From Thermosulfurimonas marina (GTDB lineage Bacteria; Desulfobacterota; Thermodesulfobacteria; Thermodesulfobacteriales; Thermodesulfobacteriaceae), in NCBI RefSeq assembly GCF_012317585.1, contig NZ_CP042909.1, positions 1,116,001-1,180,000 of the forward strand: a stretch of DNA of 64,000 bases. Direction: 5' to 3'. Below, piece after piece: positions 1-64,000 of this stretch; position 1 is the stretch's first letter; every line of letters begins with the position of its first letter. The notes beneath the pieces are model-generated. The model ran no database searches. It had not been told where the DNA came from and saw only the letters and a list, made by a program, of their open reading frames with translations. Made by a program: the position numbers and the translations under genes.

Positions 1-1604
1 ATCGTTTTCGGGAGAGGGTCATGGTTCTCCTTTCCGCCGAGCCTGGCTCTCCAGAATTCGAGGAGGCCCTTCGCTATATCCGAGAGAACAATCTCCGGCT
101 TCTCAAGTTGAGCCACACGGTGGTCCAGGCCATTGAGGCCCTGAGCCTGCAAGGACAGAAGCGGACCCAGGTGGCCCTGGTCACCCTCTCGGGGCTTTTT
201 CTCCTGGTGGCCCTGGGGGTCTTTCTTGCGGTGCGGGCCTGGGTGGTGCGTCCCCTGGGGGAGCTGACCGGAGTCTTTAGACAGTTGGGCTCGGGCGACC
301 TGCAGGTGAGCGTGCCGAAGACCCGGCTTTTCGAATTGCGTTCCCTCTCGGAAGCGGCCCTAGGGCTTTCCCACTTCATCACCCGCACCCTTCAGGCGGT
401 GAAGGTTCAGAACGAACTCCAGAGGGTCTCGGAGGAAGTGGTGCGGGAAAGTGCCCAACGCCTGCGGACCTCCTCGGAGGAACTTTCTTCCTTTTCCGAG
501 GAAATAGCCCGGGCCGTAGTGGACACTCGGGAGTCTGTGGAAAGCGTGACCCGCTCCGCCCAGGAGCTCACTCAGGCCATCAGCGAGATCTCCCAGAGCG
601 TGACCTCCACCGCAGCGGCCACCAATGAGGCTCGGGCCAAGGCCGAGGCTACGGACGCCGTGGTCAAGCGTCTGGGGGAGGAGGCGGGGAAGATCGGCTC
701 CATCGTGGAGACCATCCAGACCATTGCCGATCAGACCAACCTTCTGGCCCTGAACGCCACCATCGAGGCCGCCCGGGCCGGGGAGGCCGGAAAGGGCTTT
801 GCCGTGGTGGCGGGCGAGGTCAAGGAGCTGGCCCGGCAGACCGCCGAGGCCACCAAGAGGATCGCCGAGACCGTGGAAAGCATCCGCCGGGGAGTGGAGG
901 AGGCCGTGGCCTCTACCGACGAGATCACGCAGACCGTGGTGGAGCTCAACGAATACGCTAACACCATCGCCAGCGCCGTGGAGGAGCAGACCACCGTAGT
1001 CTCGGAGATTTCGGGGGCCCTGGAGAAGGTCACCGAAGAGGTGGAGGGGCTTTCCGGAAGGGCCGAACGCCTCACCACGCTCGCCTCGGAATTTTCCGGC
1101 ATGAGCCTCGACCTTGAGGTTACCCTCCGGGGGGTGAAAGAGAGTGTGGAGGAGATGGAAAGGATCGGGCGGCTTTTCCGGGTTCAGGAGGTGGCCCTCG
1201 AGGTAAAGGGACAGCCCTGTGCCCTGGCGGTCCAGGAGGCCATGCTGGCCCATATCATGTGGCGTTGCCGGGTGATCGAGGCGGTCCTGCGGGGAGAGGT
1301 CCCTCAGGTCCAGCGAGATCCCACCAAATGTTATCTGGGGCGGATCCTTTCGGTCTGGAGCCCGCAGGATCCGGCCCTGGCCTCCCTGGTGGAAAAGATC
1401 CTCGAGCCCCACCGACGCCTTCACGGGCTCATAGACGAGTACGAGGCCTGGCTCAGAGAAAAAGGCCAGACTTCCATGGAAGAGAGGCTCTCCTGGCTGG
1501 AGGAAAAGCTCTATCCGGTCTTTGCCGAGGTGGTGGGTATTCTGGACCAGCTCCTGGAGCTCTGCCGCCGCCAGTACCGGGAGGGGATTTACGAGACCAT
1601 ATAA
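1..1604 (+). CDS. Methyl-accepting chemotaxis protein with C-terminal CZB domain (5' partial)
   Basis: This is a transmembrane chemoreceptor that would signal to CheA/CheW. The reading frame is open to the left edge, so the N-terminal sensor part lies outside the window; the first ATG is at 21. Counting from that ATG, a membrane segment lies at about residues 51-75, followed by a HAMP linker (76-130) and the long signalling coiled coil (about 150-370). The conserved hairpin tip around residues 234-272 contains [10 protein letters not shown] and GKGFAVVA. The last ~120 residues match a chemoreceptor zinc-binding (CZB) domain, with His411, Cys437 in DPTKCYLG, and His464/His468 in PHRRLH as likely Zn ligands. 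There is no CheR-docking pentapeptide. The CZB domain suggests sensing of zinc or an oxidant such as HOCl, which is inference from the family. Confidence 0.93.
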
Positions 1605-1608
1605 AGAA

Positions 1609-1628
1609 GGGGGCCCTTGCGGGCCCCC
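1609..1628 (+). terminator. Strong GC hairpin after the chemoreceptor gene
   Basis: A perfect 8-bp inverted repeat (GGGGGCCC / GGGCCCCC) with a TTGC loop lies 5 bases after the chemoreceptor stop codon. It sits between two convergent genes, so it could stop transcription from either side. No T-tract follows, so it is either factor-dependent or an RNA-stabilising hairpin. Confidence 0.5.
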
Positions 1629-1661
1629 CGGGAGGAGGGAGGCAGGGAGGGGGAGAGGGGG

Positions 1662-1814
1662 TTAGCGCTTACAGCGCCCTTTGGAAGAAGCCTTGCAGGC
1701 GGGATCTCCGCCTTCTTTGACAAAAGTCCCCGATTCTCCACATTCCGGACACTTACGGGGTTTGCAACGGCTCTCCTTGCTGAAACCGCACTTGTCACAC
1801 TTCCAGAGGGCCAT
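1662..1814 (-). CDS. RCKP-type rubredoxin-like small zinc/iron protein
   Basis: A 50-residue protein starting at the ATG at 1814, preceded by a strong ribosome-binding site (AAGGAGGTAAAGGAG). It carries CxxC pairs in WKCDKCGF and KCPECGE, separated by the SRCKPRKCP stretch that names the RCKP rubredoxin-like group, and ends in a Lys/Arg/Cys-rich tail with two more cysteines. Such C4 knuckles bind Fe or Zn, and related domains are found on rubrerythrin-like proteins of anaerobes. Its own promoter lies just upstream at 1845-1873. The role is unknown; electron transfer or oxidative-stress protection are guesses from the fold. Confidence 0.8.
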   Translation of the reverse strand: MALWKCDKCGFSKESRCKPRKCPECGESGTFVKEGGDPACKASSKGRCKR

Positions 1815-1844
1815 CTCCTTTACCTCCTTCTCTAGTTTGTTTGT

Positions 1845-1873
1845 AAGTTAATCAAATTAATCTACTTTGTCAA
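1845..1873 (-). promoter_or_regulatory. Sigma70-type promoter of the RCKP protein gene
   Basis: On the minus strand there is TTGACA (1873-1868), a 17-base spacer and TAACTT (1850-1845), about 30 bases upstream of the ATG at 1814. The -35 box overlaps that of the divergent argJ promoter candidate. Confidence 0.6.
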
Positions 1874-1895
1874 GTCCGCAAGGAAGGATTATATT
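1867..1895 (+). promoter_or_regulatory. Candidate argJ promoter very close to the start codon
   Basis: TTGTCA (1867-1872), 17-base spacer, TATATT (1890-1895). The expected transcription start falls at about 1902, the A of the argJ ATG, although a Shine-Dalgarno GGAGG is present at 1896-1900. Either the mRNA is nearly leaderless or a second promoter further upstream is used. Confidence 0.4.
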
Positions 1896-1901
1896 GGAGG
1901 C

Positions 1902-3068
1902 ATGCGGGCTCCCAAGGGGTTTCTTTTTTCGGCGGCAGCCGCGGGCATCAAGTATCGGGAAAGGCCGGATCTGGGGCTCATCCTCTCGGAGGCCCCGGCG
2001 ACCTGGGCCGGGGTCTTTACCCGCAACGATTTCAAGGCCGCTCCGGTCCTTCTGGGTCTCAAAAGGCGGGAGGAGGTCCCGCGGGTGCGGGCCATCCTGG
2101 TCAATAGCGGCTGTGCCAACGCCTGTACCGGCCCGGAGGGGCTCCGGGACGCCGAAACCCTCCTGGAGGACCTGGCCGGTCGTCTGGGAATCCCTCCCCA
2201 GGAGATCCTTCCGGCCTCCACCGGGGTCATCGGCACCCGTCTTCCGGTGGAGCGGATCCGGGAGGCCTTTCCTGCGCTGGTGGCCGGACTTTCTCCGGAA
2301 AAGGCCCATCTGGTGGCCCGGGCCATGATGACCACCGACACCTTTCCCAAGGTGGTCTCGCGCTCTTTCGAGGTGGGAGGGCGGAGTTTTACCCTCCTCG
2401 GGATGGCCAAGGGGGCGGGGATGATCGCCCCCCATCTGGCCACCATGTTGGCCTTTCTTTTGACGGATGCGGGCCTTCCGTCCGCGGTGCTGACTCCGAC
2501 CCTCCGGGAAGCGGTGGAGGCCTCCTTCAACCGCATTACCGTGGACGGAGATACCAGTACCAACGATACGGTCTATCTCCTGGCCAACGGCCAGGCCGGG
2601 GAGCTTCCCTCCGGGTCCTGGGACTCCTTTCGGGAGGTCCTCTCCGGGGTGTGCCGGGAGCTGGCCGCTCTCATCGTGCGCGATGCCGAAGGGGCCTCCA
2701 AGCTGGTAAAGATCGTGGTACGCGGGGCCCGCAGCTCGGAAGAGGCCGAGCGCCTGGCCCGGGCGGTGGCCGACTCTCCCCTGGTCAAGACCGCCTTTTT
2801 CGGGGAGGATCCCAACTGGGGACGGATCTTGGTAGCTATGGGAAAACTAGGCCTGGGTTTGATCCCGGAACGGGTCTCCATAAAACTAAATGGGGTCCCT
2901 CTGGTGGAGGGGGGCTGCGGGCTTCCGGAGGAGCCGGCCCGCAAAGAGATGGCCCGGCCGGAATTCACCTTGGAGATCCAGCTGGGCCTGGGAGAGGCCT
3001 CCTTTGAGATCCTTACCTGCGACCTCTCCTATGATTATGTTAAAATTAACGCCGAATACCGCACTTAA
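1902..3068 (+). CDS. argJ: Bifunctional glutamate N-acetyltransferase / ornithine acetyltransferase ArgJ
   Basis: ArgJ transfers acetyl groups from N-acetylornithine to glutamate (and, in bifunctional forms, from acetyl-CoA) in cyclic arginine biosynthesis in the cytoplasm. The 388-residue length is normal for the family. The autoproteolysis site that makes the alpha and beta chains is visible as HLATMLAF, with cleavage expected between Ala180 and Thr181. GCANACTG and STGVIGTRLP near the N-terminus and NRITVDGDTSTND further on are family signatures. The ATG at 1902 has a GGAGG ribosome site. It is followed by a small Cys-rich gene and surE; carA of the same wider pathway lies 2 kb away on the other strand. 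Confidence 0.96.
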   Translation: MRAPKGFLFSAAAAGIKYRERPDLGLILSEAPATWAGVFTRNDFKAAPVLLGLKRREEVPRVRAILVNSGCANACTGPEGLRDAETLLEDLAGRLGIPPQEILPASTGVIGTRLPVERIREAFPALVAGLSPEKAHLVARAMMTTDTFPKVVSRSFEVGGRSFTLLGMAKGAGMIAPHLATMLAFLLTDAGLPSAVLTPTLREAVEASFNRITVDGDTSTNDTVYLLANGQAGELPSGSWDSFREVLSGVCRELAALIVRDAEGASKLVKIVVRGARSSEEAERLARAVADSPLVKTAFFGEDPNWGRILVAMGKLGLGLIPERVSIKLNGVPLVEGGCGLPEEPARKEMARPEFTLEIQLGLGEASFEILTCDLSYDYVKINAEYRT

Positions 3069-3082
3069 GGGAGGAATCCTCC

Positions 3083-3232
3083 ATGGAGAAGGGTTTCTGT
3101 CAGAAGTTCCAGGAGGAGGTCCCCTTTTCCGAAGGCTGTCGCCATCCTCGGGATTACTGCCCCTACCGACAGGCCTGTATGCTTTACCTCCTCTGGAAGG
3201 AAAGGAAAAGGGGTGAAGATCCTTCTTACTAA
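3083..3232 (+). CDS. Small cysteine-rich protein upstream of surE (hypothetical)
   Basis: A 49-residue reading frame starts at the ATG at 3083 with GGGAGGA 7-8 bases upstream, 14 bases after argJ. It overlaps the surE start by 20 bases in another frame, so the two are probably translationally coupled. Four cysteines (Cys6, Cys19, Cys26, Cys32) with HPRDYCPYRQAC resemble a small metal-binding knuckle. I do not recognise a family. The good ribosome site, the tight packing and the regular Cys spacing argue that it is real; no function can be assigned. Confidence 0.55.
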   Translation: MEKGFCQKFQEEVPFSEGCRHPRDYCPYRQACMLYLLWKERKRGEDPSY

Positions 3233-3959
3233 CGACGACGGCATTTACGCCGAGGGGCTCTGTGCCCTCTATCGGGCCCTTTCTCTGGAGCACGAGGTGG
3301 TCATCGTGGCCCCGGAGGCCGAGCGCAGCGCCGTGGGGCACGCCATCACCCTTTCTGACCCCCTGCGGGTCCGGGTGGTCCGCCGGGGTCGGGATTTCTG
3401 GGGCTACGCGGTCAACGGCACCCCGGCCGACTGCGTGAAACTGGCCTTCTACGAATTGGTGGGCCCGGTGGATCTGGTGGTCTCCGGAATCAACCGCGGG
3501 GCCAATGTGGGGATCAATGTCCTTTATTCCGGAACGGTCTCCGCGGCCACCGAAGCGGCCATTCTGGGGAGGCCCGCCCTGGCGGTCTCGTTGGCCGCCT
3601 TTTCCGGGGAGGACTACTGCTTTGCCGCCTATTTTACCGCTCTTTTGGTAGAAAACCTCCCCTCTCTTTCTTCCCCTTTTTGCCTCAATGTTAATATTCC
3701 CCATCTTCCAGCCCACCTCATCAAAGGCATAAAAGTTACCCGCCAGGGGACCCGTAAACTGAAAGAAAGATTTGAAAAAAGGGTAGATCCCCATGGTAAT
3801 ATTTACTATTGGCAGTGCGGAGAGGAGTTTCTGGAGGAGGATCCCGATACAGATGTAGTGGCTTTAAAATCTGGATACATCAGTATCACCCCTCTAGCCC
3901 ACGATTTAACGGACTATAAAACCCTTTCCTTTCTACAAGACTTTCGTTTGTCCTACTGA
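3213..3959 (+). CDS. surE: 5'/3'-nucleotidase SurE
   Basis: SurE is a metal-dependent cytoplasmic phosphatase acting on nucleoside monophosphates (and often short polyphosphate), linked to stationary-phase survival. The 248-residue product starts at a GTG at 3213, giving MKILLTNDDG, with the metal ligands Asp8 and Asp9. Ser39 in AERSAVGHA and Asn94 in SGINRGANVG complete the typical site. The preceding small gene overlaps the start, so expression is likely coupled. The last third of the gene is visibly more AT-rich than the first, but the frame stays intact. Confidence 0.96.
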   Translation: MKILLTNDDGIYAEGLCALYRALSLEHEVVIVAPEAERSAVGHAITLSDPLRVRVVRRGRDFWGYAVNGTPADCVKLAFYELVGPVDLVVSGINRGANVGINVLYSGTVSAATEAAILGRPALAVSLAAFSGEDYCFAAYFTALLVENLPSLSSPFCLNVNIPHLPAHLIKGIKVTRQGTRKLKERFEKRVDPHGNIYYWQCGEEFLEEDPDTDVVALKSGYISITPLAHDLTDYKTLSFLQDFRLSY

Positions 3960-4010
3960 CAATTTTCCGTCAGAAATTAAAGTGTTTTTCTCTCTTTTCC
4001 GAAAAGTCTC

Positions 4011-4038
4011 TTGACAAAGTGTTTGTATAGCTTATTCT
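4011..4038 (+). promoter_or_regulatory. Sigma70-type promoter of the small HTH gene
   Basis: TTGACA (4011-4016), 16-base spacer, TATTCT (4033-4038), ending 29 bases before the ATG at 4068 in an AT-rich intergenic region. A ribosome site GGGAGG follows at 4056-4061. Confidence 0.65.
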
Positions 4039-4067
4039 AGAAACTAAAGTGAAAAGGGAGGTAAGCG

Positions 4068-4301
4068 ATGGCCCGTAAGAGAAGCAGAATGATCACCAAG
4101 GATGATGTGAAGTTCATTTACGAAAACTACTTAAAGATGACTTCGGCCGAGATTGCGGAAAAATTGGGGATTAGTCGTTTCCAGGTTACCAAAGTGGTGA
4201 GCGAGTTGCGCAAGCGCGGGGTGGACATCCCCAAGAAGGCTGGAAAGCGCCGCAATCCCATCGACGAGTTCGTAGAGGAGCTTAAGAAGTCTAAAAAGTA
4301 A
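4068..4301 (+). CDS. Small helix-turn-helix DNA-binding protein
   Basis: A 77-residue basic protein. Residues about 23-48 form a clear helix-turn-helix (MTSAEIAEKLGISRFQVTKV), followed by a Lys/Arg-rich stretch (SELRKRGVDIPKK). It has no other domain, so it is either a compact regulator or a nucleoid-type DNA binder. It has its own promoter with perfect -35 box and is a single-gene unit, convergent with ribF, which its 3' end overlaps by 11 bases. Targets cannot be told from the sequence. Confidence 0.82.
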   Translation: MARKRSRMITKDDVKFIYENYLKMTSAEIAEKLGISRFQVTKVVSELRKRGVDIPKKAGKRRNPIDEFVEELKKSKK

Positions 4302-5214
4302 GGGCCTTGCGGGCCTGGCGACAGTCCTCCAGGATCTGGGCCCGGAGTTCGGCCGGAGAGGCAAATTTTCTCTCCGGCCGCAGAAATCTCATAAACTCCA
4401 CGGTGAGGGTTTCTCCGTAGAGGTCTCCCTGGAAATCGAAAAGATGGACTTCTAGGCAGAGGCGGCGGCCCCCGAAGGTGGGCCGCTGTCCGAGGTTCAT
4501 CACCGCCTTCCACCATTTTCCGGCCCATTGGACCCGTACGGCGTAGACGCCCCGGGCCGGAAGGAGCTTTTCCGGGGGAGGCTCCAGGTTGGCCGTGGGA
4601 AAGCCCAGGGTGCGTCCCCGGGCCTCACCCGGGACCACCCGCCCTTTGAGGCGGTAAGGCCTTCCCAGGAGGCGGGCGGCCCGCTCCACCTCCCCCTGAA
4701 GGAGCAACTCTCGAATAAGGGAACTTGAGACCATAAGCCCCTCGATCTTCTGCGGCGGGACCACCCGGACCTCAAAGCCCCATTTTTCCCCCAGGCGCTT
4801 TAGAAGGGCCGCGTCTCCCCGGCGGGCATGTCCGAAACGATAATTAAAACCTACGACCAGGCCCTTAAGCCCCAGGCCATCCACCAGATATTCTTCCACA
4901 AATTCCTCCGGAGGCAGGCTCGCCAACTCCGGACCGAAAGGGATGACCAGGACCCGGGAAAGGCCGTAAGCCTCAAATAATTCCAGACGCTCTTCAAAGG
5001 TGGTAAGGAGGGGTGGGGGGTCTTCCGGGCGCAGGATCCGCCGGGGATGGGGCTCAAAGGTTACGGCCAGAGGGGTGCCCCCCATTTCTCTAGCCAGATG
5101 AAGGGTCTCCTTAATGAGGGCCTGGTGGCCCAGGTGGACTCCGTCAAAATTGCCTAAGGTGGCCACCGGATGGGGGATTTTTAAGGGAAAGTCGCGCGGG
5201 GTGTAAATCTCCAT
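4291..5214 (-). CDS. ribF: Bifunctional riboflavin kinase / FAD synthetase
   Basis: RibF phosphorylates riboflavin to FMN and adenylates FMN to FAD. The 307-residue length fits. The N-terminal nucleotidyltransferase domain carries VATLGNFDGVHLGHQALI, and the Ser/Ser-Leu-Ile motif VSSSLIRELL lies near residue 160. The C-terminal kinase domain has GRTLGFPTANLEP and GVYAVRV. It begins one base after carA ends, so the two are co-transcribed with prfB upstream. Confidence 0.96.
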   Translation of the reverse strand: MEIYTPRDFPLKIPHPVATLGNFDGVHLGHQALIKETLHLAREMGGTPLAVTFEPHPRRILRPEDPPPLLTTFEERLELFEAYGLSRVLVIPFGPELASLPPEEFVEEYLVDGLGLKGLVVGFNYRFGHARRGDAALLKRLGEKWGFEVRVVPPQKIEGLMVSSSLIRELLLQGEVERAARLLGRPYRLKGRVVPGEARGRTLGFPTANLEPPPEKLLPARGVYAVRVQWAGKWWKAVMNLGQRPTFGGRRLCLEVHLFDFQGDLYGETLTVEFMRFLRPERKFASPAELRAQILEDCRQARKALTF

Positions 5215-5215
5215 C

Positions 5216-6343
5216 TCAGGCGTGGGCCCTCACCAGATCCAGAAAGCGGTCGAAGAGGTACTCCGAGTCGTGGGGACCGGGGGCGTGTTCCGGGTGGTAT
5301 TGCACGGAAAAGGCCGGGATTTCCCGGTGGCGAATACCCTCCAGGGTGCCATCGTTGAGATTGATATGGGTGACCTCCACTTCCGGGGGCAATTCTTCGG
5401 CCCGCACGCAGAATCCGTGATTCTGGGAGGTGATCTCGATCCGTCCGGTGGTAAGGTCCTTTACGGGGTGGTTGGCCCCGCGGTGGCCGAACTTGAGCTT
5501 GTAGGTGCTGGCCCCCAGGGCCTGCCCTAGCATCTGGTGGCCCAGACAGATCCCGAAAAGGGGCTTTTTCCCCAGAAGGGCGCGTACCGTCTCCACCACA
5601 TAGGGCACCGCCGCTGGATCTCCGGGCCCGTTGGAAAGAAAGATCCCGTCGGGCCCGCAGGAAAGGAGGACCTCCGCGGGTGTGTCTGCCGGAAAGACCA
5701 CACATTCACCGCCGCGGCTTTCAAAAATACGCAACTGGTTGAGCTTGAGGCCGCAGTCGAGGACTGCGATACGGAATTCTCGATCTCCTACAAATTCCGT
5801 AACCCCCCACTCCAGGCGGCCTTCACGCCAGCGATAGGGCTTGGCGCAGGTGACTTCCTTCACCAGGTCGCGGCCCACGAGCCCGGGACTCTCCTTCACC
5901 CGTTCCAGAAAGCGTTGAGGGTGGAGATCCTCGGTGGTGACCCCGGCCTTCATGGCCCCGAAAAGGCGCACGTGGCGGGTGAGGGCCCGGGTGTCCACCC
6001 CTTCCACCCCGAGGACCCCGTTTTCCGAAAGCCATTGGCCCAGAGATTTTTCGGCCCGCCAGTTGTGGTAACGGGGCTGATATTCCCGCACCACGAAGGC
6101 CTCCACCTGGATCCGTAAACTTTCCATATCCTCGGAGTTGACCCCGTAGTTTCCGATGAGAGGATAGGTCATGGCCACGATCTGTCCCTTGTAGGAAGGG
6201 TCGGTGAGGATTTCCTGATAGCCGGTCATGGCGGTGTTGAAGACCATTTCCCCGAAGGCCTCTCCCGGTCCGGTAAAAGACCAGCCCCAGAAGTGGGTTC
6301 CGTCCTCCAGCATGACCAGGGCCTTCAAACGCTTACGCTCCAT
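5216..6343 (-). CDS. carA: Carbamoyl-phosphate synthase small (glutamine amidotransferase) subunit
   Basis: CarA hydrolyses glutamine and passes ammonia to the large subunit CarB for arginine and pyrimidine synthesis. The 375-residue protein has the N-terminal CPSase small-chain domain (MTYPLIGNYGVN) and a C-terminal class I amidotransferase domain. The nucleophile Cys is in FGICLGHQMLG and the catalytic His-x-Glu is in VQYHPEHAPGP. carB is not in the window. The gene lies 9 bases after prfB and directly precedes ribF. Confidence 0.97.
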   Translation of the reverse strand: MERKRLKALVMLEDGTHFWGWSFTGPGEAFGEMVFNTAMTGYQEILTDPSYKGQIVAMTYPLIGNYGVNSEDMESLRIQVEAFVVREYQPRYHNWRAEKSLGQWLSENGVLGVEGVDTRALTRHVRLFGAMKAGVTTEDLHPQRFLERVKESPGLVGRDLVKEVTCAKPYRWREGRLEWGVTEFVGDREFRIAVLDCGLKLNQLRIFESRGGECVVFPADTPAEVLLSCGPDGIFLSNGPGDPAAVPYVVETVRALLGKKPLFGICLGHQMLGQALGASTYKLKFGHRGANHPVKDLTTGRIEITSQNHGFCVRAEELPPEVEVTHINLNDGTLEGIRHREIPAFSVQYHPEHAPGPHDSEYLFDRFLDLVRAHA

Positions 6344-6352
6344 AGCTCCCTC

Positions 6353-7553
6353 CTAAGCGCGGGCTTCCGCCCGGGGCCCTTCCTCCCCGGTCGAGGTCGG
6401 GGTCTCCCGTAGTCCTTCTTCCGAAAGACGGCCGGCTTCCCCGTGGGCCTGGGAGAGGAGATAGGCCCGGATGAAGGGATCGATTTCTCCGTCAAGCACC
6501 GCTTCTACATTTCCGGTCTCGTAGCCGGTACGGTGATCTTTGACCAGCCGGTAGGGTTGCAGGATATAGGAACGGAGCTGGTGGCCGAAGGCGATTTCTT
6601 TTTTCTCTCCGGCCAACTGGGCCTTTTTTTCTTCCAGTTTACGGCGTTCGAGCTCGTAAAGGCGGGCCTTGAGGATCTTGAAAGCCATGGCCTTGTTGAG
6701 GTGTTGACTGCGTTCATTCTGACAGGTGACCACGATCCCCGTGGGCAGGTGGGTGATGCGCACCGCGGTCTCGGTCTTGTTTACGTGCTGGCCTCCATGG
6801 CCCGAGGCCCGCATGGTCTCGATGCGGAGATCCTCCGGGCGGATCTCGATCTGGATATCCTCTTCGATTTCCGGGATTACGGTGACCGAGGCAAAGGAGG
6901 TGTGCCGGCGTCCGCTGGCGTCAAAGGGGGAGATGCGCACCAAGCGGTGGACCCCCCGTTCGGCCTTAAGATGACCATAGGCGTAAGGTCCTTCCACTAG
7001 AAGGGTGACATACTTGAGCCCGGCCTCCTCTCCGGCAAGAAGATCCACCACCCGCACCCGGTAGCCCTTGCGCTCCGCCCAGCGAGAGTACATGCGCAGG
7101 AGCATCTCTACCCAGTCCTGGGCCTCGGTTCCTCCGGCCCCGGCGTGGATGGTGACAATGGCGTTGGCGGCGTCGTGCTCTCCGGAAAGGAGTACCCGCA
7201 ACTCTTCCTCGGCCAGTTCTTCTTCGAGTTCTTCAAGACCCCGCCGGACCTCGACCAGGGCCTCTTCGGAATTTTCCTCTAGGGCTAGTTCAAAAAGGAC
7301 TTCCAGGTCTTCAAATTTTTGGCTCAGAGATTCCCAGCGTCGTAGGGTCTCGGAAATACGGGCCCGTTCCTTGAGCACGCGCTGGGCTTCGGTAGAGGCC
7401 CAGAAGTCCGGCCGGCTGACCTCCTTTTCAATCCTTTCGAGGTCTCGGCGCAGGGCCTCCGGGTCAAAGACACCTCCTTAGATCGGCAAGGCGATCCCCC
7501 AGGCGTTCCAGGGCGGCTCGAATTTCCGCTGGCTGTAAAATTAAGGACTTCAT
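6353..7553 (-). CDS. prfB: Peptide chain release factor 2, expressed by programmed +1 frameshift
   Basis: RF2 ends translation at UGA and UAA. The ATG at 7553 has a GGAGGGGAGAA ribosome site; frame one encodes 29 residues and stops at an in-frame UGA (7466-7464). Skipping one base there joins the second frame and gives 399 residues in total. The stop-codon recognition motif SPF is in RISPFDASG, and the peptidyl hydrolysis motif GGQ is in [12 protein letters not shown]-terminal tail of roughly 25 residues (ending [10 protein letters not shown]) extends past the usual end. Automatic calls that start at 7378 miss the first 58 residues. It sits upstream of carA-ribF on the same strand. Confidence 0.96.
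7463..7478 (-). promoter_or_regulatory. prfB programmed +1 frameshift site (internal Shine-Dalgarno plus CUU UGA C)
   Basis: On the minus strand AGGAGG (7478-7473) lies three bases before CTT TGA C (7469-7463). This is the textbook RF2 autoregulation signal: the internal Shine-Dalgarno pulls the ribosome forward when RF2 is scarce and UGA is read slowly. Confidence 0.96.
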
Positions 7554-7563
7554 TTCTCCCCTC

Positions 7564-8886
7564 CTAAATCTTAGCGATCATGGCCCGCATGAGATCCGCC
7601 GCGTTTTCCGCCCGGCCGGAAATTTCTCCAATGTAGTCCAGAAGTTCGAGCAAAAAATAAACCCGGAGACATTCCGTATCAAGCCGGAAGACCTCTCGCC
7701 GGATCTCCGTGGCCAGAAGATCATTTTCATGTTCCCGCTGCCGGATAGTGCGTACGATCTCCTTGGCATCCTCCCGGGAGCGTTCGTCGCCCCTTTCGAG
7801 ATATAGCCGGGATTTTTCGAGAAGAGGCACCAGATATTCCGCGGTTTTTACGTTTTCTTCTACCAGACGGAGGATCTTCCCAAAGAGCCTTTCCGGCACT
7901 TCCACCTCTTTAAAGGTGAGCCACTTCAGGATGTCCTCTGCGGCGTCGGCTACCGCGTCCTGTTCCTTGAGAAAAAGGAAAAGTTCGAATTTGTCCACCG
8001 GAGTGATGATCCCGTAAGGGAGATGTCCCCGGATGTTCTGTTTGAGGCGGTCGGCCTCCCTTTCGATGGCAATGATGTCCTCCGAGATTTCCCGTAGCCG
8101 GTCCTGATCCCCCTCGAAATAGGCCTCCACCGCCAGCGGAAGACGCTCGGTACATTCCACCACCAGACGGGCATGTTTTTCAAGGAGTTCAAAGAGTTCG
8201 GGTCTTTTCCTCTCTCTGGGCCCTTCAGGGAGCACCTCCTCATGCTTGACCAGTTTCCCTTCCACGATATAGACGATCTCCTCGGCAATGTTGGTGGCCA
8301 GATCCGCCACCCGTTCCAGATTTTGGGCCACGATGATGTATTCCACCCCTGCCCGCACAATTTCGGGTTTCTTTTCCATGCAGTCCACAATGCGTTCGAT
8401 AACCACCTTTTTGTAGCGGTCCACCTCGTCGTCCCAGGTCTTGATCTCCCGGGCCCTTTCGGCGTCCCGGGCCACGAAGGCGTTGATGACCTCCTCCAGC
8501 ATCCTCAGGGCCTTGCGGGCCATTTCCGAAAGATCTACAGGGCAGGTGTAGATGGCCGGGAGGGAGAGGAGGCGGGGCACCCGCTCGGCGATGTTTACGG
8601 CCTGATCCCCTAGTCGCTCTAAATCCCGGATCATGTCCAGGGTGGAGACTACGAACCGAAGGTCACTGGCTACCGGGTGCTTGAGGGCGATGGTCTCCAG
8701 ACACAGGCGGTCAATGAGCACATCCAGCTCATCCACCCGCCGGTCCCTCTCGATGACCTTTTCCGCCAGCTCCGGATCGCGCCTTTCAAAGGCCGCCACC
8801 GCCGAACGCACCATCTCCACCACCAGCCGGCACATTTCGAGCACATAGTTGCGGATCTCCTGGAGGTTTTTTTCCAAAAGAGGCAT
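7564..8886 (-). CDS. PhoU - DUF47 (Pit accessory) fusion protein
   Basis: A 440-residue all-helical cytoplasmic protein. Residues 1 to about 215 match PhoU, the phosphate-signalling regulator (VASDLRFVVSTLDMIRDLERLGDQA and a second repeat with AQNLERVADLATNIAEE, signature shared by both repeats). Residues about 230-440 match the DUF47/TIGR00153 group that accompanies low-affinity Pit transporters (SEDIIAIEREADRLK, LFLFLKEQDAVADAAEDIL). No pst or pit gene is nearby. The fusion suggests a single regulator of phosphate uptake, probably working with a Pit-type transporter elsewhere. A palindrome and a possible -10 element lie upstream. Confidence 0.88.
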   Translation of the reverse strand: MPLLEKNLQEIRNYVLEMCRLVVEMVRSAVAAFERRDPELAEKVIERDRRVDELDVLIDRLCLETIALKHPVASDLRFVVSTLDMIRDLERLGDQAVNIAERVPRLLSLPAIYTCPVDLSEMARKALRMLEEVINAFVARDAERAREIKTWDDEVDRYKKVVIERIVDCMEKKPEIVRAGVEYIIVAQNLERVADLATNIAEEIVYIVEGKLVKHEEVLPEGPRERKRPELFELLEKHARLVVECTERLPLAVEAYFEGDQDRLREISEDIIAIEREADRLKQNIRGHLPYGIITPVDKFELFLFLKEQDAVADAAEDILKWLTFKEVEVPERLFGKILRLVEENVKTAEYLVPLLEKSRLYLERGDERSREDAKEIVRTIRQREHENDLLATEIRREVFRLDTECLRVYFLLELLDYIGEISGRAENAADLMRAMIAKI

Positions 8887-8938
8887 GACCGGCTCCTTCC
8901 AGGGTTTGGATCGCTTTATAAGCTAACCCTTTTTCGAC

Positions 8939-8958
8939 TTTTTCACAAGTTTGTGAAA
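8939..8958. promoter_or_regulatory. 20-bp AT-rich palindrome between larE and the phoU-like gene
   Basis: TTTTCACAA-GT-TTGTGAAAA is a perfect inverted repeat with a 2-base centre. It lies about 20 bases upstream of a TTATAA-like element facing the PhoU-DUF47 gene. It is either an operator or activator site for that gene or a weak terminator for larE. The half-site order is opposite to a Crp site, so a Crp site is unlikely. Confidence 0.35.
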
Positions 8959-8961
8959 ATT

Positions 8962-9735
8962 TTAGGAAGACCGGTATCCCTCAAGATCGAGGCTTACCCG
9001 GCGGAAACCCAGGGCTCGAAGGACCTCCACCACTTGAGACCTTTCGGAAAAGACCCGAGGCAGGACCTCCGGAGGGACCTCCAGCCGGGCTTCTCCCCGG
9101 AGATAGCGCACCCGGAGGATTTCTTCCCCTAGGAGATCCCTCAGGGTCTTTTCCGCACGATAGACCAGGAAGAGGGCCTCGGAGGTCACGGGTTCTCCGG
9201 GGGGGAAACGGGTGGCCAGACAGGGGGAGGAGGGCCTTTCGGCCTGGGGAAGGCCCAGGGCCCGGGCCAGGGACCTTACCTCCTCCTTGGTGAGGCCGGC
9301 CTCGGCCAAAGGACTGCGCACTCCGAGCTCGGAGAGGGCCTTGAGCCCGGGCCGAAAGCTAGAAAGATCGCTTTTTTGGGTCCCCTCCCAAAGGGCTTCC
9401 ACTCCGAGTTGGCGGGCCCTCTCCAGAAAGAGACCCAGGAGGTGACGCTTGCAGTAGTAGCACCGGTCCGGGGGGTTTTCCCTAAAGGCCGAAAGAGACA
9501 GGAAATCCACCGGGATTTCTTCGAATCTTACCCCGAGGCTTCGGGCCGTCTCCCGGGCCAGTTTCCTTTCCTCCGGGGCAAAGATCTCCCCTACGGCATG
9601 GAGGGCCACGACCTTTTCCGGCCCCAGGACTTGTACGGCGCAGGCCAGAAGGACCGCGCTATCCACACCGCCGGAGAAGGCCACCGCCGCCCTGCGGGCC
9701 GAAAGGAGCACCTGACGCAGGGCCTCCGGGATCAT
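8962..9735 (-). CDS. larE: LarE-type ATP-dependent sulfur transferase (three-cysteine, [4Fe-4S] type)
   Basis: LarE enzymes adenylate a carboxylate and insert sulfur, as in the nickel-pincer cofactor of lactate racemase. The 257-residue product has the PP-loop SGGVDS at residues 21-26. Cys92 and Cys95 (RCYYCK) and Cys172 (SPCLATRFP) are the three-cysteine set reported to hold a [4Fe-4S] cluster in some LarE proteins, which then recycle sulfur rather than sacrificing a Cys. No larA, larB or larC is nearby. It overlaps the HcyBio gene by 4 bases (ATGA), so a role in supplying sulfur to that neighbour is possible; this is inference. Confidence 0.88.
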   Translation of the reverse strand: MIPEALRQVLLSARRAAVAFSGGVDSAVLLACAVQVLGPEKVVALHAVGEIFAPEERKLARETARSLGVRFEEIPVDFLSLSAFRENPPDRCYYCKRHLLGLFLERARQLGVEALWEGTQKSDLSSFRPGLKALSELGVRSPLAEAGLTKEEVRSLARALGLPQAERPSSPCLATRFPPGEPVTSEALFLVYRAEKTLRDLLGEEILRVRYLRGEARLEVPPEVLPRVFSERSQVVEVLRALGFRRVSLDLEGYRSS

Positions 9736-10931
9736 GAGGAACGATCGCGAAAGGGGAAGAGTTCCGCCCCCGGCAGCGGGGCCACCGGCTCGGTCAGGAG
9801 CATCTCTCCGTTCTGGATCCAGCGTTTGAGGATCTCGGCGATCTCCCGGGCCCGCACGTAACTGGAGATGGGCACCGTGGGGACCTCCTTGTCTAGGACC
9901 TTGATTTTTCCGCTTTTGAGCTCCGCGTAGCTCACGATCCCGTAGTGACGTTTGATTCCGTTGGGATAATCGTAGGCATAGTCCACCACCTGGGTGAAGA
10001 GTTCGTCGTCTCCCAGTCCGGCAAAGCGGGCCACCTCTTCGTTCAGGACTGGAATAGGAATCCCCAGCCCTACGGCCAGGGAACAGCCGTAGCCCAGATG
10101 GCTGGTGCCCACCACCCAGCGGGGATCCATCTCTTTGAGGTTTCCGAGGACCATGAGGGTGGCCGCGGGGGCCAGCGGGGCCCCTTTCTCCGTGCGCTTT
10201 ACCTCCATGCGGTGCTGGGTTCCGGCCCAGACCACATAGCCCTTGGCCCCTCCCAGAAAGATACGGGTCCCGATGCCGATGGTCTTAAGGTAGGGGTCTT
10301 TGAGAAGGGGGGAGAGTTGTCCAGCGGTGGCGTAGTTGGCGTTTCCGGCATGCGGACGCAGGACTCCCATATAGGTGTATAGGGTCTTTTCGGAAAGATT
10401 GATGGCGCAGTTGTAGTTCTGGTAGGCATTGCGCGGATTACAGAGGACGGCGTAGGGGAGATCCTTGAGGGTGATTTCGGTCTCGTACTCCTTGCGGGGA
10501 TAGCAGTGAGTCCCGTAGGCTATGGCCCGGAGATGGACCTTTTTGCCGGCCACCAGATCGTGGATGACATGTCCACCGCCGTAGCGGAACTCTCCGGGAA
10601 AGACCTTGTTCAGCGGATCGTCCTCCGCAGGCTCCGTGGCCCCAATATAGATGTCCACCGCGGCCAGGCCGGCGTAGGCCGGGACCCCGTTTAGCCAGAC
10701 CCGGTAAGCCTTGATGGTGGGTACGGGATGGCCGAAGTTGATGAAGGCCCCGGAGGAACACATGGGAGAAAAGGTGCCGGTGGTGACCACATCTACTTCG
10801 CGGGCGGCCTCCTCGGGCCCCACCTCGCGCACGATCTTCACCATCTCCTCGGCGGTGACCACTACGGCCTCCCCCCGCCGGATCTTTTCGTTGATCTCCT
10901 CGATGGTCTTTTTCACCTTGTAATCTCCCAT
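9732..10931 (-). CDS. Homocysteine biosynthesis protein, HcyBio/DUF39 family
   Basis: This 399-residue protein belongs to the COG1900/DUF39 family, which in methanogens and other anaerobes makes homocysteine from aspartate semialdehyde and a sulfide-derived sulfur. Family blocks include VVTTGTFSPMCSSGAF, FGHPVPTIKAY, GGGHVIHDLVAG and GIGTRIFLGGAKGYV. Conserved Cys residues (PMCSSG, THCYP, VLCNPRN) are candidates for persulfide chemistry. It starts at the ATG at 10931 with GGAGGGG upstream. The preceding CBS-domain gene lies 16 bases away and larE overlaps its end. The usual ferredoxin/NIL partner is not seen here. Confidence 0.88.
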   Translation of the reverse strand: MGDYKVKKTIEEINEKIRRGEAVVVTAEEMVKIVREVGPEEAAREVDVVTTGTFSPMCSSGAFINFGHPVPTIKAYRVWLNGVPAYAGLAAVDIYIGATEPAEDDPLNKVFPGEFRYGGGHVIHDLVAGKKVHLRAIAYGTHCYPRKEYETEITLKDLPYAVLCNPRNAYQNYNCAINLSEKTLYTYMGVLRPHAGNANYATAGQLSPLLKDPYLKTIGIGTRIFLGGAKGYVVWAGTQHRMEVKRTEKGAPLAPAATLMVLGNLKEMDPRWVVGTSHLGYGCSLAVGLGIPIPVLNEEVARFAGLGDDELFTQVVDYAYDYPNGIKRHYGIVSYAELKSGKIKVLDKEVPTVPISSYVRAREIAEILKRWIQNGEMLLTEPVAPLPGAELFPFRDRSS

Positions 10932-10947
10932 GGCTCCCCTCCTGTCT

Positions 10948-11544
10948 TTATTCCACCAGCGAGACCACCCGGTGCCCGGCCACTTCCAGGGCCGAGGCCA
11001 GGGCCTCTAAGGGCATTTTTTCCAGGCGGATGTGGTAGATCTTCTCTCCGGTGGGCTCCATCTCCATACCGATGGAAATGACCTTTCCTCCGTGGGCCCG
11101 GATGAGGTCCAGCACCCCTTCCAGGCCTTCCGGATCCCGAGGGATCACGTCTATGCGGCTGCTGGCCCGCAAAAGTCCCATAAACTCAATAAAGGCCTCC
11201 AGAAGATCGGTAATGGTGAGGATGCCTACCAGACGCTCTCCCTCCACCACCGGAAGCCCCCCAATCTTGTGACGGTAAATGAGCCGGGCCGCCTCCTCGA
11301 TGGTGGCCTCGGGAGAGACGGTGATGGGTCTTACGATCATGATTTCCCGCACCCTTCGGGAGAGATCTTCCGGACGCACATATTGCCGGAGGGTGCTTTC
11401 GGTGAGAAAGCCCACCAGGCGATCCTTCTCGGTTACCGGAAGATGGCGGATGGAATACTCCCGCATGAGCCGCAAGGCCTCCCCCAGGGTATCCTCCGGA
11501 GAGATGCGGATCACCTCCTTGATCATCCAATGCTTGACCTTCAA
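10948..11544 (-). CDS. Tandem CBS-domain protein with C-terminal ACT-like region
   Basis: A 198-residue soluble protein. Two CBS repeats span about residues 1-58 (VKHWMIKEVIRISPEDTLGEA) and 68-125 (IMIVRPITVSPEATIEEAARL). A C-terminal ~65-residue segment (SRIDVIPRDPEGLEGVLDLIRAHGGKVISI) looks like an ACT-type beta-alpha fold. CBS pairs bind adenosyl ligands such as AMP or S-adenosylmethionine. Some COG1900 homocysteine proteins carry CBS domains on the same chain, so this neighbour may regulate the HcyBio protein in trans, for example by sensing SAM; this is inference. Confidence 0.85.
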   Translation of the reverse strand: MKVKHWMIKEVIRISPEDTLGEALRLMREYSIRHLPVTEKDRLVGFLTESTLRQYVRPEDLSRRVREIMIVRPITVSPEATIEEAARLIYRHKIGGLPVVEGERLVGILTITDLLEAFIEFMGLLRASSRIDVIPRDPEGLEGVLDLIRAHGGKVISIGMEMEPTGEKIYHIRLEKMPLEALASALEVAGHRVVSLVE

Positions 11545-11616
11545 ACGCCTACTCCTTGAAAGATTTTCCTCAATCTATTCCGCTCCAGGCCCTTCGGCAA
11601 GCGGAAACGTGGATTT

Positions 11617-12330
11617 TCAAAAAACTTTTAAAAAGGAGGCCAGGGCGGAGAGGAAGAGAAAAAGGTGCACCAGGCGATGATAGGAGCGATCCCCCAGACG
11701 CAGGTAAAGGGCCTGCCCCAGGGCCATACCGGTCAAAACTACCGGTAAATAAAGGAGGTAGCTTCGGAGAGTTTCTTGGGTAAGGAGCCCGTAAAGACCG
11801 TGGGCCAGAATCATGAAAAAGGCCATGGTCAGAAAGGCCCCCTGAAGGGCACTCTTTAACTCGTCTTTGCCTATCCGCAGGAGGCTTACGTAGATGACTA
11901 CCGGGGGGCCGGGGGCCATGAGGAGCCCCCCCAGGAAGCCCGCGGCCAGCCCGAAAAGGGGGCCCCAGGCCGCGGAGAGCCGAACCCTTGTGGCCCGGGG
12001 AGAAAGGACCTCCCAGGCACAATAGGTGGAGATCACCAGGAAAAGGAGGACCCGCAGGGGCTTTTCAGGGAAGGTTCCCAGGGCCCTGGCCCCGAGGAAG
12101 ATCCCGGGAATGGCCCCCACCACCAGCCCGGCCACCGCACGCAGATGAAAGTTTTTCCGTAGAAGCCAGAGCATGATGGCGTTCATGGTGGCTCCGAAAA
12201 GGGCGATGAGGGGGACGATCTCCTGGAAGGGGTGCCTCAGGGAAAGGAGGGGGACGGAAAGCAGAGCGAAGGCAAAGCCGGCCAGCCCGTGGACAAAGGC
12301 CGCGAAAAAGAGGATCAATCCTTCCCACAT
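11617..12330 (-). CDS. TauE/SafE (TSUP) family sulfite/organosulfur exporter, copy 1
   Basis: A 237-residue inner-membrane protein with about 7-8 hydrophobic segments. The duplicated TSUP pattern is visible: FVHGLAGFAFALLSVPLL in the first half and AAGFLGGLLMAPGPPVVIY in the second. Family members move sulfite, sulfoacetate, taurine-derived or other sulfur anions. It lies 11 bases before hisS in reading of the minus strand and upstream of the CBS-HcyBio-larE genes, so it may be part of one sulfur operon. The substrate cannot be told from sequence. Confidence 0.86.
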   Translation of the reverse strand: MWEGLILFFAAFVHGLAGFAFALLSVPLLSLRHPFQEIVPLIALFGATMNAIMLWLLRKNFHLRAVAGLVVGAIPGIFLGARALGTFPEKPLRVLLFLVISTYCAWEVLSPRATRVRLSAAWGPLFGLAAGFLGGLLMAPGPPVVIYVSLLRIGKDELKSALQGAFLTMAFFMILAHGLYGLLTQETLRSYLLYLPVVLTGMALGQALYLRLGDRSYHRLVHLFLFLSALASFLKVF

Positions 12331-12340
12331 AGAGGGGGTC

Positions 12341-13609
12341 TCAAAAAAGGATCTCGATGAGGAGGCGGTTGGCCAGATCCTTAAGGTCTTGAAAGGGAAT
12401 GGAGGTTTGCTCCCCGGTACGGAGATCGCGCAAGAGGGCTTGCCCTTGGGAAAGTTCCCTTTCTCCCAGAAGGAGGGCCCGGGCGGCTCCCAGGCGGTCG
12501 GCCTGGCGCAGGAGGGCCTTCAGGCTTCTTCCGCTATAGTCGGTCTCCACGTTAAGTCCCCGGCTCCGGAGAGTTCGAGAAAGCCAGAGGCTTGCGCGCC
12601 GGGCCTCTTCTCCCAGGGGGGCAATAAAAAGGTCCGGCCTTGAGGGAGAGGGCTTCAGGTTCTGGGCACAAAGGAGCCAGCGTTCCAGGCCGATGGCGAA
12701 GCCCACCGCCGGGGTCTCCGGCCCTCCCAGAGAGGCCACCAGCCCGTCGTAGCGACCCCCGGCGGCCACGGTGTCCTGGGCCCCGAGCCCCGGGGCCTTG
12801 ATCTCGAAAATGGTCCGAGTGTAGTAGTCGAGCCCCCGGACCAGGTGAGGATTTTCGGAAAAGGAAATCCCTAGGAGGGAGAGCCCTTGGAGAAAGGTCT
12901 GGTAATGCTTGCGGCAGGCCTCACAGAGATAACGGGAAAGGGTCGGGGCTTCCTGGTAAATCCGGCGACAGGTCTCGCGCTTGCAATCCAAGGCCCGCAG
13001 GGGATTGCGCTCGGTGCGGCGCTGGCAGTCTTCGCAAAGGGCCTCCCGGTGTTCCTCAAGGAAGCCCTGCAAGACCTCTCGATAGGGGGTTCGACATTCC
13101 GGACAGCCCAGGGAGTTTACCTCTAGCTTAAGCCCCTGGGCCCCGCCGGCCGAAAGAATCTCCAGGGCCATTCCCACCAGCTCCGCGTCCATCTCCGGGG
13201 AGGCCTCCCCGAAGACCTCCACGTCCAGCTGGTGAAACTGGCGCAGGCGTCCCTTCTGGGGCCGTTCGTGGCGGAACATGGGACCCAGGGTGAAGAGCTT
13301 GAGAGGCTTGGGGCGGGCCTGAAAGCCGTGTTCGATGAAGGCCCGCACCATACCGGCCGTGGCCTCCGGACGCAGGGTGAGGCTCTCCCCGCTGCGGTCC
13401 ACAAAGGTGTACATCTCCTTCTCCACGATGTCTGTGGCCTCCCCGATCCCCCGGGCAAAAAGCTCCGTCCGTTCGAGAATGGGAAGTCTTATCTCGGAAA
13501 ATCCGTAGCGGAAAAGGATCTCCCGGGCCCTTTCTTCAAGTTTGCGCCAGGCCGGGGTCTCCTCCGGCAGGATATCCTTAAAACCACGCACCGCCTTAAT
13601 CATTTTCAT
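12341..13609 (-). CDS. hisS: Histidine-tRNA ligase
   Basis: HisRS charges tRNA-His in the cytoplasm. The 422-residue protein has class II motifs: VRGFKDILPEE at the N-terminus, motif 2 near LTLRPEATAGMVRAFIEHG and RHERPQKGRLRQFHQLD, and the His-specific GLDYYTRTIFE and motif 3 PAVGFAIGLERW. A C4-type Cys set (GCPECRTP, CEDC, CEACRKH) interrupts the middle, as in some bacterial HisRS. The start overlaps the DUF190 stop by four bases (ATGA). Confidence 0.97.
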   Translation of the reverse strand: MKMIKAVRGFKDILPEETPAWRKLEERAREILFRYGFSEIRLPILERTELFARGIGEATDIVEKEMYTFVDRSGESLTLRPEATAGMVRAFIEHGFQARPKPLKLFTLGPMFRHERPQKGRLRQFHQLDVEVFGEASPEMDAELVGMALEILSAGGAQGLKLEVNSLGCPECRTPYREVLQGFLEEHREALCEDCQRRTERNPLRALDCKRETCRRIYQEAPTLSRYLCEACRKHYQTFLQGLSLLGISFSENPHLVRGLDYYTRTIFEIKAPGLGAQDTVAAGGRYDGLVASLGGPETPAVGFAIGLERWLLCAQNLKPSPSRPDLFIAPLGEEARRASLWLSRTLRSRGLNVETDYSGRSLKALLRQADRLGAARALLLGERELSQGQALLRDLRTGEQTSIPFQDLKDLANRLLIEILF

Positions 13610-13956
13610 GGCTTCCGGGCCTCCTCGCAGGGAGGACTCTTGTGGGAAAGGAGAAGGAGTTCCGTTACGGTGATGAGGCCCCGGGTGATGAGGGCCTCCA
13701 GTTCCGGAAGGATCTCTTTCACCTTCTCCAGGGTTTCCACCACTTCGATCTTTACCGGAAGGTTTTCCGAGGCCCGGAGGAGCCGGGCGGTATGCACCTT
13801 TTTGTCCGGACCGTATCCGTAGACGCCCTTAAAGACGGTTACCCCGTGAATGTCCTTTTCCCACAGGAGATCGAGAATGGCCCGATAAAGGGGCTTGCGT
13901 CCCCGCTTTTCGTCTTCATCCACATAAATGGAAAGGAGCACGCAGCGCTTTTTCAT
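13606..13956 (-). CDS. DUF190 family protein (CrcB-associated)
   Basis: A 116-residue soluble protein matching DUF190, a PII/CutA-like small family commonly encoded beside crcB fluoride channels. It starts MKKRCVLLSIYVDEDEK and contains KPLYRAILDLLWEKDI and ASENLPVKIEVVETLEK. The ATG at 13956 overlaps the crcB stop by 4 bases and the end overlaps the hisS start by 4 bases, so translation is coupled on both sides. A role in fluoride tolerance or in gating is inferred from context only. Confidence 0.9.
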   Translation of the reverse strand: MKKRCVLLSIYVDEDEKRGRKPLYRAILDLLWEKDIHGVTVFKGVYGYGPDKKVHTARLLRASENLPVKIEVVETLEKVKEILPELEALITRGLITVTELLLLSHKSPPCEEARKP

Positions 13957-14327
13957 TTGGCGATCACCCGGGCCAAGAGGGCCCCTGCTTTTACCCCCAT
14001 TATAGCCAGAAAAAGACTTCCCGCGACGTTGGCCGCAGCCAGTATCCACTCCGCCTCGGAAAGGAGGCGCTCGGTCTCATAGGCAAAGGTGGAAAAGGTG
14101 GTAAAGGCCCCCAAAAAGCCCACGGCGAGAAAAAGGCGCACCTCCGGGGAGATCAGGAGGGTCTCTTCGGCCAGGGCCATGAGAAAACCCAGCCCCAAGG
14201 ATCCCAGAAGATTTACGGCCAGGGTTCCCCAGGGGAAGGCCCCGCCCAGGCGCAGACACCAACCGCTTACCGTGTATCGGGCCAGGGCCCCGAGGAAGCC
14301 CCCGAGGCCCACCAGGAGCCATTTCAT
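13953..14327 (-). CDS. crcB: Fluoride channel CrcB/Fluc
   Basis: A 124-residue, four-helix inner-membrane fluoride channel that works as an antiparallel dimer. Signature stretches are GGFLGALARY near the N-terminus, GTLAVNLLGSLGLGF in helix 2 and GFLGAFTTFSTFAYE in helix 3 with the Phe box and central Thr residues. It lies 3 bases after the CoA-disulfide-reductase-like gene, leaving no room for a fluoride riboswitch directly in front, so expression follows the operon promoter. Confidence 0.95.
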   Translation of the reverse strand: MKWLLVGLGGFLGALARYTVSGWCLRLGGAFPWGTLAVNLLGSLGLGFLMALAEETLLISPEVRLFLAVGFLGAFTTFSTFAYETERLLSEAEWILAAANVAGSLFLAIMGVKAGALLARVIAK

Positions 14328-14330
14328 GGT

Positions 14331-16034
14331 TTAAAGTTCCACTCCCCAGCGCCTTACGAAGTTGAGCCCTCCGGGAGGCACAAAGGTGCGGGTATAGCCT
14401 GCGGCCATGAGCCAGCGCTGGGCCTCGTAGGCTCGCCGGCTGGAGTTACAGATGATGATTACGTCCTTGTCCCGGGGGATGCGGTCCATCTCGCGGCGGA
14501 CCTTGTCGTACTCCACGTGGATCCAGCGCCCGGGATACTTCTTAACCAGGGGTTCGGCCTCCTTGGGATGCCGGGTGTCCACGAAGACCGTTTCCGGATC
14601 TCCCTCCCTCAGGCGCCGCAGGACTTCGTCCCAGTCCATCTGCACCAGAAGACCGGTAAGGAGGTTTTCCGCGGTATGGGCCACATCGTGGATGGGATCC
14701 AGGGCCGAATTGTAGGGTGGGGCGTAGGCCAACTCCAGCCCGATGAGGTCCTCCACCGTGGGCCGGTGGGGAAGGAGGGAGGAGAGGGCGTGAAGCCGGG
14801 CCAGGGTCCCGTCGGTGTTGGGCCCCACGGCCTGAAAGCCCAGCACCCTCCGGGTCCTCCGGTCAAAGACCAGCTCCACGAAGATGAATTCCGCCCCCGG
14901 AAAGTAGTGGGCCCTTTCGGTCTGGTTGTTGAGGGCGTAGTCGGCCTCAAAGCCCTCGGCCCGGGCCACGGAAAGGGAAATCCCGCAGGCCCCCACCGCC
15001 AGGTCAAAACATTTCATGATGAAGGCCCCCACGGTCCCGGGAAATTTGGTGGGACGGCCGGCCAGGTTGTCCCCGATGACCCGGCCCTGGCGATTGGCCA
15101 GGGAGCCCAGGGGCATGACCATCCGCTTTCCCAGGACGAGGTGCGGGATCTCCACGCAGTCTCCTCCGGCATAAATATCCGGGTCTGAGGTCTGCATCCG
15201 GTGGTTGACCACGATGCCCCGGTCCACGAGGAGTCCGGCCTTTTGGGCCAGTTCCACGTTGGGCCGTACCCCGGTGGCAAAAACTACCAGATCCGCGGGA
15301 TAGGTGCCGTTTTCTTCCACCACCTCGGTCACCCGGCCGTCCTTCCCCCGGATCTCCTTCACCCGGGCGTTCAGCACCAGGCGCACCCCTTTTTCCTTCA
15401 GGTGATGGGCCACCATGCGGGCCAGCGGGGGATCGATGATCCGTGGAAGGGGCTGGTCAAAGTACTCGAGCACCGTGGTCTCCACCCCCCAGAGGTCGGA
15501 GAAGGCCTCGGCCATCTCCAGCCCGATGGGCCCGGCCCCGATGATCACCGCCCGTTCCACCTGCCCCCGGGCCAGGCGGTTCTTGATCTCAATGGCCTTG
15601 TGCAGATTGGAGATGGCAAAGACCCCGTCGAGGTCCCGCCCGGGAATAGGAGGAAGAAAGGGCGTGGCTCCGGTGGCGAGCACCAGCTGGTCGTAAGGGA
15701 GATCTTCCTCCTTTCCGGAATCAAGGTACCTTACCCGAACCACTTTGCGCTTCCGATCGATCTCCGTGGCCAGGGTCCGGGTGAGGACCCGGTCGATCCC
15801 CTTGGCGTTCTCAAAGAAATATTCGTCCCGGAGCATGTGAAAGGAGGTCTCCCGGAGGTGATTTTCGTCCGGGATGTCCCCGGAGACATAGTAAGGTATC
15901 CCGCAACCCCCGTAGGAAATGAGATCGTCCTTATCGATCAGGGTTATCTCCGCCTCGGGCATGAGGCGCTTGGCCCGACAGGCGGCCTTGGGCCCGCAGG
16001 CCACGGCTCCGATGACCACGATGCGTTTGCCCAT
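14331..16034 (-). CDS. CoA-disulfide/CoA-persulfide reductase with C-terminal rhodanese domain
   Basis: A 567-residue FAD- and NAD(P)H-dependent pyridine nucleotide disulfide oxidoreductase. The FAD site is VVIGAVACGPKAA, the redox-active Cys44 sits in YGGCGIPYY, the NAD site is VIIGAGPIGLEMAEAF, and IYAGGDCVE binds FAD. Residues ~470-560 form a rhodanese domain with catalytic Cys529 in ICNSSRRAYE. Such fusions (CoADR-RHD, Npsr type) reduce CoA persulfide or polysulfide in sulfur metabolisers. I chose the ATG at 16034, preceded by GGAGG; longer starts have no ribosome site. It heads the crcB-DUF190-hisS-tauE-CBS-HcyBio-larE run and has its own promoter. Confidence 0.93.
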   Translation of the reverse strand: MGKRIVVIGAVACGPKAACRAKRLMPEAEITLIDKDDLISYGGCGIPYYVSGDIPDENHLRETSFHMLRDEYFFENAKGIDRVLTRTLATEIDRKRKVVRVRYLDSGKEEDLPYDQLVLATGATPFLPPIPGRDLDGVFAISNLHKAIEIKNRLARGQVERAVIIGAGPIGLEMAEAFSDLWGVETTVLEYFDQPLPRIIDPPLARMVAHHLKEKGVRLVLNARVKEIRGKDGRVTEVVEENGTYPADLVVFATGVRPNVELAQKAGLLVDRGIVVNHRMQTSDPDIYAGGDCVEIPHLVLGKRMVMPLGSLANRQGRVIGDNLAGRPTKFPGTVGAFIMKCFDLAVGACGISLSVARAEGFEADYALNNQTERAHYFPGAEFIFVELVFDRRTRRVLGFQAVGPNTDGTLARLHALSSLLPHRPTVEDLIGLELAYAPPYNSALDPIHDVAHTAENLLTGLLVQMDWDEVLRRLREGDPETVFVDTRHPKEAEPLVKKYPGRWIHVEYDKVRREMDRIPRDKDVIIICNSSRRAYEAQRWLMAAGYTRTFVPPGGLNFVRRWGVEL

Positions 16035-16062
16035 GGGCGCCTCCTGCAAAGGGATTTCCTCT

Positions 16063-16091
16063 TTCATATCACTGGGTGGACCATCCTGCAA
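16063..16091 (-). promoter_or_regulatory. Promoter of the CoA-disulfide reductase operon
   Basis: On the minus strand TTGCAG (16091-16086), 17-base spacer, TATGAA (16068-16063), about 29 bases before the ATG at 16034. It lies in the 123-base gap shared with the divergent trpD gene. Confidence 0.5.
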
Positions 16092-16157
16092 ACCAAGAAA
16101 TTCCCCTTTTTTCCGTTTGAGGGTAAACTCCAGAAAAAATTATCCGTGGAGAGGCCC

Positions 16158-17192
16158 ATGGAGGACCTCCGAGCCTATCTCAGACGGTTGGTAGAAGGGC
16201 GGGAACTTTCTGAGGAAGAGGCCGCCCGGGTCGTGGGGTTCATTATGGAGGGCCGGGCCACTCCGGCCCAGATCGGGGCCCTTCTTGCCGCCTGGCGGAT
16301 GCGGGGTGAGACCTGGAGGGAGATCGCCGGGGCGGCCCGGGCCCTCCGGGAGCACATGGTGCGGGTGGAGCACGGCCTTTCCGGCCCGGTGGTGGATACC
16401 TGCGGCACCGGGGGCGACGCCAAGGGGACCTTCAACGTCTCTACGGCGGCGGCCCTGGTGGTGGCCGCGGCCGGGGTTCCGGTGGCCAAGCACGGCAACC
16501 GCTCGGTGACCAGCCGTTCCGGAAGTGCGGATGTGATAGAGGCCCTGGGGATTCCCCTGGAGGTCCCCCCGGAGGTCTCGGCTCGGGCCCTTCGGGAAGT
16601 GGGTTTCTGTTTCCTTTTTGCCCCGGCTTATCACCCGGCCATGAAAGAGGTGGCGGGCCCCCGGCGGGAGCTCGGCTTTCGCACCATCTTTAATCTTCTG
16701 GGGCCTCTGGCCAATCCCGCCCTGGCCGACACCCAGGTCCTGGGAGTCTTCGACTTCCGGCTCACGGAAAAGATGGCCTACGCCCTGGATGCCCTGGGGG
16801 CCCGGCGGGCCCTGGTGGTCTTCGGTGAAGGGGGCTACGATGAGTTTACCGTGACCGGCTCTACCAAGGTCTCCGAGCTCCGGGAGGGGCGCATCACCAC
16901 CTATTATGTGGACCCGCAGGATGTGGGTCTGGAATTCTGCGAAGATCCCGGAGAACTCCTGGGAGGAGACGCCCAGGAGAACGCCCGGCTCCTTGAAAAC
17001 CTTCTTTCCGGAAAAGAAACCGGCCCCAAAAGGGATATGGTCCTCCTCAACGCCGGGGCGGCCCTTTACGCCGCAGAAAAGACCCTGGATCTCAGGGGTG
17101 GGGTGGCTTTGGCTCGGGAGGTCCTGGAGTCCGGGGCGGCCCGGCAGAAACTGGAGGAGATCCGGCGCTTCTTTCAGACCGTATGTCAATGA
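16158..17192 (+). CDS. trpD: Anthranilate phosphoribosyltransferase
   Basis: TrpD joins anthranilate and PRPP in tryptophan biosynthesis. From the ATG at 16158 the product has 344 residues, the normal size. The PRPP site VDTCGTGGDAKGTFNVST, the KHGNRSVTSRSGSADV loop and FAPAYHPAMK, GFRTIFNLLGPLANP are all present. The open frame extends far upstream but that part has no TrpD character and reads across the divergent operon. No other trp gene is nearby. The end overlaps ktrB by 10 bases. Confidence 0.96.
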   Translation: MEDLRAYLRRLVEGRELSEEEAARVVGFIMEGRATPAQIGALLAAWRMRGETWREIAGAARALREHMVRVEHGLSGPVVDTCGTGGDAKGTFNVSTAAALVVAAAGVPVAKHGNRSVTSRSGSADVIEALGIPLEVPPEVSARALREVGFCFLFAPAYHPAMKEVAGPRRELGFRTIFNLLGPLANPALADTQVLGVFDFRLTEKMAYALDALGARRALVVFGEGGYDEFTVTGSTKVSELREGRITTYYVDPQDVGLEFCEDPGELLGGDAQENARLLENLLSGKETGPKRDMVLLNAGAALYAAEKTLDLRGGVALAREVLESGAARQKLEEIRRFFQTVCQ

Positions 17193-18541
17193 GGCCTTTG
17201 GTCCGTCCCCCTTTGCGTTCTACTCTTTATTTGGCCTTTTCCTTTGCGGCAGCGGCGGCGGTAGGGGCCCTTTTTCTCTGGCTACCCTGGATGCATCGCG
17301 GAAAATTGTCCTTTCTGGATGCCCTATTTACCGCCACTTCCGCGGTCTGCGTCACCGGACTCACCGTAGTCAACACGGCCACCACCTTTACCTTTGGGGG
17401 CAAGGTGGTCATCCTGACCCTTATTCAGCTAGGGGGACTGGGAATTATGACCTTTTCCACCCTCTTTTTCGTCCTCATGGGCCGAACGGTCCCCGTGGGC
17501 GAGAGTCTAACCCTCAAAGAGAGCTTTGCCCCTTATCCCGGGGTGGATCTCAAGCCCCTTCTTCTTACCATTGTGGCCTATACCCTCTTTACCGAGGCCC
17601 TGGTGACCCTTCTGCTTTGGCCGGCCTTCGGGGAGGGGTTTTCTCCGGAGGGGTTCTTTCACGCCCTCTTTCATGCGATCTCCGCCTTCTGTAACGCCGG
17701 ATTTTCCGATCTCCCTCAGGGGTTAAGTCCCTACAAAGAGGCCTTTTACCTTCCGGCGGTCATAGCTCTGGCCATTTTGGCGGGCAATACCGGATTTCCC
17801 ATTGTTTTCGAAGTCTTTCACCGTCTGGTCCTCCGGCAGAGGCGGAGATGGTCCCTCCATACCCGGCTGACCTTAACGGTCCATGGGGGCCTGATCCTTT
17901 TGGGGGCCCTTCTTTTCCTTATTTTTGAGGGCAACAGGGCCTTTTCCGGACTTTCTCTCCCTCAGAAACTCCTCAACGCCTTTTTCCTGAGTATAAGTTC
18001 CCGCACCGCCGGATTCAGTCTGGTGGACCTTTCTCGTTTCGGAGAGGTGTCCCTCTATGTCCTGATCTTTCTTATGTTTATCGGGGCCTGTCCCGGCTCC
18101 ACGGGAGGAGGGATCAAGACCACCACCTTCGGGGTCCTGGCCTCCTCGGTGATCAGCCGCCTGCGGGGATATCCCCAACCCACAGTATTCCGGCGCACTA
18201 TACCTCAGGATCTGGTCTTCAAGGCCCTGACCCTGGCGGCCCTTTACGCCTTCACCATCTACATCTCCCAGTTTCTTCTTATCCTGGGGGCCCCCTCCCG
18301 GGCCTTTGCGGCCTCGGGGACGGAGTTTCTGGCCCGGCTCTTTGAGTCCGTCTCCGCCCTGGGTACCGTGGGTCTTTCCACCGGAATTACCCCGCAGCTT
18401 TCTCCTTGGGCTAAGGGGGTGATCATCGGTACCATGTATGTGGGCCGGGTGGGAGTCCTTTCCCTGGCCATCCTCCTGACCGGTCTTTCCTCCAGACCCA
18501 AAGAGTTTTATTATCCCAAGGAGGAGGTCCTTCTCGGCTGA
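17183..18541 (+). CDS. ktrB: Potassium uptake protein, TrkH/KtrB family
   Basis: A 452-residue inner-membrane K+ translocating subunit with four M1-P-M2 repeats. Selectivity-loop stretches are TSAVCVTGLTVVNT, SAFCNAGFSDLPQG, SISSRTAGFSLVD and SVSALGTVGLSTGITP, each with the central glycine. ACPGSTGGGIKTTT marks the cytoplasmic gate loop. The start overlaps the trpD end. The following gene encodes the cytoplasmic regulatory ring, so the two make a Ktr-type transporter. Confidence 0.95.
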   Translation: MSMRPLVRPPLRSTLYLAFSFAAAAAVGALFLWLPWMHRGKLSFLDALFTATSAVCVTGLTVVNTATTFTFGGKVVILTLIQLGGLGIMTFSTLFFVLMGRTVPVGESLTLKESFAPYPGVDLKPLLLTIVAYTLFTEALVTLLLWPAFGEGFSPEGFFHALFHAISAFCNAGFSDLPQGLSPYKEAFYLPAVIALAILAGNTGFPIVFEVFHRLVLRQRRRWSLHTRLTLTVHGGLILLGALLFLIFEGNRAFSGLSLPQKLLNAFFLSISSRTAGFSLVDLSRFGEVSLYVLIFLMFIGACPGSTGGGIKTTTFGVLASSVISRLRGYPQPTVFRRTIPQDLVFKALTLAALYAFTIYISQFLLILGAPSRAFAASGTEFLARLFESVSALGTVGLSTGITPQLSPWAKGVIIGTMYVGRVGVLSLAILLTGLSSRPKEFYYPKEEVLLG

Positions 18542-19200
18542 TGGCCAAGAAACAGTTCGGCATCATTGGTTTGGGGCGGTTCGGAAGTTATCTGGCCCGC
18601 ACTCTCGCGGAGCAGGGTCAGGAAGTGGTGGCGGTAGATCGTTCGGAAAAGGCCGTAGAGGAGATCAGCTCTGTAGTCTCCCAGGCGGTGGTGGCTGACG
18701 CTACACGCAAGGAGACCTTGGAGCACCTCGGTTTCGACAAGATGGACACCGTGGTGGTGGCTATAGGGTCCTTGGCCCAGAGTGTGCTGGTGACCCTTTT
18801 CCTCAAGGAGTTAGGAGCCCGGAACATCATCGCCAAGGCCTTAAATGAAGAGGGGGCCAAAATCCTTTCCCTCATTGGGGCCCATCGGGTGATCATCCCG
18901 GAAAGGGATTCGGCCATACGCCTGGCCCGCTCTCTGGTTATGCCCAATTTTCTGGACTTCTTGCCCCTTCTGCCCGATTTTTATATTACCGAGGTCAAAC
19001 CCCCTCCAGAATTTGTGGGCAAAAGTCTCAAAGAGCTGGATCTACGCCGGAAATACCGAGTCTACGTCATCGGGGTCAAAAGGGCCTTTGCGGACCAGAT
19101 CCAGCTCCTGCCCCCGGCAGATTACGTCATTGAGCGCGACGATATCCTTTATCTCGTGGGGCATCAAAAGGATCTCGCCGCCTTAGCCCTGGAGGGTTAA
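18541..19200 (+). CDS. ktrA: Potassium channel regulatory subunit TrkA/KtrA (RCK)
   Basis: A 219-residue cytoplasmic subunit that gates KtrB in response to ATP/ADP or NAD(H). The N-terminal Rossmann RCK_N domain carries GLGRFGSYLARTL and the acidic end of strand 2 (VVAVDRSE). The C-terminal TrkA_C domain (residues ~140-215) includes FVGKSLKELDLRRKYRVYVIGVKR. Its ATG shares one base with the ktrB stop codon (TGATG), so the two are translationally coupled. Confidence 0.95.
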   Translation: MAKKQFGIIGLGRFGSYLARTLAEQGQEVVAVDRSEKAVEEISSVVSQAVVADATRKETLEHLGFDKMDTVVVAIGSLAQSVLVTLFLKELGARNIIAKALNEEGAKILSLIGAHRVIIPERDSAIRLARSLVMPNFLDFLPLLPDFYITEVKPPPEFVGKSLKELDLRRKYRVYVIGVKRAFADQIQLLPPADYVIERDDILYLVGHQKDLAALALEG

Positions 19201-20924
19201 AGCTTTTTGAGGAGCTCCTTTTCGTGGAAGTTGAGGATCTCGCGGAGGGAAATGATTCCTACCACCTGTTTAGGGTTGCGGCTATCTACTACCGGAAGTT
19301 GTGAAACTCCTAGGCGGGCTAGCCGGTGCTGGGCCTCAAGCAGGGTATCCTCCGGGGTTACCGTGATCACCTCCTGGGTAGCGATGTCTTTGGCGGTGAG
19401 TCTCTGGGCCTCCTCTCGTTCCTTAAGGAGGGCCTGGCGCACATCATGAAAGGAGATAATGCCGGAAAGCTCCCCCTTTTCATTGGTTACCAGGAGATAG
19501 GAATGGGGGCTGCGGCCTAGGGCCTCGATCACCCGGGGAAGGGGGGTCGTCTCCGGCAGGCTCTCAAATTCCCGACTCATGATCTTTCCCACCCGGGTGC
19601 TCGTCAGGATTTGTTCCTCCCAACCCCTCTTGAGGGTGAGTCCTCGCCGCCTGAGTTTAATGGTGTAAATGGAGCCTTCTTTGAGCTGGGTGGCCACGAA
19701 GAGGCTTACAATGCAGGAGAGCATGAGGGGCAGGATGATACTGTAGTCTCCGGTAAGCTCGAAGATGATAAGGATGGCCGTAATGGGACCATGGGTGGTG
19801 GCCGCAACCACCGCCCCCATACCCACCAGGGCGTAAGCCCCGGCAGAGGCGGTAATGGTCGGAAAGAGGGCGTGCACCACCGAGCCCACGAACCCCCCGG
19901 TCATGGCCCCGATGAAAAGTGAGGGGGCAAAGACCCCTCCAGAGTGCCCGGAACCCAGGACCAGGGAAGTGGCGAGGATCTTGGCCAGGATAAGGAGAAG
20001 AAAAGTCCTTCCGGAAAAGCCTCCGAGTAGGGCCTGGTTGACCGCCCCGTAGCCCACGCCAAACACATGGGGAACAAAGAGGAGGAGGATTCCTAAAAGA
20101 AGACCTCCCAGGGCCGGTTTGAAGTAGTCGGGAAAAGGCAATTTTTCAAAGAAATCTTCAGAGCGATAGAGTAATTCGATAAAAAGAAGGGCGGCCAACC
20201 CCGCGGCCAACCCTAAGAGAGCGTAGAAGAAAAATTCCTGAAGGCTTACCAGTTGATAGGCAGGGGCCTTAAGGGCTGGAAAATTTCCCAGGTAGCGCCG
20301 GGCCACCGCTGTGGCCACTACCGAAGAGAGCACGATGGGACTGAAGCGTTCCAGGCGAAAGTCGTTGAGGAGGATCTCAACCGCAAAGAGGACCCCGGCG
20401 ATGGGGGCGTTAAAGGTGGCGGCGATCCCTGCCGCCGCCCCACAGCCCACCAGGGTGCGCAGGCGTTCCTCCGGGGCTCGGAGAAGCTGCCCTATCATGG
20501 ATCCCGCCGAGGAGCCGATCATGACGATGGGCCCCTCCCGACCTACGGAACTTCCGGAGCCGATACAAAGGGCGGAGACGAACATCTTCACCAGGGTGAG
20601 CCGGGCCCGGAGGCGCCCTCCGCGCACCACGAGGGCCTCCATAACCTCCGGTACCCCGTGTCCCTTGGCCTCGTGGGCCAAAAAGTGAATGATGGGCCCC
20701 ACAATAAGACCGGCCAGCGCCGGGAAAAGAAGCTTTTGCCAGAAGGGTACTTGGTGATAAAAGAGGAGAAAGTCCCGGGCATCGTGATAGAAGAATTCCT
20801 GAAAGAATTTGATCATGAAGCGGAAGACGATGGCCCCCGCTCCGCCGATGAGACCGATAAGGATGGCTAGGACGGCGTTTATTACATGTTCATTGACCCG
20901 GGGAAGTCGCTGTGCCCAGCGCAT
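19197..20924 (-). CDS. ClC-family chloride channel/transporter with C-terminal CBS pair
   Basis: A 575-residue membrane protein. The ClC selectivity motifs are visible: GSGSSVGREGPIV with the gating Glu in REGP, AAGIAATFNAPIAGVLFA, and GSGHSGGVFAPSLFIGA. After about residue 420 the protein becomes soluble and carries two CBS domains (IMSREFESLPETTPLPRV and IATQEVITVTPEDTLLEA) that probably sense nucleotides. Next to the K+ uptake genes it may serve ion and osmotic balance. The 3' end overlaps ktrA by 4 bases. Confidence 0.94.
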   Translation of the reverse strand: MRWAQRLPRVNEHVINAVLAILIGLIGGAGAIVFRFMIKFFQEFFYHDARDFLLFYHQVPFWQKLLFPALAGLIVGPIIHFLAHEAKGHGVPEVMEALVVRGGRLRARLTLVKMFVSALCIGSGSSVGREGPIVMIGSSAGSMIGQLLRAPEERLRTLVGCGAAAGIAATFNAPIAGVLFAVEILLNDFRLERFSPIVLSSVVATAVARRYLGNFPALKAPAYQLVSLQEFFFYALLGLAAGLAALLFIELLYRSEDFFEKLPFPDYFKPALGGLLLGILLLFVPHVFGVGYGAVNQALLGGFSGRTFLLLILAKILATSLVLGSGHSGGVFAPSLFIGAMTGGFVGSVVHALFPTITASAGAYALVGMGAVVAATTHGPITAILIIFELTGDYSIILPLMLSCIVSLFVATQLKEGSIYTIKLRRRGLTLKRGWEEQILTSTRVGKIMSREFESLPETTPLPRVIEALGRSPHSYLLVTNEKGELSGIISFHDVRQALLKEREEAQRLTAKDIATQEVITVTPEDTLLEAQHRLARLGVSQLPVVDSRNPKQVVGIISLREILNFHEKELLKKL

Positions 20925-20956
20925 ATTTTTAGCTTAGGGGCAATCAGGGCCAAAAT

Positions 20957-20980
20957 AAAGGCCCCCCGAAGGGGGCCTTT
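20957..20980 (-). terminator. Rho-independent terminator after the DUF1634-like gene
   Basis: A 10-bp perfect stem (AAAGGCCCCC / GGGGGCCTTT) with a 4-base loop, followed on the minus strand by ATTTT. It lies 10 bases after the DUF1634-like stop and before the ClC gene start. Confidence 0.8.
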
Positions 20981-20990
20981 GAAAGACAAC

Positions 20991-21401
20991 CTATTTAGGC
21001 ATTACGATGGGCTGGATAACCGCAAAGACGAATCCGGCAATGAGGATGAGAAAGAAGATGGTGTAGGCCTTGGAGCGGCTCCTGGGGATGGCGGCCAAGA
21101 ACCCGAAGACCGGCACAAAGGAAAGAATAGCAATACCGATCATGCTCAGGCAATCCATCTTGTTGAGGTGGGAGAGGAACCAGGAATAGCCGTAAAGGGG
21201 GGCCCCTTTAATCTGACGCCAGAACTCGTCCACAGAGAGGTGCCAGTGGGTCACAGCCTGATGCATATCTACAAAGCCCGGCAGACCGATGAGGTAAAGG
21301 AGCCCGAAGACGATCATCACCGCCACCCCAATATAGGTGGAAATCTCCGTGGCGCGGGCAAAGGCCTCGTTTATAGGATCAATTTGCACTTTGTTTTCCA
21401 T
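20991..21401 (-). CDS. DUF1634-like three-helix membrane protein, TauE/SafE partner
   Basis: A 136-residue protein starting at the ATG at 21401 with an AGGAGGG ribosome site. Three membrane segments are seen: about residues 20-45 (YIGVAVMIVFGLLYLIGL), 88-110 (MIGIAILSFVPVFGFLAAI) and 116-136. The layout resembles DUF1634, a family often encoded next to TSUP transporters, as here 21 bases after one. A hydrophilic loop with several His and Trp (HQAVTHWHLSVDEFW) separates helices 1 and 2. It is probably an accessory subunit; family membership is by eye. Confidence 0.7.
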   Translation of the reverse strand: MENKVQIDPINEAFARATEISTYIGVAVMIVFGLLYLIGLPGFVDMHQAVTHWHLSVDEFWRQIKGAPLYGYSWFLSHLNKMDCLSMIGIAILSFVPVFGFLAAIPRSRSKAYTIFFLILIAGFVFAVIQPIVMPK

Positions 21402-21422
21402 GACCAACCCTCCTTAAAAGAT

Positions 21423-22397
21423 TTAAATTACATGAAGCCCCTTTAGGGCCTTGATCACATTGAGGACCGCGGCCAGCAGCATGATTCCCAGGACCAAATA
21501 TTTGATAAAGGCCGGCTTCACGCGCACCGTAAGCCAGGCCCCCACGCGGGCCCCGAGGGTGATCCCCAGAACCGCAGGGACCACAATGAGCGGGAGAGTG
21601 GCCCCTTTAGCCATGTAGACCCAGATGGCCGCAGCGTTGACCATGATGATGGCCATGCTGGTGGCCACAGCCACTTTGATGGGGCAGCCCATGACCAGGT
21701 TGAGCACCGGCACGTTGGCCCACCCGGCCCCGAGGCCAAACATCCCGGCAATGAAGCCCACCCCGGCGAAAAGAAAGAGCGAGAGTACAAAGCGGGTCAC
21801 CTTGTACTCCACTATGCGGCCTAAGGTAGGCTCATACCAGCTCCCTTTAAGCCCCAGGGCCTTGGAGACGGAGTCCTGTTCCTTTACCTCCGGATACTCC
21901 ACCCGCTTGGAGGTGATCATGATGATGAAGACCACCAGGAGGATGATGCCCAGGGCAAAGATGATGTACCATTTCCCGTTGGGAAAGGCGTTGCTCACCC
22001 AGAGGCCCACAAAGCCCCCGATGATGGAGGAGACCATAACCACCCAGCCCACCGCGGCCATGAGCCGGATGTTGGCCAGGCCCTTGCGGGCAAAACTGGG
22101 GACCGAGGAGTAGGCGCTGGTCACCGCCATGATGAGCCCGGCCCCCCGGATGAAGTCCACGCTGAAGGGAAAGAAGGCCGTGGAAAGGGGCACAAAGAGC
22201 ACCCCCCCTCCCACTCCGGACATGGGAGAGATGATGCCGATGGTAAAGGTGAAAAGGAAAAGGATGGTGGGCCAGGCCCACCAGGGCCAGCCCCCCTTGG
22301 CTGGGACCTCGGCCGCCAGGGTGTCTCTCGAAAAATAAAGCCAAACCAGAGTTGCGACAATTAACGCCGGATACCATAGTCTTTTCCCCAACTTCAT
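21423..22397 (-). CDS. TauE/SafE (TSUP) family sulfite exporter, copy 2
   Basis: A 324-residue inner-membrane permease with about 8-9 segments, using the ATG at 22397 with a GGAGGGAGGGG ribosome site. TSUP repeats are IGIISPMSGVGGGVLFVPL and AGMFGLGAGWANVPVLNL, both with the Gly-rich motif. An N-terminal hydrophobic stretch precedes the periplasmic Trp/Pro-rich PAKGGWPWWAWP. A central hydrophilic loop (EYPEVKEQDSVSKAL) is longer than in copy 1. The pairing with a DUF1634-like gene is typical. Likely substrates are sulfite or related sulfur anions. Confidence 0.9.
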   Translation of the reverse strand: MKLGKRLWYPALIVATLVWLYFSRDTLAAEVPAKGGWPWWAWPTILFLFTFTIGIISPMSGVGGGVLFVPLSTAFFPFSVDFIRGAGLIMAVTSAYSSVPSFARKGLANIRLMAAVGWVVMVSSIIGGFVGLWVSNAFPNGKWYIIFALGIILLVVFIIMITSKRVEYPEVKEQDSVSKALGLKGSWYEPTLGRIVEYKVTRFVLSLFLFAGVGFIAGMFGLGAGWANVPVLNLVMGCPIKVAVATSMAIIMVNAAAIWVYMAKGATLPLIVVPAVLGITLGARVGAWLTVRVKPAFIKYLVLGIMLLAAVLNVIKALKGLHVI

Positions 22398-22456
22398 CCC
22401 CTCCCTCCTTTGGACGATTTTGTCCCTCTTTAACGCTCCTTTCCTTTTTTGCAAGG

Positions 22457-23395
22457 CTACCTCCGGGTGACGATCACTAGAGTGGGAGAAACCAGCCGGT
22501 GCATGACCCGCTCGGAGACACTTCCCAGGAAGATCTCCTCCAAGGCGCTGCGACCGCGATGTCCCATAAAGACCAGGTCATAGTCCCCCTCTTCCGCCTC
22601 CTTCACGATCTCTTCCGCGGGCTCTCCCACGGCCACCCGCCGGCTTATCGGGACCTCCACTCCCGCTTGGTGCAGAAAGGTCTCCGCCGAACCCAGAAGG
22701 GCCTCTCCCTCCGGGGCCCTCTCCTCCTGGGCCACCGGGACCAGATCCACCACATGAAAAAGGACCATCTCCTGGGCCCCCCAGAGGAGGGCCAAACCCG
22801 CCGCCTCTTCCAGGGCCTTCCAGCTGGGTGGGGAATCGTCCAGGCAGACCAGAAGGCGCGGTTTCCGACAACTTTCGGCTTCCAGGAACTTGCGTCCCAC
22901 TACATAGGTGGAGTGTTCTCCAGGGCGGTGGACCAGGGCGTGGGTGCAACTGCCAAGGAGGAGCTCAGAAATGTGGGAACGGGCCCGGCGGGCGATGATT
23001 TCCGCTCCGCATTTCTCCTCGTAGGCGAAACGGGAGAGGACCTTCGGAGGATTTCCGCTGAGGATGACTTCCTTTACTAGGAGATGGGGAAGGGCCGCCT
23101 GGAGCCTTTCCCGGGCCTCGGCCAGAAAGGGTTCGGCCTCTCGGCGAAGATATTCCCGATAGAGTTCCCGGAGAAAGTCCTTTTCGGCAAAAAGAGACTC
23201 CAGCCGGAGGTCCCGCCGAGAGGCCTTTTTGAGGGCATCCGAGGAGACCACATGGACCAGATAGACGGTCTTTACCAAATCTGGGGGAAGCCCCTTTAGA
23301 AGACAGATGAGGAAGCTCAAAAGGGCCTCCGAGGCCCCGTCCTTTCCCAGAGGGATCAGGATCTTTTCCAGATGAGGAAAGAATCTCGCCGGCAT
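22457..23395 (-). CDS. Tandem universal stress protein (two Usp domains)
   Basis: A 312-residue cytoplasmic protein made of two UspA-like domains (about 9-165 and 178-312). The second domain has the full ATP-binding pattern in GHRGRSALEEIFLGSVSERV; the first has a degenerate counterpart, ARRARSHISELLLGSC, with Gly replaced, so only the second probably binds ATP. The GGAGG ribosome site lies just upstream of the ATG at 23395. It sits between two membrane transporter genes on the same strand, with 11 bases to the upstream one, so it may regulate them. Confidence 0.92.
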   Translation of the reverse strand: MPARFFPHLEKILIPLGKDGASEALLSFLICLLKGLPPDLVKTVYLVHVVSSDALKKASRRDLRLESLFAEKDFLRELYREYLRREAEPFLAEARERLQAALPHLLVKEVILSGNPPKVLSRFAYEEKCGAEIIARRARSHISELLLGSCTHALVHRPGEHSTYVVGRKFLEAESCRKPRLLVCLDDSPPSWKALEEAAGLALLWGAQEMVLFHVVDLVPVAQEERAPEGEALLGSAETFLHQAGVEVPISRRVAVGEPAEEIVKEAEEGDYDLVFMGHRGRSALEEIFLGSVSERVMHRLVSPTLVIVTRR

Positions 23396-23406
23396 AAGAG
23401 ACCCTC

Positions 23407-25149
23407 CTAGTAGAAGATTAAAAGCCAGACATTGGCCAGGGCCACGCTCAGGACCATGTAAACAAAGCCCACCTTCATGTACTCAAAAAAGCGGATGCGG
23501 TGTCCGGCGGCCTCGGCGATCCCCAGAGTGACCACGTTGGCGCTGGCCCCGATCATGGTCCCGTTGCCTCCGAAACAGGCCCCCAGCGCCAGGGCCCACC
23601 AGAGGACGTTCGACTCCGCTCCCGGGATTACCCGGGAGAGATAGGCCACGATGGGAAGCATGGTGGCGGTAAAGGGAATGTTATCCACGAAAGCGCTCAT
23701 GATGGCCGCCACCCAGAGGATGAGGCAGACCGCCGCCGTAAGGGACCCTTTAGAGAGGTGATAGACTTTGTCGGCGATAAGGGAAAGGAGTCCCACCTCT
23801 TCCACCGCCCCCACCAGGATGAAAAGGAACATGAAAAAGAGGAGGGTGGTCCACTCAATGTCCTTTTCTACCACCTCCAGGAGGTCCACCTTCTTGGTGA
23901 CCAGGGCGTAGGTGAAAAGGAGGGAGGCCCCGAAGAGGGCGGCCACCGAGACCTCCATGTGGAAGATCCCGTGCGTGACGAAAAAGAAGATGAGGACGGC
24001 CATGATGATAAGCCCTACGGCCAGCAGGGTCCCGTCGGTGATGCGGTACTCCTCCCGCAGGCGGGCGATGAAACCCTCCACGTCTTCCACCTGGCCCCGG
24101 GCGTAATCCTTTCCATAGACCAGCTTGCTAAAGACAAAGAGGGCGATCATGGAAAGGGCTACCACCGGGGTGAGATTCTTTACAAAATCCATGAAGGTGA
24201 GTCCGGTATAGGAGCCGATCATGATATTCGGAGGGTCGCCGATGAGGGTGGCCGTTCCCCCCACATTGGAGGCCAGGATCTCCGGAATGAGCAGGACCAG
24301 GGGGGAGATCTTGAGGGAGAGAGCGATCTCAATGGTGACCGGGGTCAAAAGGAGCATGGTGGTCACGTTGTCGAGAAAGGCCGAGGTCACGGCGGTAAAG
24401 GCCGAAAGGATGACACAGAGGAGAAAGACATTTCCCCGGGCCAGCTGATAGCTTTTATAAGCGCACCACTGAAAGACCCCGGTGCGCTTGAGGACTCCCA
24501 CCACGATCATCATCCCCATGAGGAGGAAAATCACGTTCATGTCGATGGCCCGGATGGCCCGTTCATAGGAGATGATGTGGTAGGCCGGGTCCCATATCCC
24601 CAGAGTGTAGGTGACTACCAACATGAGGGCCGCCCCGAGCATGGCGGCCACCGTCCGGTGGAGGAGTTCAAAACTGATAAGGGCATAGGCCAGAATAAAG
24701 ACTATGGTGGCGATCCAGAAGGCCGGGCCCAAATGGCGCTCAAGGATCACGTTTTTGACCACGAAAAGATCCTGGCCGTGACGGGCAAGCTCCGAGGGTT
24801 CAATGGAGAGGGTGACCGGCTTAAAACTGCTCTTAAAGATTTCCACCTCCAGCCCGCCTTCCTCCAGGGCCTTTTCCGGGATCTCGGCCACCACCTGAAA
24901 GGAACCGTCGGCCTCGGTTTCGATACTTTCCACCTCCTGGTGCCCGTGCTCCCCCTTGCGGAAGGTCAGGGCCTTCCCGTGGAGGAGAAGCCGGACCTCG
25001 GCCTCGGCCACCGGTTCCTTGTGGGAATCGAGCACCCTTCCGGTAAGATAAAGTCTTAGAAGGGGCTCCGAAGAGGTAGAATCTTCCGCACAGGCCCAGG
25101 CGGTCCAGAAAAGGAGGCCTACCAGGAGCAGTAGGAGCACTTTGCGCAT
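23407..25149 (-). CDS. ArsB/NhaD-type ion transporter with N-terminal periplasmic Ig-like domain
   Basis: A 580-residue protein. A signal peptide (MRKVLLLLLVGLLFWTAWA) is followed by a ~110-residue carboxypeptidase-regulatory-like beta domain (GRVLDSHKEPVAEAEVRL, EADGSFQVVAEIP). Residues ~145-580 hold about 11-12 membrane helices of the ion transporter superfamily. The duplicated signatures are LDNVTTMLLLTPVT / GGTATLIGDPPNI and VDNIPFTATMLPIV / GGNGTMIGASANV. NhaD- and P-type members carry Na+/H+ or anions. I chose the ATG at 25149, with GAGG 8 bases away, over the GTG codons before it. The N-terminal domain is unusual for the family. Confidence 0.88.
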   Translation of the reverse strand: MRKVLLLLLVGLLFWTAWACAEDSTSSEPLLRLYLTGRVLDSHKEPVAEAEVRLLLHGKALTFRKGEHGHQEVESIETEADGSFQVVAEIPEKALEEGGLEVEIFKSSFKPVTLSIEPSELARHGQDLFVVKNVILERHLGPAFWIATIVFILAYALISFELLHRTVAAMLGAALMLVVTYTLGIWDPAYHIISYERAIRAIDMNVIFLLMGMMIVVGVLKRTGVFQWCAYKSYQLARGNVFLLCVILSAFTAVTSAFLDNVTTMLLLTPVTIEIALSLKISPLVLLIPEILASNVGGTATLIGDPPNIMIGSYTGLTFMDFVKNLTPVVALSMIALFVFSKLVYGKDYARGQVEDVEGFIARLREEYRITDGTLLAVGLIIMAVLIFFFVTHGIFHMEVSVAALFGASLLFTYALVTKKVDLLEVVEKDIEWTTLLFFMFLFILVGAVEEVGLLSLIADKVYHLSKGSLTAAVCLILWVAAIMSAFVDNIPFTATMLPIVAYLSRVIPGAESNVLWWALALGACFGGNGTMIGASANVVTLGIAEAAGHRIRFFEYMKVGFVYMVLSVALANVWLLIFY

Positions 25150-25217
25150 GGCCACCACCTCGCGATTCTTTATCTTCTCCGCTTTACTAAATTTCGGGCT
25201 TTTTGTAAATCCCGGAT

Positions 25218-25493
25218 ATGGGCCGGAATTTTAAATCCGCCAAAGATCTGCGCCTCTTTTTGCGGCGCCTTTTCAAGGAGGAATTGAAGGGTCTTCCCCC
25301 GGATTTTCGGATGGAGGTGGAGGTCCTTTCGGTGCGTCCGCCGCGGGCGGCCCTGCGCCTTCCTGTTCCGGCCGAAGGGAATCCGGCCCGGGCCCACCAG
25401 GTGGACCTTTTGGTGGCCCGCCTTCTCGAAGAAGGCCTTTCCTTAGAGGTCTTCTATGCCGACGATCTGGCCGAGGCTGAAGACCTGGGGTGA
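25218..25493 (+). CDS. Hypothetical 91-residue protein
   Basis: A small, soluble, charged protein I do not recognise. It starts MGRNFKSAKDLRLFLRRLF and contains RMEVEVLSVRPPRAALRLP and an acidic end DDLAEAEDLG. Codon third positions are GC-rich like the neighbours, it fills the gap between two opposing genes exactly, and it ends 4 bases before the trmH-like gene. The ribosome site is weak. Probably real, function unknown. Confidence 0.55.
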   Translation: MGRNFKSAKDLRLFLRRLFKEELKGLPPDFRMEVEVLSVRPPRAALRLPVPAEGNPARAHQVDLLVARLLEEGLSLEVFYADDLAEAEDLG

Positions 25494-25497
25494 GGTT

Positions 25498-26148
25498 TTA
25501 TTTTTTCCGTCTCTGGCGCAGCACGTCCTCGTAGGCCCATTTGCGGAGGATGGCCTCTATTTCGGAGGAAGAGAGCTGGGGGCGCTCGTAGAGACCGGCG
25601 GCCTCCCGCTGCCGAAAGGCCTCATAGAGGATGACCGCCGTAGCTACGGAAACATTTAGACTGCGCACCATGCCCACCATGGGGATCATGATGCGGTGCG
25701 TGGCCAGGGGCAGGAGCTCCGGAGAGACCCCCTCCACCTCGTTTCCCACCACGATCACCGTGGGACGGGTATAATCCACTTCGCGAAAATCCCGGGTGCC
25801 CGCCCCCAGCCAGGTGACCACCACCTGAAAGCCCCGGTTCCGGAAGTCCTCCAGGGTGGCGCGGGGGTCCTCGGTCTTGCGCAGAAAGACCCAGCGATGG
25901 GCTCCGAGGGTGACCCCTACATTTATAGGGGCTTCGTAGGGTTCCTCGAAGCCGTACCAGATCTCCTGGAGACCCACGGCCTCGGCGGTGCGGATCAGGG
26001 CGGAGAAGTTGTGTTCATTCTTGACCCGGTCCAGAAAAAGCACGAGGTCCTTTTGGCGCCGGGCGAGGACCTCCCGCATGCGGGCCAATCTCCGGGGAAG
26101 GACCAGATAAGGGTTATCTCTTTCCAAGTCTTCGTAACCCCTCCTCAT
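25498..26148 (-). CDS. TrmH/SpoU family RNA 2'-O-methyltransferase
   Basis: A SAM-dependent methyltransferase of the knotted SPOUT class, most like TrmH (tRNA Gm18). About 216 residues from the ATG at 26148. Motif 1 is NFSALIRTAEAVGLQEIW, motif 2 is VIVVGNEVEGVSPELL, and motif 3 is IPMVGMVRSLNVSVATAV. A basic C-terminal tail (RKWAYEDVLRQRRKK) fits TrmH. The start is uncertain: a TTG at 26127 has the better-placed GGAGGGG site. Either way it overlaps the end of the Crp-like gene, so the two are coupled. Confidence 0.88.
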   Translation of the reverse strand: MRRGYEDLERDNPYLVLPRRLARMREVLARRQKDLVLFLDRVKNEHNFSALIRTAEAVGLQEIWYGFEEPYEAPINVGVTLGAHRWVFLRKTEDPRATLEDFRNRGFQVVVTWLGAGTRDFREVDYTRPTVIVVGNEVEGVSPELLPLATHRIMIPMVGMVRSLNVSVATAVILYEAFRQREAAGLYERPQLSSSEIEAILRKWAYEDVLRQRRKK

Positions 26149-26776
26149 TGAGGATACGGATCCTTTTTCCGGAGACCTCAATGAGCCCGGCCTCGCTGAG
26201 ACGGGAAAGCACCCGGGAGAGGGTCTCCGGCACCGTGCCCAGAAGGGCCGCCAGCTCCCCCTTGGGGATCTCTAAATCGAATTCCGACCCGTTTCTTTCC
26301 GCGAGATAAAGAAGATAGGCCGCCAGTCTTTCCGGGACTTCCTTCAAGGAAAGTGTTTCCACCAGTTCGGCCAGGGAACGCAGACGCAGAGAAAGGAGAG
26401 CCAGCATATTTAGGGCCAGTTCCGGGCGTCGCCGAACGAGGTCCAGGAAGGCTTTGCGGGGAAAGAAGAGTACCCGAGTCTTTTCTAAGGCCTCAGCCCA
26501 GGCCGGATAGCGGGCCTCGGAAAAGAGGGCCGCCTCGGCAAAGGCCTCTCCCGGACCGAAAACATGGAGGATTTGTTGCCGCCCCCGGGCCGAGAGCCGA
26601 TAGACCTTAACCCTCCCTTCCAGGACTAGAAAAAATCCCCGGGCCTCGGCCCCCTCCGAAAAGATGACCTCTCCCTTTTCGAAGACTTTGGAAAGGGCGA
26701 TACCCCGGATCTCGCGCAGGGCCTCCTCTGCAAGCCCCCGAAAAAGAAGGCTTTTCCCCAGAAGTTCCAGTTCCAT
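26114..26776 (-). CDS. Crp/Fnr family transcriptional regulator
   Basis: A 220-residue regulator from the ATG at 26776. The N-terminal cyclic-nucleotide-binding-like barrel (VFEKGEVIFSEGAEARGFFLVLEGRVKVYR, in parts) lacks the N-terminal Cys cluster of Fnr. The C-terminal winged helix has GELAALLGTVPETLSRVLSRL as recognition helix region. A phosphate-binding-cassette-like segment is weak, so the ligand may not be cAMP. It is divergent from the tRNA-Met/tRNA-Cys/queD unit and overlaps the trmH-like gene. Targets are unknown. Confidence 0.9.
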   Translation of the reverse strand: MELELLGKSLLFRGLAEEALREIRGIALSKVFEKGEVIFSEGAEARGFFLVLEGRVKVYRLSARGRQQILHVFGPGEAFAEAALFSEARYPAWAEALEKTRVLFFPRKAFLDLVRRRPELALNMLALLSLRLRSLAELVETLSLKEVPERLAAYLLYLAERNGSEFDLEIPKGELAALLGTVPETLSRVLSRLSEAGLIEVSGKRIRILNEEGLRRLGKR

Positions 26777-26847
26777 AGAGCTTGATTTTAACCCTCCGGC
26801 CACCCTTGACAAAGCCCCGAAGGCCTGAAAGATTTAAGAAATGCGGT

Positions 26848-26919
26848 GGCGGCGTAGCTCAGCGGTAGAGCGGGGATCTCATAAGTCCTAGGTCGGGGGT
26901 TCGAGTCCCTCCGCCGCCA
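26848..26919 (+). tRNA. tRNA-Met (anticodon CAT), no encoded CCA
   Basis: Cloverleaf read by eye: acceptor GGCGGCG pairs with CGCCGCC, D-arm GCTC/GAGC, anticodon loop CTCATAA with CAT at 26880-26882, T-arm GGGGG-TTCGAGT-CCCTC and discriminator A. TGA follows, so the CCA end must be added enzymatically. A CAT anticodon could also mean a lysidine-modified tRNA-Ile; elongator Met is preferred. A TTGACA box at 26806 may belong to its promoter. Confidence 0.88.
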
Positions 26920-26941
26920 TGATAAAATAGAAAGAAGCCGA

Positions 26942-27016
26942 GGCGGCGTAGCCAAGCGGTAAGGCGACGGCCTGCAAAGCCGTGAATCCGGGGTTCGAAT
27001 CCCCGCGCCGCCTCCA
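26942..27016 (+). tRNA. tRNA-Cys (anticodon GCA)
   Basis: Acceptor GGCGGCG/CGCCGCC, anticodon stem ACGGC/GCCGT with loop CTGCAAA (GCA at 26974-26976), T-arm CGGGG-TTCGAAT-CCCCG, discriminator T and encoded CCA. It lies 22 bases after tRNA-Met and 13 bases before the queD start, suggesting a shared transcript. Confidence 0.95.
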
Positions 27017-27029
27017 GATTTTCCAGGAT

Positions 27030-27401
27030 ATGTTCGAGCTTACGGTCCGAGAAGAGTTTGCCGCGGCGCATCAACTCCGGGGCTATGAAGGGGCCTGTGA
27101 GAATCTTCACGGGCACAACTGGCAGGTGGAGGTGAGCGTCCGCGGAAAAGAACTCAATGAGATCGGGATCCTTCTTGATTTTAAGGAACTCAAGCGGGCG
27201 CTCCGGGAAGTGGTGGCGGAGCTCGACCACCGTTTCCTCAACGAGCACCCGGCCTTCGGCAAAGAAAATCCCTCCTCGGAGAACCTGGCCCGCTACATTT
27301 ATCAAAGACTCTGTGAAAAACTCTCGGGGCATCCGGTAAAGGTCTCCCGGGTTACGGTCTGCGAGACCGAAAGGGCCTGTGCCACCTATCTTCCCGACTG
27401 A
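27030..27401 (+). CDS. queD: 6-carboxy-5,6,7,8-tetrahydropterin synthase QueD
   Basis: QueD converts dihydroneopterin triphosphate to 6-carboxytetrahydropterin in queuosine/7-deazaguanine synthesis. From the ATG at 27030 the product has 123 residues. The Zn site His residues are in FAAAHQL and LHGHNW, the catalytic Cys is in ACENLHGH, and GILLDFKELK and LDHRFLNE are family blocks. A longer frame would start inside tRNA-Cys and is rejected. queE follows with a 23-base overlap. The tRNA-Cys gene just upstream appears to be the 5' end of the same unit. Confidence 0.95.
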   Translation: MFELTVREEFAAAHQLRGYEGACENLHGHNWQVEVSVRGKELNEIGILLDFKELKRALREVVAELDHRFLNEHPAFGKENPSSENLARYIYQRLCEKLSGHPVKVSRVTVCETERACATYLPD

Positions 27402-28035
27402 ACCCGTCCTCCGGGTCTTTGAGACCTTCGTGAGCCTTCAGGGGGAAGGTCCGGCTTGTGGTCGGCCGGCCTTTTTCGTGCGTCTGGCCGGCTGTAATCT
27501 GGCCTGTCGCTGGTGTGATACTTCTCCGGCCCGGAGCCCCGAGGCTGGACGCCCCCTAACCCTTTCCGCCATCCTTAAGGAATTCGAGGCCACGGGCCTT
27601 AAGGAGGTCCTCCTTACCGGAGGCGAGCCCCTTCTTCAGGAAGCCTCCCTGGAGCTCATGAGAGCCCTTCTCCGCCGGGGAGCGCGGATCTATCTCGAGA
27701 CCAACGGAAGCCTTTCCCTGAGGTCCGTCCCCCGGGAGGTGGTCAAGATCATGGACTTCAAGACCCCCTCTTCGGGGATGAACGCGTGCATGCTCTACGA
27801 AAACCTGCGCTACCTTACCCCCAGGGACGCGGTGAAATTCGTCATTGCCGACGAGGAGGACTACCGTTTTGCCCGGGAAAAGACGCTGGAGCTCGGGCTT
27901 TTCTTTTTTACCGAAGTCTATTTTTCTCCGGTCTGGGGAGAGATGTCTCCAGAAAGACTGGCCCGTTTAATCCTTGAGGATCGCCTTCCGGTGCGTCTTC
28001 AGGTCCAGCTACACAAGTTCCTGGGCCTTCCCTGA
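27379..28035 (+). CDS. queE: 7-carboxy-7-deazaguanine synthase QueE (radical SAM)
   Basis: QueE rearranges the QueD product to 7-carboxy-7-deazaguanine. The 218-residue protein has an unusual GTG start at 27379 inside queD. The cluster-binding motif is GCNLACRWCDT (CxxxCxxC with W before the last Cys), SLQGEG is the QueE signature near the N-terminus, and TGGEPLLQ binds SAM. The 3' end overlaps the convergent cstA gene by 27 bases. queC and queF are not in the window. Confidence 0.95.
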   Translation: MPPIFPTEPVLRVFETFVSLQGEGPACGRPAFFVRLAGCNLACRWCDTSPARSPEAGRPLTLSAILKEFEATGLKEVLLTGGEPLLQEASLELMRALLRRGARIYLETNGSLSLRSVPREVVKIMDFKTPSSGMNACMLYENLRYLTPRDAVKFVIADEEDYRFAREKTLELGLFFFTEVYFSPVWGEMSPERLARLILEDRLPVRLQVQLHKFLGLP

Positions 28036-29622
28036 AGAAAAGAGCTTCCGGGCCGCCAGGCGCAGGAGAAGCAGGGTCAGGACCAGGAGAATCAGGGAAA
28101 GGACCGCCAGTAACCATTTTCCGGAAAGAAAATTTTTGCGGGCCAGAAGCACGAGCGCCGTAAGGGTGACGGCCAGCATGAAAAGGGCCGGAATTTTCAC
28201 GAAGGCCGCAAAGCGCCCGGTGCTGGTCAGCCAGACGGTGAGGGCCAGCAGGGCCAGGGCCGCAAGCAACTGGTTGGCGGCGCCCATGAGAGGCCAGATC
28301 CTTTGCCAGGCCCCGGAGAAGGCCAGCCCCCCGGCGGCGGCCACTACCAAGAGGGTGAAAAGGGTGCGGCTTCGGGCGGTGGAGACATGTTCCCCGGCGG
28401 GGCTGAAAAACTCTTCCACCATGAAGCGGGCCACCCGGGTGGCGGTATCCAGAGAGGTCAGGGCAAAGGCCGAGACCGCCAGCGCGGCAAAGGCCCGCCC
28501 CTTTTCCGGGGGAATCCCCAGGGCGGAAAGAAAATGCCCGACCCCTAAAGCGAAGGCCGCGATAGGGCCCTTAGCCTTGAGAAGACTCTGGTAGTCGGCC
28601 AGGGTAAACCCGATCACCGCACACAGGGAGACCACCCCCAGGACCCCCTCAAGGAGCATGGCCCCGTAGCCCACGGAACGGGCCTGGGATTCCCGGTCTG
28701 CCTGGCGGGCTGTGGTCCCGGAGGCCACCAGGGAGTGAAATCCGGAGATGGCCCCGCAGGAGGTGATCACGAAAAGGAGGGGAAAAAGAGGGCCGAGGTC
28801 GTTGAAAAAGCCGGTATAGACCGGAAGCCGCACCTCCGGGGCCTTTAAAAAGAGTCCCACCAGGGCCCCCAAAAGGAGGGCGTAAAGGAGAAAGGCGTTA
28901 AGGTAGTCCCGAGGTTGGAGGAGGAGCCAGATGGGAAGGACCGAGGCCAGAAACACATAGCCCAAAAGGAGGGCCCGCCAAAGGGGCTCCTTGAGGTGGA
29001 GGGGGAAGCGAAAGCCCAGCCAGATGGAAAGGGCCAATCCCAGGAGTCCGAAAAGGGTGATTGCCGGAAGGGGGACCCCGGCGCGATAGTAAAGGAGGCC
29101 GAAAAGTACGGCCAGAATCAGAAAGCCCAGAGAGGCCGTGGCTACCGGGGGTGAGGCCACAAAGGTCTTGGCTACGATAACATCGAAGGCGGCCACCACC
29201 AGGATCAGCGTGGCCACGGCGAAGGCCAGAAAAAGCCTCTGGGCGGAGGGGCCAAGATACTGCCGCAGGAGTTCCCCGATGGACCGGCCCTCGTGTCGGA
29301 GGGAGGCGGCCATGGAGCCCATATCGTGTACCCCTCCGGCGAGCACCGCCCCGAGGACCAGCCAGAGAAAGACCCCCAACCAGCCGTAGGAAGCGGCCAG
29401 AATGGGCCCGACTATGGGCCCGGCCCCGGCGATGGAGGCAAAGTGGTGTCCGAAAAGGACCGGGGTGGAGGTGGGCACAAAATCCAGCCCGTCTCGCAGG
29501 CGATGGGCCGGGGTGAGATGCCGGTCGTCCAGGCCAAACCAACGGGAGAGCAGACGGGCATAAAAAAGGTAGCCCGCCAGAAAGATCAGCCCTGCTCCTA
29601 GGCCCAGCCACCTAGCCGACAC
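28009..29622 (-). CDS. cstA: CstA family carbon-starvation / pyruvate or peptide transporter
   Basis: A 537-residue inner-membrane protein with about 14 helices. CstA signatures are TSTPVLFGHHFASIAGAGPIVGP (in part), GAVLAGGVHDMGSM and CGAISGFHSLVASGTTARQ. Relatives take up pyruvate or peptides. The start is a GTG at 29622. The C-terminal half has the LMGAANQLLAALALL stretch. It may bring in pyruvate for the 2-oxoacid oxidoreductase encoded nearby on the same strand; this is inference. Confidence 0.93.
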   Translation of the reverse strand: MSARWLGLGAGLIFLAGYLFYARLLSRWFGLDDRHLTPAHRLRDGLDFVPTSTPVLFGHHFASIAGAGPIVGPILAASYGWLGVFLWLVLGAVLAGGVHDMGSMAASLRHEGRSIGELLRQYLGPSAQRLFLAFAVATLILVVAAFDVIVAKTFVASPPVATASLGFLILAVLFGLLYYRAGVPLPAITLFGLLGLALSIWLGFRFPLHLKEPLWRALLLGYVFLASVLPIWLLLQPRDYLNAFLLYALLLGALVGLFLKAPEVRLPVYTGFFNDLGPLFPLLFVITSCGAISGFHSLVASGTTARQADRESQARSVGYGAMLLEGVLGVVSLCAVIGFTLADYQSLLKAKGPIAAFALGVGHFLSALGIPPEKGRAFAALAVSAFALTSLDTATRVARFMVEEFFSPAGEHVSTARSRTLFTLLVVAAAGGLAFSGAWQRIWPLMGAANQLLAALALLALTVWLTSTGRFAAFVKIPALFMLAVTLTALVLLARKNFLSGKWLLAVLSLILLVLTLLLLRLAARKLFSSGKAQELV

Positions 29623-29653
29623 GGTCTTATTAAAGGCCTCCTTGGGAAAGGCG

Positions 29654-30235
29654 TCAAGTAAGCGGGTCCTCTAAGGGGGGAGGAAGCTTTCCCAGGGCTA
29701 GCGCCAGATATATCACCCGGGAGACCTTTTCCAGGACCAGGGTAAGGTTTAGGGCCTCAAGGAGATGGGCTCCCACGGTGACCGCCCCATGGCGTTCCAG
29801 AACGGCCACCCGGGAGTCCTTTAAGGCCTCGGCCACCGCCCGGGCCAATTCCTCCGAGCCCGGAGGCCAGGCCGGAACCCGGGAGATTTTCCCGAGGAGG
29901 AGTTTTCCCTCGTAAAGGTAGTGTCGGGAGAAATCGAAGCCGGAAAGAAGGAGGGCCAGGGTGTATGGGGGATGGGTGTGGACCACCGCCCCTATCCCCG
30001 GGTGGGCCCGGTAGAGGGCCAGATGCAGAGGGAGTTCCGAGGTAGGATGTCCGGAAAGGATCTTTCCGGAAAGGTCTACCTCCGCCACCTCCTCCGGGCG
30101 CAGGCGGGCCTTGAGCCCCCCGGAAGGGGTCACCAGGATTCGGTCTTTGAGCCTTACCGAAAGGTTCCCTTCCGGTCCGGCAAGAAGTCCCTCCCGGGCC
30201 AGATAGCGGGTGGCCCTGGCCAATGCGCGGCGCAT
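29654..30235 (-). CDS. Class II aldolase/adducin family protein
   Basis: A 193-residue Zn-dependent aldolase of the L-fuculose-phosphate/ribulose-phosphate epimerase type. The Zn-binding His pair is in AVVHTHPPY and the third His in LERHGAVTVG. GNLSVRLKD and TPSGGLKARL bind phosphate, and TSELPLH holds the acid Glu. The substrate is not certain: fuculose-1-phosphate or methylthioribulose-1-phosphate-like sugars are options. It lies 3 bases after korB and is probably co-transcribed. Confidence 0.88.
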   Translation of the reverse strand: MRRALARATRYLAREGLLAGPEGNLSVRLKDRILVTPSGGLKARLRPEEVAEVDLSGKILSGHPTSELPLHLALYRAHPGIGAVVHTHPPYTLALLLSGFDFSRHYLYEGKLLLGKISRVPAWPPGSEELARAVAEALKDSRVAVLERHGAVTVGAHLLEALNLTLVLEKVSRVIYLALALGKLPPPLEDPLT

Positions 30236-30238
30236 CTC

Positions 30239-31093
30239 TCAGAGGTGGTGGGTGGCAATGTGGGCGGAGAGATCCGGGGTCTTTTCCGGGACCCTTACCG
30301 CCTCCTCGTAAAGGGGTTTTTCGACGCGGTAGAAGATCCCTATGGGGATCTCCGCCTCCCGCGCGGAATAGTCCCATTGAAGGGCCAGGTGCAGGGCCGC
30401 CTCAAAGTCCGCCGGATCGTGCTCCGGCCCGATCTCCTTTACGTGTTGATTATAAAATTCGTAGGTGTTGAAGAAGGTATAGCAGGGTTGAAGCACGTCG
30501 ATAAAGGCAAAGCCCCGGTGCTTGAGGGCCTCTTCGATAAGGCCGGCTAAGTGTTCCGGGCGTCCGGCATAGCCCCGGGCCACAAAGGTGGCCCCGCTGG
30601 CCAGCATGAGCTCCAGAGGATTAATGGGGGTCTCAGGGCTCCCCTTGGGGGTGGAGCGGCCCTTGAAACCCTTGGGAGAGGTGGGAGTGAACTGTCCGGT
30701 GGTGAGACCATAGACGGAATTGTTGTGCACCACCAGGGTCAGATCCAGATTGCGTTTGGCGGCAAAAATGAGGTGGGCTATCCCCTCTCCGTAGGCATCT
30801 CCGTCTCCGGCGTGTCCCAGCACGGTGAGTTCTGGACGGGCCAGTTTAAGTCCCATGGCCACCGGAAGCACCCGTCCATGAATACTATAGAAACTATTTA
30901 CCGCCAAATAGTCCACAATTTTGGCGTGACAGCCAATTCCGGAGACCATGACCAGCCGATGGAGGGCCTCCCGTTCCTCCCAGCCCTTGAGCACCCGTTT
31001 TACCGCCGTAAGGATTCCGAAATTCCCGCACCCCGGGCACCAGGTGTTTACCGCATAGGTGTCCAGGGCCTCGGGTCTCCGGCGAAGACTCAC
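30239..31093 (-). CDS. korB: 2-oxoacid:ferredoxin oxidoreductase beta subunit
   Basis: The 284-residue beta subunit binds thiamine diphosphate and a [4Fe-4S] cluster. TWCPGCGNFGIL carries the first two cluster Cys, GIGCHAKIVDY another, and the fourth is probably in LQPCYTFFN. GDGDAYGEG...NNSVYGLTTGQ is the Mg-ThDP site. With the adjacent gamma-alpha chain it makes a two-subunit enzyme that interconverts a 2-oxoacid and acyl-CoA with ferredoxin. The set resembles 2-oxoglutarate oxidoreductase, though the exact 2-oxoacid is open. Its start overlaps the partner gene by 4 bases. Confidence 0.93.
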   Translation of the reverse strand: MSLRRRPEALDTYAVNTWCPGCGNFGILTAVKRVLKGWEEREALHRLVMVSGIGCHAKIVDYLAVNSFYSIHGRVLPVAMGLKLARPELTVLGHAGDGDAYGEGIAHLIFAAKRNLDLTLVVHNNSVYGLTTGQFTPTSPKGFKGRSTPKGSPETPINPLELMLASGATFVARGYAGRPEHLAGLIEEALKHRGFAFIDVLQPCYTFFNTYEFYNQHVKEIGPEHDPADFEAALHLALQWDYSAREAEIPIGIFYRVEKPLYEEAVRVPEKTPDLSAHIATHHL

Positions 31094-32739
31094 CGCAAGA
31101 CCTCCTTTATGCGGCGCTCGAGTTCGTCCACGGTAAAGGGCCTCCCATCATATTTAAGGATCCTTTCGGTCTTGAGGCCCAGGGCCGCTATCCTTCGGGC
31201 CAGCTGGCCCGTGGCGTTGGTCTCCGCTACCAGAACCCTTCGCACCCCGGAAAGCCGCGCCCTCAGGGTCTTTTCCGGAAAGGGCTCAAGCACCAAGGGC
31301 TGTACGTAGCGTAAGCCGAGACGGCGAGCCACCTCTAGACCGGCTCCCCGGCCAGAACCCCATACACAGAGGGCCACCTCTCCCTCTCCTTCGGTGCGGA
31401 CCATTTCGGGCCCGTCCAGGGCCTGACGCAGACCCTCCCCCTTGCGCAGGCGTTTTTCCTGCATGCGGGAGATGGCTTCCGGATCTTCGGTGGTGATACC
31501 GTAAGAGTCGTGCTCGTAGGAGGTGACCTTGACCACCGCCCGCGGGTCTCCGGGGAAGGCCAGAGGGGAGACCCCGTCTTCAGTAAAGGCGTAGCGCTGG
31601 TACTCCCCCTGGCCCTCCCAGGCCCGAAAACTCACCCGCGGGACCCGGGAGAGGGGGAGCTCCTGGTGAAAGAGGCTTTCGCTCACGTGTTTATCCATAA
31701 GAAGGATGACCGGGACCTGATAAGACCAGGCCAGAGAAAGCCCTTTAGCCGCAAGCAGGAAGGCCTCCTCCGCATCCCCCGGGGCTAAGACCACCCGGGG
31801 AAATTCCCCATGGCCGGCATAGGTCACAAAGTCCAGATCTGCCTGGGCGGTATAAGTGGGCACTCCGGTGGAGGGCCCGGGACGCTGACTTTCCACCACC
31901 AGGAGGGGCAGTTCCGCCTGCCCCGCCAGACTCAGGGCCTCCACCATCAGGGCAAAGCCTCCTCCAGAGGTCCCGGTCATGGCCGGGGCCCCGGCTGCAG
32001 CGGCCCCTAGGGCACAGAGAACCGCCGCGATCTCATTTTCGGGATGAATCACCGTGACCCCCAGGGCCTCGGCGTGTTGGGCCAGATAGTGGAGGATGGA
32101 GGAGGCCGGAGTCATGGGATAGGCCACATAGAGGCGAAGGCCTGCGGCCACCGCCCCCAGGGCCGCGGCTTCGTTTCCGAAAAAGGTAGGAAGCCTTTCG
32201 GCCCCCTGAGGGAGCTCAAGCCGGGGCTCCGGGGTGGCCACGTAGGCCCGCCGGGCCACCTCCAAATTGACCTCCCGGGCCCGGGGAAGGTCCTTTTCCA
32301 GGGTGGCGGCCAGCTCTTCAAAGGGAATTCCGGTGAGCTTGGCGGCCGAGGCCAGGGCCGCGGTGTTGCGGGTGATCTCCGGGGCCGAAAGCTCCTTGAC
32401 TATCTCTTTCCAAGGCACCCCCAGGCCGGAAAACTCTCTTCCCCCGGAGGAGTCGTAAAGGAGGAGACCCTGAGGGAGGAGATTTTCCTGGTGGCGCTGG
32501 AGGGTCTCTTCGTTTAAGGCCACAAGGAGGTTGATCCTTTCGCGGTGGGCCAGGATCGGAAAATCCGCGGCCCGGACCACGGTGAAGTTATGTCCGCCCC
32601 GGATGAGGGAAGGATAGTCGTCATAAAGGAAGACCCGCAGGCCTCGCCGGGCCAACAGCCGGGCCCAGAGTTGCCCGAGCTGACGGATGCCGTCCCCGGC
32701 TCGCCCCCCGAAAAGGACCGAAAATTCAAAATTAGACAC
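31090..32739 (-). CDS. korA: 2-oxoacid:acceptor oxidoreductase, fused gamma-alpha subunit
   Basis: A 549-residue fusion. Residues 1-180 form the gamma domain (FGGRAGDGIRQLGQLWARLLARRG, in part), and 190-549 the alpha (pyrimidine-binding) domain with AYPMTPASSILHYLA, IHPENEIAAV and TGTSGGGFALMVEAL. The gamma-alpha fusion with a separate beta chain is the two-subunit KorAB type, with no ferredoxin-like delta subunit. It supports reductive or oxidative carbon flow around acyl-CoA, in line with the citrate-synthase-like gene further on. It overlaps the epimerase gene by 8 bases. Confidence 0.93.
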   Translation of the reverse strand: MSNFEFSVLFGGRAGDGIRQLGQLWARLLARRGLRVFLYDDYPSLIRGGHNFTVVRAADFPILAHRERINLLVALNEETLQRHQENLLPQGLLLYDSSGGREFSGLGVPWKEIVKELSAPEITRNTAALASAAKLTGIPFEELAATLEKDLPRAREVNLEVARRAYVATPEPRLELPQGAERLPTFFGNEAAALGAVAAGLRLYVAYPMTPASSILHYLAQHAEALGVTVIHPENEIAAVLCALGAAAAGAPAMTGTSGGGFALMVEALSLAGQAELPLLVVESQRPGPSTGVPTYTAQADLDFVTYAGHGEFPRVVLAPGDAEEAFLLAAKGLSLAWSYQVPVILLMDKHVSESLFHQELPLSRVPRVSFRAWEGQGEYQRYAFTEDGVSPLAFPGDPRAVVKVTSYEHDSYGITTEDPEAISRMQEKRLRKGEGLRQALDGPEMVRTEGEGEVALCVWGSGRGAGLEVARRLGLRYVQPLVLEPFPEKTLRARLSGVRRVLVAETNATGQLARRIAALGLKTERILKYDGRPFTVDELERRIKEVLR

Positions 32740-33703
32740 GGATCTCTCTTACCCAGTCTCGATTTTCTAAGTACCAGTCTACGGTACGGCGCAGGCCTTC
32801 GTCAAGGGAAATCTCCGGGGCCCAAGAAAGAAGCCTTCGGGCCTTGTCGATCTCCGCCCAGGTCACCCGCATATCCGCCCGATGGAATTCCCGGTATTCC
32901 ACCCGGGCCTTTTTGCCGAGGAGGGCTTCGATCTTGGCGATGAGGGTATTGATGGAGATCGGGTTGCGTCCTCCACCCAGGTTGATGATCTCGTAGCCTA
33001 GGGGTCTTAAGGCCAGGATGGTTCCCCGAGCAATATCGTCCACGTAGGTAAAATCCCGGGCCTGTTCGCCGTCGCCATAGACGATTACCGGCTGACCCTC
33101 GTCGATCCACTTGATGAAGCGGAAGTAGCTCATGTCCGGCCGGCCCGCCGGACCGAAGACCGTGAAGTAGCGCAGGACGGAAATGTCCAGTCCGTAGAGG
33201 TGGTGATAGGTATAGGCCAGGACCTCGGCCCCCTTCTTACTTGCGGCGTAGGGGGAAAGAGGCTGGTTGACCGGAAGGTCTTCCCGGTAAGGAAGGGGGG
33301 AGCCGGCGTAGACCGAGGAGGTGGAGGCCAGGACCATCTTCGAGACCCCGTGTCGCCGCATGAGCTCCAGGAGGTTTAGCGTGCCTTCCACATTGGTGCG
33401 ATAGTAGGCCCAGGGATCTTCGAGGCTGGCCCGCACTCCGGCCCGGGCCGCAAGATTTATCACCGCCTCCACCTCGAAGGCCTCAAAGAGCACGGAGAGG
33501 GCCCCCAGGTTGGCGATGTCCACCTCAAAAAAACGAAAATTCGGCCAGCGCCGCAGCTCTCCCAGACGCCATTTTTTGAGGCGCGGATCGTAATAGTCGT
33601 TGAGGTCGTCCACCCCCAGGACCTGGTGGCCTTCCTTAAGGAGAAATTCCGCGGTCCGCCAGCCGATAAAACCCGCCGCCCCGGTCACCAGAATCCAACC
33701 CAT
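32732..33703 (-). CDS. NAD-dependent nucleotide-sugar epimerase (UDP-glucuronate 4-epimerase-like)
   Basis: A 323-residue extended short-chain dehydrogenase. GAAGFIGWRTAEFLL is the NAD site, VDDLNDYYDPRLK matches UDP-glucuronate 4-epimerases, STSSVYAG and YAASKKGAE hold the catalytic Ser/Tyr/Lys, and YGDGEQARDFTYVDD binds the sugar nucleotide. It would supply galacturonate or a related sugar for surface polysaccharide. A minus-strand TATAAT at 33735-33730 is a likely -10 box, with a poor -35. Confidence 0.93.
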   Translation of the reverse strand: MGWILVTGAAGFIGWRTAEFLLKEGHQVLGVDDLNDYYDPRLKKWRLGELRRWPNFRFFEVDIANLGALSVLFEAFEVEAVINLAARAGVRASLEDPWAYYRTNVEGTLNLLELMRRHGVSKMVLASTSSVYAGSPLPYREDLPVNQPLSPYAASKKGAEVLAYTYHHLYGLDISVLRYFTVFGPAGRPDMSYFRFIKWIDEGQPVIVYGDGEQARDFTYVDDIARGTILALRPLGYEIINLGGGRNPISINTLIAKIEALLGKKARVEYREFHRADMRVTWAEIDKARRLLSWAPEISLDEGLRRTVDWYLENRDWVREIRV

Positions 33704-33759
33704 AAGCCCTCCTCCTGTGGGATGACCGTATTATAGTCCCCTGGAGACTCTGGGGAACC

Positions 33760-34260
33760 CTACAGGATCTTCAGTAAGTGGGCCCGGAGTCGATCTTCGG
33801 CCTGGAAAAGGAGCCGGGCTTCTTCTTCCATGGCCTCTTGAAGATAGGCCAGGTTTTCGGGGGAGAAGCGCTGGCGGAACCAGGGACAGAAGAAGTTGCG
33901 ACAGAGGAGGGGCCGCACCTTGAGAAGGCAGCCCTCCGGTCCCAGAAAGAAGCAGCCCCGGGGAAAGGCCCTATTTTCAGGGAGTTTTACCCCCACCAGG
34001 AGATTGATCAGGAGGAGTTCCCGGGAGACGGAAAGTTCCATATCCCGCACGCAGCAGGTGCCTCGGCCGGAGGTGGCGCAGGTGGCGCAAAGCTGGGCCG
34101 CCCCGGTGTCCTGATAGGCCTCGTCGGAACGCTCGATGGCCTCCAGCAGGGCCTTAAGGAGTTGGCCCATCCTTTCCTCTCTTTCCAGGATCTCTTGGAA
34201 TCGGGGGAAGAGCTTCCGGACCTCGGCCAAACCTTGGAGAAAAAGGTCTTCGGCTTTCAC
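33760..34260 (-). CDS. YkgJ-like cysteine-cluster protein
   Basis: A 166-residue protein with eight or more cysteines: CATCATSGRGTCC in the middle, then RGCFFLGPEGC and LLCRNFFCPWF. This resembles the YkgJ/CxxCxxCC family of putative Zn- or Fe-chelating proteins, whose function is unknown. An N-terminal helical region (about residues 1-50) precedes the Cys core and a charged helix ends it. It overlaps the DUF1015 gene by 4 bases, so the two are coupled. Confidence 0.75.
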   Translation of the reverse strand: MKAEDLFLQGLAEVRKLFPRFQEILEREERMGQLLKALLEAIERSDEAYQDTGAAQLCATCATSGRGTCCVRDMELSVSRELLLINLLVGVKLPENRAFPRGCFFLGPEGCLLKVRPLLCRNFFCPWFRQRFSPENLAYLQEAMEEEARLLFQAEDRLRAHLLKIL

Positions 34261-35489
34261 GGACAGGGCGGAGCGCTCTGGGGATTGAGGCGAAAGATCA
34301 CCGTTCCGGTGAGGATCTTGGGATGAAAGTAAGTGGACTTGTGGGGCATGACCTTTCCGCTTGCGGCCACCCGGGCCAGGGCCTCAAGGGGGGTGGCCGG
34401 AAGAAGGAAGCCCAGGGCCCCCTTTATGGCCTCGTGTTCCACCTCTTCTTCCCGGGGGGTATAGGAGAGAAGGCCCTTCTCCTTGAGATCCTTTTCGCCT
34501 TCTTCACAGAGGGTCTCGATAATCCGGGCGCACCAGGCCGCAGGCAGAGCTTCTTCCGGGAGTCCGCTCTCCGCCCGCCAGCGCTCCAGGGCCTCCGGTC
34601 TCAGGCGCATCCGGAAACGCCTCCCTGCGGAAAGGAGGACCAGGGCCTTTTCTTCAAGCGAAGGCCGGGCTTTGGGGTCCTCCTCGAGGTGGACCAGGGG
34701 AAGGAGACGTCGGGAGAGTTCCTCCGGAGAGAAGGGGTGCCGGAGGATGCGGTGGGTGGGCAGCACTACCAACCCCGGATCCTCGAAGGGGCAGAGATAC
34801 ATCATCATGTAGTGGAAACAGCGGGGGCCCTCCGGCCGCAGGGCCCGGGTCATCTCCTCCGCATAGCGCAGGGCGGTGGTATAGCGGTGGTGCCCGTCGG
34901 CGATATAGAAGGGGAGATCCTCCCAGAAATCGGTGAGGGTCTTCTGGAGAGAGGGATCGGTGAGAGCCAAGATTTCGTGTATTTCATCCTGGAATTTAAC
35001 CCGCAGAAGCGGAGAGGCCTCCGGAAGGGAAGAGAGGGTGCGTCTTTTGGGGTCGGAGTAAAGGACGAAGATCTGGCTGAACTGGGCCTTGGTGGCCCGA
35101 AGAAGGGCCAGACGTTCCTCGGTGACCTTGGGAAAGGTCTTTTCGTGAGGCAGGATGCGCCCTTCGGAAAAGGGGGAAAGCCTCACCAGTCCGATAAAAC
35201 CCGTGCGGACGAACTTTTGGCCCTGATGGGTAAAATGAAGCCGATAGAGATAAAGGGCCGGACGGGATTCCCGGATGAGGACCCCTTCGCTTATCCAGGT
35301 CTCCAGTTTCCGGGACGCCTCTTCCGGCCGGGAGGCCAGCTCCAGATGAAAGATGTTGTGCGGGTCCCGGGCCAGATAGGCGGCCTTTTCCTCGGGAGAG
35401 ACCACGTCGTAGGGCGGGGCCACCACCCGCGCGAGATCCACCTTTTGGGGATTGAAACGCCAGCCGTAAAAGGGTTTGACCTCCGGCAT
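34257..35489 (-). CDS. DUF1015 family protein
   Basis: A 410-residue soluble protein matching DUF1015, a widespread family of unknown function in anaerobes. Signatures are RVVAPPYDVVSPEEKA, NIFHLEL, GRILPHEKTFP, YIADGHHRYTTALRY and HKSTYFHPK near the C-terminus. The ATG at 35489 is chosen because the family starts at the PFYGWRF stretch; the longer reading frame adds 12 atypical residues. The His-rich GHHRYTTAL motif suggests an enzyme, but no reaction is known to me. Confidence 0.9.
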   Translation of the reverse strand: MPEVKPFYGWRFNPQKVDLARVVAPPYDVVSPEEKAAYLARDPHNIFHLELASRPEEASRKLETWISEGVLIRESRPALYLYRLHFTHQGQKFVRTGFIGLVRLSPFSEGRILPHEKTFPKVTEERLALLRATKAQFSQIFVLYSDPKRRTLSSLPEASPLLRVKFQDEIHEILALTDPSLQKTLTDFWEDLPFYIADGHHRYTTALRYAEEMTRALRPEGPRCFHYMMMYLCPFEDPGLVVLPTHRILRHPFSPEELSRRLLPLVHLEEDPKARPSLEEKALVLLSAGRRFRMRLRPEALERWRAESGLPEEALPAAWCARIIETLCEEGEKDLKEKGLLSYTPREEEVEHEAIKGALGFLLPATPLEALARVAASGKVMPHKSTYFHPKILTGTVIFRLNPQSAPPCP

Positions 35490-35590
35490 GGCCCATTGCC
35501 TAATATGAAACCCCGCTCTCGTCAACTTCGGACTTGCCCGGAGGTTTTACGTGGTTATTAGTTTCTAGAGATCTTCGAAAGGAGGGGGAG

Positions 35591-36190
35591 ATGACCGCTC
35601 TGACTCTGGTGCTCCTGGCTTTAGGGGCGGTAGCCCTGGTGGTTTTCATCTGGGTCCTCTGGCGGATTAAGGGGGTGGCGGAACAGGCCTCGGTCACTCT
35701 CTCGCAGGTAGAAGGGGCGCTGGGCGAGGTGCGCGGAAGCCTGGAGAGGGTCAACCGGGTGGCCGAAGAGGTGGTGGTCCTTCCCGGAGCCTTGAAGGAG
35801 CTTGCGGATTCCGTGGGGGAGATGGCCCGGGATCTCTCCGAAGAGCTCAAAGGGAGGCTCGAGAAGACGGATCTGGTCCTTGAGGCCCTGGAAAAACGCC
35901 TTTCCGGGGAGGTGCCCCAGGTCCTCACCCAGGCCGAACGTACCCTCTCGGAGGCCGAAAAGCTGGTCTCCGGGCTAAACGAGAAGCTTTCGGCCCTGGA
36001 TGAGCTTTCCGAGGCCGCGCGCAACCTTTCCCGTTCCGTGCGGGAGGTGAGCACCACGGCTTCCGTGGCGGTGGAGACCATCAATCGTGAGGTCCAGGAT
36101 CTAGTGATCGAGATCTCGGCCGCCACGGCCGGCCTGCGGGAGGGCCTGAGAGTCCTTTCTAAGGTCATCCCTTTTAAGAAGAAAAAGTAA
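35591..36190 (+). CDS. DUF948-like membrane-anchored coiled-coil protein
   Basis: A 199-residue protein from the ATG at 35591, preceded by AGGAGGGGGAG. One N-terminal membrane helix (residues ~4-24, LTLVLLALGAVALVVFIWVL) is followed by a long amphipathic coiled coil (~28-185) and a basic end PFKKKK. The architecture resembles DUF948 proteins, which are usually encoded beside YtxH proteins, as here. It is probably an envelope or stress-related structural protein; no catalytic motif is present. Confidence 0.8.
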   Translation: MTALTLVLLALGAVALVVFIWVLWRIKGVAEQASVTLSQVEGALGEVRGSLERVNRVAEEVVVLPGALKELADSVGEMARDLSEELKGRLEKTDLVLEALEKRLSGEVPQVLTQAERTLSEAEKLVSGLNEKLSALDELSEAARNLSRSVREVSTTASVAVETINREVQDLVIEISAATAGLREGLRVLSKVIPFKKKK

Positions 36191-36204
36191 AGGAGGTGAG
36201 AAAA

Positions 36205-36582
36205 ATGGCGGAAAAGAAGCTTTCGGTGGGTCTGGCCTTTTTGCTGGGGGGTTTAGTGGGGGCGGCGGCGGCCCTTCTCCTGGCCCCGGCCAGTGGGGAG
36301 GAGATCCGGGAGCGCTTGCGGGAGCGGGGCGAGGAGACCAAGGAGCGCCTTCGGGAGAAAAAGGAAGAGTTGCGGACCAAGGTGGAAGATCTCAAGAAAG
36401 AGGCCGAAGAGATCAAGGCCCGCCTTCTTACGCAGGCCGAAGGGCTTAAAGGGAAGTCCCTGGAGACCCTGGAGGAGGCCAAGCGGGTGATTGAAGAGGC
36501 CATCGAGGCCGGAAAGGAGGCCATGCGTCGGGAGAAGGAGCGCCTGGCCGCCAAGGTCAAGGGAGAAGGGGCCTCGGCCTAG
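36205..36582 (+). CDS. YtxH domain protein
   Basis: A 125-residue protein from the ATG at 36205, with AGGAGG 8 bases upstream. The start KLSVGLAFLLGGLVGAAAALLLAPASGEEIR is the YtxH signature: one glycine-rich membrane helix then the LLAPxSG motif. The rest is a highly charged Glu/Lys/Arg coiled coil. YtxH proteins are general-stress membrane proteins of unknown mechanism. It forms a pair with the DUF948-like gene, 14 bases apart, and ends convergently on nadK. Confidence 0.88.
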   Translation: MAEKKLSVGLAFLLGGLVGAAAALLLAPASGEEIRERLRERGEETKERLREKKEELRTKVEDLKKEAEEIKARLLTQAEGLKGKSLETLEEAKRVIEEAIEAGKEAMRREKERLAAKVKGEGASA

Positions 36583-37373
36583 ACCTTGCTTTCCCCCCAC
36601 CCGAGTTTGTCCCGGAGGATGGCAAAATAGCTCCGGGTGGGGGAGGTAATTAATTTGAGCGGTCTTTCTGACCGCCGGAGATGCACGCTCTGCCCGGGCC
36701 CGAGGACCCGGTGGTGCCCTCCGTCCACCACGAGGTGGACCTCCGGAGAGGGGCTGATGAGCTGCACGGTGATTTCTGTTTCGGCTGGAAGCACCAGAGG
36801 CCGGGCACTGAGCATAAAAGGACAGATGGGGGTGAGCACCAGGGCCTCGGTGGCCGGATGCAGGATGGGGCCTCCGGCCGAAAGGTTGTAGGCCGTAGAG
36901 CCGGTGGGAGTGGCCACCAGGAGGCCATCTCCGTAATAGGTGGTGAGGTATTCCCCGGAGACCGTAACCCGCAGGTGGATCATGTGCCCCAAGGGCCCCT
37001 TCAGGATGGCCGCCTCATTCAGGGCCTGAAAGGTCTCCTCTCCGTAGCGGACCTCCAGCATGAGCCGGGCTTCGGTCCGAAATTCCCCTTCCAAAAGTCG
37101 CTCCAAGGCCAATTCGACCTCCTCCAGGGACACCTCGGTAAGGAAACCCAACTTCCCGAAATTGATCCCCAGGATGGGCACGTCGAGCTTCCAGGCCAGG
37201 GGGGCCGCCCGCAGGAGGGTCCCGTCCCCTCCGATCACCAGGACCAGGTCCGGAGGAGGGGAAGGCTTCCGGGTAAGCTCTATCCCGGCCTCCCGGAAGC
37301 GTCCTTCAAGAAGTCCTTCCAGATCAGGGGGCAGCTTGAGACCCTCTTTGGGATAGAGTAAGACCCGTTTCAT
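36579..37373 (-). CDS. nadK: NAD kinase
   Basis: NadK phosphorylates NAD to NADP. The 264-residue product has the GGDGT motif in VLVIGGDGTLLRAA, the FGKLGFLTE stretch, the NE motif in QALNEAAIL, and ATPTGSTAYNLSAGGPI that binds NAD. Length is typical. It is divergent from lptD with a 38-base gap, so the two promoters must overlap. nadE, another NAD gene, lies 2 kb away on the other strand. Confidence 0.96.
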   Translation of the reverse strand: MKRVLLYPKEGLKLPPDLEGLLEGRFREAGIELTRKPSPPPDLVLVIGGDGTLLRAAPLAWKLDVPILGINFGKLGFLTEVSLEEVELALERLLEGEFRTEARLMLEVRYGEETFQALNEAAILKGPLGHMIHLRVTVSGEYLTTYYGDGLLVATPTGSTAYNLSAGGPILHPATEALVLTPICPFMLSARPLVLPAETEITVQLISPSPEVHLVVDGGHHRVLGPGQSVHLRRSERPLKLITSPTRSYFAILRDKLGWGESKV

Positions 37374-37411
37374 CAGTTGACATTTTAGAGGCTACGGGTG
37401 AAAGGTAAAGT

Positions 37412-39526
37412 ATGAAAAGGGGGACCCTTTCTTTCTTTATTTTGGTTCTCTGGGCGGCTTCGGCCCTTGCCGCCTGGAAGATCGAGGCCCGGAGGCTTAC
37501 GGTCTATCACGACCGGCGGGTAGCCGTAGCCGAAGGGCAGGTGGTCATCACCGGAAAGGGGCTTACCATATTTGCCTCTCGGGCCCGCTACGAGATGGAG
37601 ACCAAGCGGCTGTGGCTTTCCGGACCGGTAAAAATCCTCACCCTCCATGGAGATTGGCTTAAAGGGCGGCAGGCCTTCCTGGACCTCCGGTCCGGAGAAG
37701 GGCGGGTGGATGGGGCCCTTCTTTTTATCCAGAAAGATCGGGTGCGGGTCCGGGCCCGGCGGCTGGAGAGACTTTCCGAGGATCGCTACGTGGCCTACCG
37801 GGCGGTGATCACCACCTGTGAGATGGACTGTGAGAAGGAACCCTCCTGGAGTTTCCGGGCCCGCAAGGTGGTGGTGAGTGAGGGCTACGCCCGGGGGCGT
37901 TGGGTCTCCTTTTGGGTGAAACGCTTGCCGCTTGCGGCCAGTCCTTACCTGAGTCTGCCGGTCAAGCGCCGGCGCAAGAGCGGTTTCCTCTTCCCCCGTC
38001 TGGTCACCGGCTCCCGTACCGGGGCCGGGGTGGAGGTCCCCCTCTTTTTGGCCCTTCACGATAGCTTTGACCTCACCCTTTCGCCCCTTTATACCGGAAA
38101 AAGGGGTCTTCTTTTTTCCGCCGAAGGGCGCTGGCGGGTAAGTCGAGACGCCCGGGGTCTCCTGCGCTACCGCTATCTCCATGATCGCCTGGAAGACAAG
38201 GATTACAATGGTGACGGGATTCGACGGGGTAATCAGAGCCGCTACTGGATTACCGCGCGAGTGGATCAGCCCCTGGCCCAAAGGATCGCGCTCCACCTGG
38301 ACCTCGATCTCCTTTCCGACCGGGACTTTTTGGAGGAGTTTGAGGGAGGCCCCTTCGGTTTTTCCGAGACCCATCGCCAGTACCTCGAGTGGTTTGGCCG
38401 GGGGCTTGAGGAGCGCAATCAGACTTATCGGACCTCTCGCCTCTGGCTGGATCACCTCCGGGAAAATACCTACCTCGAAGCCTCGGGGACCTACCGGGAT
38501 GCCGTACTTCCGGGCCGGCAGCCCTCCATGCTTTCCCCCCTAGGAGACCTCTATTTTCGGGCCCTCAGGAGACCTCTTTTCGGCCCTCTGCATTTCGATT
38601 TCTCTTTGGACTCCACCTACTGGTATCGGGAGGAGGGCTCCCGGGGCCTGCGCACCGAGGTGGTCCCGGAAATCTCCCTGGAGCAGGCCCTCGGTCCCTT
38701 GGAAACCCAGGTGGCTTATCGTTTCCTCCATACCCGCTACGATGTAGACTGGGACAACGGAACCACCGAGGATCTCACCCGCACCCTCTATGAGATCGAG
38801 GCCCGGGCCTCTTTGGAGTTTTACCGTATTTACGGGACCGGGCCGAGGCGTTTTCGCCACAGTCTTCGCCCCTATCTGCACTACTTTTACCGTCCCCCGG
38901 AAAACCAGGAGGACTTTCCCCTGTGGCGGGCCGAGGATCGCCTGCCCCCGGCCCACTGGCTGGAATACGGGCTGCTGCAGTTTGTGACCTTGCGGGAGGA
39001 ACCCTCTCCGGGCCGACTCCGCTACCGGGATCTTTTGCGGTTTAAGCTTTATCAGCGCTACGATTTTCGGGAGGCGACCCGCGAACTTTCCGCGGCCGAG
39101 GAGGAAAGGCGCCCCTTTTCCAATCTGATAGGCGAACTGGAGTTCCAAAGCCCCGGGGGAAGGCTCTCCTTGCGCTACGATGCGGAGTACAACTTTTACG
39201 GCCTGGGGCTGGCCCGCCAGGAACTCACCCTTTCCCTCACCCGGGTCCTTCTGGATCGTTTTTCCCTCGGTTACCAGCGGGATCGTCTGCGGCAGGTCAA
39301 ACAACTCAATCTTTCCGGAAGCTGGCGCTTCCTGCGCCGTTTCGTACTCCACGGGGCCCTTTCCCGAAACCTCCTGCGGGAGGAGACCTCTTCGGCCAGC
39401 CTGGGCCTCACCTATGAGGCCTCCTGCTACAGCGTGGACCTCACCCTGGGGATCACCCCAGAAGAGACCCGCTTTTCCTTCTGGATCAATCTTTTGGGGG
39501 TGGGGGGTTACGGGCGCACTTATTGA
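37412..39526 (+). CDS. lptD: LPS-assembly outer-membrane protein LptD
   Basis: LptD is the outer-membrane beta-barrel that inserts lipopolysaccharide into the outer leaflet. The 704-residue product has a signal peptide (TLSFFILVLWAASALA), an LptA-like periplasmic jellyroll (residues ~22-115, RLTVYHDRRVAVAEGQVVI, FASRARYEMETKRLWLSG), and a long beta-rich barrel with alternating aromatic residues. LPVKRRRKSGFLFP is a family signature at the barrel start. Two Cys in TTCEMDCEK and one near the C-terminus could form the structural disulfide. Its presence shows a diderm cell with LPS. No lptE is adjacent. Confidence 0.92.
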   Translation: MKRGTLSFFILVLWAASALAAWKIEARRLTVYHDRRVAVAEGQVVITGKGLTIFASRARYEMETKRLWLSGPVKILTLHGDWLKGRQAFLDLRSGEGRVDGALLFIQKDRVRVRARRLERLSEDRYVAYRAVITTCEMDCEKEPSWSFRARKVVVSEGYARGRWVSFWVKRLPLAASPYLSLPVKRRRKSGFLFPRLVTGSRTGAGVEVPLFLALHDSFDLTLSPLYTGKRGLLFSAEGRWRVSRDARGLLRYRYLHDRLEDKDYNGDGIRRGNQSRYWITARVDQPLAQRIALHLDLDLLSDRDFLEEFEGGPFGFSETHRQYLEWFGRGLEERNQTYRTSRLWLDHLRENTYLEASGTYRDAVLPGRQPSMLSPLGDLYFRALRRPLFGPLHFDFSLDSTYWYREEGSRGLRTEVVPEISLEQALGPLETQVAYRFLHTRYDVDWDNGTTEDLTRTLYEIEARASLEFYRIYGTGPRRFRHSLRPYLHYFYRPPENQEDFPLWRAEDRLPPAHWLEYGLLQFVTLREEPSPGRLRYRDLLRFKLYQRYDFREATRELSAAEEERRPFSNLIGELEFQSPGGRLSLRYDAEYNFYGLGLARQELTLSLTRVLLDRFSLGYQRDRLRQVKQLNLSGSWRFLRRFVLHGALSRNLLREETSSASLGLTYEASCYSVDLTLGITPEETRFSFWINLLGVGGYGRTY

Positions 39527-39557
39527 CCGGCGAGCCTTCCCGTAATAGTTTTCGGAC

Positions 39558-41204
39558 ATGAAGATCGCCCTAGCTCAAATCAATCCCACCATAGGCGATC
39601 TCCAAGGGAATCTGGAGAAGATCCTGGAATTCTGGGAGAGGGCCCGGGAGCTGGGGGCGGATCTGGTGATCTTTCCAGAGCTTTCCCTCTGCGGATACCC
39701 TCCCCGGGACCTTCTCCTTCGCTCCGAATTCCTGCAGGCGGTCCACCGCACCCTGGAAAAACTGGCGGCCCGTATTCGGCGTCCGGCGGCCGTGGTGGGC
39801 TATCCCGAAGAAAACCCCGGCCCGGGCCGGGCCCTTTTCAACGCCCTGGCTTTTATCGAGGAAGGGCGTATTCTTTTTCGCTATCGCAAGCGCCTTTTAC
39901 CCTACTACGATGTCTTTGATGAGCCCCGCTATTTTGAGCCCGGTGTCTCAGCCGGGATCTTTACCTGGCGCGGAAAGCGCCTGGCTTTTACCATTTGCGA
40001 GGACCTTTGGAGTCATGAGGGCTATGTGCCTCGTCCCTATCCGGTAGATACCCTGGCCGGGCTCACCGAGGTTCAGGCGGTGATCAACCTGGCCGCCAGT
40101 CCCTTCCATTTGGGAAAGGGGCTCCTGCGCCGGGCCCTCATGGCCCGCAACGCCGCCCGCCTGCGGGCTCCGGTCATCGAGGTCAACCAGGTGGGAGGAC
40201 ACGATCACCTCCTCTTCGACGGCCAAAGTCTGGCGGTCTCTCCGGAGGGGGAACTCCTGGCCCAGGCCCGAGATTTTGAGGAAGATCTGGTCTGGTGCGA
40301 TCTGGAGACCGGAGAGGGGGTGGTGCGTCCGGTCTCGGAAAGACGCATGGAATCCCTCCTCAAGGCCCTTACCCTGGGGGTGAGGGACTTTTTTCGGCGC
40401 GTTAAGGCCCAGGGGGCTATCCTCGGCCTTTCCGGGGGCATAGATTCCTCGGTGACCGCGGTCATCGCCGCCCGGGCCCTGGGGCCGGAAAAGGTTCTGG
40501 GGGTCCTTTTGCCTTCCCCTTACAATTCTCCGGAAAGCGAAGAAGACGCCCTGGCCCTGGCCCGCAATCTGGGTCTGCGGACCCTGAAGATCCCCATCGG
40601 AGAGATCCTTTCCACGATGAAGGAGGCCCTCTCTCGGGCCCTGGGGACGGAGATCCAGGGCCTTACGGAGGAAAACCTTCAGGCCCGCATCCGGGGAAAC
40701 CTCCTCATGGCCCTTTCCAACCAGTTTCCGGGCTATCTGGTCCTCAACACCGGGAACAAAAGCGAGATCGCCGTGGGCTACTGTACCCTTTACGGGGATA
40801 CCTGCGGGGCCCTTTCCGTCCTAGGAGACCTTACCAAGGACCTGGTCTACGAGCTGGCCCTGGAGATCAATAGGGAAAGGCCGCTTATCCCGGAACGGGT
40901 CCTGCGGAAGCCCCCTTCGGCGGAATTGCGTCCCGGCCAACGAGATGAAGACGATCTTCCCCCTTACTGGATGGTCAACAGTCTGGTGCGGGGTTATGTG
41001 GAGGAGGGCCTGAGTCCCGAGGAACTGGTGGCCCGGGGCTTTCCGGAGAAGGTGGTCCGGGAGGTTTTGGGACGACTGCGGCGGGCGGAATTCAAACGCT
41101 GGCAACTTCCCCCCACCCTGCGGGTCTCCCCCCGGGCCTTCGGTTACGGCTGGCGCTATCCCATCGCCCACGCCTTCCCCCTGGAGGCCCCGGATGGGTC
41201 TTGA
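39558..41204 (+). CDS. nadE: Glutamine-dependent NAD+ synthetase
   Basis: NadE amidates nicotinic acid adenine dinucleotide. The 548-residue fusion has an N-terminal nitrilase-type glutaminase (residues ~1-250) with Glu in FPELSLCGYPPRD, Lys in YRKRLLP and nucleophile Cys in TICEDLWS. The C-terminal synthetase has the PP-loop GLSGGIDSSVTAV, NLQARIRGNLLMALSN and GNKSEIAVGY. It lies 31 bases after lptD and overlaps cobO by 11 bases. Confidence 0.97.
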   Translation: MKIALAQINPTIGDLQGNLEKILEFWERARELGADLVIFPELSLCGYPPRDLLLRSEFLQAVHRTLEKLAARIRRPAAVVGYPEENPGPGRALFNALAFIEEGRILFRYRKRLLPYYDVFDEPRYFEPGVSAGIFTWRGKRLAFTICEDLWSHEGYVPRPYPVDTLAGLTEVQAVINLAASPFHLGKGLLRRALMARNAARLRAPVIEVNQVGGHDHLLFDGQSLAVSPEGELLAQARDFEEDLVWCDLETGEGVVRPVSERRMESLLKALTLGVRDFFRRVKAQGAILGLSGGIDSSVTAVIAARALGPEKVLGVLLPSPYNSPESEEDALALARNLGLRTLKIPIGEILSTMKEALSRALGTEIQGLTEENLQARIRGNLLMALSNQFPGYLVLNTGNKSEIAVGYCTLYGDTCGALSVLGDLTKDLVYELALEINRERPLIPERVLRKPPSAELRPGQRDEDDLPPYWMVNSLVRGYVEEGLSPEELVARGFPEKVVREVLGRLRRAEFKRWQLPPTLRVSPRAFGYGWRYPIAHAFPLEAPDGS

Positions 41205-41721
41205 TTTTCGGGGCTATGTCCAGGTCTATACCGGAGAGGGCAAGGGCAAGACCACGGCGGCCCTGGGGCTGGCTCTTCGGGCCTTGGGGGCCGGCCTGCG
41301 GGTGGCCTTCCTGCAGTTCCTGAAAAAGGGGGAATACAGCGAAATCTGCGCCTTGCGACGCTTTGAACCCCAGGTCCTGGTCCGCCAATATCATTCCGGG
41401 GGGTTCGTCCGGGGCGAGCCCTCGGAAGAGGTCCGCCGGGCGGCAGTCCTGGGCTGGGAAGAGGCCCGTGGTCTTCTCCTTTCCGGGGATTTCCAGGTGG
41501 TCATCCTGGATGAGGCCAATGTGGCCCTTTCTTTAGGGCTTATCCCCCTTTCGGAGGTCCTGGAGGCCCTTTCGCGGCGTCCGGCGAGGGTGGAGGTGGT
41601 CTTTACCGGTCGCGGGGCCCCGGAGGCCCTGATGGAGATGGCCGATCTGGTGACCGAAATGCGGGCGGTGAAGCATTACTATGCCCAGGGGGTTCGGGCC
41701 CGGCGAGGGATTGAATATTAG
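41194..41721 (+). CDS. cobO: Cob(I)alamin adenosyltransferase, CobO/CobA/BtuR type
   Basis: This 175-residue enzyme moves the adenosyl group of ATP to cob(I)alamin (or cob(I)yrinic acid diamide). The unusual P-loop GEGKGKTTAALG is near residue 15, AFLQFLKKG follows, and VILDEANVAL and TGRGAPEALMEMADLVTEM are family blocks. It indicates use of adenosylcobalamin, in keeping with anaerobic carbon metabolism. The start lies inside nadE; it ends convergently on recR. Confidence 0.95.
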   Translation: MGLDFRGYVQVYTGEGKGKTTAALGLALRALGAGLRVAFLQFLKKGEYSEICALRRFEPQVLVRQYHSGGFVRGEPSEEVRRAAVLGWEEARGLLLSGDFQVVILDEANVALSLGLIPLSEVLEALSRRPARVEVVFTGRGAPEALMEMADLVTEMRAVKHYYAQGVRARRGIEY

Positions 41722-42320
41722 TCCTTGAGGACCTCCCGGGCGGCTAGAGCCCGTTTGAGGGTAAGGGGATCGGCATAGCGCACTTCCATCCCCAGAGCCA
41801 GTCCGGTGGCCAGACGCGAGACCTTTACCGGAAACTCCCGCAGGATTTCCAGGAGATAGGCGGCGGTGGCCTCTCCGGCCGCGGTGGGAGAAAGCCCTAT
41901 AAGGACCTCCCGCACCCCGTTCCGGCGAATCCTCTGGAGAAGCTCCGGGAAACGGAGCTCTGAAGGCCCGAGTCCGTCCCGGGGAGAGAGTACCCCGTGG
42001 AGGACGTGGTACCGTCCCCGGAAGGCCCCGGTGCCCTCGATCACCGAAAGGGCCGCCGGGTCCTCCACCACGCAGATCACGGTGGGGTCCCGTTCCGGAT
42101 CCTGACACAGCCGGCAGAGGTCTCCTTCGGTGAAATTTCCGCACTCCCGGCAGAGCTTCACCCGAGGGAGATCGGCCAGGGCCGCAGCCAGTTCCCCGGC
42201 CCGCTCCGGATGGGAGATCAAATAGAGGGCCAGGCGGGTGGCACTTTTTTCTCCCAGACCCGGAAGCAGGGAAAGGGCCCGGATGGCCCGGCGCAAGGGC
42301 TCGGGGAAGACTTCGGCCAT
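41718..42320 (-). CDS. recR: Recombination protein RecR
   Basis: RecR helps RecO load RecA during gap repair. The 200-residue product has the helix-hairpin-helix LLPGLGEKSATRLA, a C4 zinc finger (LCRECGNFTEGDLCRLCQ) and a Toprim domain (VICVVEDPAALSVIE, IGLSPTAAGEATAAYL). The order dnaX-ybaB-recR, with 0-1 base between genes, is the classical replication/repair cluster. Confidence 0.97.
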   Translation of the reverse strand: MAEVFPEPLRRAIRALSLLPGLGEKSATRLALYLISHPERAGELAAALADLPRVKLCRECGNFTEGDLCRLCQDPERDPTVICVVEDPAALSVIEGTGAFRGRYHVLHGVLSPRDGLGPSELRFPELLQRIRRNGVREVLIGLSPTAAGEATAAYLLEILREFPVKVSRLATGLALGMEVRYADPLTLKRALAAREVLKD

Positions 42321-42644
42321 CTAGGTCCCGAAAAGTCCCGGAATATTGAGCCCGCCGGTGATCTTGGCCATCTCTTCCTGGACCATCTCCTGGGAGCGCC
42401 GGAGGGCCTCATTGACCGCGGCCACGATGAGGTCCTCGAGCATCTCCTTGTCTCCAGACTGAAAGATCTCCGGGTCGATCCTTACCTCCACCACCTCCTG
42501 GCGGCCGTTGACCACCGCGGTCACCATCCCGCCTCCGGCGCTGGCCTCTACCGTCCTTTCGGCCAGTTCCTCCTGGAGCTGGGCGATCTTTTTCTGGATC
42601 TTCTGGACCTGTTTCATGAGTTGTTGCATCTGCGGGGGAAACAT
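42321..42644 (-). CDS. ybaB: YbaB/EbfC nucleoid-associated protein
   Basis: A 107-residue dimeric DNA-binding protein. It begins with a Met/Gln-rich helix (PPQMQQLMKQVQKIQKKI), followed by TVEASAGGGMVTAVVNGRQEVVEVRIDPE (in part), the family core, and a second helix DLIVAAVNEALRRSQ. It sits between dnaX and recR, as in most bacteria. Confidence 0.96.
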   Translation of the reverse strand: MFPPQMQQLMKQVQKIQKKIAQLQEELAERTVEASAGGGMVTAVVNGRQEVVEVRIDPEIFQSGDKEMLEDLIVAAVNEALRRSQEMVQEEMAKITGGLNIPGLFGT

Positions 42645-42645
42645 T

Positions 42646-44157
42646 TCATGCCTCTCCTTGGTTGTGGGGTTTTATCCAGGCCACCTTCCCTCCGAAGATG
42701 GCCAGGGTTTCCTTGACTTCCGGGCGTTCAAGGAGCCTTTCTCGGAGGTCTTCCTCCGGCCGGGCCCTTTCCTCAAGAAGGAGTTCCTTTCCGGTCTTCC
42801 GCCTCACAAAGGCCTGGACCTCTTCCTGGAGGTCTTTTTCCGCAAGGAGACTTCCCGGAGGCACGGCCAGAATGAAGCGTTCGCCCTCTTGCCGGGGCGG
42901 GGCCAGGACCGAAAGTAGCCCATAAAGACGGGGCTTTTCTTTTCGGGCCGCCTCGAGCACCGCCTCCCAGGAGGGGTTTTCCGGACTCCTTTCCGGTGGA
43001 GCCGGGCTGGCCGCCGGAGCCGGGCCTTCGGTCTGGGCCAGGGTCTCGAGTTTGGCCAGGATCTCCCGCAGCGAGGCCACCTTCCCCAGTTCGCAGAGCC
43101 GGGCCAGGGTGAGCTCGAAGGAGAGATGGGGATAGGGGCTGCGTTTCAGGGCCTCGGCCCCGCGCAAAAGGTGCTGGAAGATAAGCAAAATCTCTTCGGT
43201 TTCCACTTCCATCGAAAGCTCCCGCAGGAGGGCCGCTTCGGCCGGAGGGAGGTCCTCGGCCCCTCCGGAATTAATCTTGGCCGCGAGAAGCTGACGGAAG
43301 AAAAGCAGGAGGTTTTCCGCCAGATAGACCAGATCTACCCCTTGCCGATAGGCCTCTTCCGAAAGGCGAAAGACCTGGGCCAGGTCCCGTCGGAGGATGG
43401 CCCGGGCCAGGGATTCCACCAGAACCCTTTCGGCCAGCCCGAAGGCCTCTACCAGTTCCTCGCGGGTCTTAACCCCGTAGGCCAGGGCCTGATCCAGGAG
43501 GGAGAGGGCGTCCCGGAGGCTACCCTCCGATTCCCGAGCGATGAGGGAAAGGGCCTCTTCTTCGATCTCCGCCCCCTCGGCCCGGGCCACCTCCCGCAGG
43601 TGTTCCACCAGGAGAGCCAGAGGAATGCGCCGGAATTCGTAGCGTTGACAGCGGGAAAGGATGGTCACCGGGAGCTTGTGGGGTTCGGTGGTGGCCAGGA
43701 TGAAATAGACATGCGGCGGGGGTTCCTCCAGGGATTTGAGGAGGGCGTTGGCCGCCTCTCGGGTGAGCATGTGGGCCTCGTCGATGATATAGACCTTGGC
43801 CCGTCCCCGGGTAGGCCGAAATTTGAGGTTTTCCCGCAATTCCCGGATCTCGTCGATGCCCCGGTTGGAGGCGGCGTCGATTTCGAGCACATCGAGGCAG
43901 CGACCTTCACTGATCTCCCGGCAGGGGGAACAGTGGTTACAGGGCTCTGCCGGGTCTTCGCCCTCGCAGTTTAAAGCCTTGGCCACGATACGGGCCACGG
44001 TGGTCTTTCCGATGCCCCGGATCCCGGAAAAAAGGAGGGCGTGGGCCAGGCGCCCCTGCCGCAGGGCATTCTGAAGCGTGTGCACCACATGAGGTTGTCC
44101 TACCACCTCGGCGAATCTCTGCGGGCGATACTTTCGGGCCAGGACCAGATAGGCCAT
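42646..44157 (-). CDS. dnaX: DNA polymerase III gamma/tau subunit
   Basis: DnaX is the clamp-loader ATPase. The 503-residue protein has the Walker A FSGIRGIGKTTVARI, a C4 zinc module (Cys in LNCEGEDPAEPCNHCSPCREI, in part), Walker B YIIDEAHMLT and the sensor SxRCQ in LSRCQRYEF. The C-terminal part (residues ~360-503) is tau-like and low in complexity around PAAASPAPPERSP. I see no slippery A-run typical of dnaX frameshifting, so a separate gamma form is not predicted. First gene of the dnaX-ybaB-recR set. Confidence 0.96.
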   Translation of the reverse strand: MAYLVLARKYRPQRFAEVVGQPHVVHTLQNALRQGRLAHALLFSGIRGIGKTTVARIVAKALNCEGEDPAEPCNHCSPCREISEGRCLDVLEIDAASNRGIDEIRELRENLKFRPTRGRAKVYIIDEAHMLTREAANALLKSLEEPPPHVYFILATTEPHKLPVTILSRCQRYEFRRIPLALLVEHLREVARAEGAEIEEEALSLIARESEGSLRDALSLLDQALAYGVKTREELVEAFGLAERVLVESLARAILRRDLAQVFRLSEEAYRQGVDLVYLAENLLLFFRQLLAAKINSGGAEDLPPAEAALLRELSMEVETEEILLIFQHLLRGAEALKRSPYPHLSFELTLARLCELGKVASLREILAKLETLAQTEGPAPAASPAPPERSPENPSWEAVLEAARKEKPRLYGLLSVLAPPRQEGERFILAVPPGSLLAEKDLQEEVQAFVRRKTGKELLLEERARPEEDLRERLLERPEVKETLAIFGGKVAWIKPHNQGEA

Positions 44158-44205
44158 CTTACCCTACACTATAGCCTCGGGCCTTGGCTCTGCGCAACCG
44201 GGGGC

Positions 44206-45505
44206 TCAAAAAGTTCGACGAGTACTGTTGAAGGGGTCCACCGAACCGTGGAAATGGCAACAGCTGCAATTGATAGGGTTTCCCGAGTAATGGCAATTTC
44301 CGCAGCTTTGTCGAGGATAGTTAGTGTCTGGAAAATGATGAATCTCAGACCAGGCATTCCCTCCATTGTCGCCCGTGTGGCAACGCATGCAGAGCAGGCC
44401 TAGATCTTTGTTGCCATTAGTGGAAGAGATAGGAGAGCAATAACCTCCGCTGGAGGGGAGGGCTTCCAGAGCCGTAGCGGTGATCTCTGGGGAGATTTCT
44501 TCTCCGTTTACCGCAGGTCGCAGGAGGGTCACGTTGGGCGAGCCGTGGGGCTCATGGCAGTCTAGACAGGAGAGGACCTTGTTGTCTGTGGCGTTGCTGT
44601 AAGGACCTCTTAGAGAGAGGATCTCGTCCGCGGCCCCGAATCCGTGTTTTTCATTGCTCCAATCTATTTGTCGCAGATTTCGGCCTAAGGAAGTAGAATA
44701 TATAGTGTTCTGCGTGTTGTGGCAGTCGGTGCAGAAGGTGGGATAATCCGTGGTCTTGGAGGCCTGGTCCCCGGTGGAACCATCCGGTTCATAGGAGGAA
44801 GTGGAACCAAACCAGTAAGGGGCTTGGTAATTGCTAGTAGTGTTAGAAATAGTGGAGACAAACAGATTGCCGTGATTTGAAGGAAGAGAAAGGGCGCTCT
44901 GTGAGGTGTCTATTGTCCCGGGGGCGGTACTTCCTGATCTTCTTAGGTGTTTTTGTACCAGATGGGGATTATGACAGGCATCACAAGGGACGATAATTTT
45001 CAGGGGAGTGAAGGAGAGTAGAGTGCCCTTCTGACCTGTGACAAAAAAGGAGAACATCTTCGAGGTTGTGATAAGAAGTTAAATTAAATTGATCCAAGAG
45101 GGAGACAACAGTTTGGTTACTATATCCTCCAAAAGTGACACTATAGAGATAATTAGTAGGAGGACTTCCATTTTGGAGAGAACCGGTGGCGGCATGACAG
45201 AAAAAACAAAAACAGTCGGACTGATCGTAGGGGTTGGTGGTTTTAGCCGAGTTGAAGGCCCCGGCAAAGAGGAGATTTCCTCCAAGTCCGAGCGGATTGG
45301 GTTCACTTCCTCCAATACTGGCGTGCTGCTCATGACAATGCGCACAATTTCCCCTGGAGATACCGCTAAGCCCGCTCCTCTGGACTCCCGCAACAATATC
45401 CCCATGGATGGACTGGAGATAAGGTCCGCTCCATCCCTCTGTATATATTAAAATTGTCAAAAGTATCAGTAACCATTTCCACTTTTGACTAAATTTTCTT
45501 TTCAC
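44206..45505 (-). pseudogene. Octahaem c-type cytochrome, interrupted by a one-base frameshift in a T6 run
   Basis: Two overlapping frames (45505-44981 and 45057-44206) together encode one exported multihaem cytochrome. The first half has a signal peptide (WKWLLILLTILIYTEGWS) and haem motifs CAHCH and CFFCH. The second has CDACH, CTDCH, CLDCH, CMRCH, CGNCH and CSCCH, giving eight in all. Removing one T from the T6 run (45048-45043 on the minus strand) joins the frames into 432 residues and restores SYHNLEDV-LLFVTGQ...CDACHNPH, a typical stretch of such proteins. It may be a mutation, a sequencing error or a slippage site. The gene is clearly more AT-rich than its neighbours and has its own promoter. 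Likely role: periplasmic or surface electron transfer. Confidence 0.85.
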
Positions 45506-45532
45506 AGACTATAGCCGATTTTCTTTTTAAAG

Positions 45533-45561
45533 ATTCTCCGACTTGAATTTTGAGTTGTCAA
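45533..45561 (-). promoter_or_regulatory. Promoter of the octahaem cytochrome gene
   Basis: On the minus strand TTGACA (45561-45556), 17-base spacer, GAGAAT (45538-45533), about 28 bases upstream of the ATG at 45505, in an AT-rich region after ahbD. Confidence 0.6.
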
Positions 45562-45608
45562 GCAAAGGGATTTTTATATGTTTATATCTTTAGATTTCGT
45601 TGAAATAT

Positions 45609-46685
45609 CTATAGAGACTTCCGGGGTTGGTAGGTGCAGAGGGGTTCTTCTTCTAGATAGTCTCCCGTGGCCTCGTAGGCCCGGGCCCGACAGCCTCCGC
45701 AGACTCGAAGATATTCACAGCGTCCACACTTTCCCTTGTATCTTTTGAAATCTCTTAGGTTCCGGAAGACCTCCGAGCCCCACCACACCTCCGGAAAGGA
45801 TTGCTGCCGTAAATTCCCGCACTCGATCTCCAGATAGCCGCAGGTCTGGACCACTCCCCGATGGGAGATGAAACAGAAGCCTGTTCCCGCCAGACACCCC
45901 CGGGTCACGGCATCGAGTCCGAAGGTCTCCATGGTCACGGATTTCCCTTCGGCCCGGGCCCTTTCCCGCAAGATCCGGTAGTAGTGGGGGGCACAGGTGG
46001 CCTTGAGGTGGAGGCCGGCCTTGTCTCGCTGATCATAAAACCAGTGAAGGGTCCTTTCGTAGACCTCCGGGGGAAGGCTTTCTTCGGCCAGCTCTTTACC
46101 CCGGCCCACGGGGACCAGAAGAAAGATATGGTGGGCCACCGCTCCCAGGCTCTTGGCCAATTCATGGACCTTGGGAAGTTCTTCCAGGTTTTGGGCGGTG
46201 ACCGTGGTGTTGATCTGAAAGGGAAGGCCTACCTTTTTGAGGATTGCGATCCCCCGGAGGGCCCCTTCAAAGGCCCCGGGCATCTTCCGGAAGGCGTCAT
46301 GGGCCTCGGGGCTGGCCCCATCGAGGCTTATGCTGGCCCGGGCCACCCCGGCCTCCTTGAGCCTGCGGGCCAGATCCTCCGTGAGCAAAGTCCCGTTGGT
46401 GGCCAGGACCGGGCGCAGGCCCAATTCCCGGGCGCGGCGGGCGATCTCCAAAAGATCGGCCCGCAAAAGGGGCTCCCCTCCGGTGAGGATGAGGATGGGT
46501 TGGGCCACCTGGGCGATCTCTTCCAGGATGCGCATACACTCTTCGGTGGTAAGCTCTCCCTCATAGGGCCCCTTAGAGGCCGCGGCCCTGCAGTGCACGC
46601 AATCCAGGTTACAGGAGCGGGTAAGCTCCCAGGCCACCAACCGGGGCACAAACGGCGATTTTTCCGGGGCGTTAGGCCGAGGCAC
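45609..46685 (-). CDS. ahbD: Haem b synthase AhbD-like radical SAM/SPASM protein
   Basis: AhbD converts Fe-coproporphyrin III to haem b by oxidative decarboxylation of two propionates in the sirohaem-dependent pathway of sulfate reducers and archaea. The 358-residue product has the radical SAM site RSCNLDCVHC, the SAM-binding TGGEPLLRAD and a C-terminal SPASM cluster region with CGYLEIECGN, CGRCEYLRVCGGCRA. RLVAWELTRSCNLDCVHCRA is characteristic of AhbD. It lies beside the multihaem cytochrome gene, which needs haem. A related SPASM maturase is the main alternative. Confidence 0.88.
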   Translation of the reverse strand: MPRPNAPEKSPFVPRLVAWELTRSCNLDCVHCRAAASKGPYEGELTTEECMRILEEIAQVAQPILILTGGEPLLRADLLEIARRARELGLRPVLATNGTLLTEDLARRLKEAGVARASISLDGASPEAHDAFRKMPGAFEGALRGIAILKKVGLPFQINTTVTAQNLEELPKVHELAKSLGAVAHHIFLLVPVGRGKELAEESLPPEVYERTLHWFYDQRDKAGLHLKATCAPHYYRILRERARAEGKSVTMETFGLDAVTRGCLAGTGFCFISHRGVVQTCGYLEIECGNLRQQSFPEVWWGSEVFRNLRDFKRYKGKCGRCEYLRVCGGCRARAYEATGDYLEEEPLCTYQPRKSL

Positions 46686-47127
46686 CCTTTTCTCCCTTGA
46701 GAATCTTGACCGGGTCCCCTACTTTTAGGAGGCCCCCTTTGAGGACCCGGGTGAAGATGCCCCGGTTGCGCATCTCGCAGCGGCCCACCCGCTGAAAGAT
46801 GGCGCAACCCGTGTGGCACTTCTTTCCGATCTGGGTGACTTCAAAAAGACACTCTCCGGCGAGGATACGGTCGCCCACCTCTACCTCCGAGAGGTCCAGA
46901 TCTACGGTGACATTTTCCGCAAGCTCCCCCGGACGGAGTTCCCGGCCCACCATCTCCCGCATACACTCCAGGGTGGCCGTGTCCAGAAAGCTCACCTGCC
47001 GGTGCCAGGGACCACCGTGGGCATCACCCTCTACTCCGTAGCCTTCCACGATACGCACTTCCGGGACGTTTTCCTTGGGAACCCCCTTTTCGCGGCTTAC
47101 CGAAAGGGCCACGATCCGTCCTTCCAT
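46672..47127 (-). CDS. MOSC domain protein
   Basis: A 151-residue single-domain MOSC protein. The family core GYGVEGDAHGGPWHRQVSFLD (in part) and GELAENVTVDL are present, together with Cys residues in GKKCHTGCAIFQ and GRCEM that match the conserved MOSC cysteine used in sulfur carriage for molybdenum-cofactor proteins. Stand-alone MOSC proteins are thought to act in Moco handling. It overlaps ahbD by 14 bases. A molybdopterin enzyme is encoded at the right end of the window. Confidence 0.9.
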   Translation of the reverse strand: MEGRIVALSVSREKGVPKENVPEVRIVEGYGVEGDAHGGPWHRQVSFLDTATLECMREMVGRELRPGELAENVTVDLDLSEVEVGDRILAGECLFEVTQIGKKCHTGCAIFQRVGRCEMRNRGIFTRVLKGGLLKVGDPVKILKGEKGASA

Positions 47128-47148
47128 CTTGGACCTCCTTTTTCCACT

Positions 47149-47904
47149 TTACCCGGCAACCACGAAGTTTACCAGACGGCCTATCCCCTCCACCTCGATC
47201 TCTACCACGTCTCCCGGAGAGAGAGGACCCACTCCCGGGGGCGTCCCGGTGGCGATCACATCTCCAGGATAAAGGGTCATGATGTGGGAGACAAAACTCA
47301 CCAACCGGGACACGGAAAAAAGGAGGTTTTCCGTGGAGGAATCCTGGACCACTTTTCCGTTAAGATAGGCCCGCACCCGGACCCGGTCCGGATCGAGCTC
47401 GGTCTCGATCCAGGGGCCGATAGGGGCGAAGGTGTCGAAACTCTTGGCCCGGGTCCATTGGCCGTCTTTTTTCTGGAGGTCCCGGGCGGTGACGTCGTTA
47501 AAGCAGGTGTAACCCAGGATATATTCCCGGGCCTTTTCCGGGGAGACCCTGCGGGCGGTCTTTCCTATGATCACCGCCAGTTCCGCCTCATAGTCCACCC
47601 GCCCCACTCCAGGGGGAAGAAGGATGCGGTCCTCGGGCCCCACTACCGCCGAAGGGGGTTTTAAAAAGATGAGGGGTTCCTCAGGGAGGGCCATCCCCAG
47701 CTCCTCCGCGTGGTCCCGGTAGTTGAGACCCACGGCCACAATCTTGGTAGGCACCGTAGGGGCTAGAAGCCGCACCTCCGTGAGCGGAAGACCTTCGGCC
47801 GGAAGCTCTCCGGAGTCCGTGATCCCGGGAAGGGGAAGCACCCGGTCTCCGGAAAGTCTCCCCCACCAGTCCTTTTCCTGCCAGCGAAACCGAAGAATCT
47901 TCAT
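47149..47904 (-). CDS. Fumarylacetoacetate hydrolase (FAH) family protein
   Basis: A 251-residue metal-dependent hydrolase/decarboxylase from the ATG at 47904 with a GGAGG site; the longer frame lacks similarity. KIVAVGLNYRDHAEELG, LIFLKPPSAVVGPED and VDYEAELAVIIGK with the metal-binding Glu residues are typical, as are YTCFNDVTARDLQ and ATGTPPGVGPLSPGD. Family members include oxaloacetate decarboxylases/tautomerases and hydroxyheptadienedioate isomerases; the substrate cannot be fixed. It precedes MOSC-ahbD on the same strand. Confidence 0.92.
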   Translation of the reverse strand: MKILRFRWQEKDWWGRLSGDRVLPLPGITDSGELPAEGLPLTEVRLLAPTVPTKIVAVGLNYRDHAEELGMALPEEPLIFLKPPSAVVGPEDRILLPPGVGRVDYEAELAVIIGKTARRVSPEKAREYILGYTCFNDVTARDLQKKDGQWTRAKSFDTFAPIGPWIETELDPDRVRVRAYLNGKVVQDSSTENLLFSVSRLVSFVSHIMTLYPGDVIATGTPPGVGPLSPGDVVEIEVEGIGRLVNFVVAG

Positions 47905-47971
47905 CTCGGCCTCCTTCCTCTTTGTCCCGAAATTGATAAGATACCATAGAAACCCCTTAAGGACTTTGGAG

Positions 47972-48865
47972 ATGGAGACGGGGCTAAAGATCTTTACCCA
48001 TCCTCTCTGGAAGATCGGAGGAGTGACCATTACCCTCCTCGGGATCCTGAAGCTAGTTACGGTCCTGGTCCTGGGACTGCTGGCCCTGCGCTACCTGAGG
48101 CGCAAGCTCGAATTGGTCCTGGTGAGGCGTTTTGGCCTTCCGGCAAGCCTGGTCAATTCCGTAACCACTCTGGTCTACTACCTCCTTTTAATCATCCTCT
48201 TTTTGGTGGCCCTCTCTAGCGCCGGAGTGGATCTCACCCAGGTGGGGATCCTCTTTGGAGCCCTGGGCGTGGGTATCGGTTTCGGTCTTCAGGCCATTAC
48301 CAGCAACTTCATCTCCGGGATCATCCTCCTCATGGAAGGGAGCCTTAAGCCCGGAGACCTGGTGGAACTCGAAGACGGGACCCTGGGGGTGGTTCAGGAA
48401 ATAAACATCCGGGCCACCATCATCCGCACCTTTGACGGCGAGGACATCCTGGTCCCTAACTCCGAATTTATCAACAAGCGGGTTTCCACCTGGACTTACG
48501 GGGACGACTGGCGGCGGATTCATATCCCCTTTGGGGTGGCCTACGGCACCGATCCCGAGCGGGTGAAGAAGGTGGTGACCGAGGCCGCCCGCCAGGTCCC
48601 CCTCACCGAAGAGGACGAAGACCACCCGGTGAGGGTCTGGTTCGAGGGCTTTGGGGATAGCGCCCTCAATTTTACCCTGGTGGTCTGGATCCGTCAGTCT
48701 CGGGCCAAGAGGGCCCTTACCGGGATCAAGAGCGACTATTATTACGCCATCCACCGGGCCCTGGCCGAGGCCGGGATCGAGATCCCCTTCCCCCAGAGGG
48801 ATCTTCATCTGCGCAGTATATCTCCCGAGATAATGCACACCTTGAGGGAGGTCTCTCATGGATGA
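47972..48865 (+). CDS. mscS: Small-conductance mechanosensitive channel, MscS family
   Basis: A 297-residue inner-membrane channel that opens under membrane tension. Three membrane segments lie in residues ~15-115; the pore helix TM3 carries the Gly/Ala pattern FGALGVGIGFGLQAITSNFISGI. The cytoplasmic beta domain has EGSLKPGDLVELED and INIRATIIRTFDGEDILVPNSE. The ATG at 47972 fits the family; upstream frame is antisense to the FAH gene. It overlaps the PNP gene by 8 bases. Confidence 0.93.
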   Translation: METGLKIFTHPLWKIGGVTITLLGILKLVTVLVLGLLALRYLRRKLELVLVRRFGLPASLVNSVTTLVYYLLLIILFLVALSSAGVDLTQVGILFGALGVGIGFGLQAITSNFISGIILLMEGSLKPGDLVELEDGTLGVVQEINIRATIIRTFDGEDILVPNSEFINKRVSTWTYGDDWRRIHIPFGVAYGTDPERVKKVVTEAARQVPLTEEDEDHPVRVWFEGFGDSALNFTLVVWIRQSRAKRALTGIKSDYYYAIHRALAEAGIEIPFPQRDLHLRSISPEIMHTLREVSHG

Positions 48866-49679
48866 TTATTTCCGCCGGGTAGAGGAGGCCCGGGACTTTC
48901 TGGCCGCCGAATTAAAGTCGGTCCCGGAGATCCTCCTTATCTTAGGAACCGGTCTCTCCGGGGTGGGAGAAAGGATCGAGGCCGAAAGGGTCATCCCCTA
49001 CCGGGAAATCCCTCATTTTCCGGTCTCTACCGTGGAAAGTCACGCCGGGGAGCTGGTCATCGGCCGTTTCGGAGGCAAACGCCTGGCGGCCTTTCGGGGG
49101 CGCTTCCATTACTACGAGGGCTACTCCACCAAGGAGATCACCCTTCCCCTTAGGGTCTTGAGTCTTCTCGGGGCCAAGATCCTTATCGTCTCTAACGCCG
49201 CCGGAGGACTCAATCTGGAGTTCCGTCCCGGAGACCTCATGCTCCTTCGGGACCACATTAATCTTATTCCCGAAAATCCCCTGCGGGGGCCTAACCGAGA
49301 AGACTGGGGACCGCGATTTCCGGATCTTTCTCAGGCCTACAGCCCCCGTCTGCGGGAGATCTTCCGTCGGGCGGCCCGGGAGGTGGGGGAGGAGATCCGC
49401 GAAGGGGTCTATGTGGCCGTGCCGGGGCCCAGCCTGGAAACCCCGGCCGAGACCCGCTTTCTAAGGCTCATCGGGGCCGACGCCGTGGGGATGTCCACGG
49501 TTCCAGAGGTCATCGTGGCCGTGCATGCAGGCCTGGAAGTCCTGGGGGTCTCCGTAATCGCCAACGTGAACGATCCGGACCATTTCCGGCCCATCCTTCT
49601 GGAGGAGGTCATCGCCCAAGCCCAAGCCGCCGAAGCCCGTTTGACCCGGCTTATGGAACGTTTTATAACCCTCCTTTAG
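48858..49679 (+). CDS. Purine-nucleoside phosphorylase
   Basis: A 273-residue trimeric-type PNP that phosphorolyses inosine/guanosine (or, in relatives, methylthioadenosine). LILGTGLSGVGERI is the phosphate site, FRGRFHYYEGYS, VSNAAGGLNLEFRPGD, the substrate loop VPGPSLETPAE and DAVGMSTVPEVIVA follow the family, and NVNDPD may replace the usual base-binding Asn-x-Ala. The ATG overlaps mscS. The RNase G gene begins 9 bases after. Confidence 0.93.
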   Translation: MDDYFRRVEEARDFLAAELKSVPEILLILGTGLSGVGERIEAERVIPYREIPHFPVSTVESHAGELVIGRFGGKRLAAFRGRFHYYEGYSTKEITLPLRVLSLLGAKILIVSNAAGGLNLEFRPGDLMLLRDHINLIPENPLRGPNREDWGPRFPDLSQAYSPRLREIFRRAAREVGEEIREGVYVAVPGPSLETPAETRFLRLIGADAVGMSTVPEVIVAVHAGLEVLGVSVIANVNDPDHFRPILLEEVIAQAQAAEARLTRLMERFITLL

Positions 49680-49688
49680 GAGGTCTCT

Positions 49689-51200
49689 TTGGCGGAATTG
49701 CTCATCAATTATGCCCCCTACGAGACCCGGGTGGCCCTGGTGGAAGAGGGCCAGCTGGTGGAATTTTACGTGGAGCGTCCCAAGGAAAAGGGGGTGGTGG
49801 GGAACATTTACAAGGGTCGGGTAGTGCGGGTCCTTCCGGGGATGAAGGCCGCCTTTGTGGAGGTAGGGCTTTCCCGCACGGCCTTTCTTTATGGAGGGGA
49901 TTTCCTGCCCATCCTCGAAGGGGAGGAACTTTCGGGCGAGCCCCTGGAGTCGGCCGCCCTCACCGAGGTCTTGCGGGAGGGCCAGGAGATCCTGGTCCAG
50001 GTCATCAAGGAACCCGTAGGCTCCAAAGGGGCCCGACTTTCCACCAACATCACCCTCCCCGGGCACTATCTGGTCTATCTTCCCTACATGAGCCATGTGG
50101 GGGTCTCCCGCAAGATCCGCAACGAGGCCGAAAGGGAAAGGCTACGACATCTTATTGAGGAGATCCGCCCGCCGGGCACGGGCTGGATCGCCCGCACTGC
50201 GGCCGAAGGGGCCGGAGCGGAGGAGTTGCGTCTGGAGATGGATTTTTTGCTCTCCCTGTGGGAGGAAATTTCCGCTCGGGCCGAAAGGGTTAAGGCCCCG
50301 GCCCTGGTCTATGAAGAGCTCGAGGCCAGCCTGCGGGCGGTGCGCGATCTTTTGACCCAAGAGGTCTCCTCGGTGGTCATTGATGACCGGAAGGAATACC
50401 AGAAGATTCTGGACTTCCTTTCCCGGGCCGCCCCGCATCTGAAAGGCTGTGTGCGCCTTCACGAAGGTCCCCGAGATCTCTTTGAGACTTACGGTATCGA
50501 AGCGGATCCCCGGAGGCTCCTTTCTTCCCGGGTTTGGCTCAAGTCCGGGGGTTTCATCGTCATCGAACCCTGTGAGGCCTTTACGGCCATTGATGTCAAT
50601 ACCGGCCGTTATGTGGGCAAACGGGATCTGGAAGATACGGTCTTTAAGACCAACCTTGAGGCCGCCCGGGAAATCGCCTACCAGCTCCGCCTGCGCAATA
50701 TCGGAGGGCTCATTATCATTGATTTTATCGATATGGAGGACCCCGGGCACCGGGAGGAGGTCTATCAGACCTTGAAGGAGGCCCTGAAGCGGGATCGGGC
50801 CAAGACCGCGGTCAAACCCATTACCGACTTCGGAATCCTGGAGATGACCCGGGAACGCCGGCGGGAGTCCCTCTATGAGGTCTTTCAGGAAAGGTGCCCC
50901 CATTGCGGGGGAGAGGGGCGACTCAAGAGCCGGCGCACTATCTGTTACGAGATCTTTCGGCGCCTGGAGCGCATGGGCCCTCACGTGAAGGGCAAGGTGG
51001 TGGAGGTGGAACTCCATCCAGAGGTGGGAGAGGTCCTCGCGGAAGAGGCGGACTTTCTGGGGGAGATCGAGTCCCGCTACGGCTTTGAGCTCCGGGTGGT
51101 CCCCCGGGGGGAGCTGCCCTGGTGGGAGTATAAATTCGTCCTCAAAAACGATAGACTAGAGGCGCAGAATCTCCCCCGGGAAAAGCACGCGAGCGGTTAG
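49689..51200 (+). CDS. rng: Ribonuclease G (Rne/Rng family)
   Basis: A 503-residue endoribonuclease for rRNA maturation and mRNA decay. The start is a TTG at 49689 with AGGAGG upstream. An S1 domain (residues ~35-120, GNIYKGRVVRVLPGMKAAFV) is followed by the catalytic DNase-I-like domain with metal-binding Asp in TAIDVNTGRY and IIIDFIDM, and the Zn-link CPHCGGEGR. Length matches RNase G rather than RNase E. It ends inside the convergent metallo-hydrolase gene. Confidence 0.95.
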   Translation: MAELLINYAPYETRVALVEEGQLVEFYVERPKEKGVVGNIYKGRVVRVLPGMKAAFVEVGLSRTAFLYGGDFLPILEGEELSGEPLESAALTEVLREGQEILVQVIKEPVGSKGARLSTNITLPGHYLVYLPYMSHVGVSRKIRNEAERERLRHLIEEIRPPGTGWIARTAAEGAGAEELRLEMDFLLSLWEEISARAERVKAPALVYEELEASLRAVRDLLTQEVSSVVIDDRKEYQKILDFLSRAAPHLKGCVRLHEGPRDLFETYGIEADPRRLLSSRVWLKSGGFIVIEPCEAFTAIDVNTGRYVGKRDLEDTVFKTNLEAAREIAYQLRLRNIGGLIIIDFIDMEDPGHREEVYQTLKEALKRDRAKTAVKPITDFGILEMTRERRRESLYEVFQERCPHCGGEGRLKSRRTICYEIFRRLERMGPHVKGKVVEVELHPEVGEVLAEEADFLGEIESRYGFELRVVPRGELPWWEYKFVLKNDRLEAQNLPREKHASG

Positions 51201-52019
51201 CCCCTCTTTCCGGGCCTCTTCGGCAAAAAGGCGCGGTGGAGCCTCCGGAGGTTCATCCCCCAAGGCGTAGGCCCCCCAATGTATGGGAAGGGCCAGTCGG
51301 GCCCGGAGGTCGCGTGCGGCCCGGACGGCCTCTTCCGGATTCAGGTGAAAGGGGGCCATGAGTTCCCGGGGCTCATAGGCCCCGCAAGGAAGAAAGGCCA
51401 GATCAAAGGGCCCGTATTCTTCCCCTATTTCTCGAAATCCTTCGAAATAACCGGTATCTCCTCCGTAAAAGACCCGCAGGCCCTCAATTTCCACCAAATA
51501 GCTTGCCCAGAGGGCCCGATTGTGATCGAACAGAGTGCGTTGGGACCAGTGCTGGGCCGGGAGGGCTACAATCCGTATGCCTGAAGTCCGCACCTCATCC
51601 AGCCAGTCAAGTTCGGTGACCGCATAGCCTTCAAGATAGCGGCCGGCCCCCAGGCCACAGATCACCCGAAATCCGGGGGAAAGCCCCCGAAGGGAGGCCC
51701 GGTCCAGGTGGTCCAGATGGGCGTGAGAGATGAGGACCAGGTCCGGCCGGGGCAGATCCTCTGGAGAAAGGGGCGGAGGGGTCCTTCGGCGCACCACTCC
51801 GCCGATGGGCCCAAAGATGGGATCAAAAAGAAGGGCGCGGTCCCCCACCTGCAACCAGACCGTCCCGTGCCCCAGGAAGACCACCCGGTCTCCCTCCAGA
51901 AGTTCCTCCGGGGAAAGTTCTCGCACCGGAAGCTCAAAAATCCGGGGCACCCGGTTTTCGATAAAACGGGTTACCTTCCAGCGGAAGATCTCCATGAGAA
52001 GGGGGCGCTCTGCTTCCAT
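51156..52019 (-). CDS. Metallo-beta-lactamase-fold hydrolase (NAPE-PLD/RomA-like), start uncertain
   Basis: A 287-residue Zn hydrolase as counted from the first ATG at 52019. HAHLDHLD (His99, His101, Asp103, His104) and GGDTGYFEGF hold the metal ligands, and LPIHWGAY is the last. The frame stays open upstream and encodes the usual start of this family (HHLSEGRFANPW), ending in a run without ATG, GTG or TTG. An ATT at 52082 has GAGG 6 bases upstream and lies just before the stop codon of the citrate-synthase-like gene, so the true protein is probably ~21 residues longer and translationally coupled. Substrate unknown; phospholipid-like or lactone esters are known for relatives. Confidence 0.85.
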   Translation of the reverse strand: MEAERPLLMEIFRWKVTRFIENRVPRIFELPVRELSPEELLEGDRVVFLGHGTVWLQVGDRALLFDPIFGPIGGVVRRRTPPPLSPEDLPRPDLVLISHAHLDHLDRASLRGLSPGFRVICGLGAGRYLEGYAVTELDWLDEVRTSGIRIVALPAQHWSQRTLFDHNRALWASYLVEIEGLRVFYGGDTGYFEGFREIGEEYGPFDLAFLPCGAYEPRELMAPFHLNPEEAVRAARDLRARLALPIHWGAYALGDEPPEAPPRLFAEEARKEGLTARVLFPGEILRL

Positions 52020-52074
52020 CCAGGGGTTAGCAAAGCGCCCCTCGGAAAGGTGGTGTCTGCGGGCCGCCGCCAGC

Positions 52075-53913
52075 TCAAGAATTCTCTTCCTCGTCTTCTT
52101 CCTCCATCTTTAAAAGATCCTTGAAGCGGATATCCATGCCCACCACGCCCACCACTTCTTCATAGCGATCCCGGATGGGGGCCGAAACGGTGAGACACAG
52201 GGCCCCGGTGACCTTGGAGGTATAAAAATCCGAGACATAGACCCGCCCGGTCTTAAAGGGTTCCACGAACCAGGGCCGGTCGGAATAGTCCTCATCTTTG
52301 AGGAGGTGTTCGAAACGGCCCCGGTCCTCCACATGGGTGATGAGGGGGGTGATGCGGTGGCCTTCTTGGTTTACTACATAAATGAATTGGATATAGGGGT
52401 GCTCCTCCAGGAATTCCCGGAGTATGGGGACGATCTTTTCGGGGTCCAGGGAACGGATCTCCGGCCTTTCGGCCAGTTCCTCGGCCAGGCGGGAAAGGAG
52501 CTTTTCCGCCCGGGCCTTCAGACGGTCGAGATCCGAGACAAAAAGCTCGGGGATATACTTGCGCACCAGTTGCATCATCTCTTCGTTGGAGATGGAGGTG
52601 ATACGCCCGGCCTCGTATTGCTTGAGGATGTGCTTATAGATTTTGGCCACTCCGGGATGGCGCTTGTCGATACGGCGGTCGCCCTTGAGGTGGAAGTGGG
52701 TGTTGATCCAGTAGGCGATTCCCGCGGTGCCGCTCTTGTCGGTGATAATGATCCCGATGGGGCGCTTGAGGAGTTTCTTGGTGTCGAAGGGGTTGTAGAT
52801 CTCTTCGTTTTTGAGGAGGCCGTCGATGTGGATCCCGGCCCGGGTGGCGTTGAATTCCGAGCCCACGAAGGGCTGATTGGGCGGGATCTTCTCTCCCAGG
52901 ACCTCCCGATAGTAATTGGCAATGTCCGTGATTACCGTGGTATCTACCCCATGGTGGGTGCCCCGCAGGGCAATGTATTCAAAGATCATGGCCTCAAGCG
53001 GGGTGTTTCCGGTGCGCTCTCCGAAACCGAGGAGGGCGCAATTTACGGCCGCACAGCCGTAAAGCCAGGCCGCGGTCGCATTAATGACCACCTTATAAAA
53101 GTCGTTGTGCCCGTGCCATTCGAGGAGCTCTCCGGGCACTCCGGCTTCCTCGATCAGGGTCCTTACCAGCTTGGGGACGCTGCGCGGAAGGGCGGCTTCC
53201 GGGAAGGGTACTCCCAGCCCCAAGGTGTCACAGAGCCGGATCTTGATGTCTAGGCCCGACTCCTCCCGCAGTTTCATAAGTTCGATGGCGAAGGGCACCA
53301 CGAAGCCAAAGATGTCCGCCCGGGTTACGTCCTCAAAATGGCACCGGGGGACGATCCCCAGAGAAAGGGCCTCCTTAACGATGGCCAGGTAGTCTTCCAG
53401 GGCCTGGCGACGGTTTTTCTTGAGCTTGAGGAAGATGTGGTAGTCCGAGCACGAGGTAAGAATCCCGGTCTCCTTAAGGCCCATATCCCGGACCAGCTTG
53501 AGGTCTTCGGCCTTGGCCCGGATCCAGCCCGTAACCTCCGGATAGCGGTAGCCCAAGGCCAGACACTTTTCCACCGCTTCCCGATCCTTGGCCGTGTAGA
53601 GGAAAAACTCGCTCTGACGGATGACCCCGTTCGGTCCTCCCAGACGATGCATGAGCTTATAGAGGTCCACGATCTGTTGCACGGTGTAAGGGGGGCGGGC
53701 CTGCTGGCCGTCGCGGAAGGTGGTGTCGGTGATCCAGATCTCCCGGGCGGGATTGGGGGGTATATAACGGTGGTCAAATTCGATGTAAGGGACATCCGTA
53801 TAAGGGAAAATCTCCTTCATGAGATTGGGTTCTTCGGTGTCCTGGAGTTTATGCTGCCAGAACTTGGTGTGTACGTGCTCTAAGAGCCTCTTTTCCGGAT
53901 TCCATCTGGGCAT
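52075..53913 (-). CDS. Re-citrate-synthase-like DRE-TIM enzyme fused to a C-terminal Cache/PDC sensor domain
   Basis: A 612-residue protein from the ATG at 53913 (GAGGAGGT site). Residues ~58-330 form a DRE-TIM barrel: TTFRDGQQARPP with Arg67/Asp68, GPNGVIRQSEFFLY, TGILTSCSDYHIFLKL, PRCHFEDVTRAD and the metal-binding WHGHNDFYK (His267, His269). These blocks match the Re-face citrate synthases of Clostridium and Desulfovibrio relatives, which join acetyl-CoA and oxaloacetate. Such enzymes are normally about 450 residues. Residues ~466-600 add a Cache-like region: FIYVVNQEGHRIT, YSDRPWFVEPFKTGRVYVSDFY and VVGVVGMDIRF. Without a signal peptide the sensor must act in the cytoplasm, perhaps as an allosteric site for a carboxylate. 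A different acyl-transfer reaction cannot be excluded. Confidence 0.85.
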   Translation of the reverse strand: MPRWNPEKRLLEHVHTKFWQHKLQDTEEPNLMKEIFPYTDVPYIEFDHRYIPPNPAREIWITDTTFRDGQQARPPYTVQQIVDLYKLMHRLGGPNGVIRQSEFFLYTAKDREAVEKCLALGYRYPEVTGWIRAKAEDLKLVRDMGLKETGILTSCSDYHIFLKLKKNRRQALEDYLAIVKEALSLGIVPRCHFEDVTRADIFGFVVPFAIELMKLREESGLDIKIRLCDTLGLGVPFPEAALPRSVPKLVRTLIEEAGVPGELLEWHGHNDFYKVVINATAAWLYGCAAVNCALLGFGERTGNTPLEAMIFEYIALRGTHHGVDTTVITDIANYYREVLGEKIPPNQPFVGSEFNATRAGIHIDGLLKNEEIYNPFDTKKLLKRPIGIIITDKSGTAGIAYWINTHFHLKGDRRIDKRHPGVAKIYKHILKQYEAGRITSISNEEMMQLVRKYIPELFVSDLDRLKARAEKLLSRLAEELAERPEIRSLDPEKIVPILREFLEEHPYIQFIYVVNQEGHRITPLITHVEDRGRFEHLLKDEDYSDRPWFVEPFKTGRVYVSDFYTSKVTGALCLTVSAPIRDRYEEVVGVVGMDIRFKDLLKMEEEDEEENS

Positions 53914-53985
53914 GGCTACCTCCTCGTCCTGAAATGACCGCCTACAACTTAACACGGAAATTCTCCCCGGGCGACTTTTCTCCTC

Positions 53986-54014
53986 TTGACGACCCGGGAC
54001 TTCTCGGATAGGGT
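53986..54014 (+). promoter_or_regulatory. rRNA operon promoter P1 (weak match)
   Basis: TTGACG (53986-53991) with TAGGGT (54009-54014) at 17 bases. It is the most upstream of three promoter-like elements in front of the rRNA operon. Confidence 0.35.
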
Positions 54015-54052
54015 TAGTCCGCGCTCTTTGGAAAGGCCTTGGAAGATCCCCC

Positions 54053-54081
54053 TTGACAGTTACTCCGGGGGAGATTAAAAA
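54053..54081 (+). promoter_or_regulatory. rRNA operon promoter P2
   Basis: TTGACA (54053-54058), 17-base spacer, TAAAAA (54076-54081). The -35 box is perfect. It lies 70 bases upstream of P3. Confidence 0.55.
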
Positions 54082-54122
54082 TAAGGTAGCTCTTTGGGAG
54101 AAGGGAAGGCTCAATTCCCCTC

Positions 54123-54150
54123 TTGACAGCTTTCCTGAGTTTGCTATTAT
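54123..54150 (+). promoter_or_regulatory. rRNA operon promoter P3
   Basis: TTGACA (54123-54128), 16-base spacer, TATTAT (54145-54150): the best promoter in the window. It drives the rRNA precursor about 140 bases before the 16S 5' end. The rest of the 53914-54290 gap holds leader sequence and no gene. Confidence 0.75.
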
Positions 54151-54194
54151 TTAAAATTGGCTCTTTGAGGGAAGTCCAAAAGGGTTGATCTTTG

Positions 54195-54223
54195 AAAACT
54201 GAATAGTGGCACATGGGCAGGCC
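54195..54223 (+). other. 5' arm of the 16S rRNA processing stem
   Basis: GAAAACTGAATAGTGGC plus ACATGGGCAGGCC pairs with 55902-55932 downstream of 16S (one arm has two extra bases). The long duplex around 16S is a typical RNase III processing site. Confidence 0.85.
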
Positions 54224-54290
54224 TCCGCGGTTTCAGCCTCGGCGGCCTGGAATCTCCCCTTTATGGGTGATTCCGGAGCCGGGAGGTTTG

Positions 54291-55870
<1,580 letters not shown>

Positions 55871-55901
55871 CTAAGGAGAATCTTTTAGACCTTGAAAGAA
55901 C

Positions 55902-55932
55902 GGCCTGCCCATGTTAGCCACTATTCAGTTTT
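55902..55932 (+). other. 3' arm of the 16S rRNA processing stem
   Basis: GGCCTGCCCATGTTAGCC plus ACTATTCAGTTTTGA is complementary to 54195-54223. Confidence 0.85.
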
Positions 55933-55986
55933 GAGGGATCAGCCCTCTGCTCTTTTAAATTTTTGCTGGGGTGAACGGGCCAGGTT

Positions 55987-56065
55987 GGGCCTATAGCTCA
56001 GCGTAGGTCAGAGCGCACGCCTGATAAGCGTGAGGTCGGTGGTTCGAATCCACCTAGGCCCACCA
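55987..56065 (+). tRNA. tRNA-Ile (anticodon GAT) in the 16S-23S spacer
   Basis: Acceptor GGGCCTA/TAGGCCC, anticodon stem CACGC/GCGTG with loop CTGATAA, T-arm GGTGG-TTCGAAT-CCACC, discriminator A and encoded CCA. The D-arm GCTC-AGCGTAGGTCA-GAGC has a slightly unusual loop sequence. Confidence 0.96.
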
Positions 56066-56073
56066 AATATTGT

Positions 56074-56149
56074 GGGGGTGTAGCTCAGTTGGGAGAGCAC
56101 CGGCTTTGCAAGCCGGGGGTCGACGGTTCGAGTCCGTTCACCTCCACCA
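56074..56149 (+). tRNA. tRNA-Ala (anticodon TGC) in the 16S-23S spacer
   Basis: Acceptor GGGGGTG/CACCTCC (one G-T pair), anticodon stem CCGGC/GCCGG with loop TTTGCAA, T-arm GACGG-TTCGAGT-CCGTT, encoded CCA. It follows tRNA-Ile by 8 bases, the usual bacterial spacer order. Confidence 0.96.
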
Positions 56150-56212
56150 TCCGGCGGGTTTAAGAGAGGGCTTGGGGCTCTCGCTTAAGCCCGTGGATGG
56201 GCCTGTTCTTTG

Positions 56213-56265
56213 ACAAGTGAATATGGGTATCCGTTGGCATCTTGACCGGCCTGAGCATGATTTAA
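56213..56265 (+). other. 5' arm of the 23S rRNA processing stem
   Basis: GACAAGTGAATATGGGTAT and GACCGGCCTGAG pair with CAGGCCGGCA and ATACCCATATTCGCTTGTC at 59330-59364 downstream of 23S, with small mismatches. This is the RNase III precursor stem. Confidence 0.8.
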
Positions 56266-56273
56266 AGGTTTGT

Positions 56274-59299
<3,026 letters not shown>

Positions 59300-59329
59300 C
59301 AGCTGGCTTGATAAAGAATTCTCAGGCCG

Positions 59330-59364
59330 GCAAGGTGCTGGCGGCATACCCATATTCGCTTGTC
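59330..59364 (+). other. 3' arm of the 23S rRNA processing stem
   Basis: CAGGCCGGCAAGGTGCTGGC plus ATACCCATATTCGCTTGTC is largely complementary to 56213-56265. Confidence 0.8.
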
Positions 59365-59382
59365 CTTAAATTGGGACAAGTT

Positions 59383-59502
59383 TCCCGGGTGCCCATACCG
59401 GAGGGGCCACACCCGTTCCCATTCCGAACACGGTCGTTAAGCCCTCCAGGGCCGATGGTACTGGGGCGTTACCGCCCTGGGAGAGTAGGTCGGTGCCCGG
59501 GG
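59383..59502 (+). rRNA. rrf: 5S ribosomal RNA
   Basis: About 120 bases. CCCGGGTGCCCATA at the 5' end pairs with GGTGCCCGGGG at the 3' end. CACACCCGTTCCCATTCCGA and GCCGATGGTACTGGGG are the conserved loop B/C and helix IV stretches, and GAGAGTAGGTCG is loop E/helix V. Confidence 0.95.
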
Positions 59503-59513
59503 TTGATTTTCCG

Positions 59514-59543
59514 CCCGGCCGGATTCCCGGCCGGGTTTTTTTT
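59514..59543 (+). terminator. Rho-independent terminator of the rRNA operon
   Basis: Stem CCCGGCCGG / CCGGCCGGG (59514-59522 and 59527-59535) with a 4-base loop and an 8-base T-run (59536-59543). It closes the rRNA operon and touches the end of the convergent ATPase gene. Confidence 0.93.
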
Positions 59544-60807
59544 ATTTTGAAAAGGGCCAGCCCAGGAGAAACCAATCCGGAACGGCGATCACCGAATCCG
59601 TGAGGGGTAGAATCTCTTCTCCTCGATAAACCACCAGCCCCAGTCGCAAGCGGTCACCGAAAAGACGCCGGCTGCGCTCAAGGGCTGTGGCGTCGCGTCG
59701 GTAAACCTTCTCTCGGGCCTTCATTTCTAGGGCCAGAATACCTTTCTGGGTCTCTAAAATCAGGTCTATCTCTAAGCCTCCGGCGGTACGCAGATAGGAG
59801 GCGGTGAATCTCAGTCCGAGAGAACGGAGAAGGGAAAGGATCTGACCGGTGACCACATTTTCATACTGCTCTCCGGTCAGCCCCTCGATTTGTCCAGAAA
59901 GTACCCGCTGAAGACCTCCGTCAAGCCAGATAAGCTTGGGGCTTTTTATGAGCCTGGTGGTAGGATTGCCGGACCAGGCCGGCAGAAAATGGATTTGATA
60001 GGAAAGTTCCAAATAATAGAGGTAACGTCTTACAGTGGATACCGGAAGTCCGGCATCCCGGGCGAGTTCGGAATAGGAAAAGATGCGTGCGGCGCGGAGG
60101 GCCGCCAGGCGGTGACAGAGGAGAAAGGGTTCGAGGTCCCGCAAACGGGCTAAATCCGCAAGGTCTCTTTCCAGATAAGTGCTCTGGTAGGCCTCCAGCC
60201 AGGCGAACCGTTCCTCTGGAGGGTATTCCAAAAGGGTGGGAAGGCCGCCAAAGGTAAGGAGGTGGTCCATGGTGGCCCGGAGGCGCCCTACCTCCTCTCC
60301 TACCGGAGAAAGTTCAAGAAGTTTTTGGGGAGCGTGGAAAGGATCCTCCACCAGGGCAGCCAGGATCGGTCTTTGCGGGAAGGCCGCTCCATAAAAGGGG
60401 GCCAGCTCTCCTACCGTAAGGGGCCACAGTTCATAAAGAAAGACCCGTCCGGCCAGTGACTCCTGGATCTTTTTGAGAAGAAGGATCCGGGAGGATCCTA
60501 GGAGCACGGAGAAATGGATCTCCCGGCGGTCATAAGCCCACTTGATCTTTTCCAGGAGAGAAGGGGCCTTTTGGATCTCATCAAAGACTGCTTCTCCCAC
60601 CACCCGGCCCCAGGCTTCGGCGGGCACCCGCTCCAATCTTAATCTTTCGCCGGACGAATCCAGATTGAAGTAGGGATAAATTTTTTCAAAATGGTTCCGG
60701 GCCAGGGTGGTCTTACCCACCTGGCGTGCTCCGGTAAGCACCACTAACCGCCGCGGCGGGGCCTTCCGCGGCAACCTTTGCGAAAGATACCGAGGAAGTA
60801 AATTCAC
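59542..60807 (-). CDS. AAA_14/DUF4143 family ATPase
   Basis: A 421-residue cytoplasmic protein. The Walker A is LTGARQVGKTTLAR, a Walker-B-like stretch VFDEIQKAPSLLEKIK follows, and LLGSSRILLLKK fits sensor 1. A winged-helix-like middle precedes the C-terminal DUF4143 nuclease-like region (LEIDLILETQKGILALEMKAREKV, in part) with Glu/Asp and Lys that resemble a PD-(D/E)xK core. The family is common in anaerobes and archaea, often varying between strains, and its function is unknown. It sits immediately after an rRNA operon, a frequent insertion site for variable genes. Confidence 0.9.
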   Translation of the reverse strand: MNLLPRYLSQRLPRKAPPRRLVVLTGARQVGKTTLARNHFEKIYPYFNLDSSGERLRLERVPAEAWGRVVGEAVFDEIQKAPSLLEKIKWAYDRREIHFSVLLGSSRILLLKKIQESLAGRVFLYELWPLTVGELAPFYGAAFPQRPILAALVEDPFHAPQKLLELSPVGEEVGRLRATMDHLLTFGGLPTLLEYPPEERFAWLEAYQSTYLERDLADLARLRDLEPFLLCHRLAALRAARIFSYSELARDAGLPVSTVRRYLYYLELSYQIHFLPAWSGNPTTRLIKSPKLIWLDGGLQRVLSGQIEGLTGEQYENVVTGQILSLLRSLGLRFTASYLRTAGGLEIDLILETQKGILALEMKAREKVYRRDATALERSRRLFGDRLRLGLVVYRGEEILPLTDSVIAVPDWFLLGWPFSK

Positions 60808-60851
60808 ATGGATAATTTACCATTCAATGAACAAATTGCAAGGATTTTGGA

Positions 60852-61295
60852 TTACATGCGCTGGGCCTTGCGCCAGCCCAGGGCCTTGAGGCGTTCCACC
60901 CGAGCCTGGGCCCACTGGCGCAACTCCTCGAAGTAGCGCTGGGGATCTTCTTTGAGCAGGGCCACGATGCGGGCCTTTTCGGCCTCAATCTCTTCGAGCT
61001 CTCCGGGGTAGGTCTCCTTCCAGGTGGCATAGCCCTCATCAAAGAGAAATTCCGGGGTCACGGCCTGAGGGTCTATCCCCAGTTTGGCCCTCATCATGAA
61101 ACGGGCCAGCTCCATATCGTAGACGATGATCCAGTCCCGGTCCCGGAGCATCCTTGCAGGATCAAAAGAGGCCTTCTCTGCGCAGGCCGGGCAATAGAGG
61201 CTTTCCACTACCTCCGGAGGGAGGACGTGGTCCCGTAAATTGAAGGAGGCCTCCTGGGCCCCACAGGCGCAGCGAACCTTGATTTCCATACACAT
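60852..61295 (-). CDS. Hypothetical zinc-ribbon protein under an operator-like palindrome
   Basis: A 147-residue cytoplasmic protein from the ATG at 61295, with GGAGG 6 bases upstream. Residues ~1-45 hold a zinc ribbon (VRCACGAQ and LYCPACAEKA). The rest is helical and charged, with MELARFMMRAKLGIDPQAVTPEF and an alpha-helical Glu/Arg-rich end. I do not recognise a family. It has a good promoter with a 15-bp palindrome just downstream of the -10 box, so it is probably repressed by some regulator. Confidence 0.75.
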   Translation of the reverse strand: MCMEIKVRCACGAQEASFNLRDHVLPPEVVESLYCPACAEKASFDPARMLRDRDWIIVYDMELARFMMRAKLGIDPQAVTPEFLFDEGYATWKETYPGELEEIEAEKARIVALLKEDPQRYFEELRQWAQARVERLKALGWRKAQRM

Positions 61296-61311
61296 GGTCT
61301 TCCTCCAATTT

Positions 61312-61326
61312 GGATTATGATAATCC
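61312..61326. promoter_or_regulatory. 15-bp perfect palindrome, candidate operator
   Basis: GGATTAT-G-ATAATCC is a perfect inverted repeat located 2 bases downstream of the minus-strand -10 box at 61328-61333, that is around the transcription start of the zinc-ribbon gene. This is a typical repressor site position. Confidence 0.5.
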
Positions 61327-61327
61327 A

Positions 61328-61356
61328 TTTATACACAAAAGTCGGCCAAGGGTCAA
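61328..61356 (-). promoter_or_regulatory. Promoter of the zinc-ribbon protein gene
   Basis: On the minus strand TTGACC (61356-61351), 17-base spacer, TATAAA (61333-61328), 33 bases before the ATG at 61295. Confidence 0.65.
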
Positions 61357-61362
61357 GAGGGC

Positions 61363-61390
61363 TTGGCGGGAAGGATCCGGGAGCTAGAAT
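61363..61390 (+). promoter_or_regulatory. Promoter of the beta-hydroxyacid dehydrogenase gene
   Basis: TTGGCG (61363-61368), 16-base spacer, TAGAAT (61385-61390), 34 bases before the ATG at 61424. It is divergent from the zinc-ribbon gene promoter. Confidence 0.5.
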
Positions 61391-61423
61391 TAAGTCGGTA
61401 AGAGTCAGCTGTGGGAGGGAACG

Positions 61424-62266
61424 ATGAAGCTGGGATGGATAGGGGCGGGATCTTTAGGGAAGGCCATGCTCGGAAGGCTTATCTCTCAGGGGTGGCGTCC
61501 GCTGACCTGGAACCGCACTCCGGGAAAGCTTGAGGGGCTCGAGGTGGAGCGGGCCTCCTCCCCGGAGGAAGTCCTCCAGGAAAGCGAGGTCCTGGCCCTC
61601 TGTCTCCACGACTCCTTGGCCGTAAAAGAGATCCTTTCCCGGCTCTCCAGAGAAGGATTTCAGGGAAAGATCGTAGTCGATTTCACCACTAATCATTTTG
61701 AAAAGGTGAGGGAATTCCACGAGCTGGTTGCGCGGGGCGGAGGGAGTTATCTCGAAAGCCCGGTCCTGGGAAGCGTTGTTCCGGCTTCCCGAGGAGAGTT
61801 AACTATTTTGGTAAGTGGCCAAAAGGAAGCCTGGGAAAAGGTCAAGCCCCTCCTTGAGCTTTTGGGCCGGCGCATTTTCTTTTTTGAAGAGCCCGGAAAG
61901 GCCAGCCGTCTCAAGCTGGTGAATAATCAGGTCCTGGGGGGCTTCTTAGCCGTGCTCTCCGAAGCGGTGGCTTTAGCGGAAGAGGCCGGTCTCGAGAGGG
62001 CCGAGGTCCTGGAGGTCCTGGAGTCTGGGGCCGGGCGTTCCCTGGTGCTGGCGGCCAAAAAGGCCAAGTTTTTGAAGGAGGACTTTTCCCCCCATTTTTC
62101 GGTAAAGAATATGCTCAAAGACCTGGACTATCTTTCGGAGATGGCCCGCAAGATCCGGAAAGGACTTCCGGTGACCGCTGAGGTCCGGGAGCTTTACCGG
62201 AGCGCCCTGCGCCGCGATCCGGAAAAGGATTTTCTCCTGGTATGGGAGGTCCTCCGCGACCTATAA
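61424..62266 (+). CDS. NAD(P)-dependent beta-hydroxyacid dehydrogenase family protein
   Basis: A 280-residue member of the 3-hydroxyisobutyrate/6-phosphogluconate dehydrogenase superfamily. The Rossmann motif is GWIGAGSLGKAMLGRL, with WNRTPGK after strand 2 suggesting NADP. SPVLGSVVPASRGELTILVSG is the substrate loop and KLVNNQVLGG carries the catalytic Lys. Relatives reduce succinic or glyoxylic semialdehyde; the substrate here is open. It overlaps the convergent methyltransferase by 6 bases. Confidence 0.92.
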   Translation: MKLGWIGAGSLGKAMLGRLISQGWRPLTWNRTPGKLEGLEVERASSPEEVLQESEVLALCLHDSLAVKEILSRLSREGFQGKIVVDFTTNHFEKVREFHELVARGGGSYLESPVLGSVVPASRGELTILVSGQKEAWEKVKPLLELLGRRIFFFEEPGKASRLKLVNNQVLGGFLAVLSEAVALAEEAGLERAEVLEVLESGAGRSLVLAAKKAKFLKEDFSPHFSVKNMLKDLDYLSEMARKIRKGLPVTAEVRELYRSALRRDPEKDFLLVWEVLRDL

Positions 62267-63364
62267 ACCCTTTAGAAAGGCGCAGCGGAGGCCCCCATGT
62301 TCGGTGACCAGGAGAGTCCGGAAGGTGAGGCCGGTCAGCTTCTCTAAGGCCCTTTTCCGGTGAGAGGGAAAGATGAGGGTGAGCCGCCAGCCGGAAAAGC
62401 GTTGACGGAGGATTTCTCCCAGCGTGCGGTAAAGGCCCTCCGGGTTCCGAAGACGCACTCTCCGGCCATAGGGAGGATCGGTTACCAGGTAGCCCGGGCC
62501 GCCTTTCGGGGGCGCTAAAGTTTTTAGCTCACACTGGAATACCTTTACCCAGGCCGAAAGGCCCAGGGCTTCCAGGTTTTTCCGGGTGGCGGAGACCATG
62601 TCCTCGGAGGCGTCAGCCGCGAAGATGAGCGGTTGGGCCGGAGGAGGCTTTTCTCGGGCCCGGGCCTTCTCCTTGAGGGCTTCCCACAGTTCGCGTGGAA
62701 AGTGAGGCCAGGCCTCAAAAGGAAAGCGGCGCAGGAGCCCCGGAGCCCTTCCTGCGGCCAGCATGGCCGCTTCGGCCGGAATGGTCCCGGTGCCGCAGAA
62801 GGGGTCAAGGAGGGGGGCCTCCCTTTCCCAGCCCGAGGCCAGTACCAGAGCCGCGGCCAGATTTTCTCTTAAGGCCGTGAGCCCTTGGCCTATCTTGTAG
62901 CCTCGGCGAAAGAGATCCCCCGAGGGGTCAAGACTTATAGTGCAGACATCCTTTACCACCCGCACCACCACGGCCAGCTCTTCTTCTCCTTCCCGAATGG
63001 ACCTTCCCCGCTTCCGGGAAACCACTTCCTCCAAACGTTCCCTGATGGCCCCCTCGTGATAAAGACGAGAACGATAGGAAGTTACCCGAAACCGGACGCG
63101 GAAATTTTCGGGAATCCAGATCTCCCAAGGGATTTTTGCGGCCTGACGCTTGAGCTCCCCGAAGGTTTCCGCTCGGAAACGGGCCAGGCGCAGCAGAATG
63201 CGGCTCGCCACCCGCAGCCAGAGGTGGGCCAGAAGCATCTCTCGCCAAAGCCCTTGAAAGACCACCCCTCCTTCGATCTTTTTTCCCGAAAGGCCCAGGG
63301 CTTGAAGCTCTTGGGCCACAAAATCTTCCAGCCCCGGAGGACAGACCGCCAGAAACTCCCACAT
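62261..63364 (-). CDS. THUMP-domain class I RNA methyltransferase (RlmL N-terminal/UPF0020 type)
   Basis: A 367-residue SAM-dependent RNA methyltransferase from the ATG at 63364 (GGAGAGGG site). An N-terminal ferredoxin-like/THUMP region (residues ~1-155) is followed by the UPF0020 catalytic domain with LLDPFCGTGTIPAEAAMLA, the SAM acidic residue in FAADASEDM and the N-methyltransferase motif TDPPYGRR. This matches enzymes making m2G in 23S rRNA (RlmL/YcbY N-terminal half) or tRNA. The C-terminal RlmK half is absent. Confidence 0.92.
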   Translation of the reverse strand: MWEFLAVCPPGLEDFVAQELQALGLSGKKIEGGVVFQGLWREMLLAHLWLRVASRILLRLARFRAETFGELKRQAAKIPWEIWIPENFRVRFRVTSYRSRLYHEGAIRERLEEVVSRKRGRSIREGEEELAVVVRVVKDVCTISLDPSGDLFRRGYKIGQGLTALRENLAAALVLASGWEREAPLLDPFCGTGTIPAEAAMLAAGRAPGLLRRFPFEAWPHFPRELWEALKEKARAREKPPPAQPLIFAADASEDMVSATRKNLEALGLSAWVKVFQCELKTLAPPKGGPGYLVTDPPYGRRVRLRNPEGLYRTLGEILRQRFSGWRLTLIFPSHRKRALEKLTGLTFRTLLVTEHGGLRCAFLKGL

Positions 63365-63534
63365 TTTGCCCTCTCCGAAGACCAAACTATAGCCTCTCAA
63401 GAATCTCGAGAGGTTTTTATGATAGGTCAAATCGATAATTTTTACAAGTGTACTTTAATAAAAACAGTATTAATTGCAAAATCGATCGTTATGATTAAAA
63501 TTGCCGATCAATTTGGGGCGAATTGGAGGAGGGG

Positions 63535-64000
63535 ATGTTCGGGCGCAGGGATTTTCTCAAGCTGGTGGGAGGGGTACTCCTTTGGAGTGGTGTGGGCCCA
63601 GCGGAAAAAGTCTTGGCTGCGGCGGGGATAAGCTTCGCGTCTCAGAGATGTATCGGTTGTCAGGCTTGTGTGCTGGCTTGTCAGAATGCCCGGGGGCTCT
63701 CTCCGGAGGAGCGGTTTGCAGAGATCCGCTTTGTGGAGTGGGGCCGTTTCCCTCAAGTGCGCGGAAGGTTTGAAAGGAAGCTCACCGGTTGCGATCTCTG
63801 TGTGGGGCGGCCCTGGCCTCCAGTTTGCGTGCAGGTCTGTCCCACCGGGGCTTTGTATCTGGCAGGAATCCCCAAAAAGGCGCCCCCCGTTCTAAAGAAC
63901 GGGGAGCGGCTGATCCATACGGTTTGTCTGGCCTGCAATGCCAGGTGCGGACTACGGGTCAGGGTGCAGGGGGCGCGGCCGGTTTCCTTTGAGGGGAACC
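63535..64000 (+). CDS. Tat-exported ferredoxin-molybdopterin oxidoreductase fusion (3' partial)
   Basis: The frame begins at the ATG at 63535 after GGAGGAGGGG and is open to the right edge (155 residues seen). A Tat signal with RRDFLKLVGG is followed by a ferredoxin part: CIGCQACVLAC, then CDLC and CVQVCPTGAL, enough for two [4Fe-4S] clusters. After about residue 133 the stretch CLACNARCGLRVRVQG is the start of a molybdopterin oxidoreductase with its own cluster. The normally separate PsrB/PhsB-like electron-transfer subunit therefore seems to be fused in front of the catalytic subunit. Likely substrates are sulfur compounds such as polysulfide, thiosulfate or tetrathionate; that is inference. 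Confidence 0.85.
   Translation, partial: MFGRRDFLKLVGGVLLWSGVGPAEKVLAAAGISFASQRCIGCQACVLACQNARGLSPEERFAEIRFVEWGRFPQVRGRFERKLTGCDLCVGRPWPPVCVQVCPTGALYLAGIPKKAPPVLKNGERLIHTVCLACNARCGLRVRVQGARPVSFEGN

Follow-up and report, generated by a model that had tools for sequence, protein, structure and literature searches.

Why should a metabolic enzyme end in a domain that normally serves as a sensor? No extracellular sensor is commoner in bacteria than the Cache domain, yet one gene in the window (the whole stretch of 64,000 nucleotides analyzed here) joins a putative Re-citrate synthase and a single Cache/PDC domain in a soluble protein, P0001. An earlier note on this DNA had described the fusion at the correct coordinates but omitted the strand, which is the minus strand (Table 1). 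The fused anatomy it noticed is real, conserved, and functionally coherent. We favor the explanation that P0001 is a Re-citrate synthase under the control of a cytoplasmic, amino-acid-type Cache, a reading that we hold to be reasonably probable.

Table 1. Features of the P0001 gene, with positions in the window
Feature	Position	Strand	Basis
CDS, putative Re-citrate-synthase/Cache fusion, 612 aa + stop	52075..53913	-	ORF + orthologues
Ribosome-binding-like GAGGAGGT upstream of the P0001 ATG	53918..53925	-	sequence
HMGL-like / DRE-TIM acyltransferase barrel, residues 60-333	52915..53736	-	Pfam PF00682 E 3e-30; Foldseek
FRDGQQ, residues 66-71, metal/substrate motif	53701..53718	-	invariant
RCHFEDVTRAD, residues 190-200, signature RxHxEDxTRAD	53314..53346	-	common to both Re-citrate synthase clades
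HGHND, residues 267-271, metal-binding HxH	53101..53115	-	sequence motif
Post-barrel helical subdomain, residues 340-458; end point of short orthologues	52540..52896	-	short orthologues, AlphaFold
Linker helix, residues 461-481	52471..52533	-	AlphaFold
Single Cache/PDC domain, residues 485-605	52099..52461	-	Pfam, AlphaFold, PDB fold match
Predicted ligand motif R546-x-W548-F549 ... Y564 ... D594	52132..52278	-	fused-orthologue conservation

The domain layout and the fold were both computed. The Re-citrate-synthase-like DRE-TIM barrel, which the earlier note had placed at residues ~58-330, coincides with an HMGL-like domain that carries FRDGQQ and HGHND, and its Foldseek matches are homocitrate and isopropylmalate synthases. 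The C-terminal part, in which YSDRPWF (residues 543-549) and VVGVVGMDIRF (residues 587-597) had suggested a Cache/PDC domain, exceeds the cut-offs of two Pfam models: MCP-like_PDC_1 (PF22673) at residues 496-600 (63.7 bits vs 27) and dCache_1 (PF02743; 49.4 bits vs 45), the latter matched over profile positions 34-155 of 240, that is, over its first, membrane-distal module alone. AlphaFold, whose models contain neither ligand nor oligomer, gave a mean pLDDT of 88 for full-length P0001 with 52 orthologues, and a pLDDT of 87.7 with a pTM of 0.82 for residues 456-612 alone. In structural comparisons (Foldseek/VIA), the domain best matches the sensor domain of KinD (Z 15.5), followed by CitA (Z 14.2, 2.7 A across 127 residues) and the chemoreceptors CtaA, PctC, and Tlp3 (Z about 13.4). 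Modeling of this part, which the earlier note had proposed, thus returns a Cache/PDC fold with a conserved predicted pocket; with both profiles above cut-off and fold scores up to Z 15.5, the domain belongs to the Cache/PDC superfamily and, as modeled, certainly has a Cache fold. Extracytoplasmic Cache domains typically, though not by definition, sit between membrane helices. Hydropathy reveals no such helix and no signal peptide in P0001, as had been claimed: the highest 19-residue mean (1.42) falls within the barrel, and the N-terminus does not rise above -0.26.

What the barrel makes can be approached through its relatives. Sequence comparison provides a strong case for assigning P0001 to the C. 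kluyveri/Syntrophus type of Re-citrate synthases; its activity and stereochemistry are what we infer. The barrel is 63.8% identical to that of the Kuenenia hertensis orthologue, a Re-citrate synthase candidate, and 68.3% identical to that of the orthologue in genome G408, taken as Syntrophus aciditrophicus, but only 25-27% identical to LeuA, CimA, and NifV of its own genome. In a barrel tree, P0001 groups with the Kuenenia and putative Syntrophus orthologues, with the paralogues and clade II outside (support 99). The RxHxEDxTRAD block, which may recognize the extra carboxylate of oxaloacetate, is present in 149 of the 152 orthologues, as well as in the clade II protein L160, and in none (0/3) of the genome's LeuA, CimA, and NifV. 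The connection to the C. kluyveri enzyme, a proven Re-citrate synthase, is indirect and runs through homologues: that of K. stuttgartiensis shares 55.1% identity with it (PMC8027424). The clade II gene (L160:1481-2848, minus strand), a Dehalococcoides/C. difficile-like Re-citrate synthase candidate, has an isocitrate-dehydrogenase-like gene as its neighbor; the genome, G440, is of Syntrophales type and carries a fused clade I gene as well.

The rest of the genome points the same way. A profile search of the complete genome, which is a single contig of 1,763,258 bp, detected no Si-citrate synthase (PF00285), whereas the control search found matches in 13 of 14 genomes; aconitase (L165) and NADP-IDH (L168) are present, leaving a gap precisely at citrate synthase. 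PF00285 is also absent from ten other genomes bearing the fused gene, but some genomes with a fused or short orthologue additionally carry it, so that having the Cache does not clearly mark a sole citrate synthase. The superfamily acyltransferases of the genome are four, namely LeuA and CimA, both above their cut-offs, a NifV-like gene that adjoins nifH, and P0001; a fifth PF00682 match is weak. Could the barrel nonetheless make homocitrate, citramalate, or isopropylmalate? Its top NCBIfam equivalog is indeed nifV, but at 149 bits against a cut-off of 463, with all others far below, so P0001 qualifies as none of these synthases; the roles are filled by paralogues (L002, beside nifH, L003, and L004), and the missing Si-enzyme, the operons of orthologues with IDH and aconitase-family genes, and near relatives linked to a proven Re-citrate synthase make a different product very improbable. 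Rather, P0001 is very probably the organism's only citrate synthase, and of the Re-type.

No operon with TCA genes was found at the P0001 locus, where an MBL-fold hydrolase and RNase G/E lie downstream and an rRNA operon upstream. In other genomes the orthologue directly precedes NADP-IDH and/or aconitase-family genes (L062, L149, L031, L056, L064, L113); the aconitase-family neighbor is of the 'hydratase' type in L062 and L149 and, in L113, of a two-subunit type with an uncertain substrate. Fused Re-citrate synthase genes are paired with NADP-IDH, on the same strand and a few bases downstream, at L031:7138-8391 (+), L056:3930-5159 (-), and L062:7704-8852 (+). Many Desulfobacterota display a conserved neighborhood in which the fused gene adjoins aspS and hisS (aspS-like at 61 loci, hisS-like at 43; L028, L029, L034, L040-L050, and others). 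Elsewhere in the window (44206-45505, minus strand), a frameshift seems to have split a single multiheme cytochrome c gene: the ORFs at 44981-45505 and 44206-45057 overlap, differ in frame, and contain many CxxCH motifs.

The pathway that such an enzyme would serve has been traced in a relative. Genome G032 (2,322,224 bp), which we take to be Thermodesulfatator indicus, encodes a fused orthologue 81% identical to P0001 and has no PF00285 match. By 13C labeling, T. indicus makes 2-oxoglutarate and glutamate via oxidative citrate synthesis, and it is said to hold a Re-citrate synthase homologue (PMC12743299). The genome paper on Thermosulfurimonas dismutans reported no citrate synthase gene (PMC4911364); the fused gene, present in most genomes sampled from the P0001 host's own family and order, is likely the missing enzyme of the T. 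dismutans group and would fill that gap.

How widespread is the fusion? At E <= 1e-60, an orthologue was found in 144 of 297 genomes of the phylum, nearly all full length, with four clear exceptions that stop at about residue 458. In one Syntrophales-type order, 96 of 155 genomes have an orthologue; intact matches are nearly all full length, and none of the 155 genomes yielded a clean barrel-only form. A scan of named genomes located fused forms in Thermodesulfobacteriota, Nitrospirota, Spirochaetota, Lentisphaerota, Omnitrophota, Fibrobacterota, Auribacterota, and Margulisiibacteriota, many of the genomes being metagenome bins, and short forms, which lack the Cache, in the anammox bacteria Kuenenia/Brocadia, in Clostridia (Caldicoprobacter, Lachnospiraceae), and in Paenibacillus. 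The search for the same fusion in relatives that the earlier note had called for is thereby answered: full-length fused orthologues, 52-93% identical, occur in more than 200 genomes, which disposes of a frameshift, an assembly artefact, or chance as the origin of the P0001 layout, and fused orthologues throughout the three scans show that P0001 is not unique. Judged from this distribution, the fusion is old and widespread. Since short and fused forms both exist, either an enzyme that was already complete gained the Cache at its end, or the Cache was lost from that end; the barrel tree requires 5 state changes, of which the starred branches force only 2, and its deep forks are weak, a result compatible with one origin of the fusion or with several.

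This breadth bears on novelty. G408, presumably Syntrophus aciditrophicus SB, consists of one contig of 3,179,300 bp with exactly one orthologue, a 634-residue ORF at L158:5581-7485 whose Cache scores 45.7 bits against the Pfam PDC cut-off of 27; by length, the other three HMGL genes fit LeuA, a CimA-like enzyme, and a subunit of a carboxylase/decarboxylase, and the PF00285 search of this genome found no Si-citrate synthase. The S. aciditrophicus Re-citrate synthase was reportedly described by Kim et al. in 2013 (J Bacteriol 195:1689). Passages in two later papers likewise place its identification and characterization in 2013 (PMC12016533, PMC12743299). Because the sole orthologue in G408 is fused and the enzyme was characterized then, the layout would not be new to the bench: going by the gene, the purified Syntrophus enzyme almost certainly had a Cache already, and the fused layout was very probably already present in a CHARACTERISED enzyme. 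The suggestion that no described enzyme has this layout is therefore not supported: the layout is the standard one in Desulfobacterota and extends to at least seven other phyla, and the only possible Re-citrate synthase of the presumed S. aciditrophicus genome and the homologue in the presumed T. indicus genome are both fused. Word searches of the non-subscription literature returned no mention of a Cache on a Re-citrate synthase.

What, then, is the Cache for? Conservation, again computed, points to its pocket. W548 and D594 do not vary among the fused orthologues, 97% of which have R/K at position 546, and an aromatic residue is almost always found at 549 (F in P0001) and 564 (Y). These five motif columns have a mean entropy of 0.37, compared to 1.67 for the whole domain; of 100000 random column sets, 14 came out as low. 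Overall, the domain diverges more quickly than the barrel (mean pairwise identity 47% vs 68%), which, together with the short orthologues that do without it, would suit a mainly structural module for oligomerization or stability that has lost ligand binding. The preferential retention of pocket residues, two of them invariant over eight phyla, makes this reading improbable, and a ligand-binding regulatory role is likely.

The nature of the ligand is suggested by the dCache_1AA motif, [YFWL]xxxx[RK]xW[YFW]-x13-17-[YFW]-x27-34-D, in which Arg and Trp contact the carboxylate of the ligand and Tyr and Asp its amino group (PMC11237719). P0001 matches it except for the first aromatic, having Glu five residues before the Arg. 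Of 119 fused orthologues, which are not independent of each other, 113 contain the core motif, versus 11 of 5950 shuffles; the complete motif occurs in 6 of 119, and 106 of 119 have an aromatic residue or Leu three rather than five residues before the Arg. P0001 has one module, whereas dCache_1AA sensors have two. The missing aromatic and the single module count against an amino-acid ligand, and we do not class the P0001 Cache as dCache_1AA, although it may act like one.

The same enzyme could instead sense an organic acid, be it citrate, 2-oxoglutarate, oxaloacetate, or pyruvate, for product inhibition or feed-forward control. The nearest folds include KinD, which binds pyruvate, CitA (citrate), and DctB and DcuS (dicarboxylates), and R546 aligns with the loop bearing KinD R131. 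Yet KinD, which shares the Arg, has Ala at the position of D594, and a buried Asp, invariant along with W548, suits an ammonium group and disfavors a polyanion; furthermore, the basic cluster that CitA uses for citrate is presumably missing. We therefore regard an organic-acid sensor as unlikely, if still a serious contender. Since the motif core is kept and KinD lacks the Asp, the favored ligand is one that combines a carboxylate with an amino group, and an amino acid as the ligand class is moderately supported by these sequence features. The earlier note had envisaged feedback by a small carboxylate: control of the first TCA step endures as the likely role, but the invariance of Asp594 alongside Arg546 and Trp548 favors an amino acid over a small carboxylate.

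We posit that P0001 is a cytoplasmic Re-citrate synthase that would condense acetyl-CoA and oxaloacetate to citrate and so provide the first step in the oxidative branch of a TCA cycle that is incomplete (citrate to isocitrate, 2-oxoglutarate, and glutamate). The Cache, carried on a helical linker after the full catalytic unit, would bind a small ligand in its PAS-like pocket, with the carboxylate of an amino acid held by R546/W548 and its amino group by Y564/D594, and the linker helix would relay binding to the catalytic part, an allosteric logic like that of the leucine-binding domain of LeuA. Glutamate, or a relative, may be the feedback ligand, the simplest guess for a pathway that runs through 2-oxoglutarate to glutamate; the sign of control is likewise inferred. 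The Cache would be dispensable for catalysis, since Cache-less orthologues exist and presumably work. We would give even chances to the broader proposition that a widespread class of citrate synthases, in Desulfobacterota and at least seven more phyla, is gated in the cytoplasm by a chemoreceptor-derived amino-acid Cache, an undescribed allosteric control of TCA entry.

If true, a Cache would have been put to unusual new use in regulating an enzyme of central metabolism, and would provide a soluble, readily assayed Cache whose ligand could be read through enzyme kinetics; natural Cache-less orthologues would serve as controls. Should the S. aciditrophicus enzyme have the Cache, as its sequence says, regulation is testable at once with an already purified enzyme.

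Among known systems, the nearest is the Re-citrate synthase of S. aciditrophicus (putatively that of G408), with a barrel 68% identical and a C-terminal Cache as in P0001. The Kuenenia, Brocadia, and Caldicoprobacter orthologues fall in the same barrel clade (about 60-65% identity) but, unlike P0001, end at about residue 460 without a Cache. The sensors of KinD, PctA, Tlp3, and CtaA share the fold and an R/K-x-W/F-[YF] loop with the P0001 Cache, and the amino-acid receptors among them (PctA, Tlp3, CtaA) also its GxD aspartate; these sensors, however, are extracytoplasmic, membrane-anchored, and mostly two-module, whereas P0001 carries one soluble module on an enzyme. A cytoplasmic Cache is in itself not unique to P0001. 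Soluble MCP-signaling proteins encoded at L161:490-1899 (+) and L162:2952-4541 (-) end in a Cache of the P0001 subtype (R-x-W-F ... D), and resemble cytoplasmic chemoreceptors with the sensor at the unusual end; YkuI, too, has a cytoplasmic C-terminal Cache of this subtype. Because the same subtype ends soluble MCP-signaling proteins in related genomes, the arrangement has both precedents and, in these proteins, a plausible donor, but in all three the Cache drives signaling domains, whereas in P0001 it sits on a metabolic enzyme. LeuA and LysS, which share the catalytic superfamily of P0001, are controlled by their end products through a C-terminal domain or, with lysine, at the active site. 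LeuA relies on a dimer domain of its own (a RAM domain in SaHCS, PDB 6ktq); in P0001, the effector domain would be the Cache.
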